Origin: Ideonella aquatica
GTDB lineage: Bacteria > Pseudomonadota > Gammaproteobacteria > Burkholderiales > Burkholderiaceae_C
Direction: 5' to 3'
Assembly (NCBI RefSeq): GCF_018069755.1
Contig: NZ_JAGQDE010000006.1
Location: forward strand, 1 to 64,000
DNA: 64,000 nt
How positions within the stretch are numbered: the stretch's first letter is position 1; every line of letters starts with the position of its first letter. The notes under the pieces are model-generated. The model made no database searches. It saw nothing but the letters and a program-made list of their open reading frames with translations, and was not told the DNA's origin. This document shows, in pieces, positions 1 to 64,000 of this stretch. A program made the translations under genes and the position numbers.

Positions 1-2
1 CC

Positions 3-983
3 GCGGCGGCTGCGGCTGCAGCGCCGGTGGAGGGGCCGACCGCCGCGGCACCCGCGGCCGCTGCGCTGCCGCCACCGGCCGCCGCGGCGCCGGGGCCCGC
101 CCTCAGCCCGGAGGCGCTGTTCGCGCGCGCCTCGGCCAGTGTGGTGCGCATCAATGCGCAGTCGGGCCAGGGCGGGGTGTCGGGCAGCGGCGTGGTGCTG
201 GGGCCGGGCACGGTGGTCACCAACTGCCATGTGGCGCGCGGCGGGGCGCGGCTGCGGGTGCTGCAGGGGGCGCAGGGCTTTGACGCGTCGGTGGAGCTGG
301 CCGATGAAACGCACGACCTGTGCCGCCTGTCGGTGCCGGGGCTGGACGCGCCGGCAGCGCCGATCGGCCGGGTGGCCAGCCTGCGGGTGGGGCAGAAGGT
401 CTATGCGATCGGCTCGCCGCGCGGGCTGGACCTGACGCTCAGCGACGGCCTGGTGTCCTCGCTGCGCGAGACGCCCGAGGGCACGCTGATCCAGACCAGC
501 GCGCCGATCTCGCCGGGCTCCAGCGGTGGCGGGCTGTTCACCGAGGACGGCCTGCTGGTGGGCATCGTCACCTTCCAGGTGCGCGACGGCCAGAACCTGA
601 ACTTTGCGGTGCCGGTGGACTGGGTACTGCGCATGAGCCCCACCGACCGCAGCCGCGGCTCGGCGCTGCCGCCGATGCGCTCGGCCGGACCATCGACCGA
701 GTCCCAGCCGCCCCGAACCGCCGGCACCGACAGTCCGCTGGTGGGCCGCTGGGAGTGCTTCGGGCCGCTCACCGGGCGCGGGATCACGCTGGTGTTCGGC
801 GCCGACGGGCGCCTGGGCGGGCAGATGGAGGGCCGCGCGATCAACGGCCGCTACCAGCTGCGCGACAGCCAGCTGCTGCTGGCCGATGGCAGCGGCACCG
901 AGCGCTATGCGGTGGAATCGCTCGGCGCCACCCGTCTGGTGCTCAATGCCGGCCAGGGCCGGCGCCTGGCCTGCTCGCGCTGA
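3..983 (+). CDS. Trypsin-like (S1C/HtrA-type) serine protease, 5' end outside window
   Basis: The reading frame is open from the window edge, so the N-terminus, including any export signal or membrane anchor, is missing. The visible start is an Ala/Pro-rich linker. A trypsin-like domain follows, with His in NCHVARG (codon 228), Asp in THDLC (codon 315) and Ser in GSSGGG (codon 522), so the catalytic triad is complete. No PDZ domain follows. Instead there is a Pro/Ser-rich spacer and a C-terminal module of about 75 residues beginning LVGRWECFG, which looks like a small beta-barrel domain. This suggests a secreted or envelope protease. Substrate unknown. Confidence 0.85.
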   Translation, partial: AAAAAAAPVEGPTAAAPAAAALPPPAAAAPGPALSPEALFARASASVVRINAQSGQGGVSGSGVVLGPGTVVTNCHVARGGARLRVLQGAQGFDASVELADETHDLCRLSVPGLDAPAAPIGRVASLRVGQKVYAIGSPRGLDLTLSDGLVSSLRETPEGTLIQTSAPISPGSSGGGLFTEDGLLVGIVTFQVRDGQNLNFAVPVDWVLRMSPTDRSRGSALPPMRSAGPSTESQPPRTAGTDSPLVGRWECFGPLTGRGITLVFGADGRLGGQMEGRAINGRYQLRDSQLLLADGSGTERYAVESLGATRLVLNAGQGRRLACSR

Positions 984-1030
984 AGCGGTGAGCAGTTGTT
1001 GCCGTGCGGCCAGCTGGCGCCGCACCGCTT
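983..1030 (+). terminator. Inverted repeat after the protease gene, possible transcript end
   Basis: AAGCGGTG (983-990) is perfectly complementary to CACCGCTT (1023-1030). Inside it, GTGCGGC (1004-1010) pairs with GCCGCAC (1019-1025), so two alternative stems compete. No T-run follows, so it is not a canonical intrinsic terminator. Confidence 0.35.
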
Positions 1031-1177
1031 AAGCCGGTGCGCCCATGGCCGATGACCACCTGAGGCGGCCTGCCGCGGGTGTCTACCTTCGGTAACAGGC
1101 CGTCAGGCGGGCGCGGCTAGCGTCGCACCCGCCCAGCGTGGGCGCTCGCCAGCCTGGGCGGGGGCCTGCGTGGGTCG

Positions 1178-2140
1178 ATGGATCTGCTGCCGTACCCGCC
1201 GATGTCCTCTCCCACCCGCCTGACCCTGAACGAGTTGCGCCGCCTGCCGGCCATGTGCCGCGGCGCCTACCCGCCACGGCACCCGCGCGCGCTGGCGCAC
1301 CACTGGCTGTGGGCCAAGACCGTGCTGTCGCTGGACGCGCACCTGGACATGCAGCGCCAGCTGCGCGCGCTGGGCCTGGGACGTCTGCTGCGCGAGCAGC
1401 CGCAGACGCTGCGCAAGCTGCACGACACCTACCCCTTCCAGGGCCTGGGCCCCGAGGCGCGCCGGCGCTGGCTGCTGGGCCATCTGCAGGCCGCGCGCAC
1501 GCTGTTCGGCCCGCAGCTCTCGCGCCGCCTGGCGCGCGGCGAGCCGCTGCTGGCCTGCCGCATCAACCTGCCCGACGGCCAGGGCCAGATGCGCGCGCTG
1601 CTGGGCGCGGCGCGCCAGCAGCACCTGCGCGAGGGCGACCTGACGCTGGCGCTGTACGACCCCTTCGGCACCAAGCTGTATGCGCTGACCTTCTCTCTGC
1701 AGCCCTGCGAGCACGGCGTGGAGGTGGTGATCGGCGCGCTGCAGGGCCAGATGCCGCTGCCGCTGACGCGCCACATCACCAAGCTGACCGAAGGCCTGCG
1801 CCCGCCCGCGCTGCTGCTGTACCTGCTGCAGTGCCTGGCCGAAGCGGTGGGCGCACGCCGCCTGCGCGCCTGCGGCCGCGAGCGCCACATCCACCACGGC
1901 AGCGAGCGCAGCGAACTGGTGCGCTTCGACTACGACGCCTTCTGGCGCGACTACGGCGGCCAGCCCGATGGCCAGGGCTTCTACGAGCTGCCGGTGGCCG
2001 CGCCGCGCCGCGAGGTGGCCGAGATCCCCAGCCACAAGCGCGCCCAGTACCGCCGCCGCTACCAGTTCATGGACGAGATGCGCCAGGAGCTGCACGGCTG
2101 CCTGGCCGAGCACGGCGCGCCGCTGGACCGCGCGGCCTGA
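1178..2140 (+). CDS. VirK/YbjX family protein (DUF535)
   Basis: This 320-residue protein matches the VirK/YbjX family in length and in its late signature: a conserved IGALQG segment, then a C-terminal IPSHKRAQYRRRY motif before a Met-Asp helix. In enterobacteria, family members affect envelope and antimicrobial-peptide phenotypes, but no biochemical activity is known. No signal peptide or membrane helix is visible, so it is probably cytoplasmic. The start could also be the ATG at 1202, since neither site has a clear ribosome binding site. The next gene on the same strand follows after 62 bp but has its own -10-like box, so they may be transcribed separately. Confidence 0.8.
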   Translation: MDLLPYPPMSSPTRLTLNELRRLPAMCRGAYPPRHPRALAHHWLWAKTVLSLDAHLDMQRQLRALGLGRLLREQPQTLRKLHDTYPFQGLGPEARRRWLLGHLQAARTLFGPQLSRRLARGEPLLACRINLPDGQGQMRALLGAARQQHLREGDLTLALYDPFGTKLYALTFSLQPCEHGVEVVIGALQGQMPLPLTRHITKLTEGLRPPALLLYLLQCLAEAVGARRLRACGRERHIHHGSERSELVRFDYDAFWRDYGGQPDGQGFYELPVAAPRREVAEIPSHKRAQYRRRYQFMDEMRQELHGCLAEHGAPLDRAA

Positions 2141-2190
2141 AGCAGCCCTGGCCTGTCGCCGCACGGACAGACGCCCCGGGGCGCGCTGGC

Positions 2191-2196
2191 TACACT
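2191..2196 (+). promoter_or_regulatory. -10 box TACACT, predicted leaderless start for the metallo-hydrolase
   Basis: TACACT ends six bases before the ATG at 2203. A start point about seven bases downstream would fall on the A of the start codon, and no Shine-Dalgarno sequence is present. The spacing is measured from the sequence; leaderless transcription is inferred. Confidence 0.5.
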
Positions 2197-2202
2197 GGCC
2201 GG

Positions 2203-3231
2203 ATGTCGCTGGAGTACCCGTTCACCATCCCTGAGCGCGGCCTGGGCACCGAAGTCGCGCCCGGCGTGCACTGGGTGCGCCTGCCGCTGCCCTACGCGCT
2301 GGACCACATCAACATCTACGCGCTGGACGATGGCGACGGCTGGGCCGTGGTGGACACCGGCAGCCGCACCGATGATGTGGCCGCCACCTGGCGCGCGCTG
2401 TTCGCCCACCAGCCCGACCAGCGGCCGATGACGCGCGTCTTTGTCACCCACATGCACCCCGACCACGTGGGCATGGCGGGCTGGCTGTCGCGCAAGTTCA
2501 GCGTGCCGCTGTACATGACGCGGCTGGAGTACCTGATGTGCCGCGTGGTGATGGCCGACACCGGCCGCGAGGCCCCGCCCGCCGCGCTCACCTACTACCG
2601 CCGCGCCGGCTGGAGCGACGCCGCGATCGAGAGCTACCAGGCGCGCTTCGGCAACTTCGGCCAGCACATCCACGCGCTGCCCGACAGTTTCCTGCGCCTG
2701 CAAGACGGCCAGACGCTGCGCATCGGCGCGCACGACTGGCAGGTGATCACCGGCGCCGGCCATTCGCCCGAGCACGCCTGCCTGTACTGCCCGGCGCTGA
2801 AGCTGCTGGTGTCGGGCGACCAGGTGCTGCCGCGCATCTCGTCGAATGTGTCGGTCTACCCGATGGAGCCCAACGCCGACCCGATGAGCGACTGGCTGGC
2901 CTCGATCGACAAGCTGCGCCGCGCCGTGCCCGATGACGTGCTGGTGCTGCCCTCGCACAACGAGCCCTTCCGCGGCCTGCACCAGCGCCTGGACGCGCTG
3001 GCCGACGGCCAGGCCGAGGCGCTGAACCGCCTGCGCCTGTGGCTGGCCCAGCCGCGCCGCGTGGTGGACACCTTCCCCGCGCTGTTCTCGCGCGAGATCA
3101 CCGAGGCCAAGGCCGCGCTGCTGGGCATGGCCACCGGCGAGGCCCAGGCCTGCCTGAACCACCTGATGGGCCTGGGCGACGCGGTCTGCGAACTCGACGA
3201 GCACGGCGTGGCCTGGTACCGCCGCGCCTGA
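2203..3231 (+). CDS. MBL-fold metallo-hydrolase (glyoxalase II-like)
   Basis: This 342-residue protein carries the metallo-beta-lactamase-fold metal motif THMHPDHVG at residues 82-90 (His83, His85, Asp87, His88). A second-shell His follows in GAGHSPEH, and the later metal ligands are in VSGDQVLP and LPSHNEPF. The C-terminal 100 residues are helical and resemble the extra domain of MBL hydrolases found beside CoA or thioester metabolism. The likely role is hydrolysis of a thioester, lactone or phosphoester; the substrate cannot be read from sequence. The start is the ATG behind the TACACT box. The frame is open further upstream, but that part overlaps the VirK gene. The stop abuts the convergent ABC permease. 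Confidence 0.85.
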   Translation: MSLEYPFTIPERGLGTEVAPGVHWVRLPLPYALDHINIYALDDGDGWAVVDTGSRTDDVAATWRALFAHQPDQRPMTRVFVTHMHPDHVGMAGWLSRKFSVPLYMTRLEYLMCRVVMADTGREAPPAALTYYRRAGWSDAAIESYQARFGNFGQHIHALPDSFLRLQDGQTLRIGAHDWQVITGAGHSPEHACLYCPALKLLVSGDQVLPRISSNVSVYPMEPNADPMSDWLASIDKLRRAVPDDVLVLPSHNEPFRGLHQRLDALADGQAEALNRLRLWLAQPRRVVDTFPALFSREITEAKAALLGMATGEAQACLNHLMGLGDAVCELDEHGVAWYRRA

Positions 3232-4365
3232 TCAATCCAGCGTGCGCCGGTAGCGCGCCAGCGCCACCGCCCCGGCCACGACAGCGACCAGCAGCATCGG
3301 CCACAGCTCGGGCCACAGCGGCGTGAAGCCGCTGCCCTTGAGCAGCACGCCGCGCACGATGCGCAGGAAGTGGGTCAGCGGCAGCACCTCGCCGATCACC
3401 TGGGCCCAGTCGGGCATGCCGCGGAAGGGGAACATGAAGCCCGACAGCAGCATCGACGGCAGGAAGAAGAAGAAGGTCAGCTGCAGCGCCTGCAGCTGGT
3501 TCTTGGCCAGCGTGGAAAAGGTGAAGCCCACCGCCAGGTTGGCCAGCATGAACACGCCGATCAGCGCCAGCAGCAGCGTGAGGCTGCCCTCCATCGGCAC
3601 CGCAAACAGCAGCCGCGCGGCCAGCAGGATCACGCCCAGCTGCACATAGCCGATGGCCACATAGGGCAGGATCTTGCCCAGCATCACCTCCAGCGGCGTG
3701 ACCGGTGTGGCCAGCAGGTTCTCCATCGTGCCGCGCTCGCGCTCGCGGGTCATGGCCAGCGCGGTGAGCATGACCATGGTCATCGTCAGGATGGTGCCCA
3801 CCAGGCCGGGCACGATGTTCACGCGCGACAGGCCCTCGGGGTTGTAGCGGCGGTGCACGCGCAGCTCGAACGGTGCGGGGCCGCCAGCGCGCGCGGCCAG
3901 TGCGCCGCGCAGCTCGCGGCGCAGCACATCGGGCGCCAGCGCACCCAGCGCGGCGATGGCATTGGCAGCAGCGGACGGATCGGTGGCATCCACGTCCACC
4001 AGCACCGCAGGGCGCTCGCCGCGCACCACGGCGCGGGTGAAATCGGGCGGCACCACCACCAGGAACTGCGCACGGCCGTCGGCGATCAGCGCGCTGCCCT
4101 CGGCCTCGGACAGCGGCGACGCTACCAGCTTGAAGTAGCCGGTGTGCTGCAGCGAGGCCAGCAGGCTGCGGCCCAGCGGCCCGCGGTCCTGGCAGACCAC
4201 CGCGGTGGGCAGGCCCTTGGGGTCGGTGTTGATCGCGTAGCCGAACAGCACCAGCTGCAGCACCGGAATGCCCACCGCCATCGCGAAGGTGGGCTTGTCG
4301 CGCAGCATCTGCTGCAGCTCCTTGAGGAACACCGCCCACAGCCGGGCCAGGCTGAAGGCCCTCAT
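3232..4365 (-). CDS. ABC-2 type exporter permease (YbhS/YbhR-like)
   Basis: This is the inner-membrane subunit of an ABC exporter. The 377 residues begin with a cytoplasmic helix, then a first membrane helix near residues 27-47 ending in GYAINTDPKGL, a conserved ABC-2 permease motif. A large extracytoplasmic domain of about 130 residues follows. Five further helices lie after MTRERERGTMENLLATPV, the cytoplasmic coupling motif. It is the last gene of a three-gene operon, and its start overlaps the ATPase stop by 4 bp. Only one permease gene is present where the E. coli ybhFSR system has two, so the transporter would be a homodimer. The substrate is probably a drug or toxic organic compound. 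Confidence 0.9.
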   Translation of the reverse strand: MRAFSLARLWAVFLKELQQMLRDKPTFAMAVGIPVLQLVLFGYAINTDPKGLPTAVVCQDRGPLGRSLLASLQHTGYFKLVASPLSEAEGSALIADGRAQFLVVVPPDFTRAVVRGERPAVLVDVDATDPSAAANAIAALGALAPDVLRRELRGALAARAGGPAPFELRVHRRYNPEGLSRVNIVPGLVGTILTMTMVMLTALAMTRERERGTMENLLATPVTPLEVMLGKILPYVAIGYVQLGVILLAARLLFAVPMEGSLTLLLALIGVFMLANLAVGFTFSTLAKNQLQALQLTFFFFLPSMLLSGFMFPFRGMPDWAQVIGEVLPLTHFLRIVRGVLLKGSGFTPLWPELWPMLLVAVVAGAVALARYRRTLD

Positions 4366-5111
4366 GCGAAGTTGTCCTTGGCCCGCGCCACCAGCCGCAC
4401 GAAGGCGTCTTCCAGGTCGGTGGCACCGGCGGTGGCCAGCACCTGGGCGGCACTGCCCTGGGCCAGCACCTGGCCGTAGGCGATGTAGACCAGCTCGTCG
4501 CAGCGCGCCGCCTCGTCCATGTAGTGGGTGCTGACCAGCACCGTCATGCCCTCATGGGCCAGGCGGTGGATCTCGTCCCAGAACTCGCGCCGGGCCTTGG
4601 GGTCGACACCGGCCGTGGGCTCATCCAGCAGCAGCAGGCGTGGGCGGTGCAGCAGCGCCGCGGCCAGCGCCAGGCGCTGTTTCCAGCCGCCCGAGAGCGT
4701 GCCGGCCAGCTGCTGCTGGCGGCTGGCCAGGCCCAGGCGATCGAGTGCCGCATCCACCTGCACGCGGCGCTGCGGCAGCTCGAACAGGCGGGCGACGAAG
4801 TCCAGGTTCTCGCGGATCGACAGGTCGTCGTACAGGCCGAAGCGCTGCGTCATGTAGCCCACCTGGCGCTTGATCGCGGCGGCCTCGCGGCGCATGTCCA
4901 GGCCCAGGCAGGTGCCCTCGCCTTCATCGGGTGTGAGCAGGCCGCAGAGCATGCGGATGGTAGTGGTCTTGCCGCTGCCGTTGGGTCCCAGGAAGCCGCA
5001 GACCCGCCCACGCGCCAGGCGCAGCGAGACCTGGTCCACCACCGCCCGGCCGCCATAGCGCTTGACCAGGCCGCGCACGTCGATCGCCAGCTCGGCGGCC
5101 GCATCGGTCAC
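4362..5111 (-). CDS. ABC exporter ATP-binding protein
   Basis: This 249-residue cytoplasmic ATPase drives the adjacent permease. It has Walker [11 protein letters not shown], the signature LSGGWKQR (Gln of the usual LSGGQ replaced by Trp-Lys), Walker [14 protein letters not shown] and the switch His in VSTHYMDEA. These are the hallmarks of the drug/antibiotic exporter subclass (CcmA/YbhF type). It overlaps the upstream membrane fusion protein and the downstream permease by 4 bp each, which points to translational coupling. Confidence 0.93.
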
Positions 5112-6058
5112 CGGCTCACCTCGATCGGCTGGCCCGGCGGCAGGCGTGCGGCATCGCTGGCGCTGGTGGCGCGCGCTTCGACCATGAACACCAGGCGCTG
5201 GCGCTGGCCGTTGGAGTAGATGACCGGCGGCGTGTATTCGGGCGCGGTGGCAATGCGGCTGATGGTGGCGGCGATGGCCGCGCCACAGCCGTCACAGCGC
5301 ACCTGCACCGCCTGGCCCGGGGCCAGTGCGCCGCGCTCGGTCTCGGCCACCCAGAAGCGCGCCACGCGGGCGCTGGGCGCCAGCAGCGACAGCACCGGCT
5401 GGCCGGCCGCCACGTACTCGCCGGCACGGTAGTAGGTCTCGGCCACCAGCCCGGCCACCGGTGCGCGCTGCGCCGCCTGGCCCTCGCGCCAGCGCACCTG
5501 GGCCAGCGCGGCGGATGCGGCGTCGGCGCTGGCGCGCGCAGCCGCCTGCTCCTCGCCCCGCGCCGGCAGGCGGGCCACGCGCAGCGCGGCTTCCAGCTCG
5601 GCCACGCGATCGCGCGCCTGGCGCTCGGCGGCGCGGGCGTCGTCCACCCGCTGCGGCGACACAAAACCCTCGCGCTGCAGCGCCTGCTGGCGCTGCCATT
5701 CGGCCGCGGCGCGCTCGGCGGCGCTGCGCGCCTGCGCCAGCTGGGCCTGGGTGACGGCGATCTCATCGGCGCGGCGGCCGCTGGCGGTGTTGGCGGCCTG
5801 GGCCTGGGCGGCGCGGCGGCGCGCCTCGGCTTCGGCGGCGGCATCGGTGGCGGGCTGGGCGTCCAGGCGGAACAGCGGCGCACCGGCAGCCACCGTCTGG
5901 CCGGCCTGCACCTCCAGCGCCTGCAGCGTGCCGGCCACCGGCGCGGCCACATGCACGTACTCGCCCTCGACATAGCCGGCCCAGCCGCTGGCGGGGCGTT
6001 CACTGCAGGCGGCCAGGGCGACGGCCAACGCACACATCGCTGTGGCGATCCTCATCAT
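5108..6058 (-). CDS. HlyD/YbhG-type periplasmic adaptor lipoprotein
   Basis: First gene of the ABC exporter operon. The 316 residues start with a short hydrophobic signal ending in ALAACSE, a lipobox with Cys at residue 18, so the protein is probably lipid-anchored. A lipoyl-like beta segment (AAPVAGTLQALEVQAGQTV) follows, then a long Ala/Gln/Arg-rich coiled-coil hairpin, the returning lipoyl half (RAPVAGLVAETYYRAGEYV) and a beta-barrel domain. This is the order of HlyD/EmrA/YbhG membrane fusion proteins, which bridge an inner-membrane exporter to an outer-membrane channel. No TolC-like gene is in the window. An alternative start is the adjacent ATG one codon in. Confidence 0.9.
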   Translation of the reverse strand: MMRIATAMCALAVALAACSERPASGWAGYVEGEYVHVAAPVAGTLQALEVQAGQTVAAGAPLFRLDAQPATDAAAEAEARRRAAQAQAANTASGRRADEIAVTQAQLAQARSAAERAAAEWQRQQALQREGFVSPQRVDDARAAERQARDRVAELEAALRVARLPARGEEQAAARASADAASAALAQVRWREGQAAQRAPVAGLVAETYYRAGEYVAAGQPVLSLLAPSARVARFWVAETERGALAPGQAVQVRCDGCGAAIAATISRIATAPEYTPPVIYSNGQRQRLVFMVEARATSASDAARLPPGQPIEVSR

Positions 6059-6134
6059 GTGCTCCTCAGACCAGGTGCTGATGATCGCCCAGGCCCGCGG
6101 CCGCGGCCACCCCGCCGATCAAGCCGAAGGCTGC

Positions 6135-6140
6135 TAGACT
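6135..6140 (+). promoter_or_regulatory. -10 box TAGACT of the metXW leader
   Basis: TAGACT places the predicted start point near 6147-6149, just where the SAM-II riboswitch begins. No convincing -35 box is seen 17 bp upstream, which is common in this window. Confidence 0.55.
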
Positions 6141-6148
6141 CCTCGCAT

Positions 6149-6200
6149 CAGCGCCGATTTGTTCCGGATTGCGGGCGCTCTACAAATGCTGCTAAAGAGG
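6149..6200 (+). ncRNA. SAM-II riboswitch (metA element) upstream of metX
   Basis: The conserved SAM-II pattern is present in order. The P1 strands are AGCGC (6150-6154) and GCGCT (6175-6179). The loop carries GATTT (6156-6160) and TTGC (6169-6172). An A-rich linker AAAT (6184-6187) follows, and the 3' signature is GCTAAA (6191-6196), directly followed by GAGG. Known SAM-II aptamers form an H-type pseudoknot on S-adenosylmethionine and repress metA/metX/metC-type genes. The gene downstream is metX, so position and family agree. The aptamer starts about where the TAGACT box predicts the transcript to start. Confidence 0.9.
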
Positions 6201-6211
6201 GACCCCGGCGC

Positions 6212-6255
6212 ACCCGGTGTCCGTTTCTGAAGCGGCACCGGGTTGGTTGTTTTCT
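6212..6255 (+). terminator. Leader terminator between the SAM-II aptamer and metX
   Basis: ACCCGGTG (6212-6219) pairs with CACCGGGT (6236-6243). The stem is extended by CCG/CGG past one bulged T, giving 11 bp. It is followed by the U-rich run TTGGTTGTTTTCT (6243-6255). This is a plausible intrinsic terminator 11 bases after the aptamer, suggesting that SAM binding controls transcription and not only translation. The competing antiterminator pairing was not worked out. Confidence 0.65.
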
Positions 6256-6269
6256 GGGGGACCGAAGCC

Positions 6270-7406
6270 ATGGCTTCCGTCGGATACGTTTCGCCGCAGC
6301 GCATGCACTTCGAGCAGCCGCTGCCGCTGCGCAGCGGTGCCACGCTGCGCGACTACACGCTGGTCTACGAGACCTACGGCACGCTCAACGCCGACAAGAG
6401 CAATGCGGTGCTGGTGTGCCATGCGCTGAATGCCTCGCACCATGTGGCCGGCGAGTACGCCGACACGCCGCGCAGCGAGGGCTGGTGGGACAACCTGGTG
6501 GGCCCCGGCAAGCCGCTGGACACCGACCGCTTCTTTGTCATTGGCGTCAACAACCCGGGATCGTGCTTCGGCTCGACCGGCCCGATGCACCTGAACCCCG
6601 ACTCCGGCAAGCCCTATGGCGCCGACTTCCCGGTGGTGACGGTGGAGGACTGGGTGGACGCGCAGGCGCTGCTGATCGAGCGCCTGGGCATCACCCAGCT
6701 GGCCGCGGTGCTGGGCGGCAGCCTGGGCGGCATGCAGGCGCTGGCCTGGACGCTGCGCTACCCCGAGCGCCTGCGCCACTGCGTGGCCGTGGCCACCGCG
6801 CCCAACCTGAGCGCGCAGAACATCGCCTTCAACGAGGTGGCGCGCCGGGCCATCGTCACCGACCCCGACTTCCACGGCGGCCACTTCTACGAGCACGGCG
6901 TGGTGCCCAAGCGCGGCCTGCGCGTGGCGCGCATGATCGGCCACATCACCTACCTCAGCGACGACTCGATGGAAGAGAAGTTCGGCCGCGCGCTGCGCAG
7001 CGCCGAGCTGGGCTACAGCACCCAGGACATCGAGTTCCAGATCGAGAGCTACCTGCGCCACCAGGGTGAGAAGTTCAGCGAGTACTTCGACGCCAACACC
7101 TACCTGCTGATCACCCGCGCGCTGGACTATTTCGACCCGGCGGCCGCGCATGGCGGCAACCTCAGCAAGGCCTTCGCCGCGGCGCGGCAGAACAAGTTCC
7201 TGGTGGTGAGCTTCACCACCGACTGGCGCTTCTCGGCCGCGCGCTCGCGCGAGATCGTCAAGGCGCTGGTGGACAACCGCATCGACGCCAGCTATGCCGA
7301 GATCGCCGCGCCGCACGGCCACGACGCCTTCCTGCTGGAGGACCCGCGCTACCACGGCGTGATGCGCGCCTACTTCGCGCGGATCGCGACCGAAGGAGGG
7401 TTCTGA
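6270..7406 (+). CDS. metX: Homoserine O-acyltransferase MetX
   Basis: First committed step of methionine synthesis: acylation of homoserine at the hydroxyl. This 378-residue alpha/beta hydrolase has the nucleophile elbow [12 protein letters not shown], the oxyanion region [11 protein letters not shown], the family motif [13 protein letters not shown], and the Asp and His of the triad near the end ([18 protein letters not shown]). Several proteobacterial MetX enzymes use succinyl-CoA rather than acetyl-CoA, and the residues seen do not settle which donor is used here. The ATG at 6270 follows GGGGGACC; a TTG nine codons earlier lies inside the leader terminator and is rejected. It sits behind the SAM-II riboswitch, with metW one base downstream. 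Confidence 0.95.
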
Positions 7407-7407
7407 G

Positions 7408-7992
7408 ATGAGCACGGAACACAAGAACCTGCAGGTCATTGCCAGCCTGGTGCCCGAGGGCAGCCGCGTGCTGGACCTGGGCTGCGGCACCGGCGAGCTG
7501 CTGGCCTACCTGCAGCAGCACCGCGGCTGCAGCGGCTACGGCGTGGAGCTGGACGACGCCAACCTGCTGGCCTGCGCGCAGCGCGGCGTCAACGTCATCC
7601 AGCTGAACCTGGAAGAGGGCCTGCAGCTGTTCGAGGACCGCAGCTTCGACGTGGTGCTGCAGCTGGAAACCCTGCAGCACCTGCGCAATGCCGAGCACAT
7701 GCTGCGCGAGACCGCGCGCGTGGGCCGCATGGGCATCGTCAGCTTCCCCAACTTCGCCCACTGGCCCAACCGCCTGGCCGTGCTGCGCGGCCGCATGCCG
7801 GTCACCAAGGCCCTGCCCTACGAGTGGTACGACACGCCCAACATCCGCGTCGGCACCTACGCCGACTTCGAGGTACTGGCGCGCAAGAACGGCCTGGACA
7901 TCCTGGACAGCTTCGGCCTGCAGTCGGGCGAGGTGGTGCGCCAGTGGCCGAACCTGATGGCCAGCGTGGCGGTGTTCAAGTTCGAGAGGTAA
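7408..7992 (+). CDS. metW: MetW, methyltransferase-fold partner of MetX
   Basis: This 194-residue protein has a class I SAM-dependent methyltransferase fold: motif I VLDLGCGTGELL (residues 19-30), acidic motif GYGVELDD, and FDVVLQLETLQHL. The segment SFPNFAHWPNRLAVLRGRMP is characteristic of MetW. In proteobacteria metW almost always follows metX, and MetW is reported to bind and activate MetX. The gene begins one base after the metX stop (TGAG ATG), so the two form an operon under the riboswitch. Confidence 0.95.
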   Translation: MSTEHKNLQVIASLVPEGSRVLDLGCGTGELLAYLQQHRGCSGYGVELDDANLLACAQRGVNVIQLNLEEGLQLFEDRSFDVVLQLETLQHLRNAEHMLRETARVGRMGIVSFPNFAHWPNRLAVLRGRMPVTKALPYEWYDTPNIRVGTYADFEVLARKNGLDILDSFGLQSGEVVRQWPNLMASVAVFKFER

Positions 7993-8001
7993 ACACTGGG
8001 A

Positions 8002-8043
8002 CCCCGGTTGCGGGGGTACCGGGAACCACCCCCAGCGTGGGGG
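8002..8043. terminator. GC-rich hairpins between convergent metW and gspB
   Basis: CCCCG (8002-8006) pairs with CGGGG (8011-8015), and CCCCCA (8029-8034) pairs with TGGGGG (8038-8043). They lie in the 62-bp gap between convergent genes and may end transcripts in both directions, but neither has a T-run. Confidence 0.35.
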
Positions 8044-8054
8044 CGCACTTCGGT

Positions 8055-8729
8055 TCAGTAGGGAAGTTCGAACCGCTGATCCTTCCAGCGCAGCCGAGCG
8101 CTTTTCTGGCCGATGCGCTCCAGAAGCAGCCCCGGCACCACGCTGTCGCCCTCGCGCATCAGCTGGTCGTTGATGACCAGCACGCTGCCGCCGGGGCTGT
8201 CGGAGACCATGGCGCCACCCAGCTTGAGCGTCGGCAGCTCAGCGCGGGTGGCGCCGGGCAGGTCCTGGTAGCGCAGCACCGGTCGGCTGGCTGAGGGCGG
8301 TGCGGCGGCTTCGTCCGCCATCTTCAGCGTGGAGGTCGGGCGCGGCGGTGGCGTCACCACGGGCGGCGCGGCGGGCGCCACCACGACCGGCGGGGATGGG
8401 GACACCGCGACAGGCGCAGGGGCCGGCGGCGCTGCACTGATCACTGCCGGCGGCGGCGCAGGGCTGGCCGGCTCGGCCACGGCCACCGGGGCGGGCGGTG
8501 CGGGGCGCTGGCTGGTGCGCAGCCACCAGGCCAGCCCGGTCAGCAGCAGCACGGCCAACGCGCCGATCAGGACCCAGGGCGGCCGGCGCTCGCCGGGCTC
8601 GGCCGGCTCGTCCACGGCGCCGGGCACCGGGGTCGGCAGATCGACCTGGTCGTGCAGGCCGGGCACGGTGCCGCGGCTGCGTTCGCGCTCGGCGTCGGCG
8701 CGGCGGAGGGCATCGAGGATGATGGACAT
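8055..8729 (-). CDS. gspB: GspB/ExeB-like type II secretion assembly protein
   Basis: This 224-residue bitopic protein starts MSIILDALRRADAERER, the typical cytoplasmic start of GspB proteins. A membrane helix (residues about 50-70, WVLIGALAVLLLTGLAWWL) and a long Pro/Ala-rich periplasmic linker follow. The C-terminal domain (LKLGGAMVSD, SVLVINDQLMREGDSV, GLLLERIGQ) matches the GspB/ExeB periplasmic domain. With GspA/ExeA it forms the ExeAB complex that helps the secretin GspD cross the peptidoglycan. The partner lies 18 bp upstream in the same operon. The main gsp operon is not in the window. Confidence 0.88.
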   Translation of the reverse strand: MSIILDALRRADAERERSRGTVPGLHDQVDLPTPVPGAVDEPAEPGERRPPWVLIGALAVLLLTGLAWWLRTSQRPAPPAPVAVAEPASPAPPPAVISAAPPAPAPVAVSPSPPVVVAPAAPPVVTPPPRPTSTLKMADEAAAPPSASRPVLRYQDLPGATRAELPTLKLGGAMVSDSPGGSVLVINDQLMREGDSVVPGLLLERIGQKSARLRWKDQRFELPY

Positions 8730-8747
8730 CGGGAGGCTCCTCGGGGC

Positions 8748-10442
8748 TCAGCGGGCGGCGGCGTCGGGGCGCCGCAGCCGGGGTTCGGCCACGCCGGTGA
8801 CCCGGTTCAGCAGCATGAAGGTGGCCGGGCCGGCGACACCGTCGTCGACCAGGCCCTGGGCGCGCTGGAAAGCCTGCAGGCGGGCCAGCAGCGCGGCGTC
8901 CAGCGTGGCGCCGGGCTCCGGCAGCGGCTGGCCGGCCCAGCGCGCCAGGCCCTGGGCCAGCGCGTCCACCGCCGGGCCCGAGCGGCCGGCGGTGAGCGCG
9001 CCGCTGTAGCCATCCGGCGGCCGCCACAGCGTGGCGAAGACGCCTCGCCAGTCGCGCGCCAGGCGCTCCAGCGGCACGGCCTGCAGCACGCCATCGCGCG
9101 ACAGCAGCGCCACCCGCTCGTCCAGGCCGACCAGCAGCACCGGGCGCTCCTGCCCCTGGGCGTCGCGCCACAGCAGCCAGCCCGGGCGGTCCAGCGGCCG
9201 CACCTGGTTCCAGGGCAGCGTGGCGCGCAGGCACAGCAGGCGGGTGTTGCGCTGCAGGTCGGCGCAGGGGTCGGCCTCGCCCAGCTGCACGTTCCAGGTG
9301 GCGGCCAGCTGGCGCCAGGCGCTGGGTTCGTCGGGCAGGGTCCAGGCCTCCGGGCTGGCGTCGGCGCTGGACGCGGCCGGTGTCATGGCCGCGGGCACAG
9401 ACGCCGCGGCGGCCGACGCCTTGGCCACCGGCGCCAGGGGCGCGCTGGCCGCCAGCGGCGCGGCGCGCGGTGCCTCGCCCTGGTGGCCCAGCCACCAGCC
9501 GACACTGCCGCCCAGCAGCACGGCTACGCCGACCGCCAGGCCCCACACCGCCCACTCGCTGCGCGAGCGGCGCCGCGAGCGTCGCCGACGGCTGGCGCTG
9601 TCCGGCGCGGCAGGCGGCGTGGTGTCAAACACCTCGCGCGCAGCGCGCTCGACCAGCGTGGTGTCCACCTTGGCGCGCCCGGCCGCGTAGGCGCCCAGCA
9701 GCGCGCGGTCGGCCAGCAGGTTGATCTTGCGCGGCACGCCGCCGCTGAGCGCATGCAGGCGCTGCACGGCACGCACGTCAAAGGGCAGCTCGCCCTGCAG
9801 CCCGGCCACCGACAGCCGGTGCGCCAGGTAGCGCGCGGTGTCGGCCTCGTCCAGCGGACCCAGGTGGTAGCGCGCGATCACGCGCTGCGCCAGTTGCTCC
9901 AGCTCGGGCCGCGCCACCATGCCGCGCAGTTCGGGCTGGCCGATCAGGATGATCTGCAGCAGCTTGCGCTCGGTGGTTTCCAGGTTGGTCAGCAGGCGCA
10001 GCTGTTCCAGCACGTCGGCCGAGAGGTTCTGGGCCTCGTCGATGATCAGCACGCTGTGGCCACCCTCGGCGTGTACCTGCAGCAGGAAGGCGTTCAGCGC
10101 GTCGATGTGGTCCTTGATGGTGGGCGCTTCGTGGCCCGGCCCGGGGGGCACCGGCACGCCGAACTCGCCGCAGATGGTCTGCAGCAGCTCCACCGCGTCG
10201 AGCTTGGGGTTGAACACATAGGCCACGTGGGTGTGCGCTGGCACCTGCTCCAGGAAGGCCCGGCACAGCGTGGTCTTGCCGGCGCCGATCTCGCCCGACA
10301 GCAGCACAAAGCCGCCGCCGCCCTCCAGGCCATAGAGCAGGTGGGCCAGGGCCTCGCGGTGGCGTTCGCTGAGAAACAGATAGCGCGGATCAGGCGCGAT
10401 CGTGAACGGCGCCTGCCTGAGCCCGAAGAAGCTCTCGTACAT
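8748..10442 (-). CDS. gspA: ExeA/GspA-type AAA ATPase with peptidoglycan-binding domain
   Basis: This 564-residue inner-membrane ATPase couples ATP hydrolysis to insertion of the type II secretin. The N-terminal AAA domain starts MYESFFGLRQAPFTIAPDP, the hallmark of ExeA. Walker A is GEIGAGKTT, Walker B VLIIDEAQNLS and the sensor region IILIGQPELR. A membrane helix lies near residues 283-305 (WAVWGLAVGVAVLLGGSVGWW). The periplasmic part has a C39-peptidase-like domain lacking an evident catalytic Cys, then a peptidoglycan-binding module (residues about 480-550, LQAFQRAQGLVDDGVAGPAT). The start at 10442 is chosen over an in-frame codon eight residues earlier because family members begin MYESFFG. 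Confidence 0.9.
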   Translation of the reverse strand: MYESFFGLRQAPFTIAPDPRYLFLSERHREALAHLLYGLEGGGGFVLLSGEIGAGKTTLCRAFLEQVPAHTHVAYVFNPKLDAVELLQTICGEFGVPVPPGPGHEAPTIKDHIDALNAFLLQVHAEGGHSVLIIDEAQNLSADVLEQLRLLTNLETTERKLLQIILIGQPELRGMVARPELEQLAQRVIARYHLGPLDEADTARYLAHRLSVAGLQGELPFDVRAVQRLHALSGGVPRKINLLADRALLGAYAAGRAKVDTTLVERAAREVFDTTPPAAPDSASRRRRSRRRSRSEWAVWGLAVGVAVLLGGSVGWWLGHQGEAPRAAPLAASAPLAPVAKASAAAASVPAAMTPAASSADASPEAWTLPDEPSAWRQLAATWNVQLGEADPCADLQRNTRLLCLRATLPWNQVRPLDRPGWLLWRDAQGQERPVLLVGLDERVALLSRDGVLQAVPLERLARDWRGVFATLWRPPDGYSGALTAGRSGPAVDALAQGLARWAGQPLPEPGATLDAALLARLQAFQRAQGLVDDGVAGPATFMLLNRVTGVAEPRLRRPDAAAR

Positions 10443-10530
10443 GGGCGCGAGGATACCCCGGGCCACCCCAGCCGCCGATGAAGGGCCGGCAGGCCGCCCA
10501 TTTCATGGCATCGATCGGGGCGGGCTTTCC

Positions 10531-10536
10531 TAGACT
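10531..10536 (+). promoter_or_regulatory. -10 box TAGACT before the HDOD gene
   Basis: TAGACT lies 27 bases before the ATG, predicting a leader of about 20 bases containing a weak CCAGG ribosome binding site. Confidence 0.4.
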
Positions 10537-10563
10537 GTCCGCTGAACTGCCCAGGTCCCACCC

Positions 10564-11394
10564 ATGTCTGCTCAAGCCGCCCGCCGCTTCTTTCCGTTCA
10601 ACCTGGTGCTGCCCAACATGCCGGGCGTGGCCGCGCAGCTGGTGAAGAGCTTCAACGACGACCGCGTCGGCCTGGGCGAGCTAGCCGAGCTGATCGGCCA
10701 GGACCCGGCCCTGTCGGCCAAGGTGCTGCGCCTGGCCAACTCGGCCCGCTACAGCCCGCTGCGCAGCGTCAGCAGCCTGCGCGAGGCGGCCGCCTCGCTG
10801 GGCATGACGATGCTGCGCAACCTCTCGCTGGCCACCAGCCTGAGCGGTGCCTTCCCGCGCGCCGCGGGCCTGGACCCCGACCGTTTCTGGCGCCACGCGA
10901 TGACCAGCGCCCAGCACGCGGTGCTGCTCAGCCGCGGCGCGCTGCTGGACGCCGACACCGCCTACCTGGGCGGCCTGATGCTGCGCACCGGCCAGCTGCT
11001 GATGGCGCAGATCGACAAGGCCGGCGTGGCCGAGGTGGAGCAGTCGCTGACCACCGCGGGCGGCCGCTTTGCCGCCGAGCAGGCGCGCTGGCAGTGCAGC
11101 CACGCCGATGTCACCGCCGAGCTGGCCCGCCGCTGGCAGTTCCCCGACACCCTGGTGGCCGCCTTCCAGGCCAGCGCCGCGCCGCTGCAGGCCCAGCCCT
11201 ACACCGGCCTGGGCACGGTGCTGCACCTGGCCGAGGCCTTGGCCGATGCCGCCGAGATGGAGCGCGATCCAGCCGAGGTGGTGCAGGGCCACTGCGCCGA
11301 GCTGCTGGCCCGGCTGCGCATCAAGCCCGAGTGGCTGCTGGCTCAGCTGGCCGAGGCCGCGTCGCCCGACGAGGAACTGGCGCTGATGCGCTGA
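10564..11394 (+). CDS. HDOD domain protein
   Basis: This 276-residue cytoplasmic protein consists almost entirely of an HDOD domain (residues about 14-210), an HD-related fold without the catalytic His-Asp pair. Family features seen are LPNMPGVAAQL, ELIGQDPALSAKVLRLANSA, the SLREAAASLGMTMLRNL helix and GGLMLRTGQLL. HDOD proteins act in signalling, biofilm or motility control, usually through protein contacts; no output domain is attached here. Its last 52 bp overlap the 3' end of the convergent ferredoxin gene. Confidence 0.85.
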   Translation: MSAQAARRFFPFNLVLPNMPGVAAQLVKSFNDDRVGLGELAELIGQDPALSAKVLRLANSARYSPLRSVSSLREAAASLGMTMLRNLSLATSLSGAFPRAAGLDPDRFWRHAMTSAQHAVLLSRGALLDADTAYLGGLMLRTGQLLMAQIDKAGVAEVEQSLTTAGGRFAAEQARWQCSHADVTAELARRWQFPDTLVAAFQASAAPLQAQPYTGLGTVLHLAEALADAAEMERDPAEVVQGHCAELLARLRIKPEWLLAQLAEAASPDEELALMR

Positions 11395-11681
11395 TCCAGC
11401 GCCTTGGGCTGCTCGATGGTCACGTCACCCAGCGGCTCGGCCACGCAGGGCAGTACCCAGCCCTCGGCGCGCTCTTCTGCGCTCAGGCCCGGCCACTCCA
11501 CCCGGTAGCTCACCGCGCCCGCCCGCAGCCGGCACAGGCAGGCGCGGCAGGTGCCATTGCGGCAGGAACGCGGCAGCCACAGGCCCGCGGCCTGGGCGGC
11601 TTCCAGCAGCGACTGCCGCGGCGCCACGGGCAGTTCCCGGCCCAGGGGCTCGATGCGCAGACACGGCAGTGGGGACGTCAT
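11343..11681 (-). CDS. Plant-type [2Fe-2S] ferredoxin
   Basis: This 112-residue protein has the chloroplast-type iron-sulphur motif CRNGTCRAC (spacing C-x4-C-x2-C) plus a distal Cys in WVLPCVAEP, enough for one [2Fe-2S] cluster. It would be a soluble one-electron carrier for an oxygenase or reductase, but no obvious partner is adjacent. The start at 11681 is the first ATG in front of the conserved RIEPLGRELPV strand. The C-terminal tail, about 17 residues rich in Ser and Ala, is encoded opposite the end of the HDOD gene and may be a recent extension past a lost stop codon. Confidence 0.8.
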   Translation of the reverse strand: MTSPLPCLRIEPLGRELPVAPRQSLLEAAQAAGLWLPRSCRNGTCRACLCRLRAGAVSYRVEWPGLSAEERAEGWVLPCVAEPLGDVTIEQPKALDQRISASSSSGDAASAS

Positions 11682-11691
11682 GCCGCAATCG

Positions 11692-11697
11692 TAGACT
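11692..11697 (+). promoter_or_regulatory. -10 box TAGACT before the Nudix/MBL fusion gene
   Basis: TAGACT predicts a start point near 11704. A four-codon reading frame (ATG at 11710, stop TGA) precedes the real ATG at 11734. Confidence 0.4.
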
Positions 11698-11733
11698 GGC
11701 GCCTTCGCCATGAGGCCCTGAGGCCCTGCCGCC

Positions 11734-13392
11734 ATGCCCCCGATCCCGCTGAACCCGAACGACCCCGATCTGGCCGGCGCCCGCCTGGCCGCCAGCGTGG
11801 TGGTGCTGCGCGACGGCGCCACCGGCCCCGAAGTGCTGATGTTGCGCCGTGCCGAGCGCGATGGCGACATCCGCAGCGGCGTCTGGGTCTTCCCCGGCGG
11901 CGTGCTGGACGCCACCGATGGCGAACTGCATGCCCGCTGCGATGGCGAGGACGACGCCGCCCACAGCACCCGCCTGGGCCTGGCCCGCGGCGCGCTGGAC
12001 TACGCAGTGGCCGCCGTGCGCGAGTGCTTCGAGGAGGTGGGCCTGCTCTTCGCCCACGGCCCGCTGCAGGCCGCCGTGGCCGAGCGCCACGCGGTGCAAC
12101 GCGGCGAGGATTTCGTTGCCCTGTGCCAGCGCCACGACCTGCGCCTGGCCACCTCGGCCCTGGTGTACCACAGCCACTGGCTGACGCCGCCGGGCATTGC
12201 CAAGCGCTTTGACACCCGCTTCTACGTGGCCCGCCTGCCCGAGGGCCAGCAGCCGCAGGCCGACGAGGGCGAGGCGCTGGAAATCGCCTGGCTGACCCCG
12301 GCGCAGGCGCTGGACAAGGAGCGCCACCTGAAGCTGCTGCCGGTCACCCGCCGCACGCTGCAGGACCTGGGCCGATTCACCAGCGTGCAGGCCATCCTGG
12401 ACGAGGCCGCCGCGCGGGTGAACCCGCCGCGCCACATGCCGCGCCTGGGCTGCAACGCCCAGGGCGTGCGCCCGGTGCTGCCGGATGAGTGGGCCTACGC
12501 CGAGATCGGCCGGCTAGATCCGCAAGGCCGCGGCGATGTGTGGTTCGAGCTGCCGCCGCTGCGCGCGGTGCCGCTGTCCGAGCGGGTGACGCGCGTGACC
12601 TGCGCCAACGGCTCGGTGATGACCGGCCCGGGCACCAACACTTACCTGATCGGCGCGCCGGGTGGGCCGCTGGCGGTGCTCGACCCCGGTCCCGACGATG
12701 CCGACACCGAGGCCCACCTGGAGGCGGTGCTGCAAGCCGCCGCGGGCCGGCCGATCACCCGCATCGTGGTCACCCACACGCACAAGGACCATTCACCGGC
12801 CGTGCAACGCCTGCGCATGCTGACCGGCGCGACATTGGTGGGCCTGGCTGCGCGGCACCCCGAATGGCAGGACACGCTCTTCGCCCCCGACCTCGCGCCC
12901 GCCGATGGCGAGCGGTTGCTGCTGGGCCCCGGCTGCACGCTGCGCGCGGTGCACACGCCCGGCCATGCGGCCAACCATGTCTGCTGGCTGCTGGAGGAAG
13001 AGCGCCTGCTGTTCACCGGCGACCATGTGATGCAGGGCTCCACCGTGGTGATCAACCCGCCCGACGGTGACATGGCCGCCTACCTGGGCGCGCTAGAGAA
13101 GCTGCTGGCGATCGAGCTGGACTGGTTCGCCCCCGGCCACGGCTTCCTGATGGCGCGCCCGCACGACGAACTGCGCAAGCTCATCGCCCACCGCCTGGCG
13201 CGCGAGGCCAAGGTGCTGGACGCGCTGCGCACGCTGGGCCCCTGCACCGACGAGGCGCTGGTGCCCACGGTGTATGGCGATGTGCCCAGTTCGCGCCACG
13301 CGCTGGCGCTGCGCTCGCTGCGCGCGCATCTGGGCAAGCTGCTGGCCGAGGGGCGGGTGCGGGACGACGCCGGCCAGCTGCGTCTGGGCTGA
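11734..13392 (+). CDS. Nudix hydrolase fused to MBL-fold hydrolase
   Basis: This 552-residue two-domain enzyme begins with a Nudix domain (residues about 15-210), with WVFPGGVLDA and the core RECFEEVG (96-103). The Nudix box is interrupted by an insertion of some 30 residues, as in the acyl-CoA diphosphatase-like subgroup. From about residue 280 a metallo-beta-lactamase domain starts at NGSVMTGPGTNTYLIG, with the metal motif THTHKDH near residue 346, the later ligands HTPGHAANH and FTGDHVM, and a C-terminal winged-helix segment like LACTB2. Family knowledge suggests hydrolysis of a CoA or nucleotide derivative followed by thioester or phosphodiester cleavage. Its stop is 7 bp from the convergent Bug gene. 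Confidence 0.88.
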   Translation: MPPIPLNPNDPDLAGARLAASVVVLRDGATGPEVLMLRRAERDGDIRSGVWVFPGGVLDATDGELHARCDGEDDAAHSTRLGLARGALDYAVAAVRECFEEVGLLFAHGPLQAAVAERHAVQRGEDFVALCQRHDLRLATSALVYHSHWLTPPGIAKRFDTRFYVARLPEGQQPQADEGEALEIAWLTPAQALDKERHLKLLPVTRRTLQDLGRFTSVQAILDEAAARVNPPRHMPRLGCNAQGVRPVLPDEWAYAEIGRLDPQGRGDVWFELPPLRAVPLSERVTRVTCANGSVMTGPGTNTYLIGAPGGPLAVLDPGPDDADTEAHLEAVLQAAAGRPITRIVVTHTHKDHSPAVQRLRMLTGATLVGLAARHPEWQDTLFAPDLAPADGERLLLGPGCTLRAVHTPGHAANHVCWLLEEERLLFTGDHVMQGSTVVINPPDGDMAAYLGALEKLLAIELDWFAPGHGFLMARPHDELRKLIAHRLAREAKVLDALRTLGPCTDEALVPTVYGDVPSSRHALALRSLRAHLGKLLAEGRVRDDAGQLRLG

Positions 13393-13399
13393 AACCTGT

Positions 13400-14377
13400 T
13401 CAGTCCAGCTTCAACCCCAACTTGCGGATCACCGCGCCCCAGCGCGCGCTGTCGGACTCCACCACCTGGCGGAACGCCGCCGCGCTGCCGCCCACCGGCG
13501 TCAGGCCTTGCGCGTCCAGCGCGCTCTTGACCGCCGGATCGGCCAGCGTGGCGTTGACATCGGCGTTGACCTTCGCCACCACCGCCTCAGGCGTGCCGGC
13601 GGCCACGAACAGACCGTTCCAGGCCAGGCTCTCCACATTCTTCAGGCCCACCGAGCCCATGGTCGGCAGGTCTTTCAGGCTGTCGGGCTGCTGGGCGCTG
13701 CTAACGGCCAGCAGGCGGACCTTGTTGTTGCGCACATGGGCCATCAGCGCCGGGGCCACCATGAAGCAGGCGTCGGCCTCGCCCTGCGCCACCGCCAGCG
13801 CGGCCGGCGGCGAGCCGTTGAACGGGATGTGCTGGGCCTGGGCGCCGATCTCGGCCAGGAACAGCGCCATCGTCAGGTGGGCCGAGCTGCCGTTGCCCAG
13901 CGACGAGTAGTTCATCGCGCCGTTCTTGGCTTTGGCCCAGGCGATGAACTCGGCCAGCGTCTTCACCGGCACATGCGCGCCCACCGCCAGCACATTGGGC
14001 TGCGAGGTGGTCATCACCACCGGCACCAGGTCCTTGGCGGCGTCGTAGGGCACCTTGGCGTACAGGTAGGGCGCGAAGGCGATCGGGCCGTTGAAGGACA
14101 GCGCGATCGTGTGGCCGTCGGGCGCCGCCTTGGCCGCCACGTCGGTGCCCAGCATGCCGCCGGCGCCGGGCTTGTTCTCGACCACCACGGCCTGGCCCCA
14201 GCGGTCCTTGAGCTTGTCGCCCAGCAGCCGGGCGATGATGTCCAGCGAGGAGCCGGCCGGCGCCGGCACGACGATGCGCACCGGCTTGGTGGGCCAGGCG
14301 GACTGGGCCTGGGCCAGCGGCGCGCACGCGAAGGTGGCGGCCAGGGCAAGCAGGGAGCGGCGCAGCATCATGGGCAT
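13400..14377 (-). CDS. Bug-family (TctC-like) periplasmic solute-binding protein
   Basis: This 325-residue secreted protein has a signal peptide (MLRRSLLALAATFACAPLAQAQS) and then the Bug signature WPTKPVRIVVPAPAGSSLD, followed by the family motifs VVENKPGAGGMLGTD and YSSLGNGSSAHL. Such proteins bind carboxylates or aromatic acids in the periplasm for tripartite tricarboxylate transporters, but Burkholderiales carry many without a linked transporter, as here. The start is uncertain: 14377, 14371 and 14368 are all possible, and none has a ribosome binding site because the region is taken up by the gdhA terminator hairpin. Confidence 0.88.
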   Translation of the reverse strand: MPMMLRRSLLALAATFACAPLAQAQSAWPTKPVRIVVPAPAGSSLDIIARLLGDKLKDRWGQAVVVENKPGAGGMLGTDVAAKAAPDGHTIALSFNGPIAFAPYLYAKVPYDAAKDLVPVVMTTSQPNVLAVGAHVPVKTLAEFIAWAKAKNGAMNYSSLGNGSSAHLTMALFLAEIGAQAQHIPFNGSPPAALAVAQGEADACFMVAPALMAHVRNNKVRLLAVSSAQQPDSLKDLPTMGSVGLKNVESLAWNGLFVAAGTPEAVVAKVNADVNATLADPAVKSALDAQGLTPVGGSAAAFRQVVESDSARWGAVIRKLGLKLD

Positions 14378-14378
14378 G

Positions 14379-14402
14379 AAAAAGGGGCCTGGAAAGGCCC
14401 CC
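14379..14402 (-). terminator. Intrinsic terminator of gdhA
   Basis: On the minus strand a 7-bp GGGGCCT/AGGCCCC stem (14384-14390 with 14395-14401) with a 4-base loop is followed by five T residues. It stands 26 bp after the gdhA stop and immediately before the Bug gene start. Confidence 0.85.
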
Positions 14403-14427
14403 ATGGTAGCGGTGTGCCGCCTGACGC

Positions 14428-15702
<1,275 letters not shown>

Positions 15703-15901
15703 GTCAGGTGTCTCCTGTGGTTCGGTACTGCCGCGCCGGCCTTGTGGGCCAGCCGTTTCGGCATGGGGGCGGACTGTAGGCGGGGTGGCGCCGAATTTGT
15801 CACCGAGGGCTATGCAAGATGTGCATAGTTGCTGCCCCGGCCGTTCATGCATGCGCCGCGCGCATGAGCGCCGCTGTCGTTCGGCATTGCGCCGGCCCGC
15901 C

Positions 15902-15907
15902 TACACT
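15902..15907 (+). promoter_or_regulatory. -10 box TACACT, predicted leaderless start for proC
   Basis: TACACT ends seven bases before the proC ATG at 15915, so the predicted start point coincides with the start codon. No Shine-Dalgarno sequence is visible. Confidence 0.5.
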
Positions 15908-15914
15908 GCGCGCC

Positions 15915-16745
15915 ATGAACGCAACCCCCACTTTGGGCCGCACCGCCTTCATCGGTGGCGGCAACATGGCCAGCGCCGTCATCGGCGGCCTGCTGCGGGC
16001 CGGCGCACCGGCCGAGGCCTTCGTCGTGGTCGAGCCCTGGGCCGAGCAGGCGGCGCGGCTGCGCCAGCAGTTCGGGCTGACGGTGTTGGACGCGGCCGGG
16101 CCGGCGCTGTCGGGCGCGGACACCGTGGTCTGGGCGGTCAAGCCGCAGCTCTTCACTGAAGCCGCGGCACCTTGCGCGCCGTTCATCGGCAGCGCGCTGC
16201 AGATCAGCGTGATGGCCGGCATCCGCAGCGAGGCCATCGCCCGCGCCAGCGGCAGCGCGCAGGTGGTGCGCTGCATGCCCAACACGCCGGCCCTGATCGG
16301 CCAGGGCATGACCGGCCTGCATGCCAGCGCCGCCGTCAGCGCCGCGCAGCGCCAGCGCGCCGAGGCGCTGCTGGCCCCGACCGGCCGCCTGCTGTGGGTG
16401 GACGCCGAGCGTGACCTGGACGCGGTGACCGCGCTGTCGGGCTCGGGCCCGGCCTACTTCTTCTACCTGATCGAGGCCATGGTGCAGGCCGGCACCGAGC
16501 TGGGCCTGAGCCCGGCCCAGGCGCGCACGCTGGCCGAGGGCACCGCCGCCGGCGCGGCGGCGCTGTCAGCCCAGTCCGAGGACAGCCCCGAGCTGCTGCG
16601 CCAGCGGGTGACCAGCAAGGGCGGCACCACGCACGCCGCGATCAGCACGATGGAGGCCGCGGGCATGAAGGCCACGGTGGTGGCCGCGGTACACGCGGCC
16701 GCGCGGCGCGCTGCCGAACTGGGCGACGAGTTCGGCCGCGCCTGA
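15915..16745 (+). CDS. proC: Pyrroline-5-carboxylate reductase
   Basis: Last step of proline biosynthesis: NAD(P)H reduction of pyrroline-5-carboxylate. The 276 residues start with a Rossmann motif FIGGGNMASAVIGGLL. The sequence continues with VVWAVKPQ and VVRCMPNTPALIGQGMTGL, and ends with the family signature ALSGSGPAYFFYLIEAM and QRVTSKGGTTHAAI. Length and motifs are normal for a decameric cytosolic ProC. The start follows the TACACT box. The neighbour ubiA is a common partner in related genomes, though it is on the other strand here. Confidence 0.95.
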   Translation: MNATPTLGRTAFIGGGNMASAVIGGLLRAGAPAEAFVVVEPWAEQAARLRQQFGLTVLDAAGPALSGADTVVWAVKPQLFTEAAAPCAPFIGSALQISVMAGIRSEAIARASGSAQVVRCMPNTPALIGQGMTGLHASAAVSAAQRQRAEALLAPTGRLLWVDAERDLDAVTALSGSGPAYFFYLIEAMVQAGTELGLSPAQARTLAEGTAAGAAALSAQSEDSPELLRQRVTSKGGTTHAAISTMEAAGMKATVVAAVHAAARRAAELGDEFGRA

Positions 16746-16747
16746 TC

Positions 16748-16774
16748 GGCAGCGCGCACCGCTCAGGCGCTGCC
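16748..16774. terminator. Hairpin between convergent proC and the thioredoxin-like gene
   Basis: GGCAGCGC (16748-16755) is perfectly complementary to GCGCTGCC (16767-16774), with an 11-base loop. It overlaps the stop codon of the minus-strand gene and lacks a T-run. Confidence 0.4.
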
Positions 16775-17242
16775 GGCGGTGTCGTTCATCTGCTTCTGGC
16801 TGTCCAGCGCCATCGCCTCGTTGAACTTGGCGACCGTGAAGCCGACCATCATCTGCGTGGGCAGCAGGATCACCGGCACGCCGCTGGCGCCCAGCAGTGC
16901 ATGGGTCTGGCGCGCGGTATCGCTGCTGGCCATGTCAAGCACCTCGAAACGGATCTTGCTTGAGCGCAGGTGCTCCACCGCCTGACGACAGCTGAGGCAG
17001 CCGGGGCCAACGATGATCGCGAAGCTGCCGGTGCCCAGGGGCAGCTTGTCGGTGCGCTGGGTGATGACTGGCTGACGCACCTCGGTCACGCCCTTGAGCG
17101 GGCTCTCAAGCAACTGGCGGCCCTGGCTACGCAGGCGGTCCAGGAAGCCCCGGAAGCGTTGTTCGATGGTCTCGGCGCGGGCGGCACCGGTCAGGCCGCC
17201 CAACAGCAAGGCCAGGGTCCAGTGACGGCGGTTGACGGGCAT
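16763..17242 (-). CDS. Exported thioredoxin/glutaredoxin-like protein
   Basis: This 159-residue protein has a signal peptide (WTLALLLGGLTGAARA) and a helical region, then a small glutaredoxin-like domain. That domain has FAIIVGPGCLSCRQAVEHL, whose CLSC dithiol is in the position of the CxxC active site, and the cis-proline segment SGVPVILLP. It is probably periplasmic and could act in disulfide exchange or metal handling, but it is not DsbA or DsbC by length or motif. It lies upstream of nothing recognisable as a cytochrome maturation cluster. The function is inferred from the fold alone. Confidence 0.7.
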   Translation of the reverse strand: MPVNRRHWTLALLLGGLTGAARAETIEQRFRGFLDRLRSQGRQLLESPLKGVTEVRQPVITQRTDKLPLGTGSFAIIVGPGCLSCRQAVEHLRSSKIRFEVLDMASSDTARQTHALLGASGVPVILLPTQMMVGFTVAKFNEAMALDSQKQMNDTAGSA

Positions 17243-17269
17243 GGGCTCCTCCTGGGGTGGGTGTGGGGA

Positions 17270-18163
17270 TCAGGCGGTGGCCAGCACCGTGCCCAGGAAA
17301 ACGGCAAAGCCAAGCCAGTGGTTGACCCGGAAGGCACGGAAGCAGCCGTCGCGGCTTCTGCCGCGGATCATCGTCCAGTGCCAGACGGCCTGCAAGCCCG
17401 CCACCGCCAGCCCCAGCCAGGACAACCGGTCCAGTCCCAGCGAGTGCGTCAGCGCGCCCCAGGCCAGCAGATGGATCGCATAAAAGGCCATCACGCCGGC
17501 CACGTCGAAGCGTCCCAGCGTGATGGCCGAGGTGCGGATGCCGATGCGCAGGTCGTCGTCGCGGTCGACCATGGCGTACTCGGTGTCGTAGGCCAGCACC
17601 CAGAACAGGTTGGCCCCCAGCAGCGCCCAGGCCTGCCAGGGCACGGCCGCGCCGATCGCGGCCAGGCTCCACTCGGCGCCCCCCAGCACCGCCGAAAAGG
17701 CCATCGGGATGCCGAAGCTGAAGGCCACGCCCAGCACCGCCTGTGGCATCGCCACCACCCGTTTGGCATAGGGATAGACGAGCGCGATCGCCAGCGCCGG
17801 AAACGACAGCAGGATGGTCGGCGCATTGGTGGTCAGCACCAGACCGAAGGCCACCAGCGCCAGCACCGCGCCCAGGCCCAGCGCCTCCTTCACCGGCAGC
17901 TCGCCGCTGGTCACCGGCCGCGCCGCGGTGCGCTTGACGTGGCGGTCGAACTCGCGGTCGGCCACGTCGTTGATGCAGCAGCCGGCGCTGCGCATCAGGA
18001 TGGTGCCGGCGGTGAACACGACCAGCAGGTGCCAGCCGGGGAAGCCGTCGGCCGCGATCCACAGCGCGCTGAGCGTGGGCCACAGCAGCAGCAGCCAGCC
18101 GGCGGGCCGGTTCCAGCGGATCAGGTCCAGGTACAGCGCCAGGCGCGATCGGGGAGCAGACAT
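17270..18163 (-). CDS. ubiA: 4-hydroxybenzoate polyprenyltransferase UbiA
   Basis: Integral membrane enzyme of ubiquinone synthesis that attaches the polyprenyl chain to 4-hydroxybenzoate. The 297 residues hold about eight membrane helices and both aspartate-rich motifs: NDVADREFD (first, with [10 protein letters not shown] after it) and [12 protein letters not shown] (second). The substrate-binding pattern [17 protein letters not shown] near the N-terminus is typical of UbiA. The start at 18163 gives the usual N-terminus; an upstream extension of 14 residues has no support. Confidence 0.94.
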
Positions 18164-18276
18164 GCGGGAATTGTCACCGCTGCGCGACAGGGCGATCCCG
18201 CGCACCGCTTGCCCGCCGGCCCAGCGCTCGCTAACCTTGCGCGCACGCTGAATGCAGTACCCCAGCGTGCCCTCTC

Positions 18277-19416
18277 ATGTCCCCACCATCCACCGCCCCC
18301 GCGTGGGTCCTCCCTCCGGCCCAGACCCAGTCGCTGAGCGAGCGCATCGGCGCGCTGCATGCCCAGCTGCGCCGGGTAGCACCGGCCATCGACCGCATGG
18401 CCTGTGCGCTCTACGACCCGGCCGAGGACCTGCTCAAGACCTTTGTCAACAGCACCGCGCACGGCGAACCGCTGCGGGCCTACCAATACCGCCTGTCAGA
18501 CAGCCCCAGCCTGGGCACGCTGGCCCGCGAGCGCCGCGCCCGCGTGGTGGACCGGCTGGACCTGCTGCCCCTGACGGACACCGCCCACAGCCACTGGCTG
18601 CGCGAACAGGGCTACCGCTCCTCGTACACCGTGCCGATCTACGACGGCGACACCTTCGAGGGCTTCCTGTTCTACGACTCCCTGACACCGCAGGCCTTCA
18701 CGCCCGAGGTGGTGGACCGGCTGGAGGTCTACACCCAGTTGGTGGCGTTGATGATCAGCCACGAGGTGATCGCGGTGCAGGCGCTGGTGGGCTCGATGCG
18801 GGTGGCGCGCGACTTCGCCCACCTGCGCGATGTGGAAACCGGCACTCACCTCGACCGCATGTCGCGCTACGTGCGCCTGATCGCCCGCAGCCTGACTGGA
18901 GCGCGCCAGCTGAGCGACGAGTTCGTTGAGCAGCTGTTCCTGTTCGCGCCGCTGCACGACATCGGCAAGATCGGCGTGCCCGACGCGCTGCTGCTCAAGC
19001 CCGGCCTGTACACCCCGGAAGAACGCCAGCAGATGCAGCGCCACGTCACGCTGGGCTGCGAGATGATCGAGCGCCTGATCGTCGACTTCCGCCTGGGCGG
19101 CATCAGCGGCATCGACATCCTGCGCCGCCTGGTGGCCCACCACCACGAGTACCTGGACGGCAGCGGCTACCCGCAAGGCCTGCGCGGCGACGACATTCCC
19201 ATCGAGGCGCGCATCGTCACCGTGGCCGACGTCTTCGACGCGCTGACCAGCCGGCGCGTCTACAAGCCGGCGTTCGCCGTCGAGGACTCGCTGAGGACGC
19301 TGGAGTCCATGGCGCGCGCAGGCAAGGTCGATGCCGAGTGTGTCGATGCGCTGCGGCGCGGCATGGACGAGGTGCTGGCGATCATTGCGCGCTTCGAGGA
19401 AACCACCGAGCACTGA
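18277..19416 (+). CDS. HD-GYP cyclic-di-GMP phosphodiesterase with GAF-like sensor
   Basis: This 379-residue cytoplasmic signalling enzyme has a GAF-like N-terminal half (residues about 20-165, with YTVPIYDGDTFEGFLFYDS). The HD-GYP half follows: the metal-binding pair in LHDIGKIGVPDALL (His-Asp near residue 227), then HHHEYLDGSGYPQGLRGDDI carrying the GYP motif, and ARIVTVADVFDALTS. All metal ligands expected of an active phosphodiesterase are visible, so it should hydrolyse c-di-GMP and favour motility over biofilm. No membrane helix is seen. It is divergent from ubiA. Confidence 0.9.
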   Translation: MSPPSTAPAWVLPPAQTQSLSERIGALHAQLRRVAPAIDRMACALYDPAEDLLKTFVNSTAHGEPLRAYQYRLSDSPSLGTLARERRARVVDRLDLLPLTDTAHSHWLREQGYRSSYTVPIYDGDTFEGFLFYDSLTPQAFTPEVVDRLEVYTQLVALMISHEVIAVQALVGSMRVARDFAHLRDVETGTHLDRMSRYVRLIARSLTGARQLSDEFVEQLFLFAPLHDIGKIGVPDALLLKPGLYTPEERQQMQRHVTLGCEMIERLIVDFRLGGISGIDILRRLVAHHHEYLDGSGYPQGLRGDDIPIEARIVTVADVFDALTSRRVYKPAFAVEDSLRTLESMARAGKVDAECVDALRRGMDEVLAIIARFEETTEH

Positions 19417-19488
19417 CCGATCGGCGGCAGGCGCAGGCCCTAAGATGGCGCCCGACGGGCCAGCAGGCCCGCAACAGGGAGATGCATC

Positions 19489-20376
19489 ATGACCAGCGTG
19501 TCTGCCGGCCTGCAGGGGCCCAGCCCGTCGCTGCACGCCTGCCTCTTGGCGGCCGTCCTGGGCGCCTGGATGCCGCTGGCGGGTCACGCCGCCGAACCCG
19601 CCGCCCGCCTGCACACCGTGCTGGCAGGCCAGGTCAAGCCCGGGCCGGTCAGCGAGGGCGTGACGGCCTTGCGCACCATGTGCCTCCTGGGCAAGGGCCT
19701 GCCCGAGGCACCGCCGGTCCGGGTGTCGGCACAGTGGCTGGTCCAGTACCCGGCCCAGTGGCAGCGCACCGACATCGACGGTGAGCGCATCGCCCGCTAC
19801 GAGATGCGGCAGGTCTATGCGGTGGACGAGAACAACTGCGCGCCCGTGGTCATTCGGCACCTGTCGGTCGAGGTGCTGGACGGCTGCAGCCAGCGGCTGT
19901 TCGGCGCTGCGGATGGCGAAGATCCGGCGAAGGGATCACCGCTCAGCAGCGGTCCCGGCCGGTGCAAGACCCAGCGCCCGCGCACGCCACTGCCCGACCT
20001 GTCTCGCCTGCCGCGCGAGGACGCCGGCCTGGGCACCCAGTGCCTGTGGTGGAACGACGTGATGGCCCTGAGCTCCCCGGCGTTGGGTGCCGCGGTAGGG
20101 GACCGGCGCGGCATCGATGTCTGCGTCTACAGCCGCCAGCCGCGGCTGGAACTGCCCGGACTGGGGCCGCAGCTGGTGGTGCTGAAGCACCGCCTGGCCA
20201 CCACCGCCGTGGCCGGCAACGACCTGACCGAGATGCCCTTTGCCCCATCGCCCACCGACCTGCACCTGGTCGAGTTCAGCGACGGCGCCCCGCTGCCCGC
20301 CAACACCTTCACCCGCGCGGGCGCCGAGGCCTTTCTGCGGCAGCCGCTGCGCATCGCGATACCGACGGGGCACTGA
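19489..20376 (+). CDS. Secreted hypothetical protein
   Basis: No family was recognised. The 295 residues begin with a likely signal peptide (hydrophobic ACLLAAVLGAWMPL, cleavage after GHAA). The mature part contains eight Cys residues, compatible with disulfides in the periplasm. A central Gly/Ser/Pro-rich insertion (residues about 145-175) looks disordered. The ATG at 19489 has an AGGGAG ribosome binding site 8-10 bases upstream. It lies between the HD-GYP gene and the decayed toxin-antitoxin pair and has no partner gene. Confidence 0.65.
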   Translation: MTSVSAGLQGPSPSLHACLLAAVLGAWMPLAGHAAEPAARLHTVLAGQVKPGPVSEGVTALRTMCLLGKGLPEAPPVRVSAQWLVQYPAQWQRTDIDGERIARYEMRQVYAVDENNCAPVVIRHLSVEVLDGCSQRLFGAADGEDPAKGSPLSSGPGRCKTQRPRTPLPDLSRLPREDAGLGTQCLWWNDVMALSSPALGAAVGDRRGIDVCVYSRQPRLELPGLGPQLVVLKHRLATTAVAGNDLTEMPFAPSPTDLHLVEFSDGAPLPANTFTRAGAEAFLRQPLRIAIPTGH

Positions 20377-20429
20377 GCGGCTGCGGCCGTGCTTGTCGCG
20401 AACGCTGCGCACCGGGCATCATGCCAACC

Positions 20430-20720
20430 ATGGACCGTCAGGCCTTGATCGACCTGCTGACTGCGCACCGCCCCGTGCTGGCGCAGCGCTCTGGCGTGAC
20501 TCGTCTGGCCTTGTTCCGCAGCGCAGCGCGCGGCACTGCGCGGCCGGACAGCGATGTGGACCTGCCGGTGGCCTTCGACGGCCCGGCCACATCAGTGCGC
20601 TACTTCGGTGTGCAGTTCTACCTGGAAGACCTGCTGCAACGCCCCATCGACCTGGTGACCGAGTCCGCGCTGCGCCCGCAGTTCAGGCCCACTGTCGAAC
20701 GAGACGCCATCGTCGTCTGA
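20430..20720 (+). CDS. MntA-type nucleotidyltransferase antitoxin with altered active site
   Basis: This 96-residue protein is of the minimal nucleotidyltransferase (MNT) family. Active members carry a GSx10DxD motif and neutralise HEPN (HepT) toxins by adding AMP to a Tyr. Here the motif reads LFRSAARG followed by DSDVDLPV: the invariant Gly before Ser is Arg, while both Asp residues remain. The nucleotide-binding loop is therefore probably damaged. The rest (YFGVQFYLEDLLQRPIDLV and the Arg-rich end) is normal. An ATG three codons upstream (20421) is an alternative start. The toxin partner that should follow is a broken gene starting two bases after this stop. Confidence 0.8.
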   Translation: MDRQALIDLLTAHRPVLAQRSGVTRLALFRSAARGTARPDSDVDLPVAFDGPATSVRYFGVQFYLEDLLQRPIDLVTESALRPQFRPTVERDAIVV

Positions 20721-20721
20721 C

Positions 20722-20945
20722 CGGAACCCGCGGCTGTACGTGGCCAACATGCTGGCGTTCACCCAACGGGCGATGGCGCCGGACATCCCGTGGCGGCAGA
20801 TCGTCGCCACCCACAACCGGTTTGCGCATGCGTCCCTGGGCATTGCACCAGAGACGGTGTGGAGCATCCTTGCGATGACCTGCCGCCGATGGTGGCTGCC
20901 CTGCCAGTGTTGATCACGGCGTTGGGACCGGCCGACCCAGTCTGA
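20722..20945 (+). pseudogene. Remnant of a HepT-type HEPN toxin gene (DUF86)
   Basis: The frame beginning RNPRLYVANMLAF matches the start of HepT/DUF86 proteins but has no in-frame start codon before 20740. After about 16 residues it jumps directly to PDIPWRQIVATHNRFAHA, the RNase motif region, so the 50 or so intervening residues are missing. A one-base loss near 20875 then shifts the frame; the expected C-terminus (DDLPPMVAALPVLI) continues in the next frame to the TGA at 20943-20945. In the motif, Arg of RX4H is His, and the Tyr that the antitoxin modifies is Ser. This region fills the only gap over 300 bp in the window. Confidence 0.8.
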
Positions 20946-21044
20946 CCGGCGGCCGGCCCTGTCACGCTGCGGCAGAGTCGGTGCACACCCCAGAACACCG
21001 CATCGCGGCCGGGCACCGGTCACGCGATCGTCAGGAGGCCACCG

Positions 21045-24000
21045 ATGGCGAGCGCATCCCCGTCCAGCAACGCCGCATCGGCGAGCGCAGAGCCCATTGG
21101 TCCCACCGAGGATTGGCTGGGCTACGGCCCATATGCCGACAGCCTGTGGGCGCGCATGCAACTGGCGCTGAGCCAGCCCTGGGCACCAGGGCACACGCCC
21201 ATCACCTCGCGCCCCGGCGCCGACCCCTTGGTGGTGGGCGTCTATGGCGAGTGGGGCGTGGGCAAGAGCAAGCTGCTGGAACTGGTCTACGACCGCGCCG
21301 TGGCCGAGAACGCCCAGCGCCTGCAGCAGCGCAGCCAGGATCCCGAGGCCTGGGCCCGGAGCCCTGCGCTGCATCTGGTGGTGCCGGTGTGGTTTCACCC
21401 CTGGCGCTACGAGAATGAGCCCAGCCTGGCCGTGCCCTTGCTGATGCATGTGACCGAGGCGCTGCACGCCACGCTCAAGCAGGCGGCCAGCACGAGCGAA
21501 TCCATGCGTCGCGACATCGCGGCCTTGGCCAAGGCCGGCAACGAGCAGGCCAAGCTGGCCACCCGACTGTTCACCGGGGCCAAGAAGGTCATGCAGGTCG
21601 CCGGCAAGGTCGCCGGCAACGAAATGGTCAAGGCCACAGCGGGCGCCGCCGCCTCCTTGGTCAATGCCAGGCAACTGGCCGAAGGCGCGCTGGAGTGGGT
21701 GGAGGAGACGGCGGAGCGCTTCGCTGGCGACGATGAGGTCGACGGCCAGCCTGAGAAGAAGGCCCCGGCCGATGGCGCCGACAAGGATGAGGGCATCACG
21801 CCCAGCGCCAGCGCCGACGGCCGCTACCACTACAACGTGCAGAAGTACCTGCGCGAACTGAGCCACGTCACCCCCGCGCTCGCCAAGCGCCATGGGCAGA
21901 CCTTGCGCACCGAGGTGCACCTGCGCTTCGCCGTCTTCATCGACGACCTGGACCGCTGCCTGCCCGAAAACGCCGTGGCGGTGCTGGAACTGATCAAGAC
22001 GCTGCTCAACGTGGAGAGCTTTGCCTTCATGGTGGCGCTGGACGACGAGGTGATCGAGCGTGGCATCTCGCACCGCTACCGCGATTACCGCTTCAAGGGC
22101 GCCAAGCCCGAGATGCCGATCACCGGCTTCGAGTACCTGGAGAAGATCGTCCACCTGCCGTTCAGGCTGCCGGCGCTCACCCGCTCGCAGGCCGAGGACC
22201 TGCTGCGCCACCGCGAAGAGCGGCTGCTGCGGGGCAGCAACCTGCCCAGGCTGTGGTTCCCCGAGCCCTTGGCGCCGTCCGAGCGCGGTCGCTCCAGCGA
22301 AACAAAGGACCTCGAAACCCCCTGGGTGCCCGGGATGCGCATGCCGGGCGCGCCCTCCAAGCTGACCGAGCTGCTGCTCGACAGCTTCGACGCCTACGTA
22401 CCCCGCAAGCTGCTGCGTACCCAGGAGCTGGTGCACCAATGGCAGCGCATCCTGGCCGAACGGGGCTACCCCCTGGGCATCAACACTGACGCCCTGATGT
22501 TGCTGAGCCTGGCCCTGTTGCAGCTCTTTGCGCCTGATGTCTATCGGCTGGTGCGTCGCCGAGAAGGGGTCTGGCAAGAGTGGATGAACGCCTACCGCGT
22601 CATCGCCGACGGACACGCTGCCGTCTTCTCCACCTCGCGCGAAGACGCTGCGCCCCACTATCGCCTGCACGCCTCCAACGCCTTGCTGTACCGCTGGGCA
22701 GCCAAGGGGCCCAAAGCGGGGCTGCCGACGGCGACCTCGACGCGGGTCACGTCCTCAGCGGCGGACGTGCCCGAGTGGGCCGGCGATCTGGCGGCCTGGC
22801 GCGCCGCGCTGGCCACCACCATCGGTGGCGACCCGGTGGCCCTGTATGCGGCTGAAAACCATCGGCTGCCCTTGGTGCTGGCATTGGGCGAATACTTTGA
22901 CGCCCAACGCCATGCTTTCAACCCGCTGCAAATGGGCGCCTCACTGGCCGCCTTGAGAGGTTCAACGGAGGGCGGCCATGACCAAGGGCTGGCCCGCTAT
23001 TGGCAGATGCTGCCCGATGCGGCTGATGCGACCACGGCAACACAACCCTCAAGCAGCGGCGACGCCCAGGCAGGCCGGCGCCGGGATGACCTGGACCTCG
23101 GACGGTTGCTCAGCTTCATCGCCAGCACCGACGCCAGCGCCCGCAGCGGCCTGGTGCGCGAGCTGGGCCTGGCCCCGGGCGACTGGCTGCCTAGCCGGGT
23201 CATGCCCCAAGTCGTGGCCGCAACAGCCTCGCTGCCGCCGTCGGAAGGCCTGGCCCTGTGGGCGCTGCTGGCGCCCCACGTCGTGCCAAGCGACCTGAGC
23301 GGGCAGGACTTCAGCCCGCATTGGGAGCACCTCCTGCTGGATCCCGACGCAGCCACCACCCACGACCAGTTGCTGCCCGCGCTGGACACCCTGCGCCAGT
23401 ACGGTCTGCTGGACGTGCTGAACCTCACCAACCGCACTAGCGACTTCAAGGGTGCCATGGCGACGCAGCGCGATGACGCCCAGCAGCCCGCCCAAGTCCG
23501 CGAACGCGCCGCTGTGGCGGTGGCGCGCCTGGGCGATGACCGGTTCAACTTCGACGGCGCGCGCTGGGGTCTGCCAACGCAGCGTCACGGCTCGCAGGAG
23601 GACGAGCCCATCGTCGGTTTCGTGCGCTGTGCCGGGCTGTCTTTCACCCGCGGTGAGAAGGACGAAGACGACAACCCGCCCGTTGAGGTCAGGCTACCCA
23701 CGTTCTACATGGCCCGCACACTCACCACTGTGGCGCAATGGGCGGCCTTCATGCAGGGCGGCGGCTACGACGACGAGGCTATCTGGCCCGACCCTCAAGG
23801 CTGGGCCTGGCGCCTGGGCCGGTTTGACAACGCGGTGGACAACGAGGATTACAAGCGCTGGCTGGCAGAGCGTCCGGCAGGCGCTGCACGGTCCCAGCCC
23901 CGGGATTGGTATCTGCAACTGGCACATCCCCAGCACCCGGTGTGTGGCATCAACTGGTTCGAGGCCCGAGCCTATGCCTGCTGGCTGCACCGCCAATTGC

Positions 24001-24482
24001 AGGCTGAACTGACGGTAGCGGGCATGGCCCAGTGGCAAGTGCGGCTGCCCACCGAGGACCAGTATGAACGCGCAGCCCGCGCCAGCACCACCACCGCCAC
24101 CCATCGCCACCGCTGGCCCTGGGGCGACGAAGTTGCGACCGCTGCAAACCACGCCAACGTGGAAATCACCGGCCTGCGCCAATCCACCCCGGTAGGCCTG
24201 TTCGCCCCCAACCCGTTGGGGCTTTACGACATCTCGGGGAACCTGTGGGAGTGGCAGGATAACCTGTACAAAGTGCTGCGACCGGATGCTTTGGCGGCGC
24301 GGGTGGCTGCTGGCCAGGCACTAGCGACGCACAGGACACTTGAGCGATGTGACCTCACGGCGCTGCGGGGCGGCTCCTGGGGCGACGTCGTCCACTATGC
24401 GCGGTGTGCCTATAGGATCCGGAACCTGCCCGGCAACAGCGACAGGTATGTGGGTCTGAGGGTTGTCTTGTCCCTCGTTTGA
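21045..24482 (+). CDS. KAP-family P-loop NTPase fused to a FGE-sulfatase/C-type-lectin domain
   Basis: A 1145-residue protein. The N-terminal KAP NTPase has Walker A GEWGVGKS (68-75), the KAP motif WFHPWRYENE (116-125) and Walker B FAVFIDDLDRC (295-305). The two membrane helices often inserted in KAP proteins are absent, and a charged linker stands there instead. A long helical middle follows. Residues about 850-1145 form a formylglycine-generating-enzyme-like domain: RLPTFYMARTLTTVAQW, GINWFEARAYACWL, RLPTEDQYERAAR, WPWGDE, GLYDISGNLWEW and a final LRGGSW segment. The last 40 codons resemble a DGR variable region. A ribosome binding site CAGGAGG precedes the ATG. Such fusions occur in bacterial conflict systems; the function here is inferred. 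Confidence 0.85.
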   Translation: MASASPSSNAASASAEPIGPTEDWLGYGPYADSLWARMQLALSQPWAPGHTPITSRPGADPLVVGVYGEWGVGKSKLLELVYDRAVAENAQRLQQRSQDPEAWARSPALHLVVPVWFHPWRYENEPSLAVPLLMHVTEALHATLKQAASTSESMRRDIAALAKAGNEQAKLATRLFTGAKKVMQVAGKVAGNEMVKATAGAAASLVNARQLAEGALEWVEETAERFAGDDEVDGQPEKKAPADGADKDEGITPSASADGRYHYNVQKYLRELSHVTPALAKRHGQTLRTEVHLRFAVFIDDLDRCLPENAVAVLELIKTLLNVESFAFMVALDDEVIERGISHRYRDYRFKGAKPEMPITGFEYLEKIVHLPFRLPALTRSQAEDLLRHREERLLRGSNLPRLWFPEPLAPSERGRSSETKDLETPWVPGMRMPGAPSKLTELLLDSFDAYVPRKLLRTQELVHQWQRILAERGYPLGINTDALMLLSLALLQLFAPDVYRLVRRREGVWQEWMNAYRVIADGHAAVFSTSREDAAPHYRLHASNALLYRWAAKGPKAGLPTATSTRVTSSAADVPEWAGDLAAWRAALATTIGGDPVALYAAENHRLPLVLALGEYFDAQRHAFNPLQMGASLAALRGSTEGGHDQGLARYWQMLPDAADATTATQPSSSGDAQAGRRRDDLDLGRLLSFIASTDASARSGLVRELGLAPGDWLPSRVMPQVVAATASLPPSEGLALWALLAPHVVPSDLSGQDFSPHWEHLLLDPDAATTHDQLLPALDTLRQYGLLDVLNLTNRTSDFKGAMATQRDDAQQPAQVRERAAVAVARLGDDRFNFDGARWGLPTQRHGSQEDEPIVGFVRCAGLSFTRGEKDEDDNPPVEVRLPTFYMARTLTTVAQWAAFMQGGGYDDEAIWPDPQGWAWRLGRFDNAVDNEDYKRWLAERPAGAARSQPRDWYLQLAHPQHPVCGINWFEARAYACWLHRQLQAELTVAGMAQWQVRLPTEDQYERAARASTTTATHRHRWPWGDEVATAANHANVEITGLRQSTPVGLFAPNPLGLYDISGNLWEWQDNLYKVLRPDALAARVAAGQALATHRTLERCDLTALRGGSWGDVVHYARCAYRIRNLPGNSDRYVGLRVVLSLV
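24366..24461 (+). other. Candidate DGR variable region at the 3' end of the KAP-FGE gene
   Basis: After the invariant LRGGSW, the non-conserved codons are GGC GAC GTC GTC CAC TAT (24381-24398), TAT (24411), ATC (24417), AAC (24423), AAC AGC GAC (24435-24443) and TAT (24447). All end in C or T, as expected if a template of AAC/AAT codons was mutated at adenines. The intervening codons (Arg-Cys-Ala, Arg, Pro-Gly, Val-Gly-Leu-Arg) keep the fixed pattern of C-type-lectin variable proteins. CTG at 24426 and AGG at 24444 are the exceptions. No template repeat or reverse transcriptase is in the window. Confidence 0.6.
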
Positions 24483-24524
24483 AAAGAGCCTCTGACTTCT
24501 TCCGTTCTTATAACGCAGCCTTCT

Positions 24525-26153
<1,629 letters not shown>

Positions 26154-26186
26154 GGCGGTGGTGGGAACGGAGCGCGAAACCCGCAA

Positions 26187-26684
26187 TTATCGGTGGCGCT
26201 CGCGCCGCCGCGCCTCGGCGGCCATTTCCTGGCGCAGCCACTGGGTGAACTGCCGCGTCGGCCGGGCGTGGGCGGCGTCCAGCAGCTCCAGCAGCGCATC
26301 GGCGCGCACATGGGCGTCCAGGCGCCAGGTGTCGGGCGTGCTGCGGCCGCGGGTGGCGGCCAGCAGACGAGGGGTGTCGGGCAGGCCGTCCAGCACGCGG
26401 CGCAGGTCATCCACCCGCAGCCACCAGTGGTCGTCCTGGTCCTCGATCACGCCGATGACGCGGTCGCGGTAGCGGCGCGTGCCGCGCAGCGCATGCTCGG
26501 TGGCCAGGCGCTGGGTGTGCAGGGCCGCCTGGCCCAGCACCTGCTGGATCGGCAGCGTCACCAGCACCGCCACCACCGGCGTGGCCGCCAGCAGGCCGAT
26601 CTTGCCCGCCACGGCCCAGCCCAGCGCCATCAAGGCGGCGCTGGCCAACAAGGCCAGCAGGAGTCGCGCCAGGGCATGGGTCAT
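26187..26684 (-). CDS. Hypothetical membrane-anchored protein
   Basis: No family was recognised. The 165 residues contain two N-terminal hydrophobic segments (about 7-29 and 32-50) followed by a soluble cytoplasmic part of about 110 residues. That part holds the repeated-helix segments WWLRVDDLRRVLDGLPDTPR and FTQWLRQEMAAEARRR. It lies 33 bp upstream of prfC on the same strand and may be cotranscribed with it. The C-terminus is strongly basic. Confidence 0.65.
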   Translation of the reverse strand: MTHALARLLLALLASAALMALGWAVAGKIGLLAATPVVAVLVTLPIQQVLGQAALHTQRLATEHALRGTRRYRDRVIGVIEDQDDHWWLRVDDLRRVLDGLPDTPRLLAATRGRSTPDTWRLDAHVRADALLELLDAAHARPTRQFTQWLRQEMAAEARRRERHR

Positions 26685-26775
26685 GGGGGGTGGGGCGATT
26701 GCGAGGTTGGTCCGGCGAGTCTACGGCCCGCTGGATCGAACGGTACAGAATCCGCGCCTGGCAAGGAGAACCCTG

Positions 26776-27495
26776 ATGTCGACACGCTGGTCACCCCGCC
26801 TGTTCCGCTGGCACCGCTGGCTGGGCTACCTGGTGGCCTGGCAGGTGCTGGCCTGGGTGGCGGGCGGTGTGCTGTTCGCCTGGCTGCCCTTCCAGGCCTG
26901 GGTCAAGGCCGGCGACGCACTGGCGCGGCCCACCGAGCCGCTGCCGGCAGGCTGGCAGCAGGCCTGGTCACAGGCCCGCCTGCCCGAGGGGCCGGTGCTG
27001 TCGGTCCACAGCGTCCACACCGCCGCCGGACCCGCCTGGAAGCTCAGCACCCCCCAGGGCGAGCAGTGGCTGACCCACCAGGGCGCCCCGCTGGCAGCGC
27101 CGGACGCCGCCGCAGTGGAGCGCTTCGCCCGCCAGCGCTACCGCGGCGACGGCCCGCTGCGGTCGGTGCAGCGCCTGGCCGAGGTGGCTCCGCGCTGGGG
27201 CATCGTGCGCGAGCTGGGCGAGCGCCGCGACGTGTGGGTGGCGCAGTTCGATGATGCGCTGGCCACGCGCCTGTACGTGGACGCCCGCAGCGGCGAGCTG
27301 CTCGCCGCGCGCAATGACGCCTGGGTGCTGTACGACTTCTTCTGGCGCCTGCACGTGATGGACTACCGCGGTGGCGACGACTTCAACAACCCGCTGCTGC
27401 GCGGCGCCGCGCTGCTGGCGCTGGGGCTGGTGGCCGTGGGCGCGGCGATGCTGCTGCTGGCGCTGCGCCGGCACTGGCGCCGCAGCCACGGCTGA
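26776..27495 (+). CDS. PepSY-domain inner-membrane protein
   Basis: This 239-residue protein has an N-terminal membrane helix after the typical LFRWHRWLGYLVAWQVL start and a periplasmic part that includes a PepSY-like strand-helix unit (DALATRLYVDARSGELLAAR). The motif FFWRLHVMDY and a second membrane helix (LLALGLVAVGAAMLLLALR) complete it. PepSY-TM proteins accompany iron-uptake reductases or act as peptidase inhibitors; this compact two-helix form lacks most heme-binding His positions. The AAGGAGA site upstream supports the ATG at 26776. Divergent from the preceding membrane gene. Confidence 0.75.
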   Translation: MSTRWSPRLFRWHRWLGYLVAWQVLAWVAGGVLFAWLPFQAWVKAGDALARPTEPLPAGWQQAWSQARLPEGPVLSVHSVHTAAGPAWKLSTPQGEQWLTHQGAPLAAPDAAAVERFARQRYRGDGPLRSVQRLAEVAPRWGIVRELGERRDVWVAQFDDALATRLYVDARSGELLAARNDAWVLYDFFWRLHVMDYRGGDDFNNPLLRGAALLALGLVAVGAAMLLLALRRHWRRSHG

Positions 27496-27581
27496 GCGGT
27501 ACCTACATATCGTCACCAGGCTTCACACGCGCGTCACGTGGCGTCGTCATCATCTCGGCCTGCCTTGAAAGGAGGTTCCTG

Positions 27582-27971
27582 ATGAGCACCCCCTCCTCCC
27601 CGTCGCCGGTGGTCAACCGTGCCCTGGTGCCGCTGTGGGTGGCCGGCCTGTACCGCGACGCCCATGCCGGCCTGCGCGCCCAGCTGCTTGAGCGCCTGCT
27701 GCGTCCGATGGGCGTGCTGGGTCTGGTCGCGGTGGCTGATGGCGTGTTCGCCGCACTGCGCCACCGCCACGGTTGGCAGCGCCTGCAGGTCACCACCGAG
27801 GACACCGCAGCGGTCAGCGCCGACCATGTCTTCCAGCTGGCCGCCTACCTGCAGGAGCGCGCGCCCGAGGCGCTGACCTCGCTGACCGACCTGCTGGCCA
27901 GCCACCCGGCCGCACTGGCCACGGTCAGCGGCGCGCTGCTGTGGGATCTGCTGCGGCGCAGCAGCCGCTGA
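27582..27971 (+). CDS. Conserved hypothetical protein
   Basis: A 129-residue protein without signal peptide, of no known function. It is mainly helical, with a Val/Ala/Leu-rich segment MGVLGLVAVADGVFAAL (about residues 43-59) and a hydrophobic C-terminal helix ending LLWDLLRRSS. The ribosome binding site AAAGGAGG upstream of the ATG is the strongest in the window, suggesting efficient translation. Its stop abuts the convergent rhodanese gene. Confidence 0.65.
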   Translation: MSTPSSPSPVVNRALVPLWVAGLYRDAHAGLRAQLLERLLRPMGVLGLVAVADGVFAALRHRHGWQRLQVTTEDTAAVSADHVFQLAAYLQERAPEALTSLTDLLASHPAALATVSGALLWDLLRRSSR

Positions 27972-28334
27972 TCAATTCAGGAAGTTCGTCCACGAGCCGA
28001 TGTTGTGCACCTCGGCATAGCCGTGGCGACGCAGCAGCAGGCGCGCCATGCCACTGCGGCTGCCGCTGGCGCAGCCCACCACCACCGGCGCACCGCGCGG
28101 AATCTCGGCCAGACGCGCACCCAGCTCCGACAGCGGGATGTTGACGGTGCCGGGCGCGTGCGCGGCCTCGAACTCGGCGGGCGAGCGCACATCCACCAGG
28201 GCCGCACCTGCGGCCCGCAACGCCGGCAGCCGGGCGCTGACGCGGCGCGCGTTCCACCATTTGTAGCCGAACCACGCGGCCAACAGCAGGACGGGCCAAT
28301 AGTTCTTCAAGACATCGGTGACGAGTTCGCTCAT
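27972..28334 (-). CDS. Membrane-anchored rhodanese-like sulfurtransferase
   Basis: This 120-residue protein has an N-terminal membrane helix (YWPVLLLAAWFGYKWW) and a single rhodanese domain. The domain has ALVDVRSPAEF, the GTVNIPLSEL turn and the active-site loop VVGCASGSRSG, with the catalytic Cys followed by the anion-binding loop. The Cys is present, so sulfane sulphur transfer is possible. The start at 28334 places the membrane helix normally; upstream extension overlaps the radA 3' region. Single-domain rhodaneses of this type often sit beside thiol or sulphur genes, but none is adjacent here. Confidence 0.85.
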   Translation of the reverse strand: MSELVTDVLKNYWPVLLLAAWFGYKWWNARRVSARLPALRAAGAALVDVRSPAEFEAAHAPGTVNIPLSELGARLAEIPRGAPVVVGCASGSRSGMARLLLRRHGYAEVHNIGSWTNFLN

Positions 28335-28371
28335 ATACCCATCATCGTATCTGAAGGCAGCAGACCCGGGC

Positions 28372-29739
28372 TCAGCCGGCCAGCTCGCGCAGCGCATCGA
28401 TCGCCTGCTCGATGCGCTCCACCGGCACGATGCGCAGGCCCTCGATCGGCTTCTTCGGCGCATTCGCCTGCGGCACCACCGCCACGCTGAAGCCCAGCTT
28501 GGCGGCCTCCTTCAGCCGCTCCTGACCCCGCGGCGCCGGCCGCACCTCGCCCGCCAGGCCCACCTCGCCAAAGGCGATGAAGCCGCGCGGCAGCGCCTTG
28601 CCGCGCAGGCTGCTCTGAATGGCCAGCAGCACCGCCAGGTCGGCCGCGGGTTCGCTGATGCGCACGCCGCCCACCGCGTTGACAAACACGTCCTGGTCCA
28701 TGCAGGCCACGCCGGCATGGCGGTGCAGCACCGCCAGCAACATGGCCAGACGGTCGCGCTCCAGGCCCACGCTCAGGCGGCGCGGGCTGGGGCCACCGGC
28801 ATCGACCAGCGCCTGGATCTCCACCAGCAGCGGCCGCGTGCCCTCCAGCGTCACCAGGACGCAGCTGCCGGGCACCGGCTGGGCGTGCGTGGACAGGAAG
28901 ATGGCGCTGGGGTTGGCCACGCCCTTGAGGCCCTTCTCGGTCATCGCGAAGACGCCGATCTCGTTGACCGCACCAAAGCGGTTTTTGATCGCCCGCACCA
29001 GGCGGAAGCTGCTGTGGGTGTCGCCCTCGAAGTACAACACCGTGTCGACGATGTGCTCCAGCACCCGCGGGCCGGCCAGCGCGCCCTCTTTCGTGACATG
29101 GCCCACCAGCACCATGGTGCAGCCGCCGGCCTTGGCGGTGCGGGTGAGCTGCGCCGCGCACTCGCGCACCTGGGCAACCGAGCCGGGGGCGCTGCTGAGC
29201 TGGTCGGAGTAGAGCGTCTGGATGGAGTCGATCACGCAGAAGGCCGGCTGCTCGGCGGCGATCGTGGCCTGGATCTTCTCCAGCCCGATCTCGGCCAGCA
29301 CCCGCACCTGGGTGCCGGCCAGCCCCAGCCGGTGCGCCCGCATCGCCACCTGGGCGGTGGACTCCTCGCCGGTGACATACAGCACCTTCATGCGGCTGGA
29401 CAAGGCATCCAGGGCCTGCAGCAGCAGCGTGGACTTGCCGATGCCCGGGTCGCCGCCAATCAGCACCACGCCGCCCTCGACGATGCCGCCACCCAGCACC
29501 CGGTCCAGCTCATCCAGGCCGGTGGGCGTGCGGGCCACCTCGGCCGCCTCGATCTCGCTGAGCGTGGCCACCGGCTGCGAGGCCGCCAGCGCCTGGAAGC
29601 GGTTCTTCGCCGGCCCGGCGGGTTCGGCCACCGTTTCCTCCAGCGTGTTCCACGCCTTGCAGGCCGGGCACTGGCCCAGCCAGCGCGGCGCGGTGCCGCC
29701 GCATTCGCTGCAGGTGTAGATGGTCTTGGGGCGCGACAT
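28372..29739 (-). CDS. radA: DNA repair protein RadA
   Basis: RecA-like ATPase that promotes branch migration in recombination repair. The 455 residues start with a four-Cys zinc finger (Cys10, 13, 24, 27), then Walker A GGDPGIGKST, the RadA-specific KNRFG motif (IKNRFGAVNEIGVF) and a C-terminal Lon-protease-like domain (DVFVNAVGGVRI, GFIAFGEVGLAGEVR). All elements are intact and the length is normal. Divergent from the SIR2-TPR gene across 164 bp. Confidence 0.95.
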   Translation of the reverse strand: MSRPKTIYTCSECGGTAPRWLGQCPACKAWNTLEETVAEPAGPAKNRFQALAASQPVATLSEIEAAEVARTPTGLDELDRVLGGGIVEGGVVLIGGDPGIGKSTLLLQALDALSSRMKVLYVTGEESTAQVAMRAHRLGLAGTQVRVLAEIGLEKIQATIAAEQPAFCVIDSIQTLYSDQLSSAPGSVAQVRECAAQLTRTAKAGGCTMVLVGHVTKEGALAGPRVLEHIVDTVLYFEGDTHSSFRLVRAIKNRFGAVNEIGVFAMTEKGLKGVANPSAIFLSTHAQPVPGSCVLVTLEGTRPLLVEIQALVDAGGPSPRRLSVGLERDRLAMLLAVLHRHAGVACMDQDVFVNAVGGVRISEPAADLAVLLAIQSSLRGKALPRGFIAFGEVGLAGEVRPAPRGQERLKEAAKLGFSVAVVPQANAPKKPIEGLRIVPVERIEQAIDALRELAG

Positions 29740-29903
29740 CTTGGGGATTCTCGCAGGCCCCTCAGCCCACCGCGGCTCCCCCTCTTGGGGTATCGTCGGC
29801 TGGCCCGGTCATGCTGCGAACCAGCCGGGCACAGCTGCGCGGACGGTTCATCGGCATCCAGAACCGTCGTCCGCGCCCGCTGTCGATCAGGAGGAGGCTG
29901 CCC

Positions 29904-31877
29904 ATGTCTGAACAGGCCGTGCCCGAGTGGACGCTCGACGGCACGCTGGATGAGTTGGCGAGGATCGACCGGTGCATGAAGGACCGGCAGTTCGCGTTCA
30001 TCCTGGGCGCGGGGGCGTCGTTCACCTCAGGCATTCCCACCGGCCATCATTTGGCCCAGCAGTGGCTGAAGGACCTGCACCTGCGCGAGTGCGGTGAAGC
30101 CCTGCCGTTGGAAGACTGGCTGCCGACCTGCGGCATCGGAGGCGGCCAGCTCACCCTGGACAACGCCGCCCAGCACTACCCGCACATCTTCGAGCGCCGC
30201 TTCGAGGGCGACCGCGAAGGCGGCTATGCCGAACTGGAAACCCAGATGGAAGGCAAGGCGCCCAGCCTGGGCTACTCGCTGCTGGCCGAGATCATTCAGA
30301 ACACACGGCACAAGGTGGTGGTGACCACCAACTTCGACAACCTGGTGGCGGATGCGCTGGCCATGCACGCCCACCAGTCGCCGCTGGTCGTGGCCCATGA
30401 GTCACTGGCCGGCTTCGTGCGCCCGCAACTGCGCCGGCCGCTGGTGGCCAAGATCCACCGCGACCTGTTTCTGAACCCGCTGAACGACGCGAACGGGGTG
30501 TCCACCTTGGAGGAAGGCTGGAAGCTGGCACTGAAGAAGCTGTTCCAGTACTTCACGCCGGTGGTGGTGGGCTACGGCGGCAACGACGGCAGCCTGATGA
30601 ACATGCTGCGGGACCTGAACACGGGCGAGATCGCCGGCCGCATGGTCTGGTGCTACCGCGATGGCGCGCCGCCCAACGCCATCGCCCTGGAGGTGCTGCG
30701 CAAGCACAAAGGCCTGCAAGTCAAGATCCCGGGATTCGACGAGTTCATGCTGTTGCTCGCTGCCAAGCTACTGAAAGGCTTCGACGTGGCCGAGATTGCC
30801 GAGCGGACGGCCAAGCTGGGGCAGGAGCGCGCTGAGCGCTACCGCGGCCAGGCCAAGCAGTTGGTGGAAGCTTCCGCGCGCGGTACGCCGGACGAGCGCA
30901 AGGCCGGCAACGTGTTGACGCTTTCGGCCAGTGCAGGCAACAGCTGGTGGGCGTGGGAGCTGAAGGCGAAGGCCGAACCCGACCTGGTTAAGCGCGACAG
31001 TCTTTACCGCGAGGGAATTCGGCTGTTTCCGAACAGCGCTGAGCTGGCGGGCAACTACGCCCTCTTTCTTGAGAACCAGCGCAAGGACTACGACGCGGCC
31101 GAGGCGCTCTACAAGAGGGCCCTGGAACTCGATCCCAGCAACGCCAACAACACCGGCAACTACGCCATCTTTCTCAAGGATCAGCGCAAGGACTACGATG
31201 CGGCGGAGGCGCTCTTCAAGAAGGCCCTCGAACTCGATCCCAACCACGCCAACAACACCGTCAACTACGCCATCTTTCTCGCGAATCAGCGCAAGGACGA
31301 CAACGCGGCCGAGGTGCTCTACAAGAAGGCTCTGGAACTCGATCCGAACCACGCCAACAACGCGGCCAGCTACGCCATCCTTCTCGCGAATCAGCGCAAG
31401 GACCACGACGCGGCCGAGGCGCTCTACAACAAGGCATTGGAGCTTCGCCCTGATGACGCGAACACCCATGCCAACCTGGCGTCGCTGCTTCTCAGCAGGT
31501 TCGAGTCTGAGGACGTCGCTACTGCCTCACAGCATGTTCGACACTGCCTGGAATTGGCGCGACCTCAGGTCTCACAGGCGTCGGCCGAGGCACTCATGTA
31601 TGGCGCACTGATCGCAGAGCTGCAGCCCGGTGCTGACAGTGCCGACATGCTCAGGCGCCTCAAAGGTGCCCTGTTTGACGGCTTTGAGCGAGGATCGTGG
31701 GACTTCACGCTGGTGTTTGACGCTGTCCTCCCCCACCTGCCCGAGCCACGCCGCGCGTTCTACCTAGCCCTGGGCCGCGCCATCCTGGACGCCGACCAGG
31801 TGGCCGCATTGGACGCCTTCGAGCCGTGGCGGTCCTTGCAACCCCTCGATCCATTCGCCGACCTGCCGTCACCTTGA
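29904..31877 (+). CDS. SIR2-like NADase/deacetylase domain protein with TPR repeats
   Basis: A 657-residue protein. The N-terminal SIR2-like domain (about 20-290) has the NAD-binding GAGASFTSGIP (35-45), VVTTNFDNLV (139-148), the catalytic-position His185 in AKIHRDLFLNPLND, and VGYGGNDGSLMNML. The residue after His, usually Gly, is Arg. The C-terminal half holds at least four 35-residue TPR units (about 376-515) that are nearly identical to each other, then a helical tail. SIR2 domains joined to repeat domains are known from anti-phage abortive systems that deplete NAD. GGAGGAGG six bases before the ATG at 29904 decides the start over an upstream ATG. A membrane protein gene follows after 29 bp. 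Confidence 0.88.
   Translation: MSEQAVPEWTLDGTLDELARIDRCMKDRQFAFILGAGASFTSGIPTGHHLAQQWLKDLHLRECGEALPLEDWLPTCGIGGGQLTLDNAAQHYPHIFERRFEGDREGGYAELETQMEGKAPSLGYSLLAEIIQNTRHKVVVTTNFDNLVADALAMHAHQSPLVVAHESLAGFVRPQLRRPLVAKIHRDLFLNPLNDANGVSTLEEGWKLALKKLFQYFTPVVVGYGGNDGSLMNMLRDLNTGEIAGRMVWCYRDGAPPNAIALEVLRKHKGLQVKIPGFDEFMLLLAAKLLKGFDVAEIAERTAKLGQERAERYRGQAKQLVEASARGTPDERKAGNVLTLSASAGNSWWAWELKAKAEPDLVKRDSLYREGIRLFPNSAELAGNYALFLENQRKDYDAAEALYKRALELDPSNANNTGNYAIFLKDQRKDYDAAEALFKKALELDPNHANNTVNYAIFLANQRKDDNAAEVLYKKALELDPNHANNAASYAILLANQRKDHDAAEALYNKALELRPDDANTHANLASLLLSRFESEDVATASQHVRHCLELARPQVSQASAEALMYGALIAELQPGADSADMLRRLKGALFDGFERGSWDFTLVFDAVLPHLPEPRRAFYLALGRAILDADQVAALDAFEPWRSLQPLDPFADLPSP
31029..31463 (+). 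repeat. Tandem 105-bp repeats inside the SIR2-TPR gene
   Basis: Four in-frame copies of a 105-bp unit encode 35-residue TPRs, with NYA-type starts at codons 31053, 31158 and 31263 and a SYA variant at 31368. Long blocks such as AATCAGCGCAAGGAC and GGCCCTCGAACTCGATCC recur nearly unchanged. The DNA similarity exceeds what TPR function requires, which suggests recent duplication. Confidence 0.8.
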
Positions 31878-31906
31878 GCCGTGATTCATCACAGGGAGAA
31901 CCCGCC

Positions 31907-32935
31907 ATGAGCCCCCGATCCGCTTCTCCACCGTCGCCGGACGACAACGCCCGAGGCGTGAACATCATCGGCTTCTTCCAGATGGCTCTGGCTGTGGCCT
32001 TCATGGGCTGGCTGTTCGCGCTGTGGCCCGAGCGGCCCGCCAAGGATGCACCCTGGATACAGCAGGTGAACCTGGGGCTGTGGAGCGGCCGCATTGGCGA
32101 CGACGCGCGATTGATCCTGATCGTCATGTGCGCCGGCGCTCTGGGCAGCTTCGTGCACGCATCCACCTCGTTCGCCAGCTATGTGGGCAACAAGCGGCTG
32201 GTGCTGAGCTGGGCCTGGTGGTATGCGCTGCGGCCCTTCATTGGCATGGCGCTGGCGCTGATCTTTTACTTCGTCGTGCGTGGGGGCCTCCTGTCGACGA
32301 ATGCGGCTGCCAGCGAGATGAGTGTCTATGGCGTGGCCGCAGTGGCGGGCCTGGTGGGCATGTTCTCGAAGCAGGCGACCGACAAGCTGCGAGAGTTGTT
32401 CGACAACCTGTTCCGCACCGAGCAAGGTCACGGTGATGACGCGCGGGACGACAAGCTGGGTGGCAACCAGCCGGTGGCAGGCGCGATGATCGAGCGGCGC
32501 AAGATGTCGGCCTGGGTGATTCCCGACGGCCAGGACGAGACCCAGGTGATCATCGCCAACCTGCACAGCATGCTGGGCGGCGTGGTCACCCGCATCCCGG
32601 TACTGCGCACCAACGACACCGTCGTCTGCGTGATCCACCAGAGCCTGCTCTACAAGTTCCTGGCCGATCGCAGCATGGAGGCGCTGAAGGCCCACCAGGC
32701 TTTCGACGCCAGCAGCTTCACGCTGAAGGACCTGCTGGACTCGCCGGGCACGAAGGAGCTGGTGCAGGACTCGCTGGCCTACGTGCCCCAGGGCGCAATG
32801 CTGTCAGACGCCAAGGCTGTCATGGAGCGCGTGCCCCATTGCCAGGACGTCTTCGTCACCGAGCACGGGCTGCCGAGCGAGCCGGTGCTGGGCTGGCTGA
32901 CCGACGCGCAGGTCCGGGTCGCCGCCAAGGTGTAG
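31907..32935 (+). CDS. Four-helix membrane protein with CBS-like cytoplasmic domain
   Basis: This 342-residue protein has predicted membrane helices near 19-40, 68-86, 106-125 and 138-155. A charged linker and a cytoplasmic domain (about 190-342) follow. That domain has two units resembling CBS repeats: HSMLGGVVTRIPVLRTNDTVVCVIH and a C-terminal DAKAVMERVPHCQDVFVTE with VLGWLTDAQV. CBS pairs bind adenine nucleotides, so it could sense nucleotide or NAD-derived signals. CAGGGAGAA lies 6 bases before the ATG. It is 29 bp behind the SIR2-TPR gene and probably in the same operon, which makes it a candidate partner. No known family name was assigned. Confidence 0.7.
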   Translation: MSPRSASPPSPDDNARGVNIIGFFQMALAVAFMGWLFALWPERPAKDAPWIQQVNLGLWSGRIGDDARLILIVMCAGALGSFVHASTSFASYVGNKRLVLSWAWWYALRPFIGMALALIFYFVVRGGLLSTNAAASEMSVYGVAAVAGLVGMFSKQATDKLRELFDNLFRTEQGHGDDARDDKLGGNQPVAGAMIERRKMSAWVIPDGQDETQVIIANLHSMLGGVVTRIPVLRTNDTVVCVIHQSLLYKFLADRSMEALKAHQAFDASSFTLKDLLDSPGTKELVQDSLAYVPQGAMLSDAKAVMERVPHCQDVFVTEHGLPSEPVLGWLTDAQVRVAAKV

Positions 32936-32976
32936 GGCTGATGGGTCGTGCGGGGCCCGTTCGAGGGCGCCGCCGC

Positions 32977-32982
32977 TACACT
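32977..32982 (+). promoter_or_regulatory. -10 box TACACT before the LysE-type exporter
   Basis: TACACT predicts a start point about 19 bases before the ATG at 33008. Confidence 0.4.
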
Positions 32983-33007
32983 GGCGGGCCTTTGCTGCGA
33001 GCGCCCC

Positions 33008-33640
33008 ATGGAATTCAGCACCTGGCTCCCCTTCTTCCTGGCCACCGTCGCGATCAGCCTGTCGCCCGGCCCGGGCGCGATTGCGGCCATGGGCGCGGGG
33101 CTGAACCACGGCTTCCGGCGCGGCCAGTCCATCGCCTTCGGCCTGGCGCTGGGGGTGTGGACGCAGTTGCTGGTGGTGGGCGTGGGCCTGGGGGCGCTGC
33201 TGGCCACCTCGGCGCTGGCCTTTGCGGTGCTGAAGTGGGTGGGCGTGGCCTACCTGGTGTGGCTGGGCGTGCAGCAGTGGCGCTCGCCGGCGGCACCGGT
33301 GTCGGCGCCGGGTGGCGACGCGGTGCCCAGCGCCACCCGCGCCCAGCTGGTGCTGCGCGGCTGGGGCGTCAACGCGCTGAACCCCAAGGGCACGGTCTTC
33401 CTGCTGGCGGTGATGCCGCAGTTCCTGGACACCGCGCGGCCGATGCTGGCGCAGTACCTGACCATCGCCGCCACCTTCGGCGTGGTCGAGTTCACGGTGA
33501 TGACCGGCTACGCGGCGCTGGCCTCGCGCGTGCTGCGTCTGCTGCGCACGCCGGCGCAGATCCGCTGGATGAACCGCAGCTTCGGCGGCCTGTTCGTGGC
33601 CGCGGGGGCTTTCCTGGCCTTGTTCAAACGGGGGGTGTGA
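33008..33640 (+). CDS. LysE/RhtB-family amino-acid exporter
   Basis: This 210-residue inner-membrane protein has about six helices. The family start is FLATVAISLSPGPGAIAAMG, with its SPGP motif, then the middle motif KWVGVAYLVWLGVQQW and GVNALNPKGTVFLLAVMPQF, which is diagnostic for RhtB/LysE. It exports small amino acids, homoserine lactones or similar compounds; the substrate is not predictable. Its stop TGA shares the A of the next ATG, so it is coupled to the following monooxygenase-like gene. Confidence 0.9.
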   Translation: MEFSTWLPFFLATVAISLSPGPGAIAAMGAGLNHGFRRGQSIAFGLALGVWTQLLVVGVGLGALLATSALAFAVLKWVGVAYLVWLGVQQWRSPAAPVSAPGGDAVPSATRAQLVLRGWGVNALNPKGTVFLLAVMPQFLDTARPMLAQYLTIAATFGVVEFTVMTGYAALASRVLRLLRTPAQIRWMNRSFGGLFVAAGAFLALFKRGV

Positions 33641-33999
33641 TGTCGATCCCGTCTGCGTCCGAGAGCCCGTTCGCCACCGGGCTGAAGCCGCCCTACTGGG
33701 CGGTGATCTTCACCAACCAGCGCGAGGGCCGCGATGCTGGCTACGCGGCCACGGCGGACCGCATGACCGAGCTGGCGCGGCAGCAGCCCGGCTTTCTGGG
33801 CATGGAAAGCACGCGCAATGCCGAGGGCTTCGGCATCACCGTGTCCTACTGGCGCTCGCCCGAGGACATTGCGCAGTGGCGCCTGCATGCCGAACACTCG
33901 GATGCCCGCCGCCAGGGCCGCGAACAGTGGTACGCGCAGTTCGAGCTGCGCGTGGCCAAGGTCGAGCGGGCCTACGCCTTCGAGCGCAACGCCGGATAG
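33640..33999 (+). CDS. ABM-type (dimeric ferredoxin-like) small protein
   Basis: This 119-residue protein matches the antibiotic biosynthesis monooxygenase-like fold: a strand YWAVIFTNQREG, a helix with YAATADRMTELARQQPGFLGMES, and the strand ITVSYWRSPEDIAQW, followed by AEHSDARRQGREQWYAQFELRVAKVER. Many such proteins are dimers that bind small organic molecules or heme, often without a proven reaction. It overlaps the exporter by one base (TGATG), and its 3' end overlaps the convergent hypothetical gene by 28 bp. Confidence 0.75.
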   Translation: MSIPSASESPFATGLKPPYWAVIFTNQREGRDAGYAATADRMTELARQQPGFLGMESTRNAEGFGITVSYWRSPEDIAQWRLHAEHSDARRQGREQWYAQFELRVAKVERAYAFERNAG

Positions 34000-34364
34000 G
34001 GCGCGTCCCACAGCGGCGCGGGGCGCGATTCATTGGCCGCGTGGCGGTCGTCGTGCAGCGCGTCCTGCGCCCACCAGGCCTGGTGGATCCGGCTGGCCGG
34101 CAGCGCATAGCGCTCGCTCAGGCACGCCGCCAGCGCAGGCAGTTCGCTGGCGTCCAGGCACAGCAGCGCCTCGGCGTGGGCGGCCATGACCAGCCAGCGC
34201 TGGCCATCCAGGCTGCAGGCGCAGTCGTAGACGCCTGCCGGTGCGCCCTGCAACACGGCCTGCAGCAGGTCGCTGGCCTCGCGTTGGCCCCAGGGGTCGA
34301 CGTGGTCCAGCCAGTCCTCGATCCGGTTCATCACCAGCATGACGGGCTCCATGGGTTGTGACAT
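33972..34364 (-). CDS. Hypothetical protein
   Basis: A 130-residue cytoplasmic protein of unknown family. It is rich in Ala, Trp and His, with an acidic-aromatic pattern (IEDWLDHVDPWGQREASDLLQ) and a segment ALPASRIHQAWWAQDALHDD. The start at 34364 is the first ATG without overlap into the opposite promoter; 34349 is an alternative. The reading frame and codon use fit a real gene, but there is no recognised homologue. Confidence 0.55.
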   Translation of the reverse strand: MSQPMEPVMLVMNRIEDWLDHVDPWGQREASDLLQAVLQGAPAGVYDCACSLDGQRWLVMAAHAEALLCLDASELPALAACLSERYALPASRIHQAWWAQDALHDDRHAANESRPAPLWDAPYPALRSKA

Positions 34365-34471
34365 GCGCGCTTCATCGGCCGCCCGGCGAACTCGTGAAGT
34401 GAGCGTTAGCCACATCGTGTATCCAGCTGCATCCCGGACAATCTCCACCACAGCATGACGAAGGAGACCGG

Positions 34472-34852
34472 ATGAATCCGCGCGTGGGTTGGGCGCTGGC
34501 CGTGGCGGCCGTGGCGCTGGGCGGCTGGCAATGGGGCTGGCAGGGGCTGCTGCTGGGCGCCACGGTGGTGGTGTTCTGGCTGCTGCTGCAGTTCAGCCGC
34601 AGCCTGCGCGTGCTGCGCCAGGCCGGCGGCGCCCCCAAGGGCAGCGTGGCCAATGCGGTGATGCTGCACAGCCAGCTGCAGACCGGCATGACGCTGATGC
34701 AGATCCTGCCGATCACCGGCAGCCTGGGCGAGCCGCTGTCGCCGCCGCCCGACGAGCGTTTCGCCTGGACCGACGCCGCGGGCGACCGCGTGGAGGTGCT
34801 GCTGCGCCATGGCCAGCTGGCCGAGTGGCAGTTGCGGCGCGCAGAACCGTAA
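34472..34852 (+). CDS. Small inner-membrane hypothetical protein
   Basis: This 126-residue protein has two adjacent hydrophobic segments (about 6-20 and 23-42, LLLGATVVVFWLLLQF), followed by a soluble domain with KGSVANAVMLHSQLQTGMTLMQILPITG. This type of protein is seen upstream of ilvE-like or other core genes in Burkholderiales, function unknown. An AAGGAGA site precedes the ATG. It ends 40 bp before ilvE, within a likely ilvE promoter (TAAAAT at 34851-34856 overlaps its stop). Confidence 0.65.
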   Translation: MNPRVGWALAVAAVALGGWQWGWQGLLLGATVVVFWLLLQFSRSLRVLRQAGGAPKGSVANAVMLHSQLQTGMTLMQILPITGSLGEPLSPPPDERFAWTDAAGDRVEVLLRHGQLAEWQLRRAEP

Positions 34853-34892
34853 AATCGCGGATTCGACCGATTTCGAACAAGGACAGTAAGCC

Positions 34893-35816
34893 ATGGGCAT
34901 GGAAGACCGCGACGGCAAGATCTGGATGGACGGCCAACTGGTGGATTGGCGCGACGCGAAGATCCATGTGCTGACCCACACGCTGCACTACGGCTGCGGC
35001 GCCTTCGAGGGCGTGCGCGCCTACAAGACGCCCAAGGGCACCGCCATCTTCCGCCTGCGCGAGCACACCGAGCGTCTGCTCAACTCCGCCAAGATCCTGC
35101 GCATGAAGGTGCCCTTCAGCGTGGAACAGCTGGAAGAAGCCCAGAAGGCCGTGGTGCGCGAGAACGCCCTGGAGAGCTGCTACCTGCGCCCGCTGGTCTG
35201 GATCGGCTCCGAGAAGCTGGGCGTCAGCCCCAAGGGCAACCAGATCCACGCCATGGTGGCCGCCTGGGCCTGGGGCGCCTACCTGGGCGAGGAGGGCCTC
35301 AAGCGCGGCATCCGCGTGAAGATCAGCAGCTACACCCGCCACCACGTCAACATCACAATGACGCAGGCCAAGACGGTGTCCAACTACACCAACAGCATCC
35401 TGGCCAACATGGAAGCCACCGATGACGGCTACGACGAGGCCATGCTGCTGGATGCCTCGGGCTTCGTCAGCGAAGGCGCCGGCGAAAACCTGTTCGTCAT
35501 CAAGAACGGCGTGGTCTACACGCCCGACCTGTCGGCCGGTGCGCTCAACGGCATCACCCGCAACACCATCTTCCACATCTGCCAGGACCTGGGCCTGAAG
35601 CTGGTGGAAAAGCGCATCACCCGCGACGAGGTCTACATCGCCGACGAGGCCTTCTTCACCGGCACCGCCGCCGAAGTCACGCCGATCCGCGAGCTGGACC
35701 GCATCGAGATCGGCAGTGGCAGCCGCGGCCCGATCACCGAGAAAATCCAGGCCGCCTTCTTCGACATCGTCAACGGCCGCAACGAGAAGTACGCCGATTG
35801 GCTGACCCTGGTCTGA
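34893..35816 (+). CDS. ilvE: Branched-chain amino-acid aminotransferase
   Basis: PLP-dependent transamination of Leu, Ile and Val. The 307-residue class IV aminotransferase carries the start MEDRDGKIWMDGQLVDW, then EGVRAYKTPKGTAIFRL, the likely PLP Lys in MTQAKTVSNYTNS and the conserved DASGFVSEGAGENLF. The end ITRDEVYIADEAFFTGTAAEV is also typical. The length is usual for IlvE. AAGGACAG upstream supports the ATG. The zinc-finger gene follows 20 bp later, and a strong terminator ends the pair. Confidence 0.95.
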   Translation: MGMEDRDGKIWMDGQLVDWRDAKIHVLTHTLHYGCGAFEGVRAYKTPKGTAIFRLREHTERLLNSAKILRMKVPFSVEQLEEAQKAVVRENALESCYLRPLVWIGSEKLGVSPKGNQIHAMVAAWAWGAYLGEEGLKRGIRVKISSYTRHHVNITMTQAKTVSNYTNSILANMEATDDGYDEAMLLDASGFVSEGAGENLFVIKNGVVYTPDLSAGALNGITRNTIFHICQDLGLKLVEKRITRDEVYIADEAFFTGTAAEVTPIRELDRIEIGSGSRGPITEKIQAAFFDIVNGRNEKYADWLTLV

Positions 35817-35836
35817 ACCAGCAAGGAACACCCACC

Positions 35837-36043
35837 ATGAGCGAACAGCACAGCGTCGTCGAAGTCAGCGCCAAGGACCTGCAAGGCCCCGGCGTGGTCT
35901 TCTGCCCCAACCCCAAGATGACCCAGTGGAGCACCCACCCCAAGGTCTATGTGGACCTGAGCCACGACGGCGAGGGCCGCTGCCCCTACTGCGGCACGGT
36001 CTACCGGCTCAAGGCCGGCGAGAAGATCGCGCACGGGCACTGA
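35837..36043 (+). CDS. zf-CHCC zinc-finger protein
   Basis: A 68-residue protein with one Cys early (VVFCPNP), a His in WSTHPKVYVDL and a CPYC pair (GRCPYCGTVYRL), giving the CHCC zinc site of the family related to the mitochondrial complex I accessory subunit NDUFS6. Bacterial members are often encoded next to ilvE, as here. The role is unproven, probably binding zinc in a small cytoplasmic protein. Cotranscribed with ilvE. Confidence 0.88.
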   Translation: MSEQHSVVEVSAKDLQGPGVVFCPNPKMTQWSTHPKVYVDLSHDGEGRCPYCGTVYRLKAGEKIAHGH

Positions 36044-36060
36044 GCGCGCCGCATCATCGG

Positions 36061-36087
36061 AAAAGGGCACCTTCGGGTGCCCTTTTT
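36061..36087 (+). terminator. Intrinsic terminator of the ilvE operon
   Basis: A perfect stem AAAAGGGCACC/GGTGCCCTTTTT with a TTCG tetraloop ends in five T residues. It is symmetrical enough to work in both directions. Confidence 0.93.
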
Positions 36088-36170
36088 CACGGCTGGCCGC
36101 ACAGGCCGACGCCTAGGATGGCCGCACGCTCGCCTGCGCGCGGGCTTCACGCCTGTCCGGGAGCTTTGCC

Positions 36171-37001
36171 ATGCCCAGCCGCCGTCACCTCGTCCGTCTG
36201 TCCGCCGGTCTGCTGGCCCTGGGCGCGCTGGGCCCGAGCCTGGCCGCCACGCCGCTGCGCATCGGCGTGGCGCCGCACTCCAGCGCACGCGTGATCCTGG
36301 AGATGTACCAGCCGCTGCGCCTGCACCTGGAGCAGGCGCTGCAGCGGCCGGTGGAGATCGTCACCGCCCCTGACTTCACCGAGTACGCACGCCGGGCGAT
36401 GGCGCAGCAGTACGACATCGCGATCACCACCGGCCACCAGGCGCGGCTGCTGCAGACCGATGCCCGCTACCTGCCGCTGCTGACCTACAAGGCCGACTTC
36501 AAGGCGGTGGCCGTGGTGGCCGCCGACAGCCACTACCGCGAGGCCAAGGACCTGGCCGGCAGCGCCGTGGTGGGCCTGTCGCGCTCGTCGCTGGTCACGC
36601 TGTGGGGCGAGCACTGGGCCTTCCGCAACGCGATTCCCCACCTGACGATGCGCTATGTCAGCGCCTCGGACAGCACCGGCCAGCTGGTGATCAAGGGCGA
36701 GTGTGCCGCGGCCTACATGTCGCTGGCCAATTACCAGAACCTGCCGGCCGCGGTGCGCGAGCAGACCCGCATCCTGGCCGAAAGTCTGCCGATGACCGGC
36801 CGCACCTACCTGCTGAACGCCCGCCATGCCGGCCAGGAGGCAGCGATCAGTGACGCGCTGTGGCGCTTTGCGCAGACGCCCGAGGCCAAGGCCTACTTCG
36901 CGCGCTACAAGCTGGGGGGTTACCGCGCCCTGGAGCCGCGTGAGCTGGTGGCCATGGAGCCCTACGCCAACGAGGTGCGCAACGAGCTGAAGGCGCGCTG
37001 A
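36171..37001 (+). CDS. PhnD/PBP2-like periplasmic ligand-binding protein
   Basis: This 276-residue protein has a signal peptide (RLSAGLLALGALGPSLAA). The binding domain starts PLRIGVAPHSSARVILEMYQPL and contains MAQQYDIAITTGHQARLL and DLAGSAVVGLSRSS, the pattern of PhnD-type (phosphonate/phosphite) solute-binding proteins. There is no transporter. The next gene is a sensor kinase whose ATG overlaps this stop (TGATG), so the binding protein probably presents its ligand to that kinase. Confidence 0.85.
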   Translation: MPSRRHLVRLSAGLLALGALGPSLAATPLRIGVAPHSSARVILEMYQPLRLHLEQALQRPVEIVTAPDFTEYARRAMAQQYDIAITTGHQARLLQTDARYLPLLTYKADFKAVAVVAADSHYREAKDLAGSAVVGLSRSSLVTLWGEHWAFRNAIPHLTMRYVSASDSTGQLVIKGECAAAYMSLANYQNLPAAVREQTRILAESLPMTGRTYLLNARHAGQEAAISDALWRFAQTPEAKAYFARYKLGGYRALEPRELVAMEPYANEVRNELKAR

Positions 37002-38800
37002 TGCACTTCGCGCCCTGGCGCACCTTGCGCGGCCGTCTGGTGGTGACCGCGCTGGCGGTGGAATTGGTGATGCTGGCCATGCTGGTGGGCAACAGCCTGC
37101 GGCTGCTGCGCGAGTCCATGGGCGACCAGGCCGAGCGCCAGGCCGAACAGATCTCGCCGGTGCTGGTGGCCGCGCTGGTGGCGCCGCTGGCGCAGTTCGA
37201 TTACGCCACGGTCAAGGCGGTCATCGACGAGAGCCAGGCCATCCGCGGCATCAGCTATGCGGCCGTGCTGGATGCTGGCGGGCGCCAGGTGGCGATCAGC
37301 GGCTGGCCCGAGGGCAGCCCGCTGCCCGAACCGGACCAGCGCCTGGACCTGGCCGAGGCCCCGCCGCGCTACGACGTCGCCCGCCCGATCAACCTGGCCG
37401 GCCAGCACCTGGGCATGCTGCGCTTCGGGCTGGACCTGTCGCACATCGTGCAGGCGCGCGGCGAACTGCTCAGCCAGGGCGTGGCGATCGCGGCGGGCGA
37501 GATGCTGCTGTCGGCCGGCCTGCTGAGCCTGCTGGGCCTGCTGATCACGCGCCAGCTCTCGCGGCTCACCCGCGCCAGCCTGCGGGTGGCACAGGGTGAT
37601 TTCGCGATCGAGCCGGTGCCCGAAGGCCCTGACGACGTGGGCCGCCTGGGCGCCGCCTTCAACGCCATGTCCGGCGCGATCGCCGAGCGCGTGGAGCAGC
37701 TCACCCGCGCCAATGAACAGACGGTGCGCATGGCCGCCTCGCTGCACGAGCGCAACCTGCAGCTCGACGCCATCCTGGCGCTCAGCCCCGACGGCTTTGT
37801 CGCCTTCGACACCGCTGGCACGGTGCGCATGGTCAGCCCCGCCTTTCCGGGCCTGAGCGGCTTGACCGATGCCGAGGTGGTGGGCATGGACGAGACGCGC
37901 TTTTCGGCGATGCTGTCGGCCGCCTGCCGGCCGGGCCAGACCTTTCCGGGCGTGGTGGCCATGCAAGCGGCGCAGCAGCAGGCCGGTGACCGCCCGCTGC
38001 GCCAGCTGATCACGCTGGCCGCCACCGGCCGCGAGCTGGAGGTGGGACTGCGCGAATCCGGCGACGGCGAGGTGGCGCGGCTGTTGTTCTTCCGCGATGT
38101 CACGCACGAGCGCACGGTGGACCGCATGAAGAGCGAGTTCCTGTCGCATGCCGCGCACGAGCTGCGCACGCCCATGGCCAGCATTTACGGCTTTGCCGAG
38201 CTGCTGCGCCTGCGGCCGATGAACGAGGCGCGCCGCGCTGAGGTGCTGGCCATCATCCACCGCCAGGCCGGCGCTATGACGCAGATCATCGACGAGCTGC
38301 TGGACCTGGCCCGCATCGACGACCGCCGCGGCCAGGACTTTGAGTTCACCGAGGTCGACACGCTGGCGCTGGCGCGCGAGGTGGCCGAGGGCTTCGGCCT
38401 GCCCGAGGGCCGCGCGGCGCCGCAGCTGACGCTGCCGGACACGCCGCGCCGGGTGCGCGCCGACCCGGCCAAGCTGGCGCAGGCGCTGCGCAACCTGCTG
38501 TCCAACGCCTACAAGTACTCGCCCGGCGGCGGCGAGGTCTGGCTGTCGGTGATCGACGCGCCCGACGGCCGCGTCGGCCTGCAGGTGATCGACCAGGGCA
38601 TGGGCATGACCGACGAGCAGGTGGCGCGGGTGTTCGAGCGCTTCTACCGCGCCGACAGCTCGGGCGCGATCCCAGGCACCGGCCTGGGCATGAGCATCGT
38701 CAAGGAGCTGATCGAGATCCAGGGCGGCAGCGTCCAGCTGCACAGCACGCCGGGCGTGGGCACCACCGCCACACTGTGGCTGCCCGGCCTGCGTGGCTGA
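37001..38800 (+). CDS. HAMP-PAS sensor histidine kinase
   Basis: This 599-residue inner-membrane kinase has membrane helices near 12-33 and 163-185, with a periplasmic sensor domain between them. HAMP is at about 186-235 and PAS at about 250-370 (LALSPDGFVAFDTAGTV). The dimerisation/phosphoacceptor segment is FLSHAAHELRTPMASIYGF, with the His near 386. The ATPase domain has the N box NLLSNAYKYSPGGGEV, the G1 box DQGMGMTDEQ and the G2 box GTGLGMSIVKELIE. It is coupled to the PhnD-like protein upstream. No response regulator is encoded nearby, and the next gene is on the opposite strand, so the cognate regulator is elsewhere. Confidence 0.9.
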   Translation: MHFAPWRTLRGRLVVTALAVELVMLAMLVGNSLRLLRESMGDQAERQAEQISPVLVAALVAPLAQFDYATVKAVIDESQAIRGISYAAVLDAGGRQVAISGWPEGSPLPEPDQRLDLAEAPPRYDVARPINLAGQHLGMLRFGLDLSHIVQARGELLSQGVAIAAGEMLLSAGLLSLLGLLITRQLSRLTRASLRVAQGDFAIEPVPEGPDDVGRLGAAFNAMSGAIAERVEQLTRANEQTVRMAASLHERNLQLDAILALSPDGFVAFDTAGTVRMVSPAFPGLSGLTDAEVVGMDETRFSAMLSAACRPGQTFPGVVAMQAAQQQAGDRPLRQLITLAATGRELEVGLRESGDGEVARLLFFRDVTHERTVDRMKSEFLSHAAHELRTPMASIYGFAELLRLRPMNEARRAEVLAIIHRQAGAMTQIIDELLDLARIDDRRGQDFEFTEVDTLALAREVAEGFGLPEGRAAPQLTLPDTPRRVRADPAKLAQALRNLLSNAYKYSPGGGEVWLSVIDAPDGRVGLQVIDQGMGMTDEQVARVFERFYRADSSGAIPGTGLGMSIVKELIEIQGGSVQLHSTPGVGTTATLWLPGLRG

Positions 38801-39733
38801 TCAGATGCGCTGACGCAGCGCCAGCAACACCCGGCACTGGCGCTCGATCGGTGCGGGCAGCGGCAGCTCGCCGGCCAGCATGCGGCGGATGGTGTGCGCG
38901 GTGCCAGCGGGGTCGATCTCGGGCGGCAGCTCGGGGAGGCTGGCCAGCGTGCCGCCCTGGGCCTCGACCGACAGCGCATCGTCCAGCCGGCCACGCACAA
39001 AGGCCTTGAGCGCCGGCAGGCGCCGTGCGTCGGCCACCGGCTCGCCCTCGGTGCCGCGCAGCAGCAGCGCGGTGGCGCCGGTCTGGCCCAGGAACTCCGA
39101 CAGGCTCAGCGCGTACTCGGGGTGGGTGTGGTTGACCACGCGCACCGCGCCGGGCACGGCCGGCAGCAGCTTGGCCAGCGTGTGGCCGGGGTTGCGCAGG
39201 CCCAGCACCGCGCGCAGCTTCAGCAGAGCGGCCAATGACGGGTGCAGCGCCTCCAGCGGCATGAACACCGGCTGACCGGCCGCCCAGGCGCGGGCTGCGC
39301 CGTCGGCATCACCGGCCGTGGGCCAGCCCAGCGCGTCAAACACCTGGGCACTGGTGACGCGGGTGGGGTCCTCGGCAAAGCCGTGCACCAGCACCGGCAC
39401 CCCTTCACGGGCCAGCAGCGCGGCCAGCAGTGGCGTCAGGTTGGGCAGCTTGCGCGCGCCGTTGTAGCTGGGCAGCACCACCGCGGCGGCAGGCGCGCTC
39501 AGCGCCAGCGTGCGCGGCTCGACCGCGTCCATGAAGCCGGCCAGCTCCTCGGGCGTCTCGCCCTTGATGCGCATGGCCAGCGCGAAGCCGCCCTTCTCAA
39601 GGTCGCTGACGCGGCCATCGAGCAGGCGGGCCATCAGGTCGGTGGCCTGGGCGCGGCTCAGCGAGCGGGCGCCCTCCTTGCCGCGGCCGATCTCGCGCAG
39701 GTAGGGGGCGATCGTGGGAGGGGCGGTGTCCAT
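38801..39733 (-). CDS. ybiB: YbiB/TrpD2-family DNA-binding protein
   Basis: This 310-residue protein has the anthranilate phosphoribosyltransferase fold but a changed active site. TrpD-like segments are YLREIGRGKEGARSL, LMARLLDGRVSDLEKGGFALAMRIKGETPEEL and VVLPSYNGARKLPNLTPLLA, where TrpD would have its GTGGD phosphoribosyl loop. YbiB members bind nucleic acid rather than catalyse tryptophan synthesis. The C-terminal part has the family HPEYALSLSEFL region. Its stop abuts the convergent histidine kinase. Confidence 0.85.
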   Translation of the reverse strand: MDTAPPTIAPYLREIGRGKEGARSLSRAQATDLMARLLDGRVSDLEKGGFALAMRIKGETPEELAGFMDAVEPRTLALSAPAAAVVLPSYNGARKLPNLTPLLAALLAREGVPVLVHGFAEDPTRVTSAQVFDALGWPTAGDADGAARAWAAGQPVFMPLEALHPSLAALLKLRAVLGLRNPGHTLAKLLPAVPGAVRVVNHTHPEYALSLSEFLGQTGATALLLRGTEGEPVADARRLPALKAFVRGRLDDALSVEAQGGTLASLPELPPEIDPAGTAHTIRRMLAGELPLPAPIERQCRVLLALRQRI

Positions 39734-39785
39734 GGCCCGATTGTCGGGCCAGGAGCCGCCACAGCGGATGACGCCGCTCAGGCGG

Positions 39786-41891
39786 TCAGAAGGTTTCCCA
39801 GTCGGCCTCGGCGGTGCTGGCCGCCACCGGGCTTGGCCGGGCGACGGGGGCAGGTGCGGCCATGGGCGCCGCGGCCCGGGCCGGCGTGGCGCCAGGCATC
39901 TGGGTGGCGCCGCGTTGCTCGCACTCATGCATCAGCTGGCGGATCAGGCGCACCGTGGACTGGGTGGCCTCGGCAAAGGGCGTGCCGCCGTCCATGGCCG
40001 CCAGCGCCTGGTCACGCTGGCCACTGTTGACCAGGCGCGCCACAGCGCCCACCTGGCGGTGGAAGCCGGCATGCTCGGTCACCAGCGCGGTGAACGAGGG
40101 CAACTGACCGCAGCGGTGCTGGCCCTCGCCGTGCAGCCAGCCGCCCAGCGGACAGGCGTCATCGCGCGAGACGGTCTGCACGTCGAGCTGCTCGCCCTGC
40201 ATGGCCGCGTTGCGCAGCTTGGTGCGCCAGTCCACATGGGCACGCACGGCCTTCTCCAGCGAGAAGCCCTGGGTGTCGGCGGCACGGGCCTCGCGGCGCA
40301 GTTGCACCGCGTCGAGCTGGGCCGCGCCGCGCTCGTCGGCCGACAGGCGGAACAGACGCATCGTGTCGACCACCGCGCCGGCCTGCGCCGAGACGGTGTT
40401 GGCCGATGCGGCCAGCTGCTCCACCATGGCCGCGTTCTGCTGGGTCAGGCCGTCCATCTGCGAGACGGCCTCGTTGATCTGGCTGACGCCCTGCTGCTGC
40501 TCGGCCGCAGCGGTGCTGACCTGCTCCAGCACCTGCGCCACTTCGCCCACAGCATCGCGCGCGCGGGCCATCAGCTCGCGGGTCTCGCGGGCATGGTTGA
40601 CGCCCACCGAGACGCGCTCCTGGGTGCCGGCAATCAGACCGCGGATCTGCTGCACCGCATCGGCGGTGCGTTGCGCCAGCACGCGCACCTCGGCCGCGAC
40701 GACGGCGAAGCCCCGGCCGGACTCGCCGGCCCGTGCGGCCTCGACCGCGGCATTGAGCGCCAGCAGATTGGTCTGAAAGGCCACGCCCTCGATGGTCTGG
40801 ACGATGTCGCCCATGCCGTCGGCGGCGCGGCGGATCTCGTCCATGTCGCCCACCACCTGGTCGACGGCCTCGGCGCAGGCGCGGGTGGTCTGGGCGGTGT
40901 CCACCGCCAGGTCGGCGCCGCGGCGGGCGGCCTCGGCGCTGAGCTTGATCGCGCCGTTGATTTCTTCCATCGATGCGGCGGTTTCCTGCAGGTTGGCGGC
41001 CTGCGACTCGGTGCGGGCCGACAGGTCCTGGTTGCCGGCCGAGATCTCGCCGATCGAGCTGCGCACATGGTCCATCTCGCGCCGGCTGTCGAAGACCACG
41101 GTGCGCAGGTTCACCGCCAACTGGCGCAGCGCCAGCTGCAGTCGGCCCTGGGTGCCGCGGGCACCGGTGGCCGGCATGTGCGAGAGGTCGCAGGCAGCCA
41201 GATGCTGGGCATCGTCGGTGACGCCGGCCAGGACCCGGCGGGTGTGGTGGGCCGTGGCCCAGGCGGCCAGCACACCCGGCAGCAGCGCCGCGGCCAACGC
41301 CCAGCCCACCGGCAGCACCAGGGCCAGACCGACGCCGCCCAGAGCGGCCAGCACCGGCAGGCTGCCGCTGGCGCCGCCCAGAGCGTCGCGTGCACGCGCC
41401 AGCCACTCGCCAGCCCGGCCCGTGGCCGTCAGGCGGCGCAGTTGGCCGTGCTGCAGGGTGGTGACCAGGCGGCCTTGCGCGGCCTCGTCACGCATCTGCT
41501 GGTAGAGCGCCTCGGCGGCCTGCACCTCGTCGCGGGTGGGCTCGCTGCGCACCGAGAGGTAGCCGACGACCTCGCTGCCATTGAGCATCGGCGTGACGTT
41601 GGCCCGCACCCAGTAGTGGTCGCCGTTCTTGCGGCGGTTCTTGACCAGGGCCGTCCAGGGGCGGCCCTGGCACACGGTGGCCCAGAGGTCGCGGAAGGCC
41701 TCGGCGGGCATGTCGGGGTGCCGCACCAGGTTGTGTGGCTGCCCCATCAGTTCGTCGCGGCTGTAGCCGCTGACCTCGATGAAGGGGCCGTTGCAGTAGG
41801 TGATTCGTCCCTGAATGTCGGTCACTGACACCAGGGTGGCGCCCTTGGGAAAGGCGTACTCCTGCTGGGTCACGGGTCCGTTGTTTCTCAT
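39786..41891 (-). CDS. Aer-like chemoreceptor with PAS, MCP and CZB domains
   Basis: A 701-residue protein. The PAS domain (about 10-115) begins MRNNGPVTQQEYAF, as in Aer energy-taxis receptors. A hydrophobic pair (about 176-205) follows. The signalling domain has long heptad helices and the hairpin tip NLLALNAAVEAARAGESGRG. After it, residues about 560-640 form a zinc-binding CZB domain (HVDWRTKL, CPLGGWLHG, HAGFHRQVG). The final DWETF is the docking pentapeptide for CheR/CheB. It likely senses redox through a flavin and zinc or oxidants through CZB, and signals to CheA. No che operon is in the window. Confidence 0.92.
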   Translation of the reverse strand: MRNNGPVTQQEYAFPKGATLVSVTDIQGRITYCNGPFIEVSGYSRDELMGQPHNLVRHPDMPAEAFRDLWATVCQGRPWTALVKNRRKNGDHYWVRANVTPMLNGSEVVGYLSVRSEPTRDEVQAAEALYQQMRDEAAQGRLVTTLQHGQLRRLTATGRAGEWLARARDALGGASGSLPVLAALGGVGLALVLPVGWALAAALLPGVLAAWATAHHTRRVLAGVTDDAQHLAACDLSHMPATGARGTQGRLQLALRQLAVNLRTVVFDSRREMDHVRSSIGEISAGNQDLSARTESQAANLQETAASMEEINGAIKLSAEAARRGADLAVDTAQTTRACAEAVDQVVGDMDEIRRAADGMGDIVQTIEGVAFQTNLLALNAAVEAARAGESGRGFAVVAAEVRVLAQRTADAVQQIRGLIAGTQERVSVGVNHARETRELMARARDAVGEVAQVLEQVSTAAAEQQQGVSQINEAVSQMDGLTQQNAAMVEQLAASANTVSAQAGAVVDTMRLFRLSADERGAAQLDAVQLRREARAADTQGFSLEKAVRAHVDWRTKLRNAAMQGEQLDVQTVSRDDACPLGGWLHGEGQHRCGQLPSFTALVTEHAGFHRQVGAVARLVNSGQRDQALAAMDGGTPFAEATQSTVRLIRQLMHECEQRGATQMPGATPARAAAPMAAPAPVARPSPVAASTAEADWETF

Positions 41892-41975
41892 GGCGATGGT
41901 CTGCTTCCGGACAAGTCGGGGGGTCTGACCAGTATCGGCAGCTTCGCCTGGACCCTGTGCCCGGAGCAGGCCGGT

Positions 41976-42908
41976 CTACACCCTGCTTTTCGGCTCTGGC
42001 GTGGCGCTGAACTGTGCCGCCAGCGTGTCGCGCAGCCAGCGGTTGGCCGGATCCTGGTGCTGCCGGGCATGCCAGTACAGGCTGATCGCCGCCGCGGGCA
42101 GCGGCGCCGGCACCGGCTGCTGCACCAGACCGAACGGGCCCTGCAGCGCCTGGGCCAGGCGCTCGGGCACGGTGGCCAGCAGGTCGGTGCCGGCCAGCAG
42201 GTGGCCCACGGCCACGAAGTGCGGCACGCTCAGGCGCACGCGGCGGCGCAGTCCGTGGCGGGCCAGCGCCTCGTCGACCTGGCCGTGGCCGGTGCCCTCG
42301 GCCAGCACGCGCAGGTGCTCAGCGGCCCCGAAGACCTCGGCACTCGGCGGCGCGCCGGCCAGCGGGTGACCGGCGCGCATCAGGCACACATAGCGCTGGG
42401 TGAACAGCTGGCGCTTGTAGAAGCCGCGCTGCAACTGCGGCAGCAGGCCCACGGCCAGGTCGAGCTGGCCGCCGGCCAGCGCCTCGGCCATCTGGGCGCT
42501 GGGCTGGCGCAGCGTCGACACGCTGACCCCTGGCGCCTGGGCCGCCAGGTGGTGCATCAGCGGCGGCAGGAAGTAGATCTCGCCAATGTCGCTCAGGCCC
42601 AGGCGGAACTCGCGGGTGCTGTGCGTGGGCTCGAAGGCCGCCTGGACGCGGCCCGCCTCCTGCAGGCGGGCCAGGGCGTCGCGCACCGTCGGCGCCATGG
42701 CCTCGGCGCGCGGCGTGGGCTGCATGCCGGCGGGGGTGCGCACGAACAGCGGATCACCCAGCTGGCGGCGCAGCCGGGCCAGCGCATTGCTGAAGGCCGG
42801 CTGCGACAAGCCCAGCGCCAGCGCCGCGCGCGAGACCTGACGCGTGCGCATCAACTGGTCGAACACCACCCACAGGTTCAGGTCGCTGGCGGCGGGGCGC
42901 ATGGGCAT
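41976..42908 (-). CDS. LysR-family regulator of the NahR/NagR type
   Basis: This 310-residue regulator has an N-terminal winged helix-turn-helix (LNLWVVFDQL, RAALALGLSQPAFSNALARLRRQLGDPLFVRT). Its effector domain closely follows NahR/NagR, the salicylate-responsive activators: LGLSDIGEIYFLPPLM, LDLAVGLLPQLQRGF, RYVCLMRAGHPL and PHFVAVGHLLAGTDLLATVP. It is divergent from the oxygenase genes with a T-N11-A palindrome between them, so it probably activates them with salicylate or a related aromatic acid. The Met codon two residues in (42902) is an alternative start. Confidence 0.9.
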   Translation of the reverse strand: MPMRPAASDLNLWVVFDQLMRTRQVSRAALALGLSQPAFSNALARLRRQLGDPLFVRTPAGMQPTPRAEAMAPTVRDALARLQEAGRVQAAFEPTHSTREFRLGLSDIGEIYFLPPLMHHLAAQAPGVSVSTLRQPSAQMAEALAGGQLDLAVGLLPQLQRGFYKRQLFTQRYVCLMRAGHPLAGAPPSAEVFGAAEHLRVLAEGTGHGQVDEALARHGLRRRVRLSVPHFVAVGHLLAGTDLLATVPERLAQALQGPFGLVQQPVPAPLPAAAISLYWHARQHQDPANRWLRDTLAAQFSATPEPKSRV

Positions 42909-42921
42909 TCATCCTGTGAAT
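42907..42921. promoter_or_regulatory. LysR-type operator ATTCA-N5-TGAAT
   Basis: The palindrome ATTCATCCTGTGAAT has the T-N11-A arrangement (T at 42908, A at 42920) of LysR-type sites and resembles the known NagR/NahR ATTCA half-site. It overlaps the start codon region of the regulator gene, so autorepression is possible. Confidence 0.65.
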
Positions 42922-43000
42922 ACAGACTATTCCTGAAATTCTATTGGCTGATGCGCAGCGCACGCCCATCATGCGGACCTTGACCCAACGCAAGGCCCGC

Positions 43001-44254
43001 ATGACCACCCCCACCGCCCTGCCCGCCTGGGAATCCGACGGCACCCACCGCATCCCCTTCGGCGTCTACACCGACGAGCAACTGCACCAGCGCGAGCTGC
43101 AGCGTTTCTTCTACCAAGGCCACTGGTGCTATGTGGGCCTGGAGGTGGAGGTGCCCGAGCCGGGCGACTTCAAGCGCACCAGCATCGGCGAGCGCTCGGT
43201 CATCCTGACCCGCAGTGCCGACGGCGAGATCCATGTGGTCGAGAACGTCTGCGCCCACCGCGGCATGCGTTTCTGCCGCGAGCGCCACGGCCGCGCCAAG
43301 AACTTTGTCTGCCCCTACCACCAATGGGGCTACGGCCTGGACGGCAGCCTCAAGGGCGTGCCCTTCCAGCGCGGCGTGCGCCGGGGCGACCAGGTCCACG
43401 GCGGCATGCCGGCCGACTTCAACCCCGCCGACCACGGCCTGACGCGGCTGAAGGTGGCGCGCCGGGGTGGCGCGGTGTTTGCGTCCTTCGACCACAACGT
43501 GGAGTCCTTCGAGGACTACCTGGGCCCGACCATCCTGGGCTACTACGACCGCCTGTTCAACGGCCGGCCGCTGAAGCTGCTGGGCTACAACCGCCAGCAC
43601 ATCCCGGGCAACTGGAAGCTGATGCAGGAGAACATCAAGGACCCCTACCACCCGGGCCTGCTGCACACCTGGTTCGTCACCTTCGGCCTCTGGCGCGCCG
43701 ACAACGAATCGGCACTGAAGATGGACGCCCGCCACCGCCATGCCGCGATGATCTCCACCCGCGGCCAGGCCGGCGAGGCGGGGCAGGTGACCGCCGTGTC
43801 GAGCTTCAAGTCGCGCATGCAGCTCAACGACCCGCGCTTTCTGGACATCGTGCCGGAGCCGTGGTGGCAGGGTCCCACAGCGGTGATGACCACCATCTTC
43901 CCCAGCGTCATCCTGCAGCAGCAGGTCAACAGCGTGTCAACCCGCCAGATCGTGCCTGACGGCCACGGCGCCTTCTTCTTTGAGTGGACGCACTTCGGCT
44001 TTGCCGACGACGACGAGGCCATGACGGAGCGCCGGCTTCGCCAGGCCAATCTGTTCGGTCCGGCCGGCTTTGTCTCGGCCGATGATGGCGAGGTGATCGA
44101 GTTCTCGCAGCAGGCCTTTGACAGCACCCCCGGCGGCCACACGCTGGCCGAGCTGGGCGGGCGCGAGGTGGGCGACACCGGCCACATGGTGACCGAGACC
44201 CTGATCCGCGGCATGTACCGCTACTGGCGCGAGGTGATGGAGGCCGACGCATGA
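43001..44254 (+). CDS. Salicylate 5-hydroxylase-type Rieske oxygenase, large subunit (NagG-like)
   Basis: This 417-residue alpha subunit of a ring-hydroxylating oxygenase has Rieske ligands Cys84/His86 (CAHRGMRF) and Cys104/His107 (CPYHQWGY). The mononuclear iron site is in NIKDPYHPGLLHTWF (bridging Asp214, His217, His222). Long blocks (GDFKRTSIGERSVI, FGLWRADNES, MVTETLIRGMY) match the NagG large subunit of salicylate 5-hydroxylase, which makes gentisate. The substrate could still be another hydroxy- or aminobenzoate. The start at 43001 has an AAGG site; the ATG at 42971 does not. The small subunit overlaps by 4 bp; no ferredoxin or reductase gene follows. Confidence 0.88.
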   Translation: MTTPTALPAWESDGTHRIPFGVYTDEQLHQRELQRFFYQGHWCYVGLEVEVPEPGDFKRTSIGERSVILTRSADGEIHVVENVCAHRGMRFCRERHGRAKNFVCPYHQWGYGLDGSLKGVPFQRGVRRGDQVHGGMPADFNPADHGLTRLKVARRGGAVFASFDHNVESFEDYLGPTILGYYDRLFNGRPLKLLGYNRQHIPGNWKLMQENIKDPYHPGLLHTWFVTFGLWRADNESALKMDARHRHAAMISTRGQAGEAGQVTAVSSFKSRMQLNDPRFLDIVPEPWWQGPTAVMTTIFPSVILQQQVNSVSTRQIVPDGHGAFFFEWTHFGFADDDEAMTERRLRQANLFGPAGFVSADDGEVIEFSQQAFDSTPGGHTLAELGGREVGDTGHMVTETLIRGMYRYWREVMEADA

Positions 44255-44721
44255 ACGCCGACACGCTCTTCGAGATCGCAGCACTGCACGCCGACTACGC
44301 TGCCGCGGTGGACCGCGGCGACTGGGATGCCTGGGTGTCGCTGTTCACCGAGGACTGCGTCTACCGGATCGTGCCGCGCGAGAATGTCGAGCGCGGGCTG
44401 CCACTGGCCACGCTGGCCTTCGACAGCCGGGCGATGCTGCAGGACCGCGTCTATGCGATCCGCGAAACCCTGTTTCACGACCCGTACTACCAGCGCCATG
44501 TGGTGGGCCTGCCGCGCCTGCTGTCGCAGGACGACGCGGGGCTGCGCTGCGAGGCGAACTACGCGGTGTTCCGCACCAAGCTGTCCCAGCTCAGCACGGT
44601 CTTCAACGTCGGCCGCTACCTCGACCGCGTGGTGCGCACCCCCGCCGGCTGGCGTTTCGCCGAGCGGGTGTGCGTGTACGACAGCGAGATGATCCCCAAC
44701 TCGCTGATCTACCCGATCTGA
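44251..44721 (+). CDS. Salicylate 5-hydroxylase-type oxygenase, small subunit (NagH-like)
   Basis: This 156-residue beta subunit has the NTF2-like fold of ring-hydroxylating oxygenases: HADYAAAVDRGDWDAWVSLFTEDCVYRI, RAMLQDRVYAIRETLFHDPYYQRHVV and the C-terminal VCVYDSEMIPNSLIYPI, all typical for the family. It stabilises the alpha3beta3 complex. The ATG overlaps the alpha stop (ATGA), showing translational coupling. Nothing downstream on this strand continues the operon. Confidence 0.88.
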   Translation: MNADTLFEIAALHADYAAAVDRGDWDAWVSLFTEDCVYRIVPRENVERGLPLATLAFDSRAMLQDRVYAIRETLFHDPYYQRHVVGLPRLLSQDDAGLRCEANYAVFRTKLSQLSTVFNVGRYLDRVVRTPAGWRFAERVCVYDSEMIPNSLIYPI

Positions 44722-44749
44722 GCGCGGCCCGGGCGGGCCACGCCGACGA

Positions 44750-45259
44750 TCACTTGTAGATGCGGTAATCGGTCTGGTAGTAGGTGTAGGTGGCGGTCGA
44801 CGACTCGGTGTAGATCTGCGTGGTCACGGTGTGCGTGCCCTGGGTGACTGTGCCCATGCCGCGGGCATTGCCCACCACATAGCCGGTGGTCGAGCCCTGG
44901 ACGCCCTGGTACTGGCAGCTGACCGAATTGCCGTCGATCAGCAGGCAGATCGCCCAGTCAGAGCCCTGCGGCTTGAGCTGGGCCATGGATTCGAAGCCGA
45001 TCGCGCAGCCCGCGGCCACGGTGCACGACACGCTGCGCTCGTCGACGGTGTTGAAGCCCAGCGTCAGCGCAGCGCCCAGGCCGTTGCCGACGCCGGTCAC
45101 GGTCTTCAGCAGCTTGACCGGGCTGCCCACCACGGCCTGGGTGCCGACATCGCGGGCCTTGACACCCTTGGGGGCACCGTTGCCGGCGGCAACGGCCAGG
45201 CCAGCGGCGCTCAGGGCGCACAGGAGGATGGCGGACTTGACGAAGCGATGATTGGACAT
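44750..45259 (-). CDS. Secreted hypothetical protein
   Basis: This 169-residue protein has a clear signal peptide (FVKSAILLCALSAAGLAVAA) and no recognised family. The mature part has Gly/Thr/Val-rich beta-strand character, four Cys residues (SVSCTVAAGCAIG, ICLLIDG, VSCQYQG) and a Tyr/Thr-rich end (SSTATYTYYQTDYRIYK). It is probably a periplasmic or extracellular beta protein. AGAGGT lies 6 bases before the ATG. It stands between the oxygenase genes and iorA and is transcribed opposite to both. Confidence 0.65.
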   Translation of the reverse strand: MSNHRFVKSAILLCALSAAGLAVAAGNGAPKGVKARDVGTQAVVGSPVKLLKTVTGVGNGLGAALTLGFNTVDERSVSCTVAAGCAIGFESMAQLKPQGSDWAICLLIDGNSVSCQYQGVQGSTTGYVVGNARGMGTVTQGTHTVTTQIYTESSTATYTYYQTDYRIYK

Positions 45260-45476
45260 GGTGTACCTCTGAAGTTGGGATGAAGCGATCCGCTGGTGGA
45301 GGGCGGACGAGGCAAATCTTGCGCGGCGGCGCCGGCACTGCACATCCTGACGGTTGGGGGGGGGCGCGGTCGGCGGGCTTTGCCGTGGCAGGCGGATCGT
45401 TCAGGCTTGTCGCTGGTCAATATGCGCCGTGGGCAAACTTCGAATACTGGCGCGCTGCGCCTGACCGGAACGCCCG

Positions 45477-47135
45477 ATGGAACCCACCGCCCCCGCCCGC
45501 CAGATCCTGCTGGGTGACGAAGCCGTTGCCCGCGGCGCGATCGATGCCGGCCTGAGTGCCGCCTACGCCTACCCGGGCACGCCCTCGACCGAGATCTTCC
45601 AGACCCTCCAGACCCAGGCGCGCGCACTGGGCCTGCCGGTGCAAGGCCTGTGGTCGACCAACGAGAAAGTGGCGCTGGAAGAAGGCGTGGGCGTGTCCTA
45701 CGCCGGCCAGCGCGCGCTGGTGGCGATGAAGCACGTGGGCCTGAATGTGGCGGCCGACCCGTTCATGAACGTGGCGGTGTCGGGCACCCATGGCGGTCTG
45801 GTGGTGGTGGTGGCCGACGACCCCGGCATGCACAGCTCTCAGAACGAGCAGGACTCGCGCTACTTCGCCGACTTCGCCATGGTCCCCTGCCTGGAGCCGG
45901 CCGACCAGCAGCAGTGCTATGACTTCACCCGCGAGGCCTTCGAGCTGTCGGAGCGGCTGCAGCTGCCGGTGCTGCTGCGCCTGGTCACCCGCCTGGCCCA
46001 CAGCCGCTCGGCGGTGCAGCCGGCCGCGCGCCGCGCGCCCAACCCGCCTGGCTGGGTGCCCGATCCCGAGCGCTTCACGCTGATCCCCGCCAACGCCCGC
46101 AAGGCCTATGCCGCGTTGGTGGACAAGCAGGCGGCGCTGCAGAACTGGAGCGCCGGGCAGGCAGCCAACCCGCTGCAGATCGCTGGCGAGGGCCGCCCTG
46201 GCATCCTGGTCAGCGGCATTGCCTGGAACTACCTGGTCGAGGCGCTGGGCGACGATCTGGCCGGCTACAACCTGCTGCGCATCGGCGCCTATCCGCTGCC
46301 GGTGGCGCGCATCCGTGCGCTGCTCGACGCCTCCAGCGAGGTCATGGTGGTCGAGGAGGGCTACCCCTTCATCGAACGCCAGGTCAGCGCACTGGGCCTG
46401 ATGCGCGAGCGCCGCATCACCGGCAAGCTCAGTGGCGCGCTGCCGCGCACGGGTGAGCTGAACCAGGACGCGGTGCGCCGCGCCTTTGGGCTGCCGGTGG
46501 CGCCGGTGCTGCAGGTCCCCGGCCTGGCCGAGGTGCTGGCGCCGCGCCCGCCGCGGCTGTGCGACAAGTGTCCTCACACCGATGCCTACCTGGCGATCAA
46601 GGAGGTCATCGCCGAGTTGGGCAACGATGTGCGGGTGATGGGCGATATCGGCTGCTACTCGCTGGGCACGCTCGAGCCGCTGCGCGCCATCCACTCGTGC
46701 CTGTGCATGGGCTCGTCGATCGGCATGGCCATTGGTGCCGCGCACGCCGGCATGAGCCCGGCGCTGTGCGTGATCGGCGACGGCACCTTCACCCACTCGG
46801 GCATGGCGCCCCTGCTGGATGCGGTGCAGGCGCAGGTCAACATCAAGGTCTTCATCCTCGACAACTCGATCGTCGCGATGACCGGCGGCCAGCCCACCGC
46901 TGCCACCGACGAGCAGGTGGTGGACCTGGTGGCCGGCCTGGGCGTGCCGCGCGCGCACATCCGCGTGGTCGAGCCCACGCGCCACCAGAAGGACCACACG
47001 GTGGCCGTGATCCGCCAGGAGCTGGCCTACGAGGGCCTGTCGGTGATCATCGCGCGGCGTGCCTGCGTGACCTACGCCAAGGAGATCAAGGCGCTCAAGC
47101 ACGCCCGCGGCGAGACCCCGGTGGTGGCCGCATGA
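45477..47135 (+). CDS. iorA: Indolepyruvate ferredoxin oxidoreductase alpha-like subunit without ferredoxin domain
   Basis: A 552-residue thiamine-diphosphate enzyme. The N-terminal pyrimidine-binding half (LLGDEAVARGAIDAGLSAAYAYPG) is followed by a transketolase C-like region and the cofactor-binding half CDKCPHTDAYL...GDGTFTHSGMAPLLD...ILDNSIVAMTGGQ. This matches IorA, which oxidatively decarboxylates aryl pyruvates. Archaeal IorA ends with two [4Fe-4S] clusters, but this protein stops after RRACVTYAKEIKALKHARG with no CxxCxxC motif. The short form must use a separate electron acceptor. It overlaps iorB by 4 bp. Confidence 0.88.
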   Translation: MEPTAPARQILLGDEAVARGAIDAGLSAAYAYPGTPSTEIFQTLQTQARALGLPVQGLWSTNEKVALEEGVGVSYAGQRALVAMKHVGLNVAADPFMNVAVSGTHGGLVVVVADDPGMHSSQNEQDSRYFADFAMVPCLEPADQQQCYDFTREAFELSERLQLPVLLRLVTRLAHSRSAVQPAARRAPNPPGWVPDPERFTLIPANARKAYAALVDKQAALQNWSAGQAANPLQIAGEGRPGILVSGIAWNYLVEALGDDLAGYNLLRIGAYPLPVARIRALLDASSEVMVVEEGYPFIERQVSALGLMRERRITGKLSGALPRTGELNQDAVRRAFGLPVAPVLQVPGLAEVLAPRPPRLCDKCPHTDAYLAIKEVIAELGNDVRVMGDIGCYSLGTLEPLRAIHSCLCMGSSIGMAIGAAHAGMSPALCVIGDGTFTHSGMAPLLDAVQAQVNIKVFILDNSIVAMTGGQPTAATDEQVVDLVAGLGVPRAHIRVVEPTRHQKDHTVAVIRQELAYEGLSVIIARRACVTYAKEIKALKHARGETPVVAA

Positions 47136-47914
47136 AGCTCGACCTGGTGCTGGGCGGCGTGGGCGGCCAGGGCGTGCTGTCGATGGCCTGGGTGATCGAC
47201 CAGGCGGCGCATGCGGCCGGCCTGCATGTCAAACAGTCTGAAGTGCATGGCATGGCGCAGCGCGGCGGCGCGGTGTCGGCCTGCGTGCGCCTGTCCGACC
47301 GGCCGGTGGCCAGCGACCTGATCGCCGCCGGCTCGGCCGCGGTGGTGGCCGCGGTGGAGCCGCTCGAGGCCCTGCGCTACACGCCGCTGCTGCACACCGA
47401 AGGCACGGTGGTCAGCGACGTGACGCCGCTGGTCAACATCGACCACTATCCGGACCTGGAAACCCTGCTGGAAGTGCTGTACTCACTGCCCCGGCTGGTG
47501 GCCCTGGACGCCACCCGCCTGGCCCACGCCGCCGGCACCGTGAAGGCGCAGAACACCGTGGTGCTGGGCGCCACCGCACCGCTGCTGCCGCTGCCGCTGG
47601 ACGCGCTGGAGACGCAGCTGCAGGCCTTGTTCGAGCCCAAGGGCGAGCGCATCGTGCAGGCCAATCTGCGCGCTTTCCGCAAGGGTGTGGCGGCCACCGG
47701 CTTCGTGCAGGCGATGCGCGCGGCGGGCGTGCCCTCGGCGCGGTTGGCGCGGGTCAGCAGCCGGCTGGCCTTTGCGCCGCACCCGGCGGAGCCGGCGCTG
47801 CTGGCCGCCTGGGCCCAGCGCCTGTTGGGCCCGCATGGCGAGGCCACGGCGATGCAGGTCTGGGCGGCGCCCAAGCTGCTGCCGCTGGACGCGGTGCATG
47901 CGGTGACCGCCTGA
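47132..47914 (+). CDS. iorB: Indolepyruvate oxidoreductase beta-like subunit
   Basis: This 260-residue gamma-type subunit of the 2-oxoacid oxidoreductase family starts LVLGGVGGQGVLSMAWVI, with the nucleotide-like loop GxGGQG, and contains KQSEVHGMAQRGGAVSACVRL, the invariant family motif that contacts CoA or substrate. The middle has VVLGATAPLLPLPLDALE, as in IorB. The C-terminal extension (about residues 175-260) is longer than the archaeal form. Translationally coupled to iorA (ATGA overlap). Confidence 0.88.
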   Translation: MKLDLVLGGVGGQGVLSMAWVIDQAAHAAGLHVKQSEVHGMAQRGGAVSACVRLSDRPVASDLIAAGSAAVVAAVEPLEALRYTPLLHTEGTVVSDVTPLVNIDHYPDLETLLEVLYSLPRLVALDATRLAHAAGTVKAQNTVVLGATAPLLPLPLDALETQLQALFEPKGERIVQANLRAFRKGVAATGFVQAMRAAGVPSARLARVSSRLAFAPHPAEPALLAAWAQRLLGPHGEATAMQVWAAPKLLPLDAVHAVTA

Positions 47915-47963
47915 ACTACGATGGGGCGGTGACACCGTCCCCACCCACGCCCGCCGTCCGCTG

Positions 47964-48953
47964 ATGGGCCAGCGCGTCTTTCTGCTCGGTGCCAGCGGCA
48001 CCATCGGCCTGGCCACCGCGCAGGCGCTGCGCGACCGCGGTCACCAGGTCACCGCGCTGGTGCGGCCACGCGCCGGCGTGCTGGGGCGCCTGACGCCCGC
48101 CGATCTGGCGCGTCAGCTGCCGGGCGTGGACTGGCGCGCAGGCGATGTCACGGACGCCGACTCGCTGGCGCGCGACGGCTTCGCCGGCCAGCGCTTCGAC
48201 ACCCTGGTGTCCTGCCTGGCCTCGCGCCATGGCGCCCCGGACGATGCCTGGGCGATCGAGCACCGCGCGCCCGCGCAAGCGCTGCGCCTGGCACGCCAGG
48301 CCGGCGTGGCGCGGGTGGTGCTGCTGTCGGCGATCTGCGTGCAAAAGCCTCGGCTGGCCTTTCAGCACGCCAAGCTGGCGCTGGAGCGCGAGCTGATCGA
48401 CTCGGGCCTGGACCACGCCATCGTGCGCCCCACCGCCTTCTTCAAGTCGCTGTCGGGCCAGATCGAGCGGGTGCGCCGCGGCCAGCCCTTTCTGGTGTTC
48501 GGCGACGGCACCCTCACCGCCTGCAAGCCGATCGGCAACGAGGACCTGGCGGCCTACCTGGCCGACTGCGTGGACGATCCCGCCGGCCACCGCGGCATCC
48601 TGCCGATCGGCGGCCCCGGCGAGGCAATCACGCCGCGCGCCCAGGGCGAACTGCTGTTCTCGCTGCTGGGCCGCCCGCCGCGCTTTCGCCAGGTGCCGGT
48701 GGCGCTGCTGGACGGCGTGGTCGGCCTGCTGGGCACGCTGGGCCGGGCTTGGCCGGCGCTGGCGGCCAAGGCCGAGCTGGCGCGCATCGGCCGCTACTAC
48801 GCCACCGAGTCGATGCTGGTGTGGGATGCAACGCGCGGCCGCTACGACGCACAGGCCACGCCCGCCACCGGCCGACAGACGCTGGCGGAACATTACCGCC
48901 AACGGCTCGCAGGCGAGCGCAGCGACGAGCGCGGCGACCACGCCATCTTCTAG
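47964..48953 (+). CDS. bciA: BciA-like divinyl chlorophyllide 8-vinyl reductase family protein
   Basis: This 329-residue atypical short-chain reductase has the NAD(P) motif VFLLGASGTIGLATA. Diagnostic blocks match BciA: VSCLASRHGAPDDAWAIEHRA, VVLLSAICVQKPRLAFQHAKLALE, IVRPTAFFKSLSGQ, DGTLTACKPI and IGRYYATESMLVWD. BciA reduces the C8 vinyl group of divinyl (proto)chlorophyllide in bacteriochlorophyll synthesis. No other pigment genes are in the window, so the function depends on whether the genome has a photosynthesis cluster. The ATG at 47964 has no clear ribosome binding site; a TACGAT box lies at 47917-47922. Confidence 0.85.
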   Translation: MGQRVFLLGASGTIGLATAQALRDRGHQVTALVRPRAGVLGRLTPADLARQLPGVDWRAGDVTDADSLARDGFAGQRFDTLVSCLASRHGAPDDAWAIEHRAPAQALRLARQAGVARVVLLSAICVQKPRLAFQHAKLALERELIDSGLDHAIVRPTAFFKSLSGQIERVRRGQPFLVFGDGTLTACKPIGNEDLAAYLADCVDDPAGHRGILPIGGPGEAITPRAQGELLFSLLGRPPRFRQVPVALLDGVVGLLGTLGRAWPALAAKAELARIGRYYATESMLVWDATRGRYDAQATPATGRQTLAEHYRQRLAGERSDERGDHAIF

Positions 48954-49009
48954 GTCATTGGCGTCGCGACTACATTGCGGGCCATCGTCTGGCCAGTCCG
49001 GAGTCGCCC

Positions 49010-49375
49010 ATGTCCCTGTCGGTCAAGTCCGTCCTTGAAGGCACCGAAAAGGCCTTTCTGATGTTGATCGCCGTCTGCACCGTGGTGGCCATGGGACAGG
49101 AGGTGATGCAGCTGCTGGCGCTGCGCCGGGTCGAGCTGAAGGACCTGCTGCTGATGTTCATCTACGCCGAGGTGCTGGGCATGCTCGGCGCCTTCTACGC
49201 CAGCCACCGCATCCCGATCACGATTCCGCTGTTCATCGCGATGACCGCGCTGGCGCGGCTGATCATCCTGCAGGGCAAGGAGGCCGACCCGTCGATCCTG
49301 CTCTACGAGAGCGGCGCCATTTTGCTGATCGCCGTGGCCTGCTGGGTCATCGGCCGCATCCGTCCACACGAGTGA
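49010..49375 (+). CDS. PsiE-family membrane protein
   Basis: This 121-residue protein has four predicted membrane helices. The PsiE pattern is visible in ELKDLLLMFIYAEVLGMLGAFY, HRIPITIPLFIAMTALARLIIL and ILLYESGAILLIAVACWVIGRI. PsiE is named for phosphate-starvation induction in E. coli, and the role is unknown. A TACATT box (48971-48976) lies 33 bases before the ATG. The next gene, purU, has its own -10 box 17 bp after this stop. Confidence 0.82.
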   Translation: MSLSVKSVLEGTEKAFLMLIAVCTVVAMGQEVMQLLALRRVELKDLLLMFIYAEVLGMLGAFYASHRIPITIPLFIAMTALARLIILQGKEADPSILLYESGAILLIAVACWVIGRIRPHE

Positions 49376-49392
49376 GCCGGCCGGGGCGTCCT

Positions 49393-49398
49393 TACAAT
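49393..49398 (+). promoter_or_regulatory. -10 box TACAAT, short-leader start for purU
   Basis: TACAAT ends nine bases before the purU ATG at 49408, predicting a leader of at most a few bases. No Shine-Dalgarno sequence is visible. Confidence 0.5.
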
Positions 49399-49407
49399 CA
49401 CGCCCCC

Positions 49408-50292
49408 ATGAGCCGGCCCCACGAATTCATCCTCACCCTGTCCTGCCCGGACGCCAAGGGCATCGTCCACAGCGTCTCGGGCCTGCTGTACCAGGCCGGC
49501 TGCAACATCATCGATTCGCAGCAGTTTGGCGACGTGCAGGACGAGGGCGCCACCGGCCTGTTCTTCATGCGCGTGCACTTCGAGGCGCCCGAGCACCTGG
49601 CCAGCGTGGACACGCTGGACAAGCTGTTCGGCCATGTGCGCGCCCAGTTCACGATGGACGCCCGCTTCCACGCGGTGGACGCGCGCCCGCGCGTGCTGCT
49701 GATGGTCAGCCAGCACGGCCACTGCCTGAACGACCTGCTGTTCCGCTGGAAGAGCGGCCAGCTGCCAATGGACATCCGCGCCGTCGTCAGCAACCACACC
49801 ACCTTCACCGACCTGGCGGCCAGCTACGGCCTGCCCTTCCACCACCTGCCGCTGGCCGGCGGCTCCAGCGCCGAGGTCAAGCGCGCCCAGGAGCGCCAGG
49901 TCGAGGCGATCGCCCTGGCCGAGGACATCGACCTGGTGGTGCTGGCGCGCTACATGCAGATCCTGTCGCCCGAGTTCTGCCAGGCGCTGCGCGGGCGGGC
50001 GATCAACATCCACCACAGCTTCCTGCCCAGCTTCAAGGGCGCCAAGCCTTACTACCAGGCGCACACCCGCGGTGTGAAGCTGATCGGCGCCACCGCCCAC
50101 TACGTGACGCCCGACCTCGACGAGGGCCCGATCATCGAGCAGGACGTGGCACGGGTGGACCACTCGCTGTCAGCCGAGGACCTGACCGCGGTGGGCCGCG
50201 ATGTGGAATGCGTGGTGCTGGCGCGCGCGGTGCGCTGGCATGTGGAGCGGCGGGTGCTGATGAACGGCCACCGCACGGTGGTGTTCCGCTGA
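49408..50292 (+). CDS. purU: Formyltetrahydrofolate deformylase
   Basis: Hydrolyses 10-formyltetrahydrofolate to formate and tetrahydrofolate, supplying formate for purine synthesis and balancing the folate pool. The 294 residues have an N-terminal ACT domain (FILTLSCPDAKGIVHSVSGLL). The catalytic formyltransferase-fold domain has the Asn-His pair in INIHHSFLPSFKGAKPY and the Asp in AHYVTPDLDEGPIIEQD. Length and order are typical of PurU. The start at 49408 excludes a 12-residue upstream extension with no family similarity. Confidence 0.94.
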   Translation: MSRPHEFILTLSCPDAKGIVHSVSGLLYQAGCNIIDSQQFGDVQDEGATGLFFMRVHFEAPEHLASVDTLDKLFGHVRAQFTMDARFHAVDARPRVLLMVSQHGHCLNDLLFRWKSGQLPMDIRAVVSNHTTFTDLAASYGLPFHHLPLAGGSSAEVKRAQERQVEAIALAEDIDLVVLARYMQILSPEFCQALRGRAINIHHSFLPSFKGAKPYYQAHTRGVKLIGATAHYVTPDLDEGPIIEQDVARVDHSLSAEDLTAVGRDVECVVLARAVRWHVERRVLMNGHRTVVFR

Positions 50293-50293
50293 C

Positions 50294-50746
50294 ATGCCGC
50301 GCGTCGGCAAAGCCCAGGCCGCGATGCTGCTGGCATCGCCCGACGACGCCGAGGCACGCTTTTACGAGGCGCTGCGTGAGGCCGACCTGGACAAGCTGAT
50401 GTCGCTGTGGGCCGAGGACGACGAGGTGGTGTGCATCCACCCCGGCGGCCCGCGCATGGTGGGCTGGGAGGCGGTGCGGGTGGCCTTCGAGGCGGTGTTC
50501 AGCAACGGCCCGATCCATGTGCAGCCCAGCAATGTGCGGCGCATCCACACCATGGACAGCGCGGTGCACAGCGTGGTGGAGCAGATCGAGCTGCGCACCG
50601 ACGAAGGCGTGCGCACCGGCTACGTGATGGCCACCAATGTCTACGCCAAGACCGCCCAGGGCTGGCGGCTGGTGATGCACCACGCCAGCCCCGGCACGCC
50701 GCACGAGCCACCCGAGCTGGTCGAGACCCCGTCGGTGCTGCACTGA
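50294..50746 (+). CDS. SnoaL/NTF2-like fold protein
   Basis: This 150-residue protein has the NTF2-like alpha+beta cone: FYEALREADLDKLMSLWAEDDEVVCIHPGGPRMVGWEAV, then IELRTDEGVRTGYVMATNVYAKTAQGWRLVMHHAS. Proteins of this type include ketosteroid-isomerase-like enzymes, and most are uncharacterised. The gene starts one base after the purU stop, and its own stop shares a base with the next ATG, so purU, this gene and the hydrolase form one transcription unit. Confidence 0.8.
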   Translation: MPRVGKAQAAMLLASPDDAEARFYEALREADLDKLMSLWAEDDEVVCIHPGGPRMVGWEAVRVAFEAVFSNGPIHVQPSNVRRIHTMDSAVHSVVEQIELRTDEGVRTGYVMATNVYAKTAQGWRLVMHHASPGTPHEPPELVETPSVLH

Positions 50747-51717
50747 TGCACAACCACCGCGGGCCGCGCTGGCTGCCCGGCGGCCACGCGCAGACGATCT
50801 GGCCGGCGCTGTGGTCGCGCCACCATCTGGGGCCGCGGCCACGCTATACGCGCGAGCGCTGGGACACGCCGGACGGCGACTTCGTCGACATCGACTTCCT
50901 GCAGACCGAGGCGCCCGCCGACGCCCCCTGGCTGGTGCTGTTCCATGGTCTGGAGGGCTCCTCGTCCAGCGCCTATGCGCTGGCCTTTGCCGAGGTGGCG
51001 CGCCAGCGCGGCTGGCACTACGCGGTGCCACACTTCCGCGGCTGCTCGGGCGAGCTCAACCGCGCGCCGCGTGCGTACCACTCGGGCGACTTTGCCGAGA
51101 TCGGCTGGATCCTGGCGCGGCTGCGCCAGCGCGCCGCCGCCCCGCTGCGGGTGGTGGGCATCTCGCTGGGCGGCAACGCGCTGCTGCGCTGGGCCCAGGA
51201 AAGCGGCGACAGCGCGGCCGCCACCGCCGCCGCGGTGGCCGCGGTGTGCTCGCCGATCGACCTGGTGGCCGGTGGCCTGGCGCTGGGCCGCGGCCTGAAC
51301 CGGCGCGTCTACACGCCGATGTTCCTGCACAGCATGCTGCCCAAGGCGCTGGCCAAGTGGGCGCAGCACCCGGGCCTGTTCGACCGCGACCGCCTGCGCG
51401 CCGCACGCACGCTGTTCGAGTTCGACGAGGTCTTCACCGGCCCGCTGCACGGCTTCAAGGGCGCGCTGGACTACTGGACCCGCGCCTCGGCCAAGCCGCA
51501 CCTGGCGGCCATCCGCATCCCGGCGCTGGTGGTGAATGCGCTGAACGACCCCTTCGTGCCCGCCGCCTGCCTGCCGCGCGCCCACGAGGTGGGCCGCTGC
51601 GTGACGCTGTGGCAGCCGCCGCACGGCGGCCATGTGGGCTTTGCCAGCGGCCGATTCCCCGGCCACGTCACGGCCATGCCGCAGGCGGTGAGCGCCTGGC
51701 TGGCCGATCACGCGTAA
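50746..51717 (+). CDS. YheT-family alpha/beta hydrolase
   Basis: This 323-residue hydrolase begins with the family start PRWLPGGHAQTIWPAL. The oxyanion region is LVLFHGLEGSSSSAYAL, followed by HFRGCSGELNR, the nucleophile elbow GISLGGNALLRW, the Asp in NALNDPFVP and the His in PPHGGHVGF. The complete triad and length match the YheT/UPF0017 esterase-like family; the physiological substrate is unknown. The ATG overlaps the preceding stop (TGATG). Confidence 0.88.
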   Translation: MHNHRGPRWLPGGHAQTIWPALWSRHHLGPRPRYTRERWDTPDGDFVDIDFLQTEAPADAPWLVLFHGLEGSSSSAYALAFAEVARQRGWHYAVPHFRGCSGELNRAPRAYHSGDFAEIGWILARLRQRAAAPLRVVGISLGGNALLRWAQESGDSAAATAAAVAAVCSPIDLVAGGLALGRGLNRRVYTPMFLHSMLPKALAKWAQHPGLFDRDRLRAARTLFEFDEVFTGPLHGFKGALDYWTRASAKPHLAAIRIPALVVNALNDPFVPAACLPRAHEVGRCVTLWQPPHGGHVGFASGRFPGHVTAMPQAVSAWLADHA

Positions 51718-51726
51718 GCTGCGCCC

Positions 51727-52242
51727 ATGGACGAGATCGTCAAGGCCGCGCTGGCCAAGTGGCCCCACGTGCCCGCCTGCCACGACTGGCTGGCGCTGGA
51801 CGCGCGCGGCGACTGGTACATGCGCGACGAGCGCATCCAGCGCGCCGGTCCGTTCCCGCAGGTCAAGGGCAGCGCGATCCGCCACGACAAGCTGCGCGCC
51901 TTCATCCATCGCAACTACGAGGCCGACGCGCAGGGCGCCTGGTACTTCCAGAACGGCCCGCAGCGGGTGTACGTGACCTTGGAGGCCGCGCCCTATGTGT
52001 GGCGGGTGGATGGGCGCGGTGCACTGCAGTCGCACACCGGCCTGGCCGCGCAGGCCCGCCAGGCCTGGCTGGACGAGGCGGGCCGGCTGTTCCTGGCGAC
52101 CGACACCGGCTTCGGCATCGTCCACCCGCAGGACATGCTGGCCGCCTCCGACGCGCTGGAGCGCGGCGACTGGCCGCTGGCCGAGCTGCCCTTTGCGCAG
52201 ATGCCGGCGCGCTTTGGCTACCAGCTGCACCCGCAGCCATGA
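51727..52242 (+). CDS. Conserved betaproteobacterial protein of unknown function
   Basis: A 171-residue soluble protein that looks like a family of DUF2946/DUF2944-type Burkholderiales proteins, though the exact family number is uncertain. It is aromatic-rich with repeated short motifs (DWLALDARGDWYMRDER, GAWYFQNGPQRVYVTLEAAPYVWRV), suggesting a compact beta-rich fold. It has no signal peptide and no catalytic motif. TAAGCT (51715-51720) lies just before the ATG. The stop overlaps the hairpin that terminates the convergent cytochrome gene. Confidence 0.65.
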   Translation: MDEIVKAALAKWPHVPACHDWLALDARGDWYMRDERIQRAGPFPQVKGSAIRHDKLRAFIHRNYEADAQGAWYFQNGPQRVYVTLEAAPYVWRVDGRGALQSHTGLAAQARQAWLDEAGRLFLATDTGFGIVHPQDMLAASDALERGDWPLAELPFAQMPARFGYQLHPQP

Positions 52243-52265
52243 AAAAAGCCGCCCGAAGGCGGCTT
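52242..52265 (-). terminator. Intrinsic terminator of the cytochrome c gene
   Basis: On the minus strand AAGCCGCC/GGCGGCTT (52246-52253 with 52258-52265, 4-base loop) is followed by a six-T run. It begins inside the stop codon of the convergent gene, so it may also end that transcript. Confidence 0.85.
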
Positions 52266-52288
52266 CATCGCGCGGTGCGCAGCGCGGT

Positions 52289-52789
52289 TTATTTGGCCGC
52301 TTCGGCCGGCGCCTTGGGCTCGTCGAACTTGGCGCCACCGGCATTGGCCATGTAGACCACAGCGCGGCCAATTTCGAGGTCGGAGGTGTCGCCACCGCCT
52401 TGTGCGGGCATGCTGTTCTTGCCCTTGAGCGCCGAAGTCAGCAGCGCCTCGTAGCCGGTCTTGATGCGCGGGCCCCAGGCGGCAGCGTCGCCAAACTTGG
52501 GGGCGCCCAGCGCGCCAGCGGCGTGGCAGGCAGCGCAGACGGCCTTGTAGACTTCTTCGCCGGCGCGCGGCGCACCGCCGCCGCTGGCGACCTTGACCTC
52601 GACCGTGCCCACCGGCTGCAGACGCTCGGCGATCGCCTGCGCCTCGGCCTCCGTGTCGCTCATCTTCTTGCTGTTGGGCAGGAAGAAAATGCCCACCAGC
52701 ACCGCCAGCAGGGCGACCACCGCCAGGGTGACCAGGTTCTTGGAACTGGCCTCGCCGCGTTGACGGGCCGGGGTGTGAACGTCGCGCAT
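52289..52789 (-). CDS. Membrane-anchored c5-type cytochrome
   Basis: This 166-residue protein has one N-terminal membrane helix (NLVTLAVVALLAVLVGIFFL), a linker and a c-type heme domain with CAACH (AVCAACHAAGALGAPK). A probable axial Met lies in KNSMPAQGG, and RAVVYMANAGG closes the domain as in cytochrome c5 (CycB/cyt c551-like). It would carry electrons in the periplasm, for example between the bc1 complex and an oxidase. The start at 52789 has GAGG at correct spacing; an ATG six codons upstream does not. The C-terminal tail is Lys/Ala/Glu-rich. Confidence 0.88.
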   Translation of the reverse strand: MRDVHTPARQRGEASSKNLVTLAVVALLAVLVGIFFLPNSKKMSDTEAEAQAIAERLQPVGTVEVKVASGGGAPRAGEEVYKAVCAACHAAGALGAPKFGDAAAWGPRIKTGYEALLTSALKGKNSMPAQGGGDTSDLEIGRAVVYMANAGGAKFDEPKAPAEAAK

Positions 52790-52906
52790 GGGATCCTCGG
52801 GGGGCATGAAAGGGGGTTGTCAGGCCGGTCCCCGCAGGCCGGGGAACATCAACCCGGGATTATAGGCTGGGCCTCCGGGTGATCCCTGACTCGGGCTTGA
52901 CACTGC

Positions 52907-52912
52907 TAGAAT
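52907..52912 (+). promoter_or_regulatory. -10 box TAGAAT of tRNA-Arg with GC-rich discriminator
   Basis: TAGAAT is followed by CCGCGG, a GC-rich discriminator as in stringently controlled stable-RNA promoters. The predicted start point is about 11 bases before the mature tRNA 5' end. A TTGACA lies only 4 bp upstream, too close to be the -35 box. Confidence 0.6.
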
Positions 52913-52929
52913 CCGCGGCTTCCTGCGCT

Positions 52930-53005
52930 GCGCCCGTAGCTCAATGGATAGAGTACTGGCCTCCGAAGCCAGGGGTTGCTGGTTCGATCCCAGCCGGGCG
53001 CGCCA
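52930..53005 (+). tRNA. tRNA-Arg, anticodon CCG
   Basis: Acceptor strands GCGCCCG (52930-52936) and CGGGCGC (52995-53001) pair over 7 bp, with discriminator G and an encoded CCA. The D arm contains AGCTCAATGGATAGAGT, and the anticodon stem CTGGC/GCCAG carries the loop CTCCGAA with anticodon CCG. The T arm holds GGTTCGATCC. It reads CGG arginine codons. Confidence 0.96.
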
Positions 53006-53027
53006 CCCAGCCAGGGATCACTGCTGC

Positions 53028-53897
53028 TCAGCGCGGCCCGGATGGTCGACGCACCAGGTTCAGCGCGTTGCCCGCCAGGATCAGGCCCACGCCCGCGGCC
53101 GTGAACAGGTCCAGCCGCTCCGCATAGACCAGCCAGCCCACCAGCGCGGTCAGCGGCACCCTCAGAAAATCCATCGGCACCACCACCGTGGCGTCGGCAT
53201 GGCGCATCGCCCGGGCAAAGCAGTAGTGCGAGTAGGTGCCGCAAAAGGCCACCACCACCACCCAGCCCCAGGTCGCGGCCGAGGGCCAGCGCCACACCCA
53301 CAGCGCCGGCAGCAGGCCGATCGCGCTTTGCACCACCAGCATCCAGAAGCTGATCGCCACCGCCTCGTCGGTGCGGGTCAGCGACTTCACCAGCACCACC
53401 GAGACCGCAAAACCCAGCGCCGACACCAGCGCGATCAGCTGCCCGGCATCCAGCGTGCCGCCCAGCGGCCGCACGATCACCGCCACGCCCACGAGGCCCA
53501 GCCCCACGGCCAGCCACTTCAGGGCGCTCATGCGCTCGCCCAGGAACAGCACGGCCAGCGCGGCCGACCAGATCGGCATCGTGAACTCGATCGCCACCAC
53601 CTGCGCCAGCGGGATCAGCGTCAGCGCCACGAACCAGCCGTACTGCGCGGCGTAATGCACCGCGTTGCGCCCCACATGCTGCGGCAGGCGCCGGGTCTGC
53701 ACCGCCGCCAGGCCGCCCGCGGCGCGCACCAGCGGCCACAGCATCACCATGCCCAGGGCCGAGCGCAGCAGCATGATCTGGAACACCGACAGCTCGCGCG
53801 AGGCCTCGCGGCCCGCCACCGCGATCACCACCATCAGCGTCAGCCAGCCGGCCATCCAGCCGGCGGCGCGCCCGACCGACGCCTCGGCGCTGGCCAT
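53028..53897 (-). CDS. DMT-superfamily (EamA) transporter
   Basis: This 289-residue inner-membrane protein has about ten helices and two EamA repeats. The first ends in VVAIEFTMPIWSAALAVLFLGERMSALKWLAVGLGLVGVAVIV, and the second in FLRVPLTALVGWLVYAERLDLFTAAGVGLILAGNAL. These are exporter-type repeats with the conserved Glu-Arg near the end of helix 4 and 9. The substrate is unknown; relatives export amino acids or metabolites. Its ATG overlaps the stop of the upstream FABP-like gene by one base, so the two are cotranscribed. Confidence 0.88.
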   Translation of the reverse strand: MASAEASVGRAAGWMAGWLTLMVVIAVAGREASRELSVFQIMLLRSALGMVMLWPLVRAAGGLAAVQTRRLPQHVGRNAVHYAAQYGWFVALTLIPLAQVVAIEFTMPIWSAALAVLFLGERMSALKWLAVGLGLVGVAVIVRPLGGTLDAGQLIALVSALGFAVSVVLVKSLTRTDEAVAISFWMLVVQSAIGLLPALWVWRWPSAATWGWVVVVAFCGTYSHYCFARAMRHADATVVVPMDFLRVPLTALVGWLVYAERLDLFTAAGVGLILAGNALNLVRRPSGPR

Positions 53898-54529
53898 CAG
53901 CCCCGCGCCAGCGGGTTGGGCGTGGGCTCGGCCACCTTGGTCAGCGTGCTGCGGTCGGTGTGGTGGAACAGCGCCACCTGGCCGCGGATCTTCAGCACCG
54001 TGTCCTCGTCGTAGGTCCAGCTGCCGTCGGCGTTGAAGGTCACCTGGATGCGAAAACTCACCGTCTTGAAGGCCGCATCCAGGAAGGGCGCCGAGCAGAT
54101 GCCGAAGGTGTCCAGGCCCTGGGTGGCGGTCAGCTCGAACTGGTCGGCGTCGGGCGCCGCCATGCCGCCGGCCAGCGCGGTCTGGCCGCGCGGGATGGTC
54201 AGCGTGTGCAGGATCTGGCCGGTGGCCGGCTCCCACAGCCAGTAGCCCACCTGGTCGTGGTAGGTCTTGATGTTGTCGGGCTTGGTGACGAACTGGTGGT
54301 AGCGCAGGCCGTACATCAGCTGCGGGCCGTTGGTGACAGGGTCGATCGGCTGCAGCTCGATGCGGTCGTGGAAGGCCTGCTTTTTCGGGCCCTCGGCCTT
54401 GGGTTTCACATCCAGCCCGCGCCGGCCCTCCCAGACGCCGGCCATGCGGGCCAGTGGGCCCAGATTCGCCAGCGTGTGGACGTCGATCGGGTTCGGCTCG
54501 GTGTAGATGTCGGCAGGAAGGTCACTCAT
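53897..54529 (-). CDS. FABP-like heme-binding beta-barrel protein (nitrobindin/THAP4-like)
   Basis: This 210-residue protein is built as a ten-stranded beta-barrel. It has LARMAGVWEGRRGLDV, which contains the GxW motif of the nitrobindin-like family, plus YHQFVTKPDNIKTYHDQVGYWLWEP and ILHTLTIPRGQTALAGG, as in DUF1794/FABP-type proteins. The His in these strands may bind heme or another hydrophobic ligand; members of this longer subgroup are uncharacterised. The start at 54529 is chosen over an ATG six codons upstream, but neither has a ribosome binding site. Confidence 0.75.
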   Translation of the reverse strand: MSDLPADIYTEPNPIDVHTLANLGPLARMAGVWEGRRGLDVKPKAEGPKKQAFHDRIELQPIDPVTNGPQLMYGLRYHQFVTKPDNIKTYHDQVGYWLWEPATGQILHTLTIPRGQTALAGGMAAPDADQFELTATQGLDTFGICSAPFLDAAFKTVSFRIQVTFNADGSWTYDEDTVLKIRGQVALFHHTDRSTLTKVAEPTPNPLARG

Positions 54530-54587
54530 CGCAGGTCGGCGGCTCATCAGGGGATGCGCCGACTGTAGACCAGCGCGTCGAAGCCGC

Positions 54588-57500
54588 TCAATGCCCGCCG
54601 GCCAGCAGCGCGGCGTTGCCCCCCGCCGCCGCGGTGTTGACCGTCAGCGTCTGCTCGGCGCAGAAGCGGTAGAGGTAGTGCGGGCCGCCCGCCTTGGGGC
54701 CGGTGCCCGACAGGCCCTCGCCGCCAAAGGGCTGCACGCCGACCACCGCGCCAATGGTGTTGCGGTTGACGTAGACGTTGCCGATGCGCGCCTGGTGCGC
54801 CAGGCGCTCGGCGCGGCTGTCGATGCGGGTCTGCAGGCCGAAGGTCAGGCCGTAGCCCAGCGCGTTGACCTGGCGCACCACGTCCTCGGGCGCGCCGCCC
54901 CAGCGCACCACGTGCAGCACCGGGCCGAAGATCTCGCTGCTCAGCTGGCCGATGTGCTGCAGCTCGAAGGCCACCGGCGTCTGCGTGTCGGGCAGGGCCT
55001 GCGGCGCCGGGGTCTCGGCGATCAGCCGGGCCTCGCCGCGCAGCCGCTGCACCTGGGCGGCGATGCCGGCGTGGGCCTCGGCGTCGATCAGCGGGCCGAC
55101 GTCGGTGTCCAGCCGCGCCGGGTCGCCCACGCGCAGCTCGCGCATCGCGCCGGCCAGCATCTCCAGCAGGCCATCGGCAATGCTTTCGTGCACGCACAGC
55201 AGGCGCAGCGCCGAGCAGCGCTGGCCGGCTGAGCGGAAGGCGCTCTGCACCACCGCATCCACCACCTGCTCGGGCAGCGCGGTGCTGTCCACCAGCATCG
55301 CGTTGAGACCGCCGGTCTCGGCGATCAGCGGCACGATGGGGCCGTCCTTGGCGGCCAGCGCGCGGTTGATGTGGCGCGCCACCGCGGTGGAGCCGGTGAA
55401 GCACACGCCGGCGGTGCGGGGGTCGGCCACCAGGGCGGCGCCCACGGTCTCGCCGGGGCCGTGCAGCAGCACCAGCGCATCGGCGGGCACGCCGGCCTCG
55501 TGCAGCAGGTCCACCATGCGCTGCGCCACGCCCGGCGTCTGCTCGGCCGGCTTGGCGGCCACGCTGTTGCCGGCCACCAGCGCCGCGACCACCTGGCCGG
55601 TAAAGATGGCCAGCGGGAAGTTCCAGGGGCTGATGCAGACGAAGACGCCGCGGCCGTGCAGGCGCAGCGTGTTGCGCTCGCCGGTGGGGCCGGGCAGCTC
55701 CTGCTCGGCCAGGCGCGTGCGCGCCTGCTGGGCGTAGTAGCGGCAGAAGTCCACCGCCTCGCGCACCTCGGCCACGCAGTCGCCCAGGGTCTTGCGCGCC
55801 TCCACCACCAGCAGGCCGCAGAACTCGGGCAGGCGGGCCTCCAGCGCGTCGGCGGCGCGCTCCAGCACCGCGGCGCGATCGGCCAGCGGGCGGTCGTTCC
55901 AGCCGTCGAAGCCCGCGTGCAGCGTGGCCATCGCGGCGCTCACCGCGGCCGCATCGGCCAGCGGCACCGCCGGCACCTGGGCCAGCGCGATCGCGGCTTC
56001 CAGCGGCGCGCGCTGGGCGAGACAGGTGATGTCGACCCCGGCCGAATTGCGGCGCGCCGTGCCAAACAGGTCCAGCGGCAGCGTCAGGCCCTCGGCCTGC
56101 TCGCCCGCATGGGCCAGCGCCAGCGGCGAGGCCAGCAGCTCCTCGGGCAGCACCCGCGGGTCGGCCAGTTGGTGGACGAAGGACGAGTTGGCGCCGTTCT
56201 CCAGCAGCCGGCGCACCAGGTAGGCCAGCAGGTCGCGGTGCTCGCCCACGGGGGCGTAGACGCGCAGCGCGCCAATGCCGTCCTTCAGCACCTCGCGGTA
56301 GACGCCATCCCCCATGCCGTGCAGGCGCTGCATCTCGTAGTGGGTGTCGGGCAGCGCGCCCAGGCCATGGGCCAGGCGGTCGATCGCGCCGATCGTGCCG
56401 GCGTTGTGGGTGGCGAACTGCGGGTACAGCACGTCGCGCGCCTCGAGCAGGGCCTTGGCACAGGCCAGGTAGGACACATCGGTGTGGGCCTTGCGGGTGT
56501 AGACCGGGTAGCCGGCCAGGCCCAGCTCCTGGGCGCGCTTGACCTCGCCATCCCAGTAGGCGCCCTTGACCAGGCGCACCATGAAGCGCAGGTTCAGCGT
56601 GCGGGCGATGCGGGCCACCTCCTCCACCACGCCCAGCGCGCGCGTCTGGTAGGCCTGCACCGCCAGGCCGAAGCCGATCCAGCGCGGGTACTGCTCGGCG
56701 ATGCGCCGGGCCAGCGCCTCGAAGACATCCAGCGACAGCTCCAGCCGGTCGACTTCTTCGGCGTCGATCGTGAGGTTCAGGTTGGCCTCGGCCGCCAACG
56801 CCACCAGCTGCCACACCCGCGGCAGCAGCTCGGCCTGCACGCGCTCACGCTGCAGCTCTTCGTAGCGCGAGAACAGCGCCGAGAGCTTGATCGAGATGCC
56901 ATCGGCCCCGGTGGGCCCGTCCTGCAGCGCCGAGCGGCCGCTGGCCGAGGCGGCGATCGCGCGGATCGCCCCGGCGTAGGCGGCCAGGTAGCGCTCGGCG
57001 TCGTGCTCGGTGCGGGCGCCCTCGCCCAGCATGTCGTAGGAAAAGCGCAGGCGCGGCTGGGCGCGGCGCTGGCTGTCGGCCTCGCCCATCGCCTCGTCGA
57101 TGGTGCGGCCCAGCACGAACTGCCGGCCCAGCAGCTGGATGGCGCGCAGCGTGGCCGCCACCACGGTGCGCGCGCCCAGGCGCTGCATCAGGCCGGGCTC
57201 GCTGCCGGCGGCGTCGGGCAGGAAGCTCTTGCTCATCGCGATCGCCGTGGCCGACAGGCGCGCCAGCAGGCCCTGCGAGCCGTCGTGGGCGTCAAAGTCG
57301 GCGCGGCCGAGCTGGTCGGCGGTCAGCGCGATCGCGGTTTCCACATCGGGCACGCGCAGCAGCGCCTCGGCCAGACGCATCAGGGCCAGGCCCTCGGCGC
57401 TGCTGATCGGGTACTCCTTGAGCAGCGACTCCATCGCCCAGAACGGCGCCGGGTGCTCGCGCACCGCCTGCACCCAGGGCCGGGCGCGCTGCACCACGGC

Positions 57501-57626
57501 CGACCAGTCGAAGCCGCGACCCAGGCGCTCGCGGCAACCGGCCAGGGCCTGGGCCTCGGGGCGGTACGGAAACGGCAGCCGGGCATGCGGCGGGTGGGGC
57601 AGGGTCAGCGGGGCGGGGTGGTTCAT
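54588..57626 (-). CDS. putA: Bifunctional proline dehydrogenase/P5C dehydrogenase PutA
   Basis: This 1012-residue enzyme oxidises proline to glutamate. The proline dehydrogenase barrel (about 130-430) contains GISIKLSALFSRYEELQRERV, LNLTIDAEEVDRLELSLDVF and FMVRLVKGAYWDGEVKRAQ. The P5C dehydrogenase part (about 530-1000) has the catalytic Glu in AETGGLNAMLVDS and the Cys in SAGQRCSALR. The N-terminal ribbon-helix-helix domain of E. coli PutA is absent, so it cannot repress its own gene. Regulation is instead likely by the divergent Lrp-type gene. The start at 57626 fits family N-termini. Confidence 0.93.
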   Translation of the reverse strand: MNHPAPLTLPHPPHARLPFPYRPEAQALAGCRERLGRGFDWSAVVQRARPWVQAVREHPAPFWAMESLLKEYPISSAEGLALMRLAEALLRVPDVETAIALTADQLGRADFDAHDGSQGLLARLSATAIAMSKSFLPDAAGSEPGLMQRLGARTVVAATLRAIQLLGRQFVLGRTIDEAMGEADSQRRAQPRLRFSYDMLGEGARTEHDAERYLAAYAGAIRAIAASASGRSALQDGPTGADGISIKLSALFSRYEELQRERVQAELLPRVWQLVALAAEANLNLTIDAEEVDRLELSLDVFEALARRIAEQYPRWIGFGLAVQAYQTRALGVVEEVARIARTLNLRFMVRLVKGAYWDGEVKRAQELGLAGYPVYTRKAHTDVSYLACAKALLEARDVLYPQFATHNAGTIGAIDRLAHGLGALPDTHYEMQRLHGMGDGVYREVLKDGIGALRVYAPVGEHRDLLAYLVRRLLENGANSSFVHQLADPRVLPEELLASPLALAHAGEQAEGLTLPLDLFGTARRNSAGVDITCLAQRAPLEAAIALAQVPAVPLADAAAVSAAMATLHAGFDGWNDRPLADRAAVLERAADALEARLPEFCGLLVVEARKTLGDCVAEVREAVDFCRYYAQQARTRLAEQELPGPTGERNTLRLHGRGVFVCISPWNFPLAIFTGQVVAALVAGNSVAAKPAEQTPGVAQRMVDLLHEAGVPADALVLLHGPGETVGAALVADPRTAGVCFTGSTAVARHINRALAAKDGPIVPLIAETGGLNAMLVDSTALPEQVVDAVVQSAFRSAGQRCSALRLLCVHESIADGLLEMLAGAMRELRVGDPARLDTDVGPLIDAEAHAGIAAQVQRLRGEARLIAETPAPQALPDTQTPVAFELQHIGQLSSEIFGPVLHVVRWGGAPEDVVRQVNALGYGLTFGLQTRIDSRAERLAHQARIGNVYVNRNTIGAVVGVQPFGGEGLSGTGPKAGGPHYLYRFCAEQTLTVNTAAAGGNAALLAGGH

Positions 57627-57686
57627 GGCGGCGATGGCAGGGTTAGAACTACTGCGAAGATGCGCAGCGTATGGCGACAATGCCTG

Positions 57687-57705
57687 CGAAAGATTCGGAG
57701 TTTCG
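57687..57705. promoter_or_regulatory. Inverted repeat CGAAA-N9-TTTCG in the putA/lrp intergenic region
   Basis: CGAAA (57687-57691) and TTTCG (57701-57705) form a palindrome midway between divergent putA and the Lrp-type regulator. It is a candidate operator, and the surrounding 100 bp are less GC-rich than the genes. Confidence 0.45.
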
Positions 57706-57730
57706 TAGTCGACACGGAGTTTTTCCCCGC

Positions 57731-58225
57731 ATGAAGCCGACGCCCGACCCCGCCCCCACCGCTGAGCGCAGCCTCGACAAGATCGATCTGCGCATCCTGC
57801 GGGTGCTGCAGGCCGATGGCCGCATCAGCAACCTCAAGCTGGCCGAGGAGGTGCATCTGTCGCCCACCGCCGTGCTGGAGCGGGTCAAGCGGCTCACCCG
57901 CGACAACTACATCCTGGGCTACGAGACGCGGCTGAACCCCGCCAAGCTGGGCGCCGGCCTGATGGTCTTTGTCGAGGTGCTGCTCGACCGCACGGTGCAC
58001 GACGTGATGGACAGTTTCCGCGCCGCGGTGCAGGTGCGCCAGGAAATCCTGGAGTGCCACCTGGTGGCCGGCGGATTCGACTACCTGCTGAAGACGCGGG
58101 TCTCCGACATGGCCGCCTACCGCAGTTTTGTGGGCGACGTGATCTGGTCGCTGCCCGGCGTGCGCGAAACCCGCACCTATGCGGTGATGGAAGAGGTCAA
58201 AAACACCACCGCACTGAGTTTCTGA
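57731..58225 (+). CDS. Lrp/AsnC-family regulator, probable proline-responsive PutR
   Basis: This 164-residue regulator has an N-terminal winged helix-turn-helix (DKIDLRILRVLQADGRISNLKLAEEVHLSPTAVLERVKRL). Its C-terminal RAM/AsnC ligand-binding domain has VFVEVLLDRTVHDVMDSFR, ILECHLVAGGFDYLLKTRV and LPGVRETRTYAVMEEVK, and the whole belongs to the BkdR/PutR subgroup. Divergent from putA across 104 bp, so it most likely activates putA with proline. The start at 57731 is used because the upstream extension runs into the putA promoter. Confidence 0.9.
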   Translation: MKPTPDPAPTAERSLDKIDLRILRVLQADGRISNLKLAEEVHLSPTAVLERVKRLTRDNYILGYETRLNPAKLGAGLMVFVEVLLDRTVHDVMDSFRAAVQVRQEILECHLVAGGFDYLLKTRVSDMAAYRSFVGDVIWSLPGVRETRTYAVMEEVKNTTALSF

Positions 58226-58342
58226 CGCCTGCGCGGCACTTCAAGTTAGGGGGGTGACCCGCCCGAATCTCCCCCCAGCGGGTGATGGGTCGACCGCGGC
58301 ACAGCGCTGAAGATGGCGGCACCCACCGCGAGGAGAGCCGCC

Positions 58343-58519
58343 ATGACCCCGCCGCCCGCCATCGACACCCCGCCCACCGACATCCCCTCGGCCACGCTGC
58401 CCGGCCTGGGCGACTGGCAGGGCTCCAGCCAAGACCTGCGCGCGGGCCTGTTCCTGCAGGAACTGCATGAGTTCCCGCTGTCCTTCATCAGCCTGGAGCC
58501 CTCTGGCGCGCCTCACTGA
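58343..58519 (+). CDS. Small hypothetical protein, 58 residues
   Basis: A 58-residue reading frame with a good ribosome binding site (GAGGAG, 6-7 bases before the ATG). The first half is Pro/Thr-rich (ATLPGLGDWQGSSQD), the second a helix with QELHEFPLSFISLEPSG. No family is known. Its last 7 bp overlap the yggS stop on the opposite strand. Coding status rests on the ribosome binding site and codon pattern only. Confidence 0.45.
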   Translation: MTPPPAIDTPPTDIPSATLPGLGDWQGSSQDLRAGLFLQELHEFPLSFISLEPSGAPH

Positions 58520-59220
58520 GCCGGGCCAGGCCGCGCGCGTGCGCCGAAGATCGCGGTGCCAATGCGCACCACCGTGGCACCCTCCAGCACCGCCGCCTCC
58601 AGGTCCGCGCTCATGCCCATCGACAGTGTGTCCAAGGCCAGCCCCTGGGCCTGCAGCCGATGGAACAAGTCCCGCAGCCGGGCGTGCGGGGCACGCTGGC
58701 GCACCGGGTCATCCTCGGGCTCAGGGATCGCCATCAGGCCGCGCAGACGCAGCCGGGGCAGCGCGGCCACGGCGCGGGCCAGTGCGGGCAGCTCGTCGGG
58801 CGCCACGCCGCTCTTGCTGGCCTCGCCGCTCACATTGACCTGCAGGCACAGATTCAGCGGCGGCAGGTGGGCCGGGCGTTGTTCGGACAGGCGCTGGGCA
58901 ATCTTCAGGCGGTCCACCGAATGCACCCAGTCCACCGCCTCGGCCACCGGGCGCGTCTTGTTGGACTGCAACGGGCCGATCAGGTGCCACTGCAGCTCGG
59001 CGCGCCGGTCGGCCAGCGCGGCGATCTTGTCCAGCGCCTCCTGCACGTAGTTCTCGCCAAACGCGTGCTGGCCGGCGTCCAGGGCCGCACGCACCGCCTC
59101 GGCCGGGCAGGTCTTGCTGACCGCCAGCAGGCTCACCGCGCCAGGCGGCCGTCCGGCCGCCGCGCACGCCGCCTCGATCCGGGTGCGCACCTGTAGTATG
59201 TTCTCGGAGATACTGGGCAT
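58513..59220 (-). CDS. yggS: YggS-family PLP homeostasis protein
   Basis: This 235-residue protein is a pyridoxal-phosphate-binding alanine-racemase-like barrel without known enzymatic turnover. It has VSLLAVSKTCPAEAVRAALDAGQHAFGENYVQEAL, where the Lys binds PLP, plus LQWHLIGPLQSNKTR, VNVSGEASKSGVAPDEL and LSMGMSADLEAAVLEGATVVRIGTAIFG, all hallmarks of YggS/PROSC. It buffers free PLP. The start at 59220 matches the family; it is divergent from pilT across 47 bp, the usual arrangement. Confidence 0.94.
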   Translation of the reverse strand: MPSISENILQVRTRIEAACAAAGRPPGAVSLLAVSKTCPAEAVRAALDAGQHAFGENYVQEALDKIAALADRRAELQWHLIGPLQSNKTRPVAEAVDWVHSVDRLKIAQRLSEQRPAHLPPLNLCLQVNVSGEASKSGVAPDELPALARAVAALPRLRLRGLMAIPEPEDDPVRQRAPHARLRDLFHRLQAQGLALDTLSMGMSADLEAAVLEGATVVRIGTAIFGARARPGPAQ

Positions 59221-59267
59221 CACCCCACAGAGCATAAGCCACCGGCCCCCACCGGGCCCACCGCACC

Positions 59268-60311
<1,044 letters not shown>

Positions 60312-60317
60312 CCCACC

Positions 60318-60965
60318 GTGCTCGACTCCCTCAAGCGACTCTTCGGCCGATCGTCCGCGCCCGCGGCCGCCCGCCCGGATGACCAGGGCTTCTACGCCAC
60401 CCAGTTCGTCGAGCGCCACGCCGACACCCAGCTCTACGTCCACTGGGCGCAGCGCGCCCCCGACCTGAAGGCCGAGCCCTACGACGCTGCGCTGGGCGTG
60501 CTGGCCCTGGTGCGCCTGCTGGGCGCCGACCGCCAGCTGGCCGACCTGGGCACCGAGCAGCTGTCGGTGATGGGCGGCTACCTCGACTATGTGCAGGTCG
60601 AGTCAGGCAAGCTGATCATCGGCCAGGAGGAGCAGGGCGACTTCATGATGGTCGTGCTGCACGGCATGCTGGTCGAGACCCGGCTACAGCCCTCGGGCGA
60701 ACGCATCCGCCTGGGCGAGGCCCGCGCTGGCGACCTGCTGGGCGAGTTCAGTGCGCTCGACAGCGAGACCCGCGTCTCCTCGTGGACCGCCGCCTCGCCG
60801 GTGACGCTGGCGGTGATCAGCGCGTCCACGCTGGAGCGCATGACCCAGGATGACCCGCGCCTGGCCGCTGCCCTGCTGACCTGGCTGGGCAAGCGCGTCT
60901 CGCGCCGCCTGCGCCAGGCCAACGCCCGCCTGGGCGCCCAACTCACCCGCGGCACCGCGGACTGA
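60318..60965 (+). CDS. Cyclic-nucleotide-binding domain protein between pilT and pilU
   Basis: A 215-residue protein starting at GTG 60318, six bases after the pilT stop. The N-terminal 75 residues are of unknown type. The rest is a cNMP-binding barrel: YVQVESGKLIIGQEEQGDFMMVVLHGMLVETRL, RLGEARAGDLLGEFSALDSETRVSSWTAAS, matching the phosphate-binding cassette (GExSALDxxxR pattern), followed by a short helical end. It has no DNA-binding domain. Its position suggests it links cAMP or a related nucleotide to pilus retraction. In other betaproteobacteria, genes with this domain occur in the same place. Confidence 0.85.
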   Translation: MLDSLKRLFGRSSAPAAARPDDQGFYATQFVERHADTQLYVHWAQRAPDLKAEPYDAALGVLALVRLLGADRQLADLGTEQLSVMGGYLDYVQVESGKLIIGQEEQGDFMMVVLHGMLVETRLQPSGERIRLGEARAGDLLGEFSALDSETRVSSWTAASPVTLAVISASTLERMTQDDPRLAAALLTWLGKRVSRRLRQANARLGAQLTRGTAD

Positions 60966-60986
60966 GCCCCTTTCACGGAGACTGCC

Positions 60987-62123
60987 ATGGAACGCGACCA
61001 GGCCTCGAAATTCATCAACGACCTGCTGCGCCTGCTGGTCACCCGCAACGGCTCGGACCTGTTCCTGACCGCCGATTTCCCGCCCGCGATCAAGGTGGAC
61101 GGCAAGGTGGCCAAGGTCTCGCCGCAGCCGCTCACCGGCTCGCACACGGTGGCGCTGGCGCGGGCCATCATGAACGACAAGCAGGCGGCCGATTTCGAGC
61201 GCACCAAGGAGTGCAACTTCGCGATCTCGCCGCAGGGCATCGGGCGCTTCCGCGTCAGCACCTTCATGCAGCAGGGCCATGTGGGCATGGTGCTGCGCAC
61301 GATTCCCGCGCACATCCCCACGGTGGACGAGCTGGGCCTGCCCAAGATCCTCAAGGACATCGGCATGACCAAGCGCGGCCTGGTGATCCTGGTCGGCGGC
61401 ACCGGCTCGGGCAAGAGCACCTCGCTGGCGGCGATGATCGACTGGCGCAACGAGAACGCCCATGACCACATCATCACGGTGGAAGACCCGGTGGAGTTCG
61501 TGCACCCGCACAAGAACTGCATCGTCACCCAGCGCGAGATCGGCATCGACACCGACGACTGGGACGTGGCGCTGAAGAACTCGCTGCGCCAGGCACCGGA
61601 TGTGATCCTGATGGGCGAGATCCGCGACCGCAAGACCATGGAGCTGGCGATCGCCTTCGCCGAGACCGGGCACCTGTGCATGGCCACGCTGCACGCCAAC
61701 AGCGCCAACCAGGCCCTGGACCGGATCATCAACTTCTTCCCCGAGGAGCGCCGCGACCAGCTGCTGATGGACGTGTCGCTGAACCTCAAGGGCCTGGTCT
61801 CGCAGCGCCTGATCCCGCGCCAGGAAGGCAAGGGCCGCATCGCCGCGGTCGAGATCATGCTCAACACGCCACTGATGGCCGACCTGATCTTCAAGGGCCA
61901 GGTGGGCGAGATCAAGGAGCTGATGAAGCGCTCGCGCGAGCACGGCATGCAGACCTTCGACCAGGCGCTGTTCGATCTCTACGAGTCGCACGCGATCAGC
62001 TACGAAGACGCGCTGCGCAATGCCGACTCGGTGAACGACCTGCGCCTGCAGATCAAGCTCGACAGCAAGCGCGCCCGCGTGACCGACCTGGCGGCCGGCA
62101 CCGAACACCTGCAGATCATCTGA
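60987..62123 (+). CDS. pilU: Type IV pilus accessory retraction ATPase PilU
   Basis: This 378-residue PilT paralogue works with PilT. It has LVGGTGSGKSTSLAAMID, VEDPVEFVHPHKNCIV, the Walker B MGEIRDRKTMELAIAFAETGHLC, ATLHANSANQALDRIINFFPEERRDQLLMD, and the PilU-specific region MNTPLMADLIFKGQVGEIKELM (here LNTPLMADLIFKG). The ATG follows ACGGAGA. It is the last gene of the pilus operon; the oxidoreductase follows after 13 bp. Confidence 0.95.
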   Translation: MERDQASKFINDLLRLLVTRNGSDLFLTADFPPAIKVDGKVAKVSPQPLTGSHTVALARAIMNDKQAADFERTKECNFAISPQGIGRFRVSTFMQQGHVGMVLRTIPAHIPTVDELGLPKILKDIGMTKRGLVILVGGTGSGKSTSLAAMIDWRNENAHDHIITVEDPVEFVHPHKNCIVTQREIGIDTDDWDVALKNSLRQAPDVILMGEIRDRKTMELAIAFAETGHLCMATLHANSANQALDRIINFFPEERRDQLLMDVSLNLKGLVSQRLIPRQEGKGRIAAVEIMLNTPLMADLIFKGQVGEIKELMKRSREHGMQTFDQALFDLYESHAISYEDALRNADSVNDLRLQIKLDSKRARVTDLAAGTEHLQII

Positions 62124-62136
62124 CCCGTCCACCGCC

Positions 62137-63027
62137 ATGAGCAAGACCTACGACCCCGTGGCGCCGCACACCGTGGCCTTCATCGGCCTGGGCGTGATGG
62201 GCGCCCCGATGGCTGGCCACCTGCAACGCGCCGGCCACCGCGTCAGCGTCTACAACCGCACCAGCAGCAAGGCCCAGGCCTGGGCCGCCGAACACGGCGG
62301 CCGCTGGGCGCCCACGCCGCGCGAGGCGGCCCAGGGCGCGCAGATCGTCTTTGCCTGCGTCGGCAACGACAACGATCTGCGCTCGGTGGTGCTGGGCCCT
62401 GATGGCGCCTTCGCCGGCATGGCGCCGGGGGCCATCTTCGTTGACCACACCACCGCCTCGGCCGAAGTCGCGCGCGAGCTGCACGCGGCCGCGCAAAAGC
62501 GCGACCTGCACTTCATTGATGCCCCGGTCTCCGGCGGCCAGGCCGGTGCGGTCAATGGCGTGCTCACCGTGATGTGCGGCGGCGACGCCGCGCCCTTCGA
62601 TCAGATCCGGCCGGTGGCCATGGCCTTTGCCAAGGCGGTCACGCGGGTGGGCGAGAGCGGCGCGGGTCAGCTGGCCAAGATGGTCAACCAGATCTGCATC
62701 GCCGGGCTGGTCCAGGGCCTGGCCGAGGCCATTGCCTTTGGCCAGAAGGCCGGCCTGGACATGAAGCAGGTGCTCGAGGTGATCGGCAAGGGCGCCGCGC
62801 AGAGCTGGCAGATGGACAACCGCGGCAAGACCATGGTCGACGACCAGTTCGACTTCGGCTTTGCCGTCGACTGGATGCGCAAGGACCTGGGCCTGGTGCT
62901 GGACGAAGGCCGGCGCAATGGCGCCAAGCTGCCGGTGACCGCGCTGGTCGACCAGTTCTACGCCGACATCCAGGGCCAGGGCGGTCGCCGCTGGGACACC
63001 TCCAGCCTGATCCGCCGCCTGCGCTGA
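62137..63027 (+). CDS. Beta-hydroxyacid dehydrogenase (3-hydroxyisobutyrate dehydrogenase family)
   Basis: This 296-residue NAD(P)-dependent enzyme has a Rossmann start VAFIGLGVMGAPMAGHLQRAGH and the substrate motif FIDAPVSGGQAGAVNGVLTVMCGG. The catalytic Lys lies in GQLAKMVNQICIAGLVQGLAEAI, and the C-terminal helices GFAVDWMRKDLGLVLDEGRR end the protein. The order and length match MmsB/GarR/GlxR; substrates could be 3-hydroxyisobutyrate or tartronate semialdehyde. It follows pilU by 13 bp but has no functional link to pili. Confidence 0.9.
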   Translation: MSKTYDPVAPHTVAFIGLGVMGAPMAGHLQRAGHRVSVYNRTSSKAQAWAAEHGGRWAPTPREAAQGAQIVFACVGNDNDLRSVVLGPDGAFAGMAPGAIFVDHTTASAEVARELHAAAQKRDLHFIDAPVSGGQAGAVNGVLTVMCGGDAAPFDQIRPVAMAFAKAVTRVGESGAGQLAKMVNQICIAGLVQGLAEAIAFGQKAGLDMKQVLEVIGKGAAQSWQMDNRGKTMVDDQFDFGFAVDWMRKDLGLVLDEGRRNGAKLPVTALVDQFYADIQGQGGRRWDTSSLIRRLR

Positions 63028-63048
63028 GGCCCGCCTGGCGGGCGCGGC

Positions 63049-63675
63049 TCAGCGTTTCTCGGTGGAGAGCGCCTTCAGCTCGTCCTCGGTGATCGACTCG
63101 AACACCTTGACCACCTTGGCCACGCCGGAGACGCCGCGCGCCACGTCGGTGGCGCGGGTCGCCTCGCGCTCGGTCACGCGGCCCAGCAGGTAGACCACGC
63201 CGCGCTCGGTGACCACCTTGACCGCCGTCACCGGCAGGTCGTTGGCGTCGATCAGCGCCGCCTTGACGCGGCTGGTGATGATCAGGTCGTTCGAGCGCGC
63301 GGTCATCGAGGTGATGCCCATCACCGCACTCTCATTGACCACCGAGCGCACGTTCTCGACCTTGGTCACCACCTCGTCGATGGCGGCGCGGTCGGCATCG
63401 CTGGCCACCTCACCGGTGACCAGGGCAATGCGGTTGTAGCTGGTGACGTTGAGGTGGGCCTTGTCGCCCAGGCGCTCGCGCAGGCGCGCCGCGGCCTTGA
63501 GCTCGATGCCCTCGTCCTCGAGCTGGGTGCCGGTGGTGCGGCGGTCCTTGTACATCAGCGCGCCGCCGACGGCGGCCCCGCCCAGCAGCAGCGGCGCGCA
63601 GCCAGCCAGCAGGCCGCTCAGCGCCAGCGCGGACAGCAGGACTCGCGTGGATACACGACGGTGAAGGGGGTTCAT
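63049..63675 (-). CDS. BON-domain outer-membrane lipoprotein (DolP/YraP-like)
   Basis: This 208-residue lipoprotein has the lipobox LSGLLAGCAP and a Gly/Ala segment, then two BON domains: LNVTSYNRIALVTGEVASDADRAAIDEVV (first) and VVYLLGRVTEREATRATDVARGVSGVAKVVKVFE (second). BON domains bind phospholipid; DolP supports outer-membrane integrity. The adjacent SIS-domain gene (22 bp upstream on the same strand) is the same neighbour that dolP has in E. coli (diaA), which supports the assignment. Confidence 0.9.
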   Translation of the reverse strand: MNPLHRRVSTRVLLSALALSGLLAGCAPLLLGGAAVGGALMYKDRRTTGTQLEDEGIELKAAARLRERLGDKAHLNVTSYNRIALVTGEVASDADRAAIDEVVTKVENVRSVVNESAVMGITSMTARSNDLIITSRVKAALIDANDLPVTAVKVVTERGVVYLLGRVTEREATRATDVARGVSGVAKVVKVFESITEDELKALSTEKR

Positions 63676-63697
63676 GCTTGCATCTCCTCAGGGCTGG

Positions 63698-64000
63698 TCA
63701 GGGCTCATCGGCCTCGCCCAGCAATTGCACATCGATCGCGTCGCACAGCGCATGCAGCGCCAGCAGCAGCAACTCCATCGCCCGCGGGCCGCCGTTGACC
63801 GGCGCGGCGATCCAGACATCGGATTCGGACAGCAGCGAGGCCCAGGGCGCAGCCAGACCGGCGCCCAGCAGCACCACGCCCAGGTCGCGCTGGTGCGCCT
63901 CGTCCAGCGCAGCCTGGGCGGCTGGGTCCTCGTCGGCCAGGCTGAACAGCAGCAGCAGGTCACCGCCCTGCCCCAGCGCCGCCACCGACTGCGCCAGCGC
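63698..64000 (-). CDS. SIS-domain protein (DiaA/phosphoheptose-isomerase-like), partial
   Basis: Only the last 100 residues are inside the window; the frame stays open to the edge. They show the C-terminal half of a single SIS domain: SVAALGQGGDLLLLFSLADED, where the phosphosugar-binding Ser-rich loop would be expected, then AALDEAHQRDLGVVLLGAG, SESDVWIAAPVNGG and ELLLLALHALCDAIDVQLLGE. Context next to the BON lipoprotein suggests DiaA, the DnaA-binding initiation factor, rather than GmhA. The loop before FSLAD lacks the usual Ser-Gly pair, which may be a lineage feature. Confidence 0.75.
   Translation of the reverse strand, partial: ALAQSVAALGQGGDLLLLFSLADEDPAAQAALDEAHQRDLGVVLLGAGLAAPWASLLSESDVWIAAPVNGGPRAMELLLLALHALCDAIDVQLLGEADEP

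Follow-up and report, generated by a model that had tools for sequence, protein, structure and literature searches.

Published work describes several systems close to the locus reported below. In the DGR of BPP-1, a hairpin downstream of the variable repeat (VR) is required for efficient homing (PMC3240598). KAP NTPases are named among the targets of clade 5D DGRs of multicellular bacteria, and incomplete loci as well as loci with a disrupted reverse transcriptase (RT) or template repeat (TR) have been described (PNAS 2024, PMC10907252). FGE-type domains and DGRs have also been linked to conflict systems (eLife 2020, PMC7159879), where the FGE-type lectin domain is proposed to be diversified and to bind directly to molecules of the invader.

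The window analyzed here, a stretch of 64,000 nucleotides from Ideonella aquatica, carries a gene that fuses a KAP NTPase to an FGE domain of the C-type-lectin fold. It resembles the targets of PMC10907252 in that an NTPase carries a variable CLec/FGE domain at its C-terminus, and differs from them in that neither an RT nor a TR of its own was found anywhere in the assembly. The ternary conflict systems linked to FGS and DGRs (PMC7159879) are vWA-MoxR systems, and their likeness to the window rests on the FGE-type lectin domain. The related element of Ideonella sp. MAG2 has the VR, hairpin, RT, Avd and TR that are familiar from BPP-1 (PMC3240598); in contrast, the window keeps an equivalent of the VR only, and its target is a cellular NTPase rather than a phage tail protein. 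KAP-NTPase targets of DGRs are already known in print, and the window gene looks like an orphaned member of that group; among the matches listed from the open-licence literature, none describes the window locus itself. We lean toward reading the gene as a formerly diversified DGR target whose DGR has since been lost and which is now frozen.

Results

Domain make-up of the window gene

Pfam placed KAP_NTPase at residues 59-395 (E 1.2e-30) and FGE-sulfatase at residues 863-1141 (E 4.7e-41) of the product; the latter is the C-type-lectin/FGE domain expected of a DGR target. PADLOC matched the gene partially to QatA (E 1.4e-22) and likewise partially to PifA, and with 103.7 bits the NCBIfam QatA model stayed below its cut-off of 600.

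An earlier note, made from the letters of this DNA alone, had placed a probable VR at 24366-24461, and it was correct in both coordinates and codons: position 24366 begins the first Arg of RGGSW, and VGLR is encoded by 24450-24461. It had also argued from the C-type-lectin form of this end of the protein. The FGE and KAP domain calls hold, but the form itself (RGGSW...R.A.R...P...VGLR) proved to be ordinary across the FGE family. Five other FGE matches were found in the window genome, four of which have RGG[SA][WF] at the same place while the fifth (on contig C2) has no match to the pattern, and PDB relatives cover the motif region too, PorK-type proteins in the alignments and EgtB and SUMF1 in the matched range only. 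AlphaFold predictions for the FGE domains of the window and MAG2 proteins had a mean pLDDT of 34. The features of the locus and of its relatives are collected in Table 1.

Table 1. Positions of the window gene, its neighbors and the related loci. L017 is the MAG2 locus, L024 the G035 locus and L029 the locus on contig C11 of the window genome.
Feature	Sequence	Positions	Strand	Basis or remarks
MntA-like nucleotidyltransferase (NTP_transf_2)	window	20430..20720	+	77% to the L017 copy after the DGR, 73% to the copy before KAP-FGE
HepT-like gene remnant	window	20717..20943	+	gaps and frame break relative to the L017 copy
Fusion protein of 1145 aa, KAP NTPase with FGE domain (C-type-lectin fold); DGR-type target, orphan	window	21045..24482	+	Pfam, PADLOC
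FGE-sulfatase/C-type-lectin domain stretch	window	23553..24479	+	query for searches
38 codons homologous to the MAG2 VR	window	24360..24473	+	codon-by-codon comparison, blastn; contains 24366-24461
Gap between KAP-FGE gene and prfC frame	window	24483..24524	.	42 bases
prfC (presumed), flank common to window and L017	window	24525..26186	-	90.6% identity
MAG2 VR	L017	from 9316
MAG2 hairpin	L017	9464-9480		7+7 bases, 3-base loop, starts 22 bases past the stop codon
MAG2 DGR RT	L017	9500-10567		best PDB match 8ub7_A 'Reverse transcriptase', E 2.2e-46
MAG2 Avd	L017	10564-10893		NF033474 (DivGenRetAVD), 80.6 bits, barely above the cut-off of 80
MAG2 TR	L017	from 10937
C-terminal half of DGR Avd gene, right after KAP-FGE gene	L024	8492-8692	-	antisense; NF033474
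TIR-NACHT-FGE gene	L029	3717-6749		Pfam TIR_2 E 8.9e-9, FGE E 1.6e-43

A complete DGR beside the nearest homologue

The nearest homologue found was the KAP-FGE gene of Ideonella sp. MAG2, which belongs to the window's genus and also adjoins prfC; it was the sole relative returned by a pattern-based scan of genome contigs that reaches close relatives only. In MAG2 the gene is followed, in one locus, by a complete DGR with hairpin, DGR-type RT, Avd and TR. The best PDB match of the RT is presumably the BPP-1 DGR enzyme. Over 114 bases of the MAG2 VR/TR alignment, 10 of the 26 TR adenines but none of the 88 other bases are changed (p 8e-8); evidently, this DGR copies, or recently copied, an adenine-mutated template into the VR.

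The flank shared with MAG2

The gene that adjoins KAP-FGE in both genomes is prfC, which we take to encode peptide chain release factor 3. The counterpart in MAG2 of the short gap between the window gene and prfC is a stretch of 2,581 bases that holds the hairpin, RT, Avd, TR and the mntA-like and hepT-like genes. In MAG2 the KAP-FGE/DGR unit is flanked on either side by an MntA-like gene, and the HepT-like gene there (E 1.2e-23) is a full-length frame after the second of these. The HepT-like remnant of the window was recognized by DNA alignment, with a score of 153 where 200 letter shuffles reached 77 at most. Among 16 genomes of the genus, KAP-FGE is found on the 3' side of prfC in only two, the window's and MAG2; that side was read over 5.6 to 7.9 kb in the other 14 (L108-L121), and its gene content differs among many of the genus genomes; it is a possible hot spot of accessory genes. 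Because the two KAP-FGE genes are 51% identical as against 91% for prfC, and because the spot beside prfC is variable, the window and MAG2 copies may be separate arrivals there. On the other side of prfC, 3.6 kb beyond it, lies a candidate defense gene (29811-31877) with a SIR2-like domain followed by TPR repeats and with PADLOC matches to the SIR2 parts of Argonaute-associated systems.

Base composition and codons of the VR-equivalent segment

Positions 24360-24473 of the window are homologous codon for codon to the MAG2 VR, and a blastn search with the MAG2 TR finds this segment (E 8.8e-5, 72% over 78 bases). Compared with the MAG2 TR, the segment differs at 14 of 26 adenines and at 24 of 88 other bases (p 0.012). 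The third base is identical in 9/16 changed codons versus 192/508 (p 0.11), a C or T is kept in 9/11 versus 149/252 (p 0.11), and a score of conservation at position 3 minus that at position 1 ranks the segment 81st of 1089 scored windows. At the base level, the signs that the segment was once mutagenized are weak.

The claim that 13 non-conserved codons of this region all end in C or T, as adenine mutagenesis would leave them, was true of the codons that were named, but these were a selection from which the CGG, AGG and GTG codons among them had been omitted. In 9 of the 13 the C or T ending is fixed or nearly so by the residue (D, H, Y, N, I), and with the residues taken as given and codon usage estimated from seven window genes (3866 codons), the probability that all 13 would end this way is 0.063; as an argument for adenine mutagenesis, this is weak. 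The claim that the codons here are unusual stood up better: when the seven genes were cut into 3586 overlapping stretches of 40 codons, 24360-24479 scored with the lowest 115, with equally low stretches at 28/1065 in its own gene, 72/649 in the SIR2-TPR gene and none in four of the genes. The frames of these reference genes were chosen by us, and their labels are our assumption. Unusual codons are expected of a sequence formerly copied from a non-coding template.

At the residue level, window and MAG2 are identical at 4 of 17 adenine codons and 18 of 21 other codons; the homologues L024 and L026, which lack a full DGR, are identical at 4 of 17 and 13 of 21, respectively. We therefore rejected residue variability at adenine codons as proof of DGR action, since it is seen also among homologues without one. 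The earlier note had expected close homologues to vary at these codons rather than at random positions, and they do, but the pattern is unspecific for the same reason.

KAP-FGE homologues and an Avd fragment

Five full-length KAP-FGE genes were available (window, MAG2, G035, G208 and G029), of which one is accompanied by a full DGR, one by a DGR fragment and three by nothing that we could find. The fragment, in G035, matches NF033474 at positions 56-104 (E 1.9e-10), bAvd (E 3.1e-8) and phrog_3206 (E 2.5e-9), the NF033474 and bAvd scores lying under the full-length cut-offs; as the contig ends 1.2 kb after the KAP-FGE gene, more DGR sequence may lie beyond. It is 53% identical to the MAG2 Avd over 55 residues. 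Over the same 55-residue part, two of five other DGR loci of the family (five matches in 399 family genomes) show 45% and 43% and the remaining three no match, and two Avds from an Ideonella dechloratans plasmid show 41-42%. A contrast of 53% (55 residues) with 26-34% (87-110 residues) was weakened accordingly, as the same 55 residues give the others 41-45%, and the margin of 53% over 45% amounts to about four residues. The I. dechloratans plasmid (NZ_CP088082.1, 709 kb) has at 11388-14787 (L122) a phage-like region that contains a DGR-type RT, two genes annotated as avd and one further gene with a reverse-transcriptase domain; its DGR-type RT is only 41% identical to that of MAG2.

A sixth KAP-FGE gene (G261) is interrupted by its contig end, and for a seventh, more distant one (G181) neither RT nor Avd nor TR was found within 12 kb. 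In a six-protein tree with midpoint rooting, in which the placement of G181, the longest row, is unsure, the window protein grouped with MAG2 (98/100), with G035 together with G208 and G029 outside (97/96). Since G035 with its Avd fragment falls outside the window/MAG2 pair, parsimony suggests that the DGR may predate their split; since G208 and G029 gave no RT, Avd or repeat in the loci searched, separate gains in MAG2 and G035 are also possible. The fragment mildly favors an old KAP-FGE/DGR partnership that was lost in the window lineage. Beyond these genomes, an order-level search for KAP-FGE at E 1e-60 returned one of 399, the window itself, and viral contigs returned no relatives; the FGE domain was found in 131 phage and 11 plasmid records, for which the 20 and 5 matches listed were all below 30% identity.

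The segment could instead be an ordinary C-terminal FGE loop that was never a DGR target in the window lineage, with MAG2 and, separately, G035 having acquired DGRs. That the motif is general among FGE domains, occurring in four of the five further matches in the genome and in PorK-type PDB relatives, agrees with this, as do the variation of DGR-free homologues at the same columns, the weakness of the C/T-ending evidence and the lack of any trace of a DGR in G208 and G029; against it stand the unusual codons of the VR stretch, the prfC flank with its MntA-like neighbor as in MAG2, and the Avd fragment at the G035 gene, which lies outside the window/MAG2 pair, the fragment being the best match to the MAG2 Avd. 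Taking these together, we judge that history somewhat unlikely.

DGR components in the window genome

The window assembly comprises 58 contigs and 5.17 Mb, with an estimated completeness of 99.99%. An RVT_1 search of the whole assembly found no DGR RT, its one match being a group II-type fragment on contig C5; as a positive control, this search was also run on 16 genus genomes and picked up the DGR RT of MAG2 (G405:C2:40710, G405 being the MAG2 genome). The C5 fragment was rejected as a DGR RT, being truncated at 173 aa and having group II intron RT as its best family (E 1.1e-55), and apart from this fragment (E 1.4e-7), the MAG2 RT protein had a single match in the window genome, which was insignificant. 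No near-copy of the VR-equivalent segment was found in its own genome, where the best other match was 29 bases long (E 0.008), or within the window at 60% over 60 bases, and below E 0.5 the MAG2 TR matched nothing in the genome except this segment. The MAG2 Avd had no tblastn match in the window, and no inverted repeat was found in 24440-24640, after the segment, at a setting that detects the MAG2 hairpin. The earlier note had envisaged a face that is programmably diversified at present and had proposed looking for an A-biased near-copy and an RT with a YxDD motif; neither was found in this assembly, which was the first of two outcomes that it had named as counting against it, and with no DGR RT and no TR in the assembly the claim of present diversification is not supported. 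The VR-equivalent segment now appears to be frozen. Diversification still active in trans, from a DGR RT and matching TR in an assembly gap or on a plasmid, is improbable: the assembly is in 58 contigs, trans diversification of targets has been proposed for some loci in PMC10907252, and genes for a DGR-type RT and Avd occur on the I. dechloratans plasmid, albeit in phage-like surroundings, but the estimated completeness, the lack of a TR for the segment in the 5.17 Mb and of an inverted repeat after it, and the low identity of the plasmid RT to that of MAG2 all argue against it.

A TIR-NACHT-FGE gene with its own template

Contig C11 of the window genome holds a TR/VR pair that is genuine, a relic without an adjacent RT. 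The gene there has, besides its TIR and FGE parts, a NACHT match just under the cut-off (E 8.9e-6, 26.1 bits against 26.7) and is followed by an adenine-rich TR, the starts of the two repeats lying 255 bases apart (region L029:3717-7001). After exclusion of 12 gap bases, the full-length alignment of VR and TR shows differences at 18 of 30 TR adenines and 14 of 101 other bases (p 1.4e-6); counted from the Trp codon on, the figures are 17 of 28 and 6 of 77 (p 6e-8). Neither an RT nor an Avd was found within 12 kb, and the differences at non-adenine bases suggest that the pair has been idle for some time. This template was rejected as a source for the window segment, to which it aligns with a score of 18 as against 39 for the MAG2 TR. 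Searched against the genus, it gave six weak matches in other genomes, the best of which (L086, in G181) is a gene whose end is of the FGE type and for which no repeat was found. On contig C34, two tandem FGE-domain genes with the end motifs RGGSW and RGGAF lie on the minus strand near the contig end (L028:2431-6420); the direct repeats within 12 kb there fit the paralogy of the two genes and not a TR.

Discussion

In the history that we favor, loss of a DGR from a formerly diversified target, the window gene would encode a predicted conflict sensor, in which a KAP P-loop NTPase is joined to a C-terminal FGE/C-type-lectin domain that would bind an outside ligand, and the 38 codons near the gene end would correspond to a DGR variable repeat. 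A downstream DGR made up of RT, Avd, TR and target hairpin would, in an ancestor, have copied an adenine-mutated template into this segment, and we put the chances of such past diversification at somewhat better than even. The DGR between the KAP-FGE gene and prfC would then have been lost in the window lineage, and as a consequence the receptor, with its putative role in defense, would have become fixed at one sequence and would now evolve by ordinary mutation. This account draws on the domain make-up, the common prfC flank, the MAG2 DGR and the G035 Avd fragment, together with searches of the window genome in which no RT, TR or hairpin was found. The HepT-like remnant next to the gene, the unusual codons of the segment and the TR/VR pair on C11 also speak for it.

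Since KAP-NTPase targets have been reported before, the orphaned state is the interesting part of this locus. Beside the same neighbor, homologous genes occur with a complete DGR in MAG2 and as an orphan in the window, with the G035 Avd fragment as a possible intermediate, so that the window/MAG2 pair addresses a question that is otherwise hard to test, namely the fate of a hypermutable receptor after loss of its mutator. Should the frozen receptor still be functional, the one sequence at which it is fixed may hint at a common ligand that was retained by selection. More tentatively, and with rather more doubt than confidence, we suggest that the family may shed the DGRs of its NTPase-lectin sensors repeatedly while the receptors stay, leaving KAP-FGE and TIR-NACHT-FGE in the window genome as fixed, germline-like receptors. 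If this is true, repeated DGR shedding would be a means by which a diversifying immune repertoire is turned into fixed receptors of a germline-like kind.
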